From the IMG/VR virus record IMGVR_UViG_3300015242_000041, positions 1 through 23,668 of that record: a stretch of 23,668 nt of DNA. One strand, given 5' to 3'. The translations under genes and the position numbers were made by a program. A model generated the notes under the pieces. It did not search any database. It worked only from the letters and a program-made list of their open reading frames with translations, and was not told the DNA's origin. The DNA comes from a virus. How positions within the stretch are numbered: position 1 is the stretch's first letter; each line of letters starts with the position of its first letter. Of this stretch, positions 1 through 23,668 are shown in pieces.

Positions 1-48
1 CAGCAAGACTTCGAGGAAATGTTAGCTAAGGCTAAGACTGAGGTTTAG
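1..48 (+). CDS. 3' end of an unidentified gene (partial)
   Basis: An open frame enters from the left edge and stops at TAG 46-48, giving the C-terminal 15 residues QQDFEEMLAKAKTEV. This is a charged, helix-like tail with no diagnostic motif. It converges on, and overlaps by 17 bases, the minus-strand gene ending at 32. The function cannot be told from this fragment. Confidence 0.45.
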   Translation, partial: QQDFEEMLAKAKTEV

Positions 49-268
49 CCTTAAACGTAGATTTGTAGGCCAGGTTAAGGTTACTAACCTCGGCCCTCTT
101 CACGGTCAGTAGACAGCGTTGGCATACCAACGTATCGCCGAAGCTGTCTACCTCTACTTCGGCGACGTTACGATTGTCGAAGCTGTCAAATAAAATAAAG
201 CTGTGCTCACATTTGCCAAAATTCTTTTTGATTGGCCCACTGTCGAATTTTTCTAATAAAGTACTCAT
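32..268 (-). CDS. Small protein with possible zinc-binding cysteines
   Basis: I do not recognise this 78-residue protein. The start chosen is the ATG at 268 (MSTLLEKF), because a strong Shine-Dalgarno (GAGGGGAT, minus strand, 278-271) lies just upstream; the frame is open further upstream but without a comparable site. It carries a K-C-E-H motif near residue 19 and C-Q-R-C near residue 50, which could ligate zinc as in small zinc-ribbon phage proteins. There is no membrane segment. It lies alone on the minus strand, downstream of a leader containing further copies of the same Shine-Dalgarno motif, and converges on the gene ending at 48. Zinc binding is an inference from the spacing of Cys and His. 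Confidence 0.6.
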   Translation of the reverse strand: MSTLLEKFDSGPIKKNFGKCEHSFILFDSFDNRNVAEVEVDSFGDTLVCQRCLLTVKRAEVSNLNLAYKSTFKAKPQS

Positions 269-510
269 ACATCCCCTCTTGCTGCTTGATAGCAGTCTGT
301 TGGCGGTATCATACACACCCACACCATTGTTGTATAGGCATATTTATCCCCTCATGCTATGATTGCTTTGTCGGCAGTCTCACGTTATCCCCTCAGATTA
401 CGCACCCAACTTCCCGAGAGTTGCGAGACTGTCGTCATCGTGTATATCAACATTTTATTTCTATCCACTATCTGTTACACTCCGTTTTCTTGGGAAAATT
501 GGGGGTAATT
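269..510. promoter_or_regulatory. Gene-poor structured region with repeated GAGGGGAT motifs
   Basis: No convincing gene is seen here. The octamer GAGGGGAT (minus strand) occurs at 278-271, 353-346 and 394-387, and again before the ERF gene at 3679-3672. It matches the extended Shine-Dalgarno GAGGTGAT at 7 of 8 positions. On the minus strand each copy precedes a very short open frame, the last being the gene at 268. A long-range inverted repeat CAGTCTC (375-381) / GAGACTG (425-431) encloses a hairpin CAACT (407-411) / AGTTG (419-423). The region probably holds the divergent leaders and promoters for the minus gene at 268 and the plus cassette from 511. I could not place a good -35/-10 pair. 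Confidence 0.4.
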
Positions 511-738
511 ATGGATATACGATCCACAAATCAATTCAATAAACAAATTTACCGCATGTACACTTTGGCAATATTTAATGCCGTGATTGCTGTGCTTGCG
601 CTTGTTTTCAACTACTACAAATTTGATATCAACTTCGCTTTATTTTCTACGTTGCTATTCATTAATGCGATAGCCATGTTTTTTTATGAGCCTTATAAAA
701 TCGTCTCCTATTTATCTAAGGAAAGTTGCGATGCTTAA
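511..738 (+). CDS. Two-helix membrane protein, first gene of plus-strand cassette
   Basis: I do not recognise this 75-residue protein. The start is the ATG at 511, preceded by GGGGGT; the frame is open upstream to 232 but that part reads like non-coding sequence. A polar N-terminus (residues 1-15) is followed by two hydrophobic segments at about 17-36 and 42-60, then a short tail ending KESCDA. It is predicted to be an inner-membrane protein with both ends on the same side. Its stop (736-738) overlaps the start of the next gene at 731, suggesting translational coupling. It opens a set of five same-strand genes. The role could be superinfection exclusion or another envelope function, but nothing in the sequence decides this. 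Confidence 0.6.
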   Translation: MDIRSTNQFNKQIYRMYTLAIFNAVIAVLALVFNYYKFDINFALFSTLLFINAIAMFFYEPYKIVSYLSKESCDA

Positions 739-871
739 GTGGTTGTATAAAGAAGTTAAAGAGAAAAAGAAGGATTTAGAGCCGATTCGAGAGCCTGATA
801 AGGAGCATAAGCAACCAAAAAGAAGCGACCCGATAGATATTCCGGTGCGTACCTATGTATTTTTTAAATAA
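731..871 (+). CDS. Small charged hypothetical protein
   Basis: This is a 46-residue protein starting at ATG 731 inside the end of the previous gene (8-base overlap). It is very rich in Lys, Glu and Asp (KEVKEKKKDLEPIREPD near the N-terminus), has no membrane segment, and ends in the more hydrophobic PVRTYVFFK. The coupled overlap and the tight spacing to the next gene at 883 support it being real. No family is recognised. It could be a soluble partner of the flanking membrane proteins, which is a guess from context only. Confidence 0.5.
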   Translation: MLKWLYKEVKEKKKDLEPIREPDKEHKQPKRSDPIDIPVRTYVFFK

Positions 872-882
872 AAGGAATTTAA

Positions 883-1164
883 ATGCGCTCACTACTCAAG
901 ATGATAACCCCTAAGTCAATCCACGCTATTTGGTGCATGTTACTTTTGTACTGCATCATTGCGCTAGGAAAGGCTGCCACTTCAATGTATTTACTTATAG
1001 CAACTGGCCCTACGTTTTTTACATTTATTCAGGTATCCACTTGCTGTTTTGGTTTTTTCCTAGAGATGTGTTTATTCATGGTGAAGTGTACGATTCTATT
1101 TACCTTTAAGCCAGATAGATTAATCAGAATTTTAAATAATAGGGTAGATAACAATGCAAACTGA
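883..1164 (+). CDS. Cysteine-rich membrane protein of the plus-strand cassette
   Basis: This 93-residue protein starts at ATG 883 with AAGGAAT upstream. Two strongly hydrophobic stretches are visible, about residues 15-40 (IHAIWCMLLLYCIIALGKA) and 44-75, followed by a basic C-terminal tail (KPDRLIRILNNR). Six cysteines lie in or near the membrane segments. Its last codons overlap the start of the next gene (1154) by 11 bases. It resembles small phage-encoded inner-membrane proteins in shape, but I know no named family for it. Confidence 0.6.
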   Translation: MRSLLKMITPKSIHAIWCMLLLYCIIALGKAATSMYLLIATGPTFFTFIQVSTCCFGFFLEMCLFMVKCTILFTFKPDRLIRILNNRVDNNAN

Positions 1165-1966
1165 TCAATGCACTACAGACCCAAAAGACGTTCGTAGGCG
1201 ACTGATGGGCGCTACGGCCACCTCGGTCACCACGGGTCTCTCAAAGATGGATAGCCTGCTTTTAGGAGGAGATTCGGAAGTATTGGTGGATGTGGCTAAG
1301 GTCGCTAAGGCTAATTACGATGAGATGGAGAAAATACGCGAGGAAGAAAAGGAGTGTCGCCAAAAAATAACTAACCGAAAGGCAACGAAAAGCGTAGCGG
1401 GCTGGTTAATCATGTCTCTAGTTACCCCCATCGCGCAAGCGTTAGACAGCTTTACGGCAGAGCGCTTTTGTCCTCCTGGGCCTATGCTCACGCAAAACGC
1501 ACCCGGCCTAGCTGAGATGATGCACTCTTTTACTCATGGATTTCCCAACAAATCTATATCTGATGGCGTAGGTGGATTAGAGCAAGCCAAAGCTACCCCA
1601 ATAACACCGGCGTATAAACAAGGCACAGAGGCTTACGCGATAGAGTACAACAGGGTATGCACTGAACGCCACAACAAGGGCATGGTCGGAATTACTACCT
1701 GGGAATACGAGGCAATACTTTCCCAGGGCTTAAATCCATCTGAGCCAGGTGGATTGGCTAACGTCGAAAATAGTGCGCTATGTCCCAGTGGCGGAAAAGG
1801 CCCGGGAGCCGCATCGGGCGGATATAACGGAACAGGCGCATGTACCGGTGGCAGCGGAGAAAGTGAAAGCGCCAGTAAAAACGGAGGCTCTGGAAGTTCC
1901 GAAATGGTGGGAGGCACATTTTGCTTCAAAGATGATAACGGTGATTTCACAAGGTGTTACCGATAA
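1154..1966 (+). CDS. Membrane-anchored protein with Gly/Ser-rich, six-Cys C-terminal region
   Basis: This 270-residue protein starts at ATG 1154 inside the previous gene. It has an N-terminal soluble part of about 80 residues with a charged helical stretch (EMEKIREEEKECRQK), one hydrophobic segment at about 82-97 (GWLIMSLVTPIAQAL), then about 170 residues with six cysteines (FC, VC, LC, AC, FC, RC) set in a Gly/Ser-rich, low-complexity region (GGSGESESASKNGGSGSS). The topology suggests a cytoplasmic N-terminus and an exported, possibly disulfide-bonded C-terminal domain on a flexible linker. The arrangement recalls filamentous-phage adsorption proteins, but no other inovirus genes are present. 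It is the largest member of the cassette and probably its effector or surface component; this is inference. Confidence 0.6.
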   Translation: MQTDQCTTDPKDVRRRLMGATATSVTTGLSKMDSLLLGGDSEVLVDVAKVAKANYDEMEKIREEEKECRQKITNRKATKSVAGWLIMSLVTPIAQALDSFTAERFCPPGPMLTQNAPGLAEMMHSFTHGFPNKSISDGVGGLEQAKATPITPAYKQGTEAYAIEYNRVCTERHNKGMVGITTWEYEAILSQGLNPSEPGGLANVENSALCPSGGKGPGAASGGYNGTGACTGGSGESESASKNGGSGSSEMVGGTFCFKDDNGDFTRCYR

Positions 1967-1993
1967 TTTTTAATAAAAACGGAGATAATAATA

Positions 1994-2398
1994 ATGATGG
2001 AAGAAGAGGTAAGAGAGCTGAGAGAAGAGGTTAGGCAGCTACGGCGCGAAGTAAACCAGCGAAGAGAGGCGCCACCAGCGCCCGGCAGAGCCAGAAGGGC
2101 AATGAACTTTATGTACAATGCAGTCGATTTACACGCTGCCGCAAGAAACTTCATCTGGGCTATACAGGATGGGGCGGTTATAGGCGGGTATTTAGTGACC
2201 GCTGCCGGAACCGTCATTAAAGCTACTCCCGCCATGCTAGTTAAGGCAAAGGCTGCCTATGCAGCAGCCATGGCCCTCGCAGCAGCCAATCCAATAGGGG
2301 CAGGAATTGCGGCTGGTGTCGGATTGGCAGCAATAGAACGAGCCACTCGCTACGAGGACGAAGAGGGCAACACGCGTCACGCTTGCTCAATTATGTGA
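1994..2398 (+). CDS. Coiled-coil plus Ala/Gly-rich hydrophobic protein with CaaX-like end
   Basis: This 134-residue protein starts at ATG 1994 (GGAG at 1981-1984; the adjacent ATG 1997 is the alternative). Residues 1-30 are a highly charged heptad-like coiled coil (MEEEVRELREEVRQLRREV). A Pro/Arg patch follows, then long Ala/Gly-rich hydrophobic stretches (about 54-75 and 81-114) that could insert in a membrane or form a helical hairpin, and an acidic segment. The last residues are H-A-C-S-I-M; C-S-I-M fits the eukaryotic CaaX prenylation pattern. It is the last gene of the cassette, and a terminator-like stem lies just downstream. No family is recognised; it is perhaps a pore-like or membrane-associating protein. 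Confidence 0.6.
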   Translation: MMEEEVRELREEVRQLRREVNQRREAPPAPGRARRAMNFMYNAVDLHAAARNFIWAIQDGAVIGGYLVTAAGTVIKATPAMLVKAKAAYAAAMALAAANPIGAGIAAGVGLAAIERATRYEDEEGNTRHACSIM

Positions 2399-2566
2399 CG
2401 ATTCTTGGGGTGTTAGGTGGATACTCCCACTGGGTGCCCCAATTTCTTTCTCTATCACCGATTCCGCCATTACCTCTACCGGATTATTGGGGTTCTTGGT
2501 TACCACACCCGCCACAACCCCGGCCACAATACAGGTAAGTAAAATCAATATCCCCGCAATGCTCAT
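2387..2566 (-). CDS. 59-residue single-pass membrane protein
   Basis: This gene starts at ATG 2566, overlapping the stop of the upstream 46-residue gene (TAATG). Residues 3-22 are a clear membrane helix (IAGILILLTCIVAGVVAGVV). A soluble tail follows with the motif NNPVEVMAESVIEKEIG and a later LTP. Small phage membrane proteins with a helix followed by an N-P-[IV]-E-x-x-A-E-x-[IV]-I-type tail are familiar to me from many phages, without known function; this resemblance is from memory. It is the last gene of the ERF operon, and its end overlaps the convergent 134-residue gene by 12 bases. Confidence 0.6.
   Translation of the reverse strand: MSIAGILILLTCIVAGVVAGVVTKNPNNPVEVMAESVIEKEIGAPSGSIHLTPQESSHN
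2405..2452 (+). terminator. Stem-loop with T-rich tail after the plus-strand cassette
   Basis: TTGGGG (2405-2410) pairs with CCCCAA (2437-2442), and GTGG/CCAC pair inside the loop. A T-rich tract (TTTCTTTCTCT) follows on the plus strand. It lies seven bases after the stop of the 134-residue gene, as expected for an intrinsic terminator. It falls within the coding region of the convergent 59-residue gene on the minus strand. Confidence 0.5.
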
Positions 2567-2706
2567 TATTTACGCTTCTTTTCTTTCTTATCGGGCATAG
2601 GCATTTTTTTAGCGGGAGCCTTCATCTCCTTCTTTTCCATCTTTTTGATAAATTTCGGCTCTTTTTCCTTCAGCCCTTTCATAAATTTCGGCTCTTTCTT
2701 TTGCAT
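2566..2706 (-). CDS. Lysine-rich small protein with tandem KEPKF repeat
   Basis: This 46-residue protein starts at ATG 2706, four bases after the previous stop, with GGGGTGA as Shine-Dalgarno inside the preceding gene end. About 40 percent of its residues are Lys, and it contains two copies of K-E-P-K-F separated by 11 residues. At the DNA level this is a 17-base direct repeat (2648-2664 and 2681-2697). No membrane segment or known domain is seen. It could be a nucleic-acid-binding or virion-associated basic peptide. The overlap with the following gene and the tight spacing support its reality. Confidence 0.5.
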   Translation of the reverse strand: MQKKEPKFMKGLKEKEPKFIKKMEKKEMKAPAKKMPMPDKKEKKRK

Positions 2707-2710
2707 CCCT

Positions 2711-3016
2711 TCACCCCTTGTTTTGTTTAGCTTCCACTGTCCTTAATGCCTCTTCGTATAGAAACTGCGTATATATCTTTACTGACTCGACTTGGATCGC
2801 GCCCACCTCTTTAACGATAGCAGGTAAAAGCGCGATTGGGTCAAAGTCAGGAGACTTTCCCTCTCTCTTATATTTTCTCATAAAAAAGGCTAAGAAGTCT
2901 TTCACAGTGCGATGTGCAAAATCCTCATGCAGGAACCGGCGAAGCCGGGTGACGAATCCCGACTTGCCTTCATTTTCAAAAAATTCTTTTAGTACCTCAT
3001 CCGTCTCTTTGCTCAT
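2711..3016 (-). CDS. Hypothetical protein downstream of ERF
   Basis: This is a 101-residue soluble protein. The start chosen is ATG 3016 (MSKETDEVL), because AAGGAAA sits at the right distance; the frame is open upstream into the ERF gene but that is an alternative frame of ERF. It overlaps the ERF stop by 20 bases. It is predicted helical and highly charged, with a basic middle (TRLRRFLHEDFAHRTVKDF) and an amphipathic C-terminal half. I do not recognise a family. Its position in an operon with a single-strand annealing protein suggests an accessory role in DNA metabolism, which is unproven. Confidence 0.6.
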   Translation of the reverse strand: MSKETDEVLKEFFENEGKSGFVTRLRRFLHEDFAHRTVKDFLAFFMRKYKREGKSPDFDPIALLPAIVKEVGAIQVESVKIYTQFLYEEALRTVEAKQNKG

Positions 3017-3668
3017 TACAGTTTCCTTGCTGCTGTTGTGTTTCTTGATGCATTTTCTCAGTAACCTCTCGATAGACCTTAAGTCTGTCTTGGGCAAATG
3101 TTTCCGGAATATCATCTAACTTGCTAACCTTGTTGTGAGTTAGCCATAGTTTTATTTTATCTGGGGACGTGCCAAATGAAGCAATATACCCTTCCAGCTC
3201 TACCAGGGTTCCCGGCTTAATCTTTTCGGGTACAGGTACAACAGGCTTTTCAGGTACAGGCTCTTTGCTGCGCACATCTTCGTCATCGGTTTGCGTAATC
3301 CCCAGAATGGCACATATCGCATAACGGCGCATATATGTAATTACACTACCCAAATTCTGTATGCTGCTGTTTTTCTTTGTGGCTTCAGGCTCATTGAATG
3401 CCATGGTGCCGCTAATCCATTCCCCGGACGAATGCCCTAGCACCGTCCTCAAGGCTGGCTTACCCGTTCTCTCGCAGGAGGTGGTCATCTGAGAGACGCA
3501 CAGGCCATTCTTTAGCAGCAAAGGCTTAACGACGTCTAATACCGATCCTAAGTCAGCATATTTAAACCCAAATGCTTGGCTGTCTTTGTAGATATGGACA
3601 ACCTCGCCTTGGAATTGGCACAACGCAGTAAATAAAGCCCCGACGCTTTCTGATTGTGTGTTATTCAT
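2997..3668 (-). CDS. erf: ERF-family single-strand DNA annealing protein
   Basis: This 223-residue protein is of the Essential Recombination Function family (P22 Erf), which anneals complementary single strands for phage recombination and genome circularisation. Hallmarks seen: an N-terminal Y-A-D-L-G-S-V-L-D-V-V-K-P-L-L region (about 37-51), followed by a GL.V.Q segment, a central region ending G-S-V-I-T-Y-M-R-R-Y-A-I-C-A-I-L-G-I (about 107-124), then an acidic T-D-D-E-D. The C-terminal third is a variable Pro/Val/Glu linker and a small helical region, ending in a Gln-rich tail. It starts at ATG 3668 with GAGGGGAT upstream. It leads a four-gene minus-strand operon divergent from an RHH regulator. 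Confidence 0.9.
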   Translation of the reverse strand: MNNTQSESVGALFTALCQFQGEVVHIYKDSQAFGFKYADLGSVLDVVKPLLLKNGLCVSQMTTSCERTGKPALRTVLGHSSGEWISGTMAFNEPEATKKNSSIQNLGSVITYMRRYAICAILGITQTDDEDVRSKEPVPEKPVVPVPEKIKPGTLVELEGYIASFGTSPDKIKLWLTHNKVSKLDDIPETFAQDRLKVYREVTEKMHQETQQQQGNCNEQRDG

Positions 3669-3720
3669 ATTATCCCCTCTTTACTTTTATTTAACATTAA
3701 GTTACCTTAGATATACTACC

Positions 3721-3748
3721 ATTATAAATAAATTGGAGCAACAGTAAA
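3721..3748 (-). promoter_or_regulatory. Possible promoter for the ERF operon
   Basis: On the minus strand, TTTACT (3748-3743) and TATAAT (3726-3721) are separated by 16 bases, about 50 bases before the ERF start. The same -35/-10 pair occurs at the homing endonuclease gene with 17-base spacing. The region also lies directly before the divergent RHH gene at 3749, so repressor binding here could control both directions. A weaker plus-strand -10 (TATACT, 3712-3717) is also present. Confidence 0.4.
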
Positions 3749-3967
3749 ATGGAGAAAAAGAAACGGGGGAGACCCTGGCTGGGCACTGATACCGCCCATG
3801 TGGGGTTTACGGTGATGTTGACTGAGCGACAATACGAGTCCATGAAAGCAATAGCCATGGAAGAGGAAATCAGCATAGCGACGGTAGTTCGGCGCTGTAT
3901 TAACAAAACTTTGAAAGCACTAAAGGAGCAAGCCACGGATGGACAGAACAGTAACAGTACATATTAG
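3749..3967 (+). CDS. Ribbon-helix-helix DNA-binding protein
   Basis: This 72-residue protein starts at ATG 3749 (TTGGAG upstream). A basic N-terminus with an R-G-R-P patch precedes a likely RHH fold: beta strand GFTVMLTERQYES (about 19-31), helix KAIAMEEEIS, then helix IATVVRRCINKTLKAL. RHH proteins bind operators as dimers. The gene is divergent from the ERF operon across an 80-base gap, the classical place for an early-region switch. Its end overlaps the next gene by 29 bases. Which operator it binds is not known. Confidence 0.7.
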   Translation: MEKKKRGRPWLGTDTAHVGFTVMLTERQYESMKAIAMEEEISIATVVRRCINKTLKALKEQATDGQNSNSTY

Positions 3968-4421
3968 CGAGTCACTCTATGAGTTAATTAGAGATCGGGC
4001 TGCCTTAGAACACCTTAACACTGGCAAGCGCTTTTGTATGGGGAGAGCCGCGCTGAAGATGCTTGAAGCGCATTTATTATGTGAGGAGAGGGAGATTTGT
4101 AATGCAAAGAAGCGACCTGTCGGCTCTAAAAACAAGGGTAATACTGGCCTTCTTGCTGACAATCCTTTGTTTCTGCACCAATCTTCTGGTCATATTTTAT
4201 GTGAGCACCCCGTTGTTAAAGACCTCTTTGATCTTGGGGCATTTGGCGTGTCTGTACGTCCTGAACCCATCCCAGGCGTTAAAGAGACTAAACGAGAAAC
4301 ACAGGAACCAGCTATGGTAACCCCTGAAATGATTCAAGAGGTGATTGATGCGTCCAATATTATGACGTTTATTGATGAGTTCAGAGCCTGGCAGAAAGCC
4401 CAAAGAGAAGCAACGTCCTAG
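3939..4421 (+). CDS. RHH-like N-terminal domain protein with long tail
   Basis: This 160-residue protein starts at ATG 3939 (AAGGAG ten bases upstream), overlapping the previous gene. The first 45 residues look RHH-like: strand TVTVHISESLYELI, then helices around RDRAALEHLN and MGRAALKMLEAHL. A linker with K-R-P-V-G-S-K-N-K-G (about 57-66) resembles short basic motifs of phage DNA-binding proteins. The C-terminal 40 residues are predicted helical (PEMIQEVIDASNIMTFIDEF). It may be a regulator or accessory replication protein. A second, out-of-frame ORF encoding a membrane protein lies entirely inside it (4102-4320). Confidence 0.6.
   Translation: MDRTVTVHISESLYELIRDRAALEHLNTGKRFCMGRAALKMLEAHLLCEEREICNAKKRPVGSKNKGNTGLLADNPLFLHQSSGHILCEHPVVKDLFDLGAFGVSVRPEPIPGVKETKRETQEPAMVTPEMIQEVIDASNIMTFIDEFRAWQKAQREATS
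4102..4320 (+). CDS. Possible nested two-helix membrane protein (out-of-frame overlap)
   Basis: In another frame within the 160-residue gene, ATG 4102 opens 72 codons. It has an unusually good Shine-Dalgarno (AGGGAG 4089-4094, spacing 7, with AGGAG just before). The product has a polar start (MQRSDLSALKTR), a hydrophobic segment at about 12-34 (VILAFLLTILCFCTNLLVIF), a second at about 36-54, and a basic tail (KRLNEKHRN). This is the charge and helix layout of a genuine small inner-membrane protein such as a holin or antiholin. An overlapping frame can be hydrophobic by chance, so expression needs proof. Confidence 0.4.
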   Translation: MQRSDLSALKTRVILAFLLTILCFCTNLLVIFYVSTPLLKTSLILGHLACLYVLNPSQALKRLNEKHRNQLW

Positions 4422-4467
4422 CCAATCGTGTTTAAACTGGGACGTTAGCTAATGCTACCATAATGGC

Positions 4468-4495
4468 AAAAAAAACCCCAGTTGTGCGCTGGGGT
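4468..4495 (-). terminator. Leftward intrinsic terminator
   Basis: On the minus strand the stem ACCCCAG/CTGGGGT (4495-4489 with 4481-4475, seven base pairs, seven-base loop) is followed by eight T residues (4475-4468 are A on the plus strand). This is a textbook intrinsic terminator for leftward transcription. No minus-strand gene lies to its right before 6827, so it either stops antisense transcription running into the regulator genes or ends an unannotated short leftward RNA. Confidence 0.65.
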
Positions 4496-4517
4496 AATCA
4501 CCAGTAACGATGAGGAG

Positions 4518-4574
4518 AATTGTATGACCGTGCCATGAAGGACGGTATCTTTAAGTATACATGTACATACAATT
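4518..4574. promoter_or_regulatory. Nested inverted repeats upstream of a winged-helix gene
   Basis: AATTGTATG (4518-4526) is exactly inverted at 4566-4574 (CATACAATT). Inside, ACCGT (4527-4531) pairs with ACGGT (4542-4546), and the palindrome TACATGTA lies next to the right arm. The 4422-4590 gap has no other gene apart from the terminator. It is the probable control region for the genes starting at 4591; the repeats are candidate operators for an RHH or winged-helix protein. Confidence 0.4.
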
Positions 4575-4590
4575 ATCGCAAGGAATAGCC

Positions 4591-4884
4591 ATGGATGAGC
4601 GGATAAGGTTGATGACTTTGGTCTGGGATTGCCTAGAGATGGACTTAGAGCACGCAGAGGTCGCTGTATTGCTCAATGTGGCACGATGGGCGACAGAGGT
4701 AGGTAAGCCTATCCCTGCCCCTAGAAACCGCATAGCGAACCAATCAAGGCTGTCCCCGACGCGAGTTGATAGCGCGATGAGGCAGTTGATGAAGAAGGGG
4801 TACTTAGAGCGCGTAAAAGAGCATACGGCTACTAAGGCATCGGAATATATTTTGAATGAAAAACGATTAAGGGGAGAAGAATGA
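4591..4884 (+). CDS. Winged-helix-like DNA-binding protein
   Basis: This is a 97-residue protein. The start chosen is ATG 4591 (MDERIRLM) with AAGGA upstream; an in-frame ATG at 4561 lacks a ribosome site and lies in the control palindrome. The layout LEHAEVAVLLNVARWATEVG, then PAPRNRIANQSRLSPTRVDSAMRQLMKKGYLERVKE, is a winged helix-turn-helix like those of phage replication and DnaD-type proteins: the N-Q-S-R-L-S-x-T-R-V-D-S-A-M-R-Q-L stretch fits the recognition helix and YLERV the wing. Its stop overlaps the next start (ATGA). It is probably a regulator or replication accessory. Confidence 0.6.
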   Translation: MDERIRLMTLVWDCLEMDLEHAEVAVLLNVARWATEVGKPIPAPRNRIANQSRLSPTRVDSAMRQLMKKGYLERVKEHTATKASEYILNEKRLRGEE

Positions 4885-5129
4885 AAGAGATTACCGATTG
4901 CCACAAAGATCGCCTAAGAGCGATATCGTGTGAGCTAAGAAAAATGAATCAGCATTATTTATTACAGATGGCAGACATTGATTCGCTTACGGGCGATACC
5001 AGATTCTCATGCGCATTTGTGAGTCTTAATTTAGAAAAGGCTATTACTGAAATAGATATGGGTATTGAGCATATAGAGGTGTTCATTGATCCAAAATACA
5101 AAAAAGAGTTAAACTCAATCACGTCTTAA
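4881..5129 (+). CDS. Hypothetical protein coupled to the winged-helix gene
   Basis: This 82-residue protein starts at ATG 4881, overlapping the preceding stop (ATGA). GGGGAG lies eight bases upstream. It is soluble, probably mostly helical, with Cys residues at about 7, 13 and 40 and an acidic second half (AITEIDMGIEHIEVFIDP). No family is recognised. Its coupling suggests joint expression with the upstream DNA-binding protein. Confidence 0.55.
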   Translation: MKEITDCHKDRLRAISCELRKMNQHYLLQMADIDSLTGDTRFSCAFVSLNLEKAITEIDMGIEHIEVFIDPKYKKELNSITS

Positions 5130-5152
5130 AAGAAAGGCCACCCTAAGGCAGC

Positions 5153-5185
5153 CCTGATCTCAAACCAAGTTCAGGATACTTTTTT
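5153..5185 (+). terminator. Weak candidate terminator
   Basis: CCTGA (5153-5157) pairs with TCAGG (5171-5175), and T residues follow at 5180-5185. The stem is only five base pairs with a 13-base loop and a four-base gap before the T run, so this is marginal. It lies just after the stop at 5129. Confidence 0.25.
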
Positions 5186-5189
5186 CTAA

Positions 5190-5223
5190 GACAAAATGCA
5201 AGGGATAATCCCGATATTTTGTC
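5190..5223. promoter_or_regulatory. Nested inverted repeat before the replication initiator
   Basis: GACAAAAT (5190-5197) is exactly inverted at 5216-5223 (ATTTTGTC). Centred between them is a second palindrome, GGGAT-A-ATCCC (5202-5212). The two share almost the same centre, so this is either a two-tier operator or an RNA hairpin in the leader of the initiator gene that starts at 5275. No clear promoter hexamers are seen. Confidence 0.45.
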
Positions 5224-5274
5224 GGACGACTCTCTTGCTTGGAAGTTAACCCAACGCCAAGGGAGATTTTGGCC

Positions 5275-6252
5275 ATGTCTAATTTTGAAGAATTCGATTT
5301 TCAAGCCGATGAAAGCGTTCATCAACATCCGTTCACCATCATATATAACCAACTCATAGAATCTGATATCAGCCCAACTGCATTTAGGCTACTTACTTAT
5401 ATGTGCAGTAAACCAAAAGGCTGGAAGTTCCATGACTATAAGTTACAAGAAGTTTGCCAGTGCGGGGAGAGCAAATTTAAGCAGGCCGTCAAAGAGCTCC
5501 GGGATTCGGGATATTTGCAGACAGTCTCTACGCCATCAGGTTTGGGTGACGGTAAGTTTAAAGGCTCCAAACGTCTATTTTCTGGCAGGCCGATCTTCAA
5601 AAATACCGACAGGTTAAATTTCAACCCCTCGGCAAAAACCCCTCCCCCCGAAAGGTTGTTTCACCGAGAGGTTGTTTTACCGACTGTCGGTGAAACAACC
5701 TCTCAAGTTAGTAATACTGAAAGTCTTAGTAATACTGAAAGCAGCAGCAAGACTCGCGCGCGCGCACCCGCTTCATTAAACACAAATGAAAACGCGCCAG
5801 CCAAAGCCTTTGTTGCTGCTGTTGTTGAAGGAATTGAAAGGAAAGAAGGAAAAGGTGAATTCGAGTACGTACCGGAAAATGATGACCTGATATTGGAGCT
5901 GGGAAGAATTGATATCTCTTATCAGAGGGCCACGTTCCTGCTTAGAACGAAGGGCACCAGGCGTATCCGAGAGGTACTTAATGCCACTTTAGCTAATGCC
6001 AAGATAAATCCAGCAGCCTATCTTGAGAGGATGATCGCAAATGACTGGAAGCCTAAAGTAGGAGAGGCCAAAGAAGAGGCTCCTAAAGTGAACGTGGCTG
6101 TCATACAGACGCAAAAGATTATCGAGAGTAGGGTAGAGGCGGATAAGCTTAAAGAAGCGCTTGTGGCGAATCCTACGCTTAAGAATGACCGAATGCTTGC
6201 TTTGCGTAACGCCAATAAGCAGGGTCGATGTGCGGGGCTGGTTATGCACTAG
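5275..6252 (+). CDS. O-like phage replication initiator
   Basis: This 325-residue protein starts at ATG 5275 (MSNFEEFDF) with AGGGAG nine bases upstream; an in-frame ATG at 5239 has no ribosome site. Residues about 20-90 form a winged helix-turn-helix (SPTAFRLLTYMCSKPKGW, then VCQCGESKFKQAVKELRDSGYL), as in phage replication initiator N-domains. A low-complexity linker (about 120-180) coincides with iteron-like DNA repeats. The C-terminal part has a DnaD/RepO-like helical segment ending N-P-A-A-Y-L-E-R-M-I-A-N-D-W-K-P. The role is binding the phage origin and loading host helicase. No phage helicase or loader gene follows within the window. The specific family is inferred from domain order. 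Confidence 0.75.
   Translation: MSNFEEFDFQADESVHQHPFTIIYNQLIESDISPTAFRLLTYMCSKPKGWKFHDYKLQEVCQCGESKFKQAVKELRDSGYLQTVSTPSGLGDGKFKGSKRLFSGRPIFKNTDRLNFNPSAKTPPPERLFHREVVLPTVGETTSQVSNTESLSNTESSSKTRARAPASLNTNENAPAKAFVAAVVEGIERKEGKGEFEYVPENDDLILELGRIDISYQRATFLLRTKGTRRIREVLNATLANAKINPAAYLERMIANDWKPKVGEAKEEAPKVNVAVIQTQKIIESRVEADKLKEALVANPTLKNDRMLALRNANKQGRCAGLVMH
5650..5745. other. Candidate replication origin inside the initiator gene
   Basis: Three copies of a GGTTGTTT[CT]ACCGA element occur: direct at about 5653-5667 and 5670-5683, and inverted at 5687-5700. Copies 2 and 3 form a 19-base inverted repeat (5666-5684 / 5686-5704) with one mismatch. Immediately after are two direct copies of TTAGTAATACTGAAAG (about 5707-5739). 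Repeats in the linker-coding part of an O-type initiator gene are the arrangement of lambdoid origins, where the initiator binds its own gene. Function is inferred. Confidence 0.5.
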
Positions 6253-6296
6253 ATAAAGATGTTGACAGCGTGCGGACTTTTTGGTAAGCTAACCCA

Positions 6297-6470
6297 ATGA
6301 TTAGACCTAGATTGTACTCAGACCGACTACACCTGCGCATCAGCCCTGAGCTCATGGGGAAATTGCGTAATGTCGCCTTCGACAAAGGCATCACGGCCAG
6401 TGAGATGATGCGCCGTTTGCTGTTAAACTACCTTGAGGGTCTGGGAAAGAGTGCTGAGGAAGAGACATGA
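6297..6470 (+). CDS. Arc/CopG-type RHH protein
   Basis: This 57-residue protein starts at ATG 6297. The fold is clear: strand RLHLRISPELMGKL (about 10-23), helix RNVAFDKGI, the T-A-S-E-M turn, then helix MMRRLLLNYLEGL (37-49). This is a minimal RHH repressor. It follows the replication initiator by 44 bases, and its stop overlaps the start of the next micro-ORF (ATGA). It may autoregulate the replication operon. Confidence 0.65.
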   Translation: MIRPRLYSDRLHLRISPELMGKLRNVAFDKGITASEMMRRLLLNYLEGLGKSAEEET

Positions 6471-6547
6471 CGCGATTGTCCATAATCTTGGGGACGTTTC
6501 CCTATATCGTTATCCTTATATTGGCGGCCCAGTGGCTGTGGAGTTAA
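6467..6547 (+). CDS. 26-residue micro-membrane protein
   Basis: ATG 6467 overlaps the RHH stop (ATGA) and opens 26 codons: a short basic start (MTRLS) and one hydrophobic helix (IILGTFPYIVILILAAQWLW). The next gene begins four bases after its stop. Short length leaves real doubt, but the coupling on both sides and the typical single-pass layout support translation. Confidence 0.4.
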   Translation: MTRLSIILGTFPYIVILILAAQWLWS

Positions 6548-6550
6548 TTG

Positions 6551-6811
6551 GTGAAAAAATTTAATGAATTAACAGAGGCTGAAAAGCTGGATAAGATTTT
6601 CTGTAAAGCAAACCTGCAATGCGAGGAAGCTATTGAGGCTGCCATAGATGCCACAGAGGATGACCGAGAGGAGCGGGAAAAACTTATGCCTTGGATTGAG
6701 TTTAACCGCGACATGCAAGAGTTCTTGCGTAATCGTTGCAGTAATCAGGACGCCAGAGAATTTATGCAAGAATACGTCGCAGAAGTACGATCTGTTAGAA
6801 TGCGACGGTAA
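6551..6811 (+). CDS. Small acidic hypothetical protein (GTG start)
   Basis: The start chosen is GTG 6551, since GGAG at 6540-6543 is seven bases away; a TTG at 6548 is too close to it. The 86-residue protein is strongly acidic in the middle (EEAIEAAIDATEDDREEREK) and basic at the end (EVRSVRMRR), mostly helical, with Cys residues near 18, 23 and 63. No family is recognised. It is part of the plus-strand early operon. Confidence 0.55.
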   Translation: MKKFNELTEAEKLDKIFCKANLQCEEAIEAAIDATEDDREEREKLMPWIEFNRDMQEFLRNRCSNQDAREFMQEYVAEVRSVRMRR

Positions 6812-6826
6812 TTAAACTTTAGGGTA

Positions 6827-7222
6827 CTAGGGATGGAACTTATCGCTATCTTCGCTTGGAGCGGCCTTGCTATCATTGTTGCTGCTGTTTATATCGCTAT
6901 TGGGGTCTGGCTTTGGCGCAAACTGTGAAAGCAAGGGGTGGCGTGCTATGTGTAAATTTAGATCCAGGCTATCATCGTCTTTCGGGATTTGTACGATTAT
7001 TTCATCAGCAGAAATGTCTGGATGAACAGGGGAACCTGGCGGCGGTTGAGGTGGTATTTGTTGAGCTGTGTTTTGCGAGAAAGCTAAGGCCGCTGATATG
7101 CAGGCGACTCCTGAGCTTACCAGGGCGGTCGCAGCAGGCGGAAAGAAGACGGCACCCACGATTAGCCCTACGCCCACCACAAGTAAGACGTAGAACATAA
7201 CGCGCTTTTTTCTGATTCTCAT
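6827..7222 (-). CDS. Two-helix membrane protein beside endolysin, candidate holin
   Basis: This 131-residue protein starts at ATG 7222, 15 bases after the endolysin stop; an internal ATG at 7198 (residue 9) is an alternative start. The N-terminus MRIRKKRVM is very basic. Two hydrophobic segments follow (about 10-27 FYVLLVVGVGLIVGAVFF, and 30-48), then an 80-residue hydrophilic, Pro- and Asp-rich tail. Small size, two helices and adjacency to the endolysin fit a holin. Two Met starts separated by a positively charged stretch recall dual-start holin/antiholin genes. The long acidic tail is unusual for a holin, so a spanin-like or other membrane role is possible. No strong Shine-Dalgarno is seen. 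Confidence 0.5.
   Translation of the reverse strand: MRIRKKRVMFYVLLVVGVGLIVGAVFFPPAATALVSSGVACISAALAFSQNTAQQIPPQPPPGSPVHPDISADEIIVQIPKDDDSLDLNLHIARHPLLSQFAPKPDPNSDINSSNNDSKAAPSEDSDKFHP
6833..6928 (+). CDS. 31-residue micro-membrane protein, antisense overlap with lysis gene
   Basis: ATG 6833 (AGGG at 6821-6824) opens 31 codons: MELIAIFAWSG followed by LAIIVAAVYIAIGVWLW and a basic end RKL. This is one membrane helix with a positive C-terminus. It follows the 86-residue gene by 21 bases on the same strand and overlaps, antisense, the disordered C-terminal tail of the convergent 131-residue gene. Its reality is plausible but unproven. Confidence 0.4.
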   Translation: MELIAIFAWSGLAIIVAAVYIAIGVWLWRKL

Positions 7223-7236
7223 CAGATAATTATAGA

Positions 7237-7704
7237 TTATTTGGCTGCTGTGAACTTTAGATAGTCTCGGAGATATTCTGCTGCTGTGGCCTTGCCTGCC
7301 TCTGTGTTCCAGAATTTTTTGATATGTTCGCTAAGAAGTTCAAGGTCAGTTGGGATTGGTGTATATACACGTAGGAAAAATATCCTGGCCATCGCTGTCG
7401 CGAGATAAAGGTTCCCCTCCATTTCTTCAGGCTCTGGAATGTGCTTGAGGTTGCAGGAGTCCATCAGCCGGTTTTCGAGGTCGGGTTTATTAAATAGATA
7501 TCTTCGCCACAGATCGTTAAATGTAGCGGTCTCCATTTGGTAGACTCCTAGAGCCGGCCCTTTGGTCTGCTGAAGGTAATATCCACCGTTAGACTCGTGG
7601 GCCATGACCATCACCAGCAAGTTTTCAGCTTTATCTGAGGCGAGTTCTAGCTTGGCTAAGGTAGGCCGAATTATAGATGCTCTAAACTGCTGATTGTCGA
7701 TCAT
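7237..7704 (-). CDS. Endolysin / lysozyme-like muralytic enzyme
   Basis: This 155-residue protein starts at ATG 7704 with GAGGTG upstream. It belongs by motif to the lysozyme-like superfamily. The helix LLVMVMAHESNGG puts a candidate catalytic Glu at residue 37, followed by G-P-A-L-G-V-Y-Q-M-E (49-58), the glycine-tyrosine-glutamine signature of transglycosylase-type enzymes. The rest is helical, with no signal peptide, membrane segment or wall-binding domain, so it would need a holin for release. It lies downstream of three tiny basic-protein genes and directly upstream of a two-helix membrane protein. The role is cutting host peptidoglycan at lysis; the exact bond cleaved is not determined. 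Confidence 0.75.
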   Translation of the reverse strand: MIDNQQFRASIIRPTLAKLELASDKAENLLVMVMAHESNGGYYLQQTKGPALGVYQMETATFNDLWRRYLFNKPDLENRLMDSCNLKHIPEPEEMEGNLYLATAMARIFFLRVYTPIPTDLELLSEHIKKFWNTEAGKATAAEYLRDYLKFTAAK

Positions 7705-7768
7705 AAAGCACCTCTCTTATGGCCCCGGGATGCCAACAGGAGCGTGCCTGCACCCCGGGATTTGCGGG

Positions 7769-7936
7769 CTAAACTACTTGCTTTTTGCTTTTGTCGTGCT
7801 TGCCAGCTTTAACGGCACAGTGCTCCACCTTACCGCCTTTCTCTGACATTTTGCCCGAAGGCTTTTTCAAGTCTACTGGGCCTTTACCTGCGTTGTATAG
7901 TCTCATTTTAGGCATTCCTGCGCCACCATCTTTCAT
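7769..7936 (-). CDS. Small basic Gly/Lys-rich protein
   Basis: This 55-residue protein starts at ATG 7936, overlapping the upstream stop (ATGA), with AAGGG before it. It is rich in Lys and Gly ([35 protein letters not shown]). It has a single Cys and two His but no known fold. It belongs to a run of three coupled small genes before the endolysin. Confidence 0.5.
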
Positions 7937-8085
7937 TTCTTTTTCCCTTTTGATTTCTTGGGTTTAGACTTACCAGCTTCCTTCATGGCAATCGCCACGC
8001 TTTGAGCTTCTGGACGACCGCTATGACGCAATTCAGAAATATTTGCACTAATCGCGGCTTTTGACTTTCCTTTCTTAAGGGGCAT
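7933..8085 (-). CDS. Small Lys-rich protein (DUF6496-like)
   Basis: This 50-residue protein starts at ATG 8085 (GGAGG nine bases upstream, inside the preceding gene). The core [20 protein letters not shown] followed by IAMKEAGKS matches what I recall of the short DUF6496-type phage proteins (pattern I-x-x-N-I-x-E-L-x-x-S-G-R-P-x-x-Q-x-x-A-I-A), flanked by Lys-rich ends ([18 protein letters not shown]). Function is unknown; the charge suggests binding to DNA or packaging in the virion. The family name is from memory. Confidence 0.6.
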
Positions 8086-8284
8086 GTTCCATTGCCTCCA
8101 GCTTTTTTTCGGCCACAGCTTCAACCTCAGGCAATTCCTCTGCCAGCTCTTTAGCTGCAACCTGCTCTAGTATAAATTTAGCTTCATTTAGTCGGCCTAG
8201 CAAAGCATTATGCTGTCCTGCGCTGGCTTCTACGGCTTTGACGATATCTTCAACGCGTTGTTCTAAATCTGCTTTAAGTGTCAT
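8075..8284 (-). CDS. Small coiled-coil protein at head of lysis cluster
   Basis: This 69-residue protein starts at ATG 8284 with AGGAAG upstream. It is one long amphipathic helix: [18 protein letters not shown], then [18 protein letters not shown], then an acidic Glu/Ala tail. The H-N-A-L-L-G-R-L-x-E-A-K-x-I-L-E core is familiar from small phage proteins of unknown role. It overlaps the next gene by 11 bases. It is first in the minus-strand cluster leading to the endolysin. Confidence 0.55.
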
Positions 8285-8362
8285 AAATTTACTTCCTGTA
8301 AATGGTTCCATGTCGTAACTAGTATGGAGACGGTACCACCCAAAGGCAATACCTCGCGCTCA

Positions 8363-8391
8363 TTTACTCGACAATAACAGTCTAGTATAAT
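8363..8391 (+). promoter_or_regulatory. Sigma70-like promoter for the homing endonuclease
   Basis: TTTACT (8363-8368) and TATAAT (8386-8391) are separated by 17 bases: a perfect -10 and a 4-of-6 -35. Transcription would begin near 8398, just before a structured leader, and read the plus-strand endonuclease gene at 8481, opposite to the late genes. Confidence 0.6.
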
Positions 8392-8399
8392 GGGCGCTT

Positions 8400-8448
8400 A
8401 AAGCCTAGGCTGATCCCCGAAAACCTGGAACCTTACCAGGCTGGCTTT
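8400..8448 (+). promoter_or_regulatory. Structured leader RNA before the endonuclease gene
   Basis: AAAGCC (8400-8405) pairs with GGCTTT (8443-8448), enclosing CCTGG (8424-8428) / CCAGG (8436-8440). CCCC (8415-8418) could alternatively pair with GGGG (8461-8464), just before the Shine-Dalgarno AAGGAG, so two folds are possible. No match to a known riboswitch or ribozyme is claimed. This fills most of the 8285-8480 gap. Confidence 0.35.
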
Positions 8449-8480
8449 GACCATTCATAAGGGGTACTTAAGGAGTATTT

Positions 8481-9041
8481 ATGTCAGATAGTAAAATTTG
8501 TCGTATTGAGGGCTGTAAATCTTTGTGTGCAACAAGATCTAGCTTATGTGTAATGCATAAAGCTAGATGGTTTAGACGAAAATCCTTTGAACTTCCCGTT
8601 AAAGAGGAAATTCCCGAAGGGTATATCATGAAATGCCAAAATCATGGTTTTCTGAAAAAAAAGGAAGCAACCACGTCAGGAAAATACCCGAGATGTAAGA
8701 AATGTCAAAAAATATCCACCAATAAAAACCACAAAAAATATCCTGAAAAGAGGTTATTAAATGCAAAAAAAATGAATTTAAAATCTAAATTCGGTCTTTC
8801 TCTTGATGATTTGGATAAATTAATTAAAAAATATGAGAACCTCTGCGCTATATGTCGAAAACCAGAAACAACATATGACGCCAAAACCAAAATCATTAAA
8901 CGTCTTACCATAGATCATTGCCATAAAACCAATGAAATACGCGGATTGCTTTGCAACAAATGCAACTTTGGCATTGGTTATTTTAACGACTCAATTGAGA
9001 TATTAAAATCAGCCATCCAATACCTAGAAAAGAATGGCTGA
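8481..9041 (+). CDS. Endonuclease VII-family (HNH-like) homing endonuclease
   Basis: This 186-residue protein starts at ATG 8481 with AAGGAG six to eight bases upstream. The C-terminal half is the Recombination endonuclease VII fold: zinc pair C-A-I-C (122-125), catalytic D-H-C-H (145-148), then G-L-L-C-N-K-C (155-161) and a final helix IEILKSAIQYLEKNG. The N-terminal half has further Cys/His pairs (CRIEGCKSLC, KCQNHG, CKKC) resembling zinc ribbons for DNA recognition. It sits as a free-standing gene on the plus strand inside a minus-strand late region and has its own promoter, typical of a mobile homing gene. Its base composition is notably A/T-rich compared with the fibre genes. A relative lies at 23075. 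Confidence 0.85.
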   Translation: MSDSKICRIEGCKSLCATRSSLCVMHKARWFRRKSFELPVKEEIPEGYIMKCQNHGFLKKKEATTSGKYPRCKKCQKISTNKNHKKYPEKRLLNAKKMNLKSKFGLSLDDLDKLIKKYENLCAICRKPETTYDAKTKIIKRLTIDHCHKTNEIRGLLCNKCNFGIGYFNDSIEILKSAIQYLEKNG

Positions 9042-9044
9042 TTT
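9006..9044. terminator. Bidirectional stem-loop at the endonuclease stop
   Basis: AAATCAGCCAT (9006-9016) pairs perfectly with ATGGCTGATTT (9034-9044), with a 17-base loop. The plus-strand stop codon lies in the right arm. T-rich sequence follows on both strands, so it may end both the endonuclease transcript and the minus-strand fibre transcript whose last stop is at 9055. Confidence 0.5.
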
Positions 9045-9054
9045 ATTGAGTTAG

Positions 9055-10362
9055 TTATACTGCTGCGATAACCATGTATTGCAACACGATCGTGACGGTA
9101 CTGCCTGTTCCGTTAGTATAAGCGCCTGTTTGATTAGAGAAATATACACCAAGCCCAGTCACGCTGGCTGTCGATGTGACCGTCGTCGAGGCCAAACCGT
9201 ATTGGCTGTAAATTTGACTCGCCGCCGCGGTTATTTCTGCTGCTGGCGTAGTGGCATCTACGGCCAAAACACCTGCCCCATGAACTGTATTGCCCCACTG
9301 AATAACACCGACACCACCAGTCGCAAAAGGTGTACTGACTTCAGTGATGACTTGCGCTGCTAAAATCATAATAGCTTTACCGGCTTGCCCTGCTACGATT
9401 TGGACGGGCGTTGCATAGGCTCCAACGACAGACGCCGTGTTCATGGTGACACTGACGGTGACAGGTGCAAGGGATGCAAAAGACACGCCAGAATCAACCA
9501 TTAAGCCGCCTGTGCCCGATGCTTGCGGAATGTTTCCACTAACAAATGGCGTGGCGGTTGCGGCAACCAAGAAACGGGCAGCAGCATTAGCTGGGTCGGG
9601 AAGCGTGTAGGTTGTCGTTTGCCCAAGAGCTGAGTTGCTGATAACGGTGTTAAATGCACCGCTAGCCGCTATCGGAAGAATCTCAAAAAAGCCTCTCGAT
9701 GCTGTGGGTGGGTAGATGGTTAAGCTAGAAGCATGATTGCTTGAGCCTAAGGTCAAGGTGCCCACTGTCAAAGCTAAGCTTCCCGTGGCGATTGTTTGAG
9801 TGCCGCCGCTGTCAGCTAAAATGAAGCTTGATGTTGCCACACCCGCGTCAGGGATGGTGATAACTTCATTTTGGCCTAAGCCTGCAATGCTGCTAATCGT
9901 CGTGGTTTTATTGCCTACGTTAGCCACAGCGGCCACAATCAGACTTCCGTTGGCAGCCGTTGCCGGGAATGAGATAAGCGTGCCACCTGTACCTGATAGA
10001 CCGGCTTGAATCGACCCTTTCTGAATGGCTGTGACGGCTTGGTCACCAATCTTTCCGCTAGTTCCGTCAAAGGTAGCAATGTGGTTAGCCACAACAGGAA
10101 GCTGTACGTTCCCGGCAGCAAGAAAGGCCACCAGGCTCGTGTTACCGGCAGAGACGGACACTTGGTATAATCCTGGGCCGTCATCGGTGGTATAAACAAC
10201 TGCCATCATGGTGTTGTTAAAAGCCCAGCCCTCTCTGACTGCGCCGTTAAGGTATCCTGTGGTGACAACTGTGGCTTCTGTGTCGGATGTGTAGATGTAA
10301 ACAAAACTGGGTTGAACGCTGGCCAATCCAGTCGTGCTGTTAACGATATTTAAAATAGGCAT
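9055..10362 (-). CDS. Fibre-like structural protein
   Basis: This 435-residue protein starts at ATG 10362 with AAGGAG upstream. The composition is Ala, Thr, Ser, Gly and Val-rich with hardly any Cys or Lys, typical of beta-rich phage fibres. Stretches such as GTSGKIGDQAVTAIQKGSI, TIATGSLALTVGTLTLGSS and FVSGNIPQASGTGGLMVDSG read like repetitive stalk segments. The N-terminal 80 residues (VNSTTGLASVQPSFVYIYTS) look like a compact attachment domain, and the last 130 residues like a beta-sandwich tip. It is the last of the fibre genes in the leftward late transcript. The receptor is unknown. Confidence 0.6.
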   Translation of the reverse strand: MPILNIVNSTTGLASVQPSFVYIYTSDTEATVVTTGYLNGAVREGWAFNNTMMAVVYTTDDGPGLYQVSVSAGNTSLVAFLAAGNVQLPVVANHIATFDGTSGKIGDQAVTAIQKGSIQAGLSGTGGTLISFPATAANGSLIVAAVANVGNKTTTISSIAGLGQNEVITIPDAGVATSSFILADSGGTQTIATGSLALTVGTLTLGSSNHASSLTIYPPTASRGFFEILPIAASGAFNTVISNSALGQTTTYTLPDPANAAARFLVAATATPFVSGNIPQASGTGGLMVDSGVSFASLAPVTVSVTMNTASVVGAYATPVQIVAGQAGKAIMILAAQVITEVSTPFATGGVGVIQWGNTVHGAGVLAVDATTPAAEITAAASQIYSQYGLASTTVTSTASVTGLGVYFSNQTGAYTNGTGSTVTIVLQYMVIAAV

Positions 10363-10404
10363 TCCGTGCTCTCCTTAAGTGATAAATTCCTTTATGAGTA
10401 GTTA

Positions 10405-10977
10405 CTAAGCCAGATATCCATATAACTTGAATGTCCCAAAGCTGATATTTCCGGTACTCATCGCGAGCTTTACGTTTGTGATAGCCGCGCTGTTATCAGA
10501 AGCATAGGCCCAGCCATTTATTGCATAGATAGTCGTTCCAGAAGATTGTAGCCAGACAGCATCCCAGTTAAAAAATTGCTGAGAGGAGCTAACCAAGTCT
10601 CTCCACTGAATCATGCCATTGAGTCCTACGCTATTCGTATTATCAATAGAACTTCCTTGGTTTATCTGTATCTGAGCCAGGTTGTTAGTGCCGCCCGTCC
10701 CGCTTCCACCTGGATTCCATTGCAGGTAATTGGTGGCGTAAATGTTCCCGCCATACGTGGAGCCGCTATTATTGCTGGTGGTTAAGTAAAGGTTTGCCCC
10801 ATTGGTAACAGGAAGCGCTGCTGTGATAACTATCTCATAGCGAGAATATACCGTATTGCTCAGGCCGCTAAAGATAACGGTAGCGCTGTTAGAGGCTGTC
10901 ACAGAGCCAAGCAAGTTACATCCAGGCGTCGTCCCGCTTATGACATTAACCTGGTCGGCACTATTATTTGTCGTCAT
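10405..10977 (-). CDS. Stand-alone fibre tip-domain protein
   Basis: This 190-residue protein starts at ATG 10977 (AAGGATG upstream). It appears homologous to the domain at about residues 830-1010 of the adjacent large fibre: both have a Y-x-x-Y-x-F/I segment, a P-x-T-N region followed by LYL/LYM, a G-x-x-Y segment, and a final T/S-G-N-I-x-x-G-T-F/I-K/R-L/M-Y-G. It is probably a beta-sandwich (jelly-roll-like) receptor-binding or capping module. It lies between two fibre genes on the same strand and may be an exchangeable tip. The homology is judged by eye. Confidence 0.55.
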   Translation of the reverse strand: MTTNNSADQVNVISGTTPGCNLLGSVTASNSATVIFSGLSNTVYSRYEIVITAALPVTNGANLYLTTSNNSGSTYGGNIYATNYLQWNPGGSGTGGTNNLAQIQINQGSSIDNTNSVGLNGMIQWRDLVSSSQQFFNWDAVWLQSSGTTIYAINGWAYASDNSAAITNVKLAMSTGNISFGTFKLYGYLA

Positions 10978-10992
10978 GTCTCATCCTTGAGA

Positions 10993-13900
10993 TTAAGCCA
11001 GTGTAATATTCCCAACGGCACTTCTAGCCACAAAGGTGGTATTAGCTGTTACACAAACCAGCTCAATAGCATCATATTGGTTTGTGGATGCCAATGAGCC
11101 AGCGGATGTTGTCGCAGAGCTGCCTAAATCCGCAGTTTGCCCTGTGTTCATTTGAATTTTCCAACCACCGGCGCCTTTACCAGCTATCGCAAGCACAGAG
11201 CCAAAGGGAACCGTTGCTGGTACCGTTAGCGTCACGAGTGATCCGTTATCAGCCACATATCCGGTATTAATAACCATCGTCGCGGATGTTGAGGTTTGAT
11301 CGATCCAGGGAATAGGGCCATTGGTTCCAACAGGAGTACCGTTGGTAATGCCGTACATCCTGATTGTGCCAGACGCGATATTTCCAGAAGAAAACTTAAA
11401 TCTTGCGGCGGTATATGTGGCGGCTCCAATATTAAATGTACAAGAAGTATTTGCGTATCCACTGGCTGATGTACTATAGCAAGCGAACAAACATGTCCCG
11501 CTGGCAACAGAGGATGAAGTGTTTGTGCCGTAAAGATTTAGATTTCCGTATATGCCGTTATATGTCGAGCTATTAGATACCCCACCCGCATCTGGGGCGC
11601 AAACTTTCCATTGAGTGTCATTTGAGCTGCCTTGAGCAGAGTTGCCGGTACCGACGTAAGAAGACCAATTTTGCCAGAGATAACCCGTAGAAGCATAAGT
11701 TGGTGTGCCTCCGGTTCCCATCAACATATAAAGCTGATCGGTATTTGTTGCGGGTAAAACACCAATAAATTCAAACAGATAACCATCGTATTGACTGCTG
11801 AAATAATTTACAAAGTCTAAACTTGAGCTAGAGGACGCAGTTTGAGACGTTATGTAAGTCAGAGAGCCGCCGACTCCGGTGCCGCCCGTTGATGCAATCG
11901 TAATGCTGCCGCTAGCGTTTGTGATGGTAACATTACTTCCGGCTGTCAGGGTTGCAGGTGCGGGTGTTCCGCCCGTAGAACCAATTAATATTTGCCCGTC
12001 AGTCATGGAGCTGGTAAGCGCCGGCACACCACTAGAATTGGTTACCAATGTCGCACTGTTTGCGCTCGTTATTTCCCCTATGACGCTCGTTGATGAGCTG
12101 TACAGTATTCGATTTGCCGTCGTCGTAGCAGGCCATGTTGTGGTTGACCAGGCAGGTGTTGTGCTTGCGCCGGACTGCAACATTTGACGGGCTGTAGCGG
12201 TGCCAGACAGGATTGCGCCAGCGGAAGCAGTTGAGTAAAAAATGCCGCCATTATTTGCTGTGAGGCTAGCATTTGTTCCACCATTAGCCATCGATACGGG
12301 CAACGTGAGGGGTGCCGAAGAAAATTGACTAAAGACAATAGCATCGGTGCCAATCGTAGCCACTGTCTGCGTCTGTAACCACAAGGTATCTGCATTTACC
12401 GTGCCTGCGATTACCGGCACTAAATCCCCAGGTGCGATTTCTGAAGGCTGATCGAAATCGAGGGAACGGGTGAGTACCCAATTAGTAGCGCCAGTACCGA
12501 CCACCGTAACGGTGTAAATCCCATTCTGAAACGTAGACGCTTGGTTTTTAATCAACACCCTTTGCCCCAGTGTTGGAGATTGTCCATCTACACTAAAGGC
12601 CGCCTGCGTCGTGGCATTAGTTAAGGTTGCGCCTATGCCGCTGGCATTGTTGTTATAGGTAACCGTTAAAGCCACTGTACTCGCACACACGCAAGCATTT
12701 TTAAATTCTAAACCCGCCGCAATTGCATCCGCGTATTGCTTAGTGACGGCTTGCAGAGCACTAACCGGATCGGCATGTAAGGTAACCGTTCCAGGAAATA
12801 TGGTTGTGCTGGAAAGGGAGAGAACAGGTGTATTTCCACCCGTGGAGTCAATTTGGTTGGCGGTTCCTGACACGCTGGTTACTGTACCGCCTGAACCAGT
12901 CGCAGCAATACTGATTGTTCCAGCTCCCGGCGTAATCGTTACCCCAGAACCTGCGCTTAGGGAGGCAGCAACAGGCGTTCCACCCGAAACGCCAATAATA
13001 ACTTGGCCATCTGAAAGCGATGAGGAGAAGATGGGAACACCGCCGACAGTGGTGACCAGTGCCGCGCTGTTAGCCGTAGCGAGACCTGCAATCACATTGG
13101 CGGATGAAGAGTAAAGTAATTGGCTTACTGTGGTCGTGGCGGGATAAGTAGCGGTCGACCAGGCAGGTGTTGTGCTTGCGCCCGACATAAGGATTTGTCT
13201 GGCAGTAGAGGTGGACGCAAGAATGGCAAGAGCGGAAGCCGTACTGTATACGATACCGCCAAAATCAGCCGTCAATGAAGCCGCTGTACCACCGCGCGTT
13301 AAGCCAAGCTGACCTGTCCAGCCAAGCGTTAAACTCGTTGCTTGTAATAATGCCGTTGTTGGACTTCCGCCAAGGGTTAAGGTGACGTTAGTATCATCTG
13401 TTTTTGTCAGAGCAGCGGGCGTGATAATGCTAGACGGATTTGTCCAGGTCATCGGACTGCCTGCACCCCCGGCACTCGTCAGGAAATATCCCGATGTACC
13501 TGCGGTGATAGGTAAATTCAGGTTGTACGTGCCAGCTGCGGCCTGAGGTAAAATCGATATCGTCCCACTGCCAGAACCTGTCACTAGGTAGATCGGAGCC
13601 GATATGGATGTTGTGGCAGCAATCGTGCCAGGTGCTATAAAAGTGGAAGGAACGCTGAGGGTGACCGCACCCGTGCTAGCCGATGCCGTTATCTCGTTGG
13701 CGGTGCCTGAAATGGAGCTTACAGCGATAGTAGCTATGTTGCTCCAAGTCATCGGACTTGACCCTCCACCCGCACTAGTAAGAAGGTAGCCGCTCGTTCC
13801 AGCCGTAATGGGAAGGTTTAGATTATATGTACCCGCCGCTGCCTGGGGCAGTATGGAGATTACGCCGCTACCAGAACCGGTGACTAAGTACTCGGGGGCA

Positions 13901-14286
13901 GATATGCTGGTTACCGCCGCCAATGTGCCGGGCGCGATAAAGGTGCTGGGAATGGTTAATATGACTGCGCCTGTCGTAGGGGAGGCGGTTATCTCATTGG
14001 TCGTGCCTGTGACGCTGTTAACCGTCCCTGAACTGGTGGAAAAGGGATACCATGTCGCTCCGTCTGGCGTGGCCTCAAATACGGTAAGCTGCGTATTGAA
14101 ACGGATTGAGCCGGCGGCCCCGGCCCTGGCCGCCGTATTGCCCTCTGGAAGCTGTACGGAGCCTGTGCCGGGTAGTATCGGATTGTTGGCGATAGCGAAG
14201 GTAGGATTAACGGATGTGCCGCCAATGACAATTTCATTAGATGTTCCCGTGACCGTATTGACGGGTGAAATAGCGGTATAAGACAT
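10993..14286 (-). CDS. Large repetitive tail fibre
   Basis: This 1097-residue protein starts at ATG 14286 (AGGG seven bases upstream); a TTG at 14292 is the alternative. The N-terminus has the common fibre motif P-G-T-G-S-V-Q-L-P-E-G followed by R-A-G-A-A-G-S-I-R-F-N-T. Two 100-residue tandem repeats follow (about residues 88-285), each with V-T-G-S-G-S-G and L-P-Q-A-A-A-G-T-Y-N-L-N-L-P. Then come two copies of a roughly 150-residue module, each with G-G-T-x-A-S-L-T-A and G-A-S-T-T-P-A-W-S, separated by a conserved-looking domain (about 490-640). After the second module lies a tip domain shared with the 190-residue protein, and a short terminal domain. It is probably a trimeric host-recognition fibre; trimerisation is family knowledge, not seen here. 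Confidence 0.75.
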   Translation of the reverse strand: MSYTAISPVNTVTGTSNEIVIGGTSVNPTFAIANNPILPGTGSVQLPEGNTAARAGAAGSIRFNTQLTVFEATPDGATWYPFSTSSGTVNSVTGTTNEITASPTTGAVILTIPSTFIAPGTLAAVTSISAPEYLVTGSGSGVISILPQAAAGTYNLNLPITAGTSGYLLTSAGGGSSPMTWSNIATIAVSSISGTANEITASASTGAVTLSVPSTFIAPGTIAATTSISAPIYLVTGSGSGTISILPQAAAGTYNLNLPITAGTSGYFLTSAGGAGSPMTWTNPSSIITPAALTKTDDTNVTLTLGGSPTTALLQATSLTLGWTGQLGLTRGGTAASLTADFGGIVYSTASALAILASTSTARQILMSGASTTPAWSTATYPATTTVSQLLYSSSANVIAGLATANSAALVTTVGGVPIFSSSLSDGQVIIGVSGGTPVAASLSAGSGVTITPGAGTISIAATGSGGTVTSVSGTANQIDSTGGNTPVLSLSSTTIFPGTVTLHADPVSALQAVTKQYADAIAAGLEFKNACVCASTVALTVTYNNNASGIGATLTNATTQAAFSVDGQSPTLGQRVLIKNQASTFQNGIYTVTVVGTGATNWVLTRSLDFDQPSEIAPGDLVPVIAGTVNADTLWLQTQTVATIGTDAIVFSQFSSAPLTLPVSMANGGTNASLTANNGGIFYSTASAGAILSGTATARQMLQSGASTTPAWSTTTWPATTTANRILYSSSTSVIGEITSANSATLVTNSSGVPALTSSMTDGQILIGSTGGTPAPATLTAGSNVTITNASGSITIASTGGTGVGGSLTYITSQTASSSSSLDFVNYFSSQYDGYLFEFIGVLPATNTDQLYMLMGTGGTPTYASTGYLWQNWSSYVGTGNSAQGSSNDTQWKVCAPDAGGVSNSSTYNGIYGNLNLYGTNTSSSVASGTCLFACYSTSASGYANTSCTFNIGAATYTAARFKFSSGNIASGTIRMYGITNGTPVGTNGPIPWIDQTSTSATMVINTGYVADNGSLVTLTVPATVPFGSVLAIAGKGAGGWKIQMNTGQTADLGSSATTSAGSLASTNQYDAIELVCVTANTTFVARSAVGNITLA
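12146..12171 (-). repeat. 26-base direct repeat, copy in second fibre module
   Basis: This tract is identical to 13157-13182 over 26 bases, in the same reading frame (offset 1011 bases = 337 codons). It encodes part of GASTTPAWS. The sequence around both copies has diverged. Confidence 0.75.
13157..13182 (-). repeat. 26-base direct repeat, copy in first fibre module
   Basis: This is the partner of 12146-12171. An exact repeat inside otherwise diverged modules could serve as a crossover point for deletion or exchange of fibre segments. Confidence 0.75.
13440..14027 (-). repeat. Two 300-base tandem repeats in the large fibre gene
   Basis: Copy 1 spans about 14027-13740 and copy 2 about 13727-13440, offset by exactly 300 bases (100 codons). 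The encoded peptides are nearly identical over stretches such as GTYNLNLPITAGTSGY, while the DNA differs at almost every third base. Confidence 0.8.
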
Positions 14287-14295
14287 CTTCAATCC

Positions 14296-14784
14296 CTAAA
14301 GTTGTTGGCCACCGTTGTTGTAGAAATAGCCTGACGTTGCTGAATCAGCGGTAAATAATGCTTTCCTGACCTGCCCTGGTGTTGAGGGGGCTGTGAGTGT
14401 CATTCCACCCGCCACAGTTGGATCTAAAAAATAATCAGCTCCTGGCGTCAGTCCGCTTAAGCCCGGGACATATCCGTAAAGCGTCAGCTCAAAGTCGTTT
14501 ACGTCATCAACAGCAGAGACCATCCCTAAGACGTCAGCATCTGCTGCGCTGTCTCCTTGCGCCAACACATAAAGTGTGCCGTTAAATCTCACAATTTGCT
14601 GCACCGTAAAACCATGGGCCGTCTGGCTAATTTCTCGGCTAAGCTGGCCGGTTGTTCCGGTAGGTGAGCCGTCAAAGCGGTAGTTAGTGCCTGAACGTAA
14701 CCCAACAAACTGGTCACCTAACTGAGGATTCAACCCATTTAGGAACTGACTGAACTTAACGCCCGGCGAAATGGAGAATGGCAT
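14296..14784 (-). CDS. Fibre-associated structural protein
   Basis: This is a 162-residue protein. The start chosen is ATG 14784, one base after the upstream stop; the frame extends further upstream but would overlap the previous gene. The N-terminal 40 residues (MPFSISPGVKFSQFLNGL, then GDQFVGLRSGTNYRFDG) resemble a virion-binding segment. The rest has the phage motif AHGFTVQQIVRFNGTLYVLA, then A-D-V-L-G-M-V, LTLYGYV and LTPGADYFLDP, seen in many tail-fibre and decoration proteins. It is probably a short fibre or adaptor between the tail and the large fibre encoded next. Confidence 0.6.
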   Translation of the reverse strand: MPFSISPGVKFSQFLNGLNPQLGDQFVGLRSGTNYRFDGSPTGTTGQLSREISQTAHGFTVQQIVRFNGTLYVLAQGDSAADADVLGMVSAVDDVNDFELTLYGYVPGLSGLTPGADYFLDPTVAGGMTLTAPSTPGQVRKALFTADSATSGYFYNNGGQQL

Positions 14785-14785
14785 A

Positions 14786-15163
14786 TTAGCTGCTCTGTAT
14801 GACGTAGAATGCAACGGAAATATCGGCAGTGCTGGCGCAATAGAAGTGCAGCACGTCACCGGCTTTACAATACTTGGCGCTTGGATTTAATTCAGAGGTA
14901 GAGGCCGCAAAAGTGGAACCGGCTGGAATCGCGGCTGTAGCATTGTTGGCTACAAAAACATCCTTGCTGGCTTGATAGGAGAATTGCGCAATAAACTTCG
15001 TGGCGTTCGTGGCGTTTGCCAGCCCAATGGCGTTCGTTAGTGGAACCGCTAAAGTGGTGTCCGTGGTGGCCGCAATCGTGGCAGTGAATACCGCATTACA
15101 GAAGGGCAGCCCATATCCGTTTACACCCGATATGTTTTTATCAATGTTATAGATTGTCGTCAT
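14786..15163 (-). CDS. Small structural protein of the fibre cluster
   Basis: This is a 125-residue protein. The start chosen is ATG 15163 (AGGGAG seven bases upstream) over the in-frame ATG at 15184. It is beta-rich, with many Ala, Thr and Asn residues, a middle A-T-N-A-T-K-F-I-A-Q-F motif also present in the neighbouring 691-residue protein (A-T-N-A-T-K-F-A-L-I-Q-Y), and a C-terminal YCKAGDVLHFYCASTADISV strand pair. It is likely a decoration or fibre-accessory protein; no named family is recognised. Confidence 0.55.
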   Translation of the reverse strand: MTTIYNIDKNISGVNGYGLPFCNAVFTATIAATTDTTLAVPLTNAIGLANATNATKFIAQFSYQASKDVFVANNATAAIPAGSTFAASTSELNPSAKYCKAGDVLHFYCASTADISVAFYVIQSS

Positions 15164-15211
15164 GTTCGGACTCCCTGTCCTCATTCGTACGTAAAATTAT
15201 AGACTAAATCA

Positions 15212-17287
15212 TCAAAGTCCGAGCCTACAATCGGCGCTCCATGCACCTGTATTTCGATTCTGCCCTGTATTGGCAGACACTGCCGTCATGCCAAAACCAT
15301 TTTCACCGATAACGGTAGTGGCCGTGCTGTTGCAATCTGTGGAAGCAGTGACAACATAAAACTGAGCATTATTGTTAACGGGATTATAAAAGGTAATCGT
15401 TGGCACCGCATACATGGAAACAGGAAAGGAAAAGAATCCACCGGCGTAGATAGTGCCCGTCGTCCACATTTCCACTGTGCCAAGATATCCCGCTGCTGTC
15501 GCTGGCACCACACCCGCATTAAAAGAGGAACTGTAGTAGCGCTGGCATTGCCTTAAGACTTCATCAGGAGACTGAGGGGCAGGACGCGTAGGAATACCGC
15601 CCGGCACCAAAGAGATAGAGCCGATATCGATGGTGTGTCCAGTAGGCAGCGACGCAAACCCTACCACAATCGCGAAGAAGGTAGCCGTATCGGCTCCTGC
15701 TGCACCATTTAAGTTCCAGCCAGCAAATCCATAATCATTAAAATTAGTAGTACTAGAAGAGCCAACGTTAAATTGTGCATTTCCCAACCCATTCCGTGTC
15801 ACCTCGACCCATGTCCCATTAAAGGTTGCTGGATAACCATTTGCATCAAGGGTGGCTACAAGAGAATTATTTGACCCCGTATTGGGGAGACTACCGGTCG
15901 TATACCAAAGCGATATTGTGCCCACTAGACCGCCCGCTGAAGCTGTAATGGCCGCTATATTGGCTGATAAACTGGTGTTCAGAATTTCTCGCGCCGTGTT
16001 TTGGGGTAGATACTGAATCAAGGCAAACTTTGTGGCGTTCGTGGCCGTGATAGTTAGGGCACCATTACCAGAGGCTGAGCGACTCACAGCTGCGCCTGAG
16101 TTCACGCTCTGAAATAGTATAGTTTGATCCCAAATCTGGGCCGAGGTATTAGCCCCTGCGCTACTGGCGCTGATAGTAGGGCCTAGTGCTTGCGTGGGAT
16201 TCAAAGGGAAGTCCCAGCCTACTAAATAGGAAGGAATGGGCTTGGCTTGCAGTAAGGGACTGTAATAGTTAAACAATTGATCGCGCTGGCGATTTACCGT
16301 GTTCTGCTCATAACCCACGGTAGTGATGTTGGTATCCAATCCGACAATTTGCAGGTTGCTTAAAGTCGTCGATCCGACAATAGGTAATATAACCAAAATA
16401 TCAACATAGCCCGTATCTCCTGTGCTGGGATTAGAAGCGCCAGATAATTGGATGGTGGCCATCGATTCCGCATAACTGCCTGAGATGTTATTGGCGGCTA
16501 ATATCGTTTGGGCTGATAGGCCGTTAGGTTGATATTGAATGCTGAGGTTACTAGATGGCGCTAAAAGCACGCTGGCTGCTATGTAACCGTTATTTCCCCC
16601 GACAGCCGGACTAAAGATGTCTGGATTATTAAGTAATCGTTGACGCAAATACAGGCTGCTTACGTTGGCGCCTGCGGTTACCGTCAACGTATAAGGGGGG
16701 TTACCCGGATAAGCTGAGCTTCCTGAAATTGCATTGCGCGAAACAACCACGCTACCGCTGCCTATGTGAGAGATAATTAAGTCCCACTTAGGCGCTATGG
16801 CAACCGTCATTGTCGCCGAGCCAGTGAAGGGAATGGTTAAAGGATTATTTTGCGAGAAATTAATATCAACAAACTGTGGATTACTTAATTCATTGCTAAT
16901 GTTGCTGTTCTCGGAACCTGGGCTATTAGATGAAACAATGTTTGGCCATGCTTCACGTGTGAACTGAACCACACCAAATGAGTTCTTGACCACAATGTAA
17001 TAGAGCTCAATGTCTCCATTGGCATCGTAGGGATAGTAGTAGATGGCGACATTATTCCCGACGCTGTCTGTAACCGTACCCGCAACACTTAAGTTGATGG
17101 GATTGGGTAAAGCCGTGTAAGTATAATTGGGGGGAGCGCCACTCAGTTCATAGACAAGCTTGGGGCTGGTTCTGTTGTCATCTTTCCAGAATTCTATGCT
17201 TCCATAGGAAAGAGGTGCACTTGTGGCATTATCGACCAGATACTCTTCTAAATCGATTGATACAACGTACTTTGCGTCCAATGCCAT
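15212..17287 (-). CDS. Tail fibre / receptor-binding protein
   Basis: This 691-residue protein starts at ATG 17287 with AAGGGA upstream. The N-terminal 130 residues are a typical virion-attachment domain: GSIEFWKDDNRTSPKLVY, then LPNPINLSVAGT and a YYYPYD/LYYIVVKNS pair. Two beta-rich middle regions follow, one like a carbohydrate-binding sandwich (around residues 400-560). The C-terminal part carries C-Q-R-Y-Y-x-x-S-F (around 575), a motif common in phage tail proteins, followed by a small beta domain. It follows the ejection-protein genes across a 160-base gap and takes the place held by the tailspike gene in P22-like phages. Confidence 0.7.
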   Translation of the reverse strand: MALDAKYVVSIDLEEYLVDNATSAPLSYGSIEFWKDDNRTSPKLVYELSGAPPNYTYTALPNPINLSVAGTVTDSVGNNVAIYYYPYDANGDIELYYIVVKNSFGVVQFTREAWPNIVSSNSPGSENSNISNELSNPQFVDINFSQNNPLTIPFTGSATMTVAIAPKWDLIISHIGSGSVVVSRNAISGSSAYPGNPPYTLTVTAGANVSSLYLRQRLLNNPDIFSPAVGGNNGYIAASVLLAPSSNLSIQYQPNGLSAQTILAANNISGSYAESMATIQLSGASNPSTGDTGYVDILVILPIVGSTTLSNLQIVGLDTNITTVGYEQNTVNRQRDQLFNYYSPLLQAKPIPSYLVGWDFPLNPTQALGPTISASSAGANTSAQIWDQTILFQSVNSGAAVSRSASGNGALTITATNATKFALIQYLPQNTAREILNTSLSANIAAITASAGGLVGTISLWYTTGSLPNTGSNNSLVATLDANGYPATFNGTWVEVTRNGLGNAQFNVGSSSTTNFNDYGFAGWNLNGAAGADTATFFAIVVGFASLPTGHTIDIGSISLVPGGIPTRPAPQSPDEVLRQCQRYYSSSFNAGVVPATAAGYLGTVEMWTTGTIYAGGFFSFPVSMYAVPTITFYNPVNNNAQFYVVTASTDCNSTATTVIGENGFGMTAVSANTGQNRNTGAWSADCRLGL

Positions 17288-17312
17288 TGTGTATATTCCC
17301 TTATGCAGTAGG

Positions 17313-17352
17313 CTATTGCTATGTTAGCGCAATTGGTTTAGTATAGCAATAG
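17313..17352. promoter_or_regulatory. 10-base inverted repeat between ejection and fibre genes
   Basis: CTATTGCTAT (17313-17322) is exactly inverted at 17343-17352 (ATAGCAATAG), with a 20-base spacer. No T tract follows on either strand, so it is not a standard terminator. It may be an operator, or an RNA stem that processes or stabilises the late transcript. Confidence 0.4.
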
Positions 17353-17383
17353 GTAGAAACTTGACTAAATTAAGGAGCGTATT

Positions 17384-17443
17384 GTGTATTGGATGATTCT
17401 TTGGGGTCTTTGCTTTATTTGCATAGATTTTATTCCCAGTTAA
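17384..17443 (+). CDS. Possible 19-residue hydrophobic micro-ORF
   Basis: GTG 17384 has a near-perfect Shine-Dalgarno (TTAAGGAG, six-base spacing) and opens 19 codons: YWMILWGLCFICIDFIPS after the start. It is hydrophobic, on the plus strand, in the gap between two minus-strand late genes. TTGACT lies at 17361-17366, but no matching -10 precedes the gene. The ribosome site is the main support. Confidence 0.3.
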   Translation: MYWMILWGLCFICIDFIPS

Positions 17444-17446
17444 TGG

Positions 17447-19468
17447 TTAATCCTCTTTTGGCGCGATATTCGATAATGACGATCCAAAAGGCGTTTTAGG
17501 CCTGTGTCCGAACTTTTGATTTACAACGCTTTCTCGCATTACTTGGTCTGTCAGCCATTTCTTTAAAGCCTTATCTTTAATAAAGGATAGAAGTGGAAGC
17601 CCGACACCTCCCAGTATTCCACCCAATGTACCGCCAGCATGCAGTCCCGCCGCTAATCCACCCACACCCTGAAGTCCGGTCATTATTTTATTGAGCTTTT
17701 CATTGGTTCTGGCACCTGTTTTTGGATTAGCCATTCTATTGAGCGCTTCCCCGTTCATTTTCGTTAATCTTTGATAATCTAATAATTGTCTTTGCATCGG
17801 CTTATCAAATAAAGCTTTGAACTGCCTTTTGCCCAAGCCATCTAGTAATTGATTAAGCTTGCCTGGACTGAAGGCACCTTGTTTATCAAAGGCTTGCTGA
17901 AGATAGGCCATTCCCAGCGCACCTTGCTGATCTTTTGGCAATGCCTGCTTTGCTTTTTCAATCAATTGGTATTTGTCTTTGGCTTTTCCTGGCTTAACAA
18001 TGTCATGAATGATAGATTGAGCGTCTTTTGAGCCAGAGCTATAAGGATAGAGTTCTTTGTCTAAAAATTTGGCAAAACTATTTTGATAAACCTTGTCAGC
18101 TTCACTGGCCATGACCTGAAGCTCTGGCGATGCCTTTTCTTTAAGATTAGTTTTGATATCTTCTTTTAATTTAGCTCCCAACTTTTTATACAGGCCCCCC
18201 AGAGCCCGGTCATTAGCTGCGGGGGATTTGAGCATTCTTTCCCCCTCATTATAAAGTTGACTGGCCGTCATTTTAGCTGTCTTAAGAGAAGGGTAGGTTG
18301 TTTTACCGGGACTCTCAGTTGTCACTGATTCAAGTCGAGATAATTGATTTACCATTTTTCTAAACTTGGCGTCATTCTTTAGCATAGGACTTTCGGCGAT
18401 AGCCTCTTTATTTTGTCTGGCGAATCTTGAGAAGTTAGGAAGCTCTAAAAGAAGACCTTCTTTATTTGCTTGCTTAGTTACATCCTCATACAGCGCGTTC
18501 TTAGCCAACCCTTCTTTTTTATATCCTTTCTGCATTAGGGACTCTACCAATTGATTAGCGTCTCCTGTATGGGCTCCCTGAAACAATCCTTCTCCTTTCT
18601 TTGTAAGATGTTCCCCGAGCTCAGTTAAAATAGGTTCGGTTCCTGACAACTCATTTTCAAAATATTTTTTTAAGGAAGGAGATTTGATCACGTCCCCTAA
18701 AGGCGTCTTAGTACCCTCAGCTACGCGTGCTCTTTCTAGCATTTCAGGAGAAGCGCGCTCCCCAAACTTAGATAAAGCAGTAGAAGGACGAGCCTTATTT
18801 AATCCCTGCATAGCCCCTTCGATAGGTGCAAACGCACCCATCGCGGTAATAGGGTTCTCGTTCTGCCCGACAGCATGAGCTCCGGCCATACCCGTTCTTA
18901 GCCCGGCCCTGGCCAGGTTTCCCACTTGCCCCAACTCCCCTCCAAACATATAGGGAAGAAATTCAGTAACGCCTTTTATTAATTCATCCCCATGACGAGA
19001 ACCGAGATCATGCCTTTGTTCGGGGGCCGTTATGCCAGATAGATTATCGAGTATCTGGTTAAAGCTTTCTGGATGGTTTTGTCGCGGAATCCTGCCTTCA
19101 TATTCTGGGGAAATAACTTCTTTTCTGGCCAGATAGTCACCAATGTTTGCCGGTGTATTTAACACGCCTTGACCCAAGCCATACAGGCCTCTCAGGGCAT
19201 TTTTCCCGACCCTCCCTGGATCGTTAAATATCTGTTCACCAGCACCCATTACCTCATTGGGTAACCCTTTAGCCATGTTCCACAGAGCGCCTGGAACTGC
19301 GCTTGCACCTGATTTAATGTCATTCCATATTCCAGATGCGCCCAGGTCTTGCTGCCTTCTTCTTTCCTTTTCCTGGTTTAAAGCTTCTGGTGTGAAGCGC
19401 TGTTTAGCGGCATTAACGAACTGTCTACGCTCTCTTTCTCGCAATAATTCTTCTTTTGTATATTGCAT
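17447..19468 (-). CDS. Large DNA-ejection protein (P22 gp16 position)
   Basis: This 673-residue protein starts at ATG 19468, overlapping the previous stop (TAATG). The N-terminus is highly charged and helical (KEELLRERERRQFVNAAKQR). Glycine-rich amphipathic stretches follow (GASAVPGALWNMAKGLPNEV, GLYGLGQGVLNTPANIGDYL), then long helical regions with many Lys, Glu and Gln. Near the C-terminus there is a Gly/Leu hydrophobic segment (GLAAGLHAGGTLGGILGGVG) that could cross a membrane. Third in the trio after the gp10-like gene, it is similar in size and place to P22 gp16 (609 residues). It would be packaged in the virion and released into the cell with the DNA. Assignment rests on position and composition. 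Confidence 0.65.
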   Translation of the reverse strand: MQYTKEELLRERERRQFVNAAKQRFTPEALNQEKERRRQQDLGASGIWNDIKSGASAVPGALWNMAKGLPNEVMGAGEQIFNDPGRVGKNALRGLYGLGQGVLNTPANIGDYLARKEVISPEYEGRIPRQNHPESFNQILDNLSGITAPEQRHDLGSRHGDELIKGVTEFLPYMFGGELGQVGNLARAGLRTGMAGAHAVGQNENPITAMGAFAPIEGAMQGLNKARPSTALSKFGERASPEMLERARVAEGTKTPLGDVIKSPSLKKYFENELSGTEPILTELGEHLTKKGEGLFQGAHTGDANQLVESLMQKGYKKEGLAKNALYEDVTKQANKEGLLLELPNFSRFARQNKEAIAESPMLKNDAKFRKMVNQLSRLESVTTESPGKTTYPSLKTAKMTASQLYNEGERMLKSPAANDRALGGLYKKLGAKLKEDIKTNLKEKASPELQVMASEADKVYQNSFAKFLDKELYPYSSGSKDAQSIIHDIVKPGKAKDKYQLIEKAKQALPKDQQGALGMAYLQQAFDKQGAFSPGKLNQLLDGLGKRQFKALFDKPMQRQLLDYQRLTKMNGEALNRMANPKTGARTNEKLNKIMTGLQGVGGLAAGLHAGGTLGGILGGVGLPLLSFIKDKALKKWLTDQVMRESVVNQKFGHRPKTPFGSSLSNIAPKED

Positions 19469-20466
19469 TAGCCAGCTTCCTCAATAAGCCTATCTAGTTC
19501 ATCCGGAGACAAATCATTTATGCCCGCGGTTTCTTCATTCCTTCTTTTTTCTTGCTCATATCTGATTGCGTTTGCTTTCATTTCTGCATCGGCATCTTTT
19601 TTCTTTACCTTATATCCTTTGCCACTCATTACGTCAGTACGCGCCTTTGCGCCTTCCTTAATCCATTCATTTAAATATTTCTGAGTTTTAGCATACACGT
19701 CTTTATTGACAGCCGTTCTAAATACATTAACATTACCCAAAGATTTTTCTTGCATATCCTTTAAGGCTTCCTGAGCATTGCTGCCTCCAAGAATTCGAGT
19801 GCGAGTGCCTGCAATTTCTGACTGCATGGCGCGCCTTGCTAAGAATCTAGCTTGCTTGTCGGGATTCAGCCCCTTAATTTGATCGGCTACTTGGCTAGGA
19901 GAGTACCCCAAGAAATAATCATTATAATCCTCAAGACCTTCTTCCATGAGGTTTTCAAGGACATCTAGTTCTGCTACATAACCTTTAGTTGAATTAATGT
20001 CGCTTCTATTTCTGCCTGTGGCGGGATATAATTTTTCTGCCGTATCAACATCATAACCTTCCTTCCTTTTCATATCCTTATATTGCTCAAAGGTTCCGTT
20101 GTTATTGATAAAGGCCGCCGCTTCAGCCGGATCGCCTCCAAACCCGTTTACTTGAGCAAGTATGTCTGAGCGCGTGTCTATAGGTAAATTTCTCCATATT
20201 CCTCCGCTGCCAGCACTTTTACTTCCGGCTTTTTCAAGATAGGCAATCTTGGCCTTTTGCATTTGTTCTAAATACTTGTTGGTAATCTCACCCGCATCCA
20301 GCTTTTGCTTACCAAGCATCATTTCTTGGGCAGCCTTCTCCTGCTCTTTCTGATGATTCTGTACGCCTTGATAAGCGCCAATCGCATTCTGAGCGAAGTC
20401 ACCGATGCCCTTATAGGCATCTTTCTGCATAGGTGCCTGCATCCAGTTAGGCAGATTTAAGGGCAT
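19468..20466 (-). CDS. DNA-ejection protein (P22 gp20 position)
   Basis: This 332-residue protein starts at ATG 20466, two bases past the end of the previous gene. The N-terminus (NLPNWMQAPMQKDAYKGIGD, then AIGAYQGVQNHQKEQEKAAQ) has the Ala/Gln-rich helical look of internal virion proteins. The middle is charged and helical, and the C-terminus has a coiled-coil-like stretch ending DLSPDELDRLIEEAG. No enzyme motif is seen. It overlaps the next gene. By order it corresponds to P22 gp20 (471 residues), though shorter. Confidence 0.6.
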   Translation of the reverse strand: MPLNLPNWMQAPMQKDAYKGIGDFAQNAIGAYQGVQNHQKEQEKAAQEMMLGKQKLDAGEITNKYLEQMQKAKIAYLEKAGSKSAGSGGIWRNLPIDTRSDILAQVNGFGGDPAEAAAFINNNGTFEQYKDMKRKEGYDVDTAEKLYPATGRNRSDINSTKGYVAELDVLENLMEEGLEDYNDYFLGYSPSQVADQIKGLNPDKQARFLARRAMQSEIAGTRTRILGGSNAQEALKDMQEKSLGNVNVFRTAVNKDVYAKTQKYLNEWIKEGAKARTDVMSGKGYKVKKKDADAEMKANAIRYEQEKRRNEETAGINDLSPDELDRLIEEAG

Positions 20467-20467
20467 A

Positions 20468-21184
20468 TCAGAATCCTCCCTGACCTAATCTTTGCCATAC
20501 GCTAGACATTCCTTGCCCAGCGCCTTTATAAGGATTCCCGCCACCAAAGCCATTCATGCTTCCATCCATAGGTTGCTGCACAGGCTGTTGTTGAGGTTGC
20601 TGCGGCCTGCGCCCCATATAAGCGCCGCCCAGCGTGCCAATCATATTCATGAGCGCATTTCGCCTGTCACTTCGGAGTTGATTCTTTTGAGCCTGTCCTT
20701 GATAGGCTAGCTGCCCTTGATTGCCCAATAGATTGCCCATCCAATCTGCCGCTTGCATTCCTCTGTTGGACTGAGCCTCAGCCCCATACATGCCCTGTTG
20801 CTGTGACTGCAAAGCATTCTGAATGAATTGCTGCATGTCCCCGCCCAGCAACCCCCGAATCATGTCAGCCTGACCTTGTTGGTCAAAGTCTGTGCCGGAG
20901 AACCCCCCATGGGCCGCTGAATTACGAGCACCCTTAAGCATTTCTTGCTGCTTGTACTTATAGCCCTCAGAGGGATTATAATTGCTCATAACCTGATTCA
21001 AGAAGGCGCTCGGGTCTTTAGCCTGCTGGTTATAGACAGACGATAATCCTTGTTGTGCGTCTAGCCCTTGTTGCATATAGGGCGATACATTCTGCTCACC
21101 AATTTGCCTGGCCTGATTAAGATAAGGCATCGCAGCGTCAGCAGGATTTTGCCCTGAACCGAATAATGATTTAAATAATCCCAT
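20468..21184 (-). CDS. Gln/Gly-rich DNA-ejection protein (P22 gp7 position)
   Basis: This 238-residue protein starts at ATG 21184. It begins GLFKSLFGSGQNPADAAMPY, a frequent start of phage internal proteins. The body is very rich in Gln, Gly, Met and Ala (LGGDMQQFIQNALQSQQQG), with an A-A-H-G-G-F-S-G-T motif, and a Pro/Gln linker (RRPQQPQQQPVQQP) before a Gly-rich tail. P22 gp7 is similar in size (229) and position. It is probably the first protein released on infection. Confidence 0.65.
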   Translation of the reverse strand: MGLFKSLFGSGQNPADAAMPYLNQARQIGEQNVSPYMQQGLDAQQGLSSVYNQQAKDPSAFLNQVMSNYNPSEGYKYKQQEMLKGARNSAAHGGFSGTDFDQQGQADMIRGLLGGDMQQFIQNALQSQQQGMYGAEAQSNRGMQAADWMGNLLGNQGQLAYQGQAQKNQLRSDRRNALMNMIGTLGGAYMGRRPQQPQQQPVQQPMDGSMNGFGGGNPYKGAGQGMSSVWQRLGQGGF

Positions 21185-21195
21185 TGTAATTCCTT

Positions 21196-21495
21196 TTACG
21201 GATATGAAGTCGTCGTAAACTTTACGAGAGAGCCGCTTATTTTACCAACATAGCACGGTGGAGAGGCATCAACCAAAAACCAAAGAGTGCCATCTGACAT
21301 CAAATTTGCAAGCGTACCTGTGCTTCCATCCTGAAGCGTCACAATATCAACCGTGAGCTGCGCATTGGTGAGCTGAGGCACTGTCCATCCATTATCCGAT
21401 AAACTGTCCTGCAAGTTCTGATTCAATTCTGCATTATAGTTCTCATCGCCTGAGGAGGGATTCTGTGGGTTGGTAATGTAGCTGGGTACATTCAT
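21196..21495 (-). CDS. Small structural protein after the gp10-like gene
   Basis: This 99-residue protein starts at ATG 21495, overlapping the previous stop (ATGA). A disordered N-terminus (NPQNPSSGDENYNAELNQNL) leads to beta-strand-rich sequence (GWTVPQLTNAQL, GTLWFLVDASPPCYVGKISG). In P22 this place holds the tail needle (gp26), but this protein is much too short and lacks a trimeric coiled coil. It may be a tail-closure or adaptor protein; unrecognised. Confidence 0.55.
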   Translation of the reverse strand: MNVPSYITNPQNPSSGDENYNAELNQNLQDSLSDNGWTVPQLTNAQLTVDIVTLQDGSTGTLANLMSDGTLWFLVDASPPCYVGKISGSLVKFTTTSYP

Positions 21496-23078
21496 TCGCG
21501 TATCTCCATGCTACAAGGGCCTACAACGACGCGTGCTGTGCTCCAAAATCTAAACTTGAAGGTAATCGTATTGCAGGCACCCAAAGAATCCCAATGCAGG
21601 ATATTCTGCCTATATCCAATGGGATTTAAATCACGCCCTACGGTATTGCTCCACGTAACGCCAGAGTCTTTTGAAATAGATAAATCGACGCGTGGCTGAT
21701 AAGGCATTGTATAGGACGAGCCACCACCCCAGGAATCCTCTGTAATAATCGGTACGCCCCATTCGGATAGCACCAGGTCACCCTGCTCTGTGATGACATA
21801 AGTTATGTTTCCAGGAGGCAATGCGTTGGGGTCTTGTCCCTGTTCTATCGTCAGCGTCAGGCGATTAACCACAAAACGATCACTGTTGGGCTGAATCATA
21901 TTGTCTGTAATCCGGATGCGCTGCATGTCGAAGACGAGTAATGGATCGGCCTGTCCAGGAGTATTCTCATTAATAACGGTGATATCCGTGTCAATTGAAT
22001 AGATAGAGGCATTGTTAATAGAGGCGAAATACGTTTGCTGATTAAAATAGGCGTACTGCCTGGCAGGGTGATAGTTTAAATACTGGTCGGATAAGTGAAA
22101 GAATTTCTTGCTCTCAAAGTCGAAAGCTAAGGTCAGGTTATCCTGTGGATCGAAAAAGGTAATCTGATAAAACAAATGCCCGTCAACCCGAGAGAATAAC
22201 GCCGTAGACTTATCAGGCCGCTTTAAGGTGCCCATGACATAGTCGATACCGTCCGTTGATACAGGGGTGGCTCCTTGGCCCGCGTAGACCATGATAACGG
22301 GGGCATTCTCGGCATTAACAGCCAGCCACATAATGAAATTATCAGATGCCGCGATGGTAGACACAGAGATGCAGCCATAATCGACAGAGATAGAATTTAC
22401 GCGACGGTAGTTCTGAAGGCCGCCAATCTGTGTGTGAACCTCACAAACTGAGGTGCCAAACACCAAGACGTTGGCCGACTGGGCTGGTATACGGATGACG
22501 GCAATGGCATAGTCAGGCTTAGTTTGAAGGGCCAACTGGCTAATCTGGACGATGGTTGTGGGTGTGCTAAAACCATAGGCATACCAAGCGGCTCCATTTG
22601 AAGTGGTGTTCCCGTTTCCAAAGAGGAAATAGGTGTTGTGATAGGTGACGTATTTAGGGATAAGGCCGCCGCCCACGCTCTGGATAGTGATGTTTGGGGG
22701 CAGCGTATAGTTGTATATGTACGCATTCACGCCATCGACGATACAAATTTGGCTATTGAGGTTCTCGTCCATAAAGACCTCACCTGTATTAGAGGCAAGG
22801 TTTCCGATTAGAATGGCGCCAAGGGCGGTGTTAAGCTGATAGACCTGACTGTTAACGACAGCAAGCATGAATCCACCACGGATACTGCGGAAGATACCGC
22901 GACCTTCACCTGAAGGGAGTAGTTTGGCGACGACTTGATAGCCGGGGTAATTAATCAGCCACTGATCGCTGACGAAAAGATTGTACGTCTTTTCGGACGA
23001 TATTTTTGCATACCTGCCGAATGAACTGCTCCCAATCGCTGCAACCGGTACGTCTTGTCCTTGGGTTGTTTTCGTCAT
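21492..23078 (-). CDS. P22 gp10-like tail hub / packaged-DNA stabilisation protein
   Basis: This 528-residue protein starts at ATG 23078, overlapping the stop of the upstream endonuclease gene. It is similar in length to P22 gp10 (472). The start matches in pattern (E-K-T-Y-N-L-F-V-S-D, then Y-P-G-Y), followed by repeated WD-like beta strands through the middle and an end resembling gp10: N-T-I-T-F-K-F-R-F-W, then V-V-V-G-P-C-S-M-E-I-R-E beside gp10's I-G-F-K-L-R-V and L-S-G-C-Q-I-R-L-E. gp10 forms the tail hub that closes the portal after DNA packaging. It anchors the P22-like reading of the genes that follow. The comparison is from memory. Confidence 0.75.
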   Translation of the reverse strand: MTKTTQGQDVPVAAIGSSSFGRYAKISSEKTYNLFVSDQWLINYPGYQVVAKLLPSGEGRGIFRSIRGGFMLAVVNSQVYQLNTALGAILIGNLASNTGEVFMDENLNSQICIVDGVNAYIYNYTLPPNITIQSVGGGLIPKYVTYHNTYFLFGNGNTTSNGAAWYAYGFSTPTTIVQISQLALQTKPDYAIAVIRIPAQSANVLVFGTSVCEVHTQIGGLQNYRRVNSISVDYGCISVSTIAASDNFIMWLAVNAENAPVIMVYAGQGATPVSTDGIDYVMGTLKRPDKSTALFSRVDGHLFYQITFFDPQDNLTLAFDFESKKFFHLSDQYLNYHPARQYAYFNQQTYFASINNASIYSIDTDITVINENTPGQADPLLVFDMQRIRITDNMIQPNSDRFVVNRLTLTIEQGQDPNALPPGNITYVITEQGDLVLSEWGVPIITEDSWGGGSSYTMPYQPRVDLSISKDSGVTWSNTVGRDLNPIGYRQNILHWDSLGACNTITFKFRFWSTARVVVGPCSMEIRE

Positions 23079-23668
23079 TCTGAAGTTTCTCTATGATGTT
23101 CTAGGTACGCTATCGCGCGAAAGAGGCGCTCTACATCATCCTCAAACTTTCCAAGACCAGTATTGCATCCATGACACAAAAGAGCCCGAACATTATTTGT
23201 TTCGTGACAGTGGTCTACCGTTAATCTCGCCACGTCTCCACTCCTATTCTTTCTTGTCTCTGGCCTGCAACATATGTCACATAAATTCTTTTGGTCTTCA
23301 AACATTTTGTCGTACTGGTCTTGAGTAAGGCCATACATCCGTATAATTTCTTTAGTATTCAGCTCTTTCTTGCCATATTTCTCTACCTTTATTTGATAGG
23401 CTTTTTTATGGATATTTTCCCATTTTTCAGGATTTCTAGCTCTATCCTCTGCCATCTTAGCGTTAAACCATTCTCGATTATTATTACGTTTAGTATTAGC
23501 GGAAGCCCTGTGACATTGTTTGCATCTTCCCTTTGTCCCAATGTCCTCTGGCTTTAATTTTCCATGATGCTTGCAAACCATTCCATCGCGCCACGTGCGC
23601 TCATTAACGCATTTTCCACATCGATAAGTCCATTCGCCTTTATATCTTGGATCTTTCTTAACGCTATG
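23075..23668 (-). CDS. Second Endonuclease VII-family homing endonuclease (5' end outside window)
   Basis: The frame is open through the right edge, so the true start lies outside; at least 197 residues are visible. The upstream part adds a zinc-ribbon-like YRCGKC and DGMVCKHHG. The C-terminal half is the Endonuclease VII fold: C-D-I-C, catalytic D-H-C-H, then A-L-L-C-H-G-C-N-T-G-L-G and a final helix. It lies in the same orientation as the late genes and its stop overlaps the gp10-like start (ATGA), so it is co-transcribed and probably translationally coupled. It is a relative of the gene at 8481. Confidence 0.85.
   Translation of the reverse strand, partial: HSVKKDPRYKGEWTYRCGKCVNERTWRDGMVCKHHGKLKPEDIGTKGRCKQCHRASANTKRNNNREWFNAKMAEDRARNPEKWENIHKKAYQIKVEKYGKKELNTKEIIRMYGLTQDQYDKMFEDQKNLCDICCRPETRKNRSGDVARLTVDHCHETNNVRALLCHGCNTGLGKFEDDVERLFRAIAYLEHHRETSE

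Follow-up and report, generated by a model that had tools for sequence, protein, structure and literature searches.

A conserved reading frame for a putative membrane protein nested within a predicted regulator gene of a podophage-like virus

Introduction

Does a short open reading frame lying wholly inside another gene of a podophage-like virus encode a membrane protein of its own, or is it an accident of the coding sequence that surrounds it? The question is raised by positions 4102-4320 of the virus record IMGVR_UViG_3300015242_000041, all 23,668 bases of which were analysed and are referred to here as the window. Across the 12,609 virus reference genomes surveyed in PMC8903798, overlaps in the +1 frame have a median length of 14 nt, with an interquartile range of 8-26, and in dsDNA viruses most overlaps are very short; the overlap at 4102-4320 extends over 219 nt.

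The window encodes a head-closure protein (phrog_578, E = 6.7e-37), an Erf annealing protein (E = 4.8e-35) and, on the basis of PHROGs matches, replication-initiation-like proteins. The nested frame is found on the plus strand among genes for recombination, regulation and replication; both its host gene and the small regulator gene preceding it are divergent from erf (Table 1). Elsewhere in the window, an endonuclease-VII-like or HNH-like protein is encoded on the plus strand at 8481-9041 (PF02945, E = 1.3e-19), and a second, similar to it by eye, on the minus strand at 23075-23581. These are probably homing endonucleases, one of which has inserted opposite to the direction of its neighbours.

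Table 1. Features of the operon containing the nested reading frame, in window coordinates
Feature	Position	Strand	Evidence
Small ribbon-helix-helix-like regulator, 72 aa, first gene of operon	3749..3967	+	Pfam RHH_7; phrog_876; G037 homologue
Shine-Dalgarno of outer gene, AAAGGAG	3922..3928	+	Sequence; anti-Shine-Dalgarno pairing -7.9 kcal/mol
Outer gene, 160 aa	3939..4421	+	Open reading frame; G037 homologue; AlphaFold2 model
Shine-Dalgarno of inner gene, AGGGAG, 7 nt before ATG	4089..4094	+	Sequence; G037 counterpart L189:4331-4336
Inner gene (putative), +1 frame, 72 aa, two predicted hydrophobic helices, basic C-terminal tail	4102..4320	+	Open reading frame; G037 counterpart; null models; AlphaFold2 model

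Results

The outer gene and its surroundings

The small regulator matches Pfam RHH_7 with an E value of 4.3e-4, under the curated cut-off, and phrog_876, a family of transcriptional repressors, with an E value of 1.2e-4. Its 3' end overlaps the start of the outer gene by 29 bases. The outer protein is laid out as an N-terminus, a basic AKKRPVGSKNK motif, a predicted disordered linker and C-terminal helices. The N-terminus is ribbon-helix-helix-like by eye; searches of Pfam, PHROGs and NCBIfam found neither this nor any other family in the protein, and a two-sequence profile had no matches among PDB sequences at E values up to 1. The label of putative DNA-binding regulator used here comes from this resemblance and from the adjacency to the small regulator.

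An AlphaFold2 model of the outer protein, built from two sequences, has low overall confidence (mean pLDDT 43.9), with values below 50 at residues 1-14 and 45-127; the inner gene spans residues 55-128. The outer protein had been described in the first-pass annotation as linker-like over this stretch, and the model agrees in predicting a disordered linker across the overlap, though the overlap opens with a conserved basic motif, AKKRP in the window and AKRRP in the relative described below. That the outer gene might be an annotation artefact was considered and rejected, as its N-terminus is conserved in the same relative.

Three starts are stacked on the plus strand between 3922 and 4104, the end of the regulator gene overlapping the start of the outer gene and the inner start lying within the latter; the three proteins may be translationally coupled. 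Past the outer gene but ahead of the replication genes, the minus strand has at 4475-4495 a hairpin resembling an intrinsic terminator with a run of T after it; no minus strand gene was seen that it might end.

The nested frame and its predicted product

The frame at 4102-4320 had been singled out as a 72-codon membrane protein gene with a strong Shine-Dalgarno, two membrane helices and a basic tail. It does consist of 72 codons and a TAA stop, lies entirely within 3939-4421 and is shifted by +1 relative to it. The Shine-Dalgarno, ending 7 nt upstream of the ATG, has an anti-Shine-Dalgarno pairing energy of -8.5 kcal/mol, and a further similar motif, GAGGAG, lies immediately upstream. When pairing is scored within 14 nt of the start codon, this value is equalled or bettered by four of the 368 out-of-frame internal ATG or GTG codons in the window's genes, and by three of its 23 gene starts as drawn here.

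Two hydrophobic stretches were found in the predicted protein, the second being moderate: the best 19-residue hydrophobicity mean is 2.75 in the first and only about 1.4 in the second. Net charge is +2 at the N-terminus and +3 at the C-terminus in both the window and the relative, and in the loop +1 in the former against -2 in the latter. AlphaFold2 predicts helices at residues 3-33, 37-54 and 56-71 (mean pLDDT 76.6). Hydropathy, charge and model are consistent with two membrane segments, cytoplasmic ends and a basic C-terminus. A Foldseek comparison of the model with viral structures, which is uninformative for a helical hairpin such as this, returned no matches at E <= 0.001 and 230 at E <= 10. 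For neither the inner nor the outer protein was there a Pfam or NCBIfam family above the curated cut-off, and the best PHROGs matches had E values of 0.089 or weaker.

Search for relatives

No relative of the inner or outer protein was found in viral contigs, nor of the outer protein in genome contigs, in searches whose reach was limited to close relatives; viral contigs likewise contained no relative of Erf or of the replication protein. Among named phages, blastn of positions 3700-5200 found nothing, and tblastn found no relative of the outer, inner and 72 aa proteins of the window or of the outer and inner proteins of G037, the relative introduced below. Plasmids contained no relative of the outer protein.

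A clade of viruses was then gathered by aligning the head-closure protein with named phages, and subsequently with closer kin. The outer gene was found in one of 134 records (129 virus records and five metagenome-assembled genomes), namely G037. By batch of whole records the tally was 0 of 16, 1 of 41, 0 of 46 and 0 of 31, the last excluding G105; the query was the protein for the first two batches and the two-sequence profile for the others, and G037 was recovered as a positive control in the search of the 31. G105 has a weak local match to the profile (E = 0.009, over 28 model positions in a 386 aa frame) and was left uncounted, whilst L231 has a weak match to the regulator. The inner protein and Erf were not found in the 16 records L010-L025, and positions 2400-6900 share only two DNA matches, of 29 and 21 bases, with the 41. 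A local profile search of 260 sequences (2.58 Mb, including overlaps) found no further outer gene. The 64 distant loci L026-L089 were covered through 35 records searched whole and 29 searched via flanks only. In L192 and L193, two loci related through the 1994-2398 protein, the downstream genes are different ones and the profile found no outer gene; they speak neither for nor against the inner gene.

G037 (IMGVR_UViG_3300045258_000074, the end part of which is L189) is syntenic with the window. Homologues of 1994-2398 (46% identity), of 2711-3022 (53%; drawn in the window without a start codon at its beginning) and of the small regulator (31% over 48 aa) occur in the same order. At the place of the window's Erf, G037 has a RecT-family protein; Erf (2997-3668, minus strand) and the latter (L189:3092-3946, minus strand) seem to share a stretch, 44% identical over 54 aa and placed by eye at the C-terminus, which may reflect a swap of annealing domains. 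The outer proteins are 33% identical, the significant match lying in residues 2-65 (41%, E = 5.7e-10). The G037 contig stops 11 bases past the inner stop codon, and no stop interrupts the outer frame before the contig runs out.

Another of the related records, G004 (36,370 bases), carries a minus strand gene (L090:16141-16917) whose product belongs to PF05150, the major outer membrane protein family of Legionella (E = 1.5e-36), near what appears by eye to be a resolvase-like gene. The product may be a porin carried by the phage, and it hints at Legionellales as hosts. Among 299 genomes of the phylum of G104, three had a match to PF05150, one of them over the cut-off; the outer profile had no match in 397 genomes of the order of that one genome.

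Conservation of the inner frame

At the corresponding place, G037 has an open reading frame of 73 codons plus a stop in the same +1 frame, which again encodes two hydrophobic stretches between basic ends. Whether the start signals persist, and whether relatives have stops in the inner frame, had been proposed as tests of the nested gene: in this one relative GTG replaces ATG, AGGGAG is retained at the identical spacing of 7 nt, and, at some evolutionary distance, no stop interrupts the frame. In both phages the frame is open slightly upstream of its start, from 4057 in the window and from 4287 in L189.

With one single-codon gap, 18 of 73 residues of the inner proteins are identical. Plain BLASTP of one against the other is not significant (E = 0.063), and bespoke null models were therefore used. 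The one-gap BLOSUM62 score of 75, for which the start residue was written as M in both proteins, was reached by none of 20,000 composition shuffles and by one of 20,000 shuffles preserving the hydrophobic pattern. It was also reached by none of 20,000 pairs of open frames obtained by resampling codons from the window's codon table, applied to both phages, with both outer proteins held fixed. When gaps were left free, none of 5,000 shuffles attained the global or the local score; without the first six residues the corresponding numbers were 0 and 16.

The third position of an outer codon is the second position of an inner codon. It is T in 30 of 73 codons in the window and 35 of 74 in G037, an excess of z 2.7-3.4 by codon table, that of the window again being used for both phages. 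Suppression of synonymous change in the outer frame across the overlap had been suggested as a further check, and here the outcome depends on the alignment. In the one-gap alignment, identity at the first, second and third outer codon positions is 27, 25 and 36 of 73. The third exceeds what base composition would give (p = 0.0002, or 0.0006 without the first six codons), and is the only position clearly to do so, the first having p = 0.05. It also exceeds third-position identity elsewhere, which is 100 of 318 when the outer N-terminus, the small regulator (21 of 52) and two neighbouring genes are combined (Fisher p = 0.0033). By contrast, the free-gap alignment fitted to the outer protein (17 of 68 residues identical) gives 33, 36 and 28 of 68; since this fit leaves the third positions least conserved, the wobble-position test rests on the one-gap alignment. 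The inner frame is under selection, as judged from one pair of genomes.

The outer frame across the overlap

The free-gap alignment score of the outer proteins across the overlap was reached by six of 5,000 shuffles globally and by 593 locally. Without the first six codons, which contain AKKRP or AKRRP, these numbers rise to 541 and 3,750; because the score falls in this way, the outer frame is conserved where the overlap begins and little after it. When the inner protein was fixed and its codons resampled, with the window's codon table for both phages, the outer frame was open in 1,051 and 3,961 of 50,000 trials for the two phages, which is only suggestive of the outer frame staying open beyond what the inner protein would give.

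Within the overlap, codon usage of the outer frame is typical of each phage, at the 70th percentile in the window and the 76th in G037, and that of the inner frame, at the 5th and 16th, is atypical. By the argument put forward for the D and E genes of phiX174 (PMC8227390), the outer frame would be the older. That the inner frame is the better conserved would instead suggest an older inner frame, or else only shows that the linker is free to vary.

Expectation by chance

Nested same-strand open reading frames of at least 60 codons number 307 in 1,241 genes of the window and related records, and 24 of them have two hydrophobic stretches. The length and hydrophobicity of the inner frame alone are not remarkable; its conservation in a distant relative is what lifts it above chance. 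With the outer protein of the window fixed and its codons resampled, the inner frame was open in 4,731 of 100,000 trials. Using each phage's own codon table, an open frame with two stretches that matched or exceeded the observed hydrophobicity arose in 59 of 100,000 trials for the window and 19 of 100,000 for G037.

As a control, other nested frames were followed through 6,400 comparisons of homologous pairs with 25-62% identity, a set which includes duplicates where fetched regions overlap and from which the window-G037 pair drops out, its outer alignment covering too little of the nested frame. The frame was open in 173 of these; no pair combined an open frame with two-helix-like character in both partners. 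The sole other nested frame of the window with a G037 homologue, 109 codons within the head-closure gene, has two stops in G037.

Discussion

With the open reading frame, its start signals, their conservation in G037 and the selection upon it all established computationally, 4102-4320 is very probably a real gene encoding a membrane hairpin. It could otherwise be a chance open frame, in which T-rich outer wobble positions yield a hydrophobic +1 frame and the relative repeats the pattern by chance or through the likeness of the outer proteins. Nested frames of such length are indeed common, some of them with two hydrophobic stretches, and the inner codon usage is atypical; against this, null models that preserve the outer proteins never reach the similarity of the inner ones, resampling rarely produces frames so hydrophobic, the control comparisons yielded no parallel, and the Shine-Dalgarno and start are conserved, making a chance origin very unlikely. 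That the inner frame is instead the C-terminal part of a +1-shifted outer product, joining a DNA-binding head to a membrane tail, seems equally remote, if not slightly more so. Such a fusion would suit the short open extension upstream of the start in both phages, but the residues encoded there look dissimilar between them, similarity setting in at the start codon; the conserved Shine-Dalgarno and start likewise speak against it, and no slippery site was seen by eye.

Other alternatives accept the gene and differ as to what its product does. A holin or other lysis protein, forming a hairpin like those of class II holins, would fit the size, the two hydrophobic stretches and the basic tail, and there are precedents for nested lysis genes. 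However, the frame lies in the plus strand region of recombination, regulation and replication, and a better candidate for the lysis cassette exists on the other strand: a membrane protein with two hydrophobic stretches (6827-7222) adjoins a gene at 7237-7704 whose product appears endolysin-like and matches phrog_3108, of unknown function, with E = 6.8e-35. The two are likely to form the cassette. A class II holin gene is expected beside the endolysin in the late region, though not without exception, and 4102-4320 is placed otherwise. Lysis is on these grounds an improbable role, and the hint of one in the first-pass annotation, drawn by analogy with Rz1, is not supported. An Rz1-type spanin was itself rejected by eye: a small residue precedes the cysteine of a lipobox, and cysteines 23 and 25 (21 in G037) have none before them, the outer N-terminus moreover being polar. 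Small hydrophobic basic peptides are often toxic, and nesting in an operon with a ribbon-helix-helix-like regulator would suit a small membrane toxin restricted to a low dose by the surrounding regulators, but no toxin family was matched in Pfam or NCBIfam, and this role too is rather unlikely.

The preferred reading, which had been proposed as overprinting from the window alone, is supported in the one relative by the start, the Shine-Dalgarno, the open frame and the wobble-position conservation. The gene would overprint, in the +1 frame, the linker region of a putative phage DNA-binding regulator gene. With a Shine-Dalgarno and start of its own, it would be initiated independently on the same message, perhaps with help from ribosomes translating the outer frame. 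Since it would be translated from the same message, synthesis of the membrane protein would be tied to that of the regulator. The positive-inside rule suggests that the 72 aa product forms a hairpin in the inner membrane, its two ends cytoplasmic, and its synthesis would be early. We tentatively suggest an early membrane effector, for superinfection exclusion or host takeover rather than lysis, as a possible function. More doubtful is the wider proposal that regulator and effector form a module sharing DNA, with the effector locked to the regulator's control, the inner frame the better conserved and the overlap kept as a tolerant linker, and that this is the first member of an unnamed exclusion or host-takeover family.

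Selection on an inner frame in a tailed-phage regulatory region, outside any lysis cassette, suggests that hidden membrane proteins of this sort can be found where wobble positions are conserved across the disordered linkers of phage regulators. The locus also provides a case, amenable to experiment, of a membrane effector wired directly to a regulator. Judged by title and abstract, nothing pertinent emerged from a literature search for nested frames in phage genes of the ribbon-helix-helix type; this does not show that none has been published.

Comparison with known systems

The E protein of phiX174 has a single membrane segment, whereas the product of 4102-4320 has two hydrophobic stretches. 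As described in PMC8227390, E is likewise a fully nested same-strand gene in a shifted frame of D, and T at the third position of outer codons similarly becomes T at the second position of inner ones, giving a leucine-rich membrane segment. E is, however, the lysis protein of a 5.4 kb ssDNA phage, and the frame considered here belongs to a regulator gene of a tailed phage, with lysis an unlikely role. Rz1 of lambda is reported to lie within Rz in the +1 frame, at a stretch where Rz is mutationally silent (PMC5295617), comparable with the predicted disordered linker of the outer protein; it differs in being an outer-membrane lipoprotein of a lysis cassette, within an Rz that has an N-terminal membrane segment, neither of which is seen here. 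The sgl genes of leviviruses are described as small open reading frames with a Shine-Dalgarno and a membrane segment, often in the +1 frame and in less conserved parts of genes (PMC7693330), as is the inner frame; they belong to ssRNA phages, function in lysis and have arisen de novo repeatedly, and no homology was detected between them and the inner gene. In the control region of a dsDNA phage, olg1 and olg2 of Pseudomonas phage Fc02 overlap on the same strand beside the repressor; according to PMC9936078, olg1 confers superinfection exclusion and Olg1 is found in the soluble fraction. They differ from the present pair in not being nested around an internal Shine-Dalgarno and in the solubility of Olg1. 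The pair described here matches no family searched; small membrane proteins encoded by nested genes on the same strand are already a known kind.
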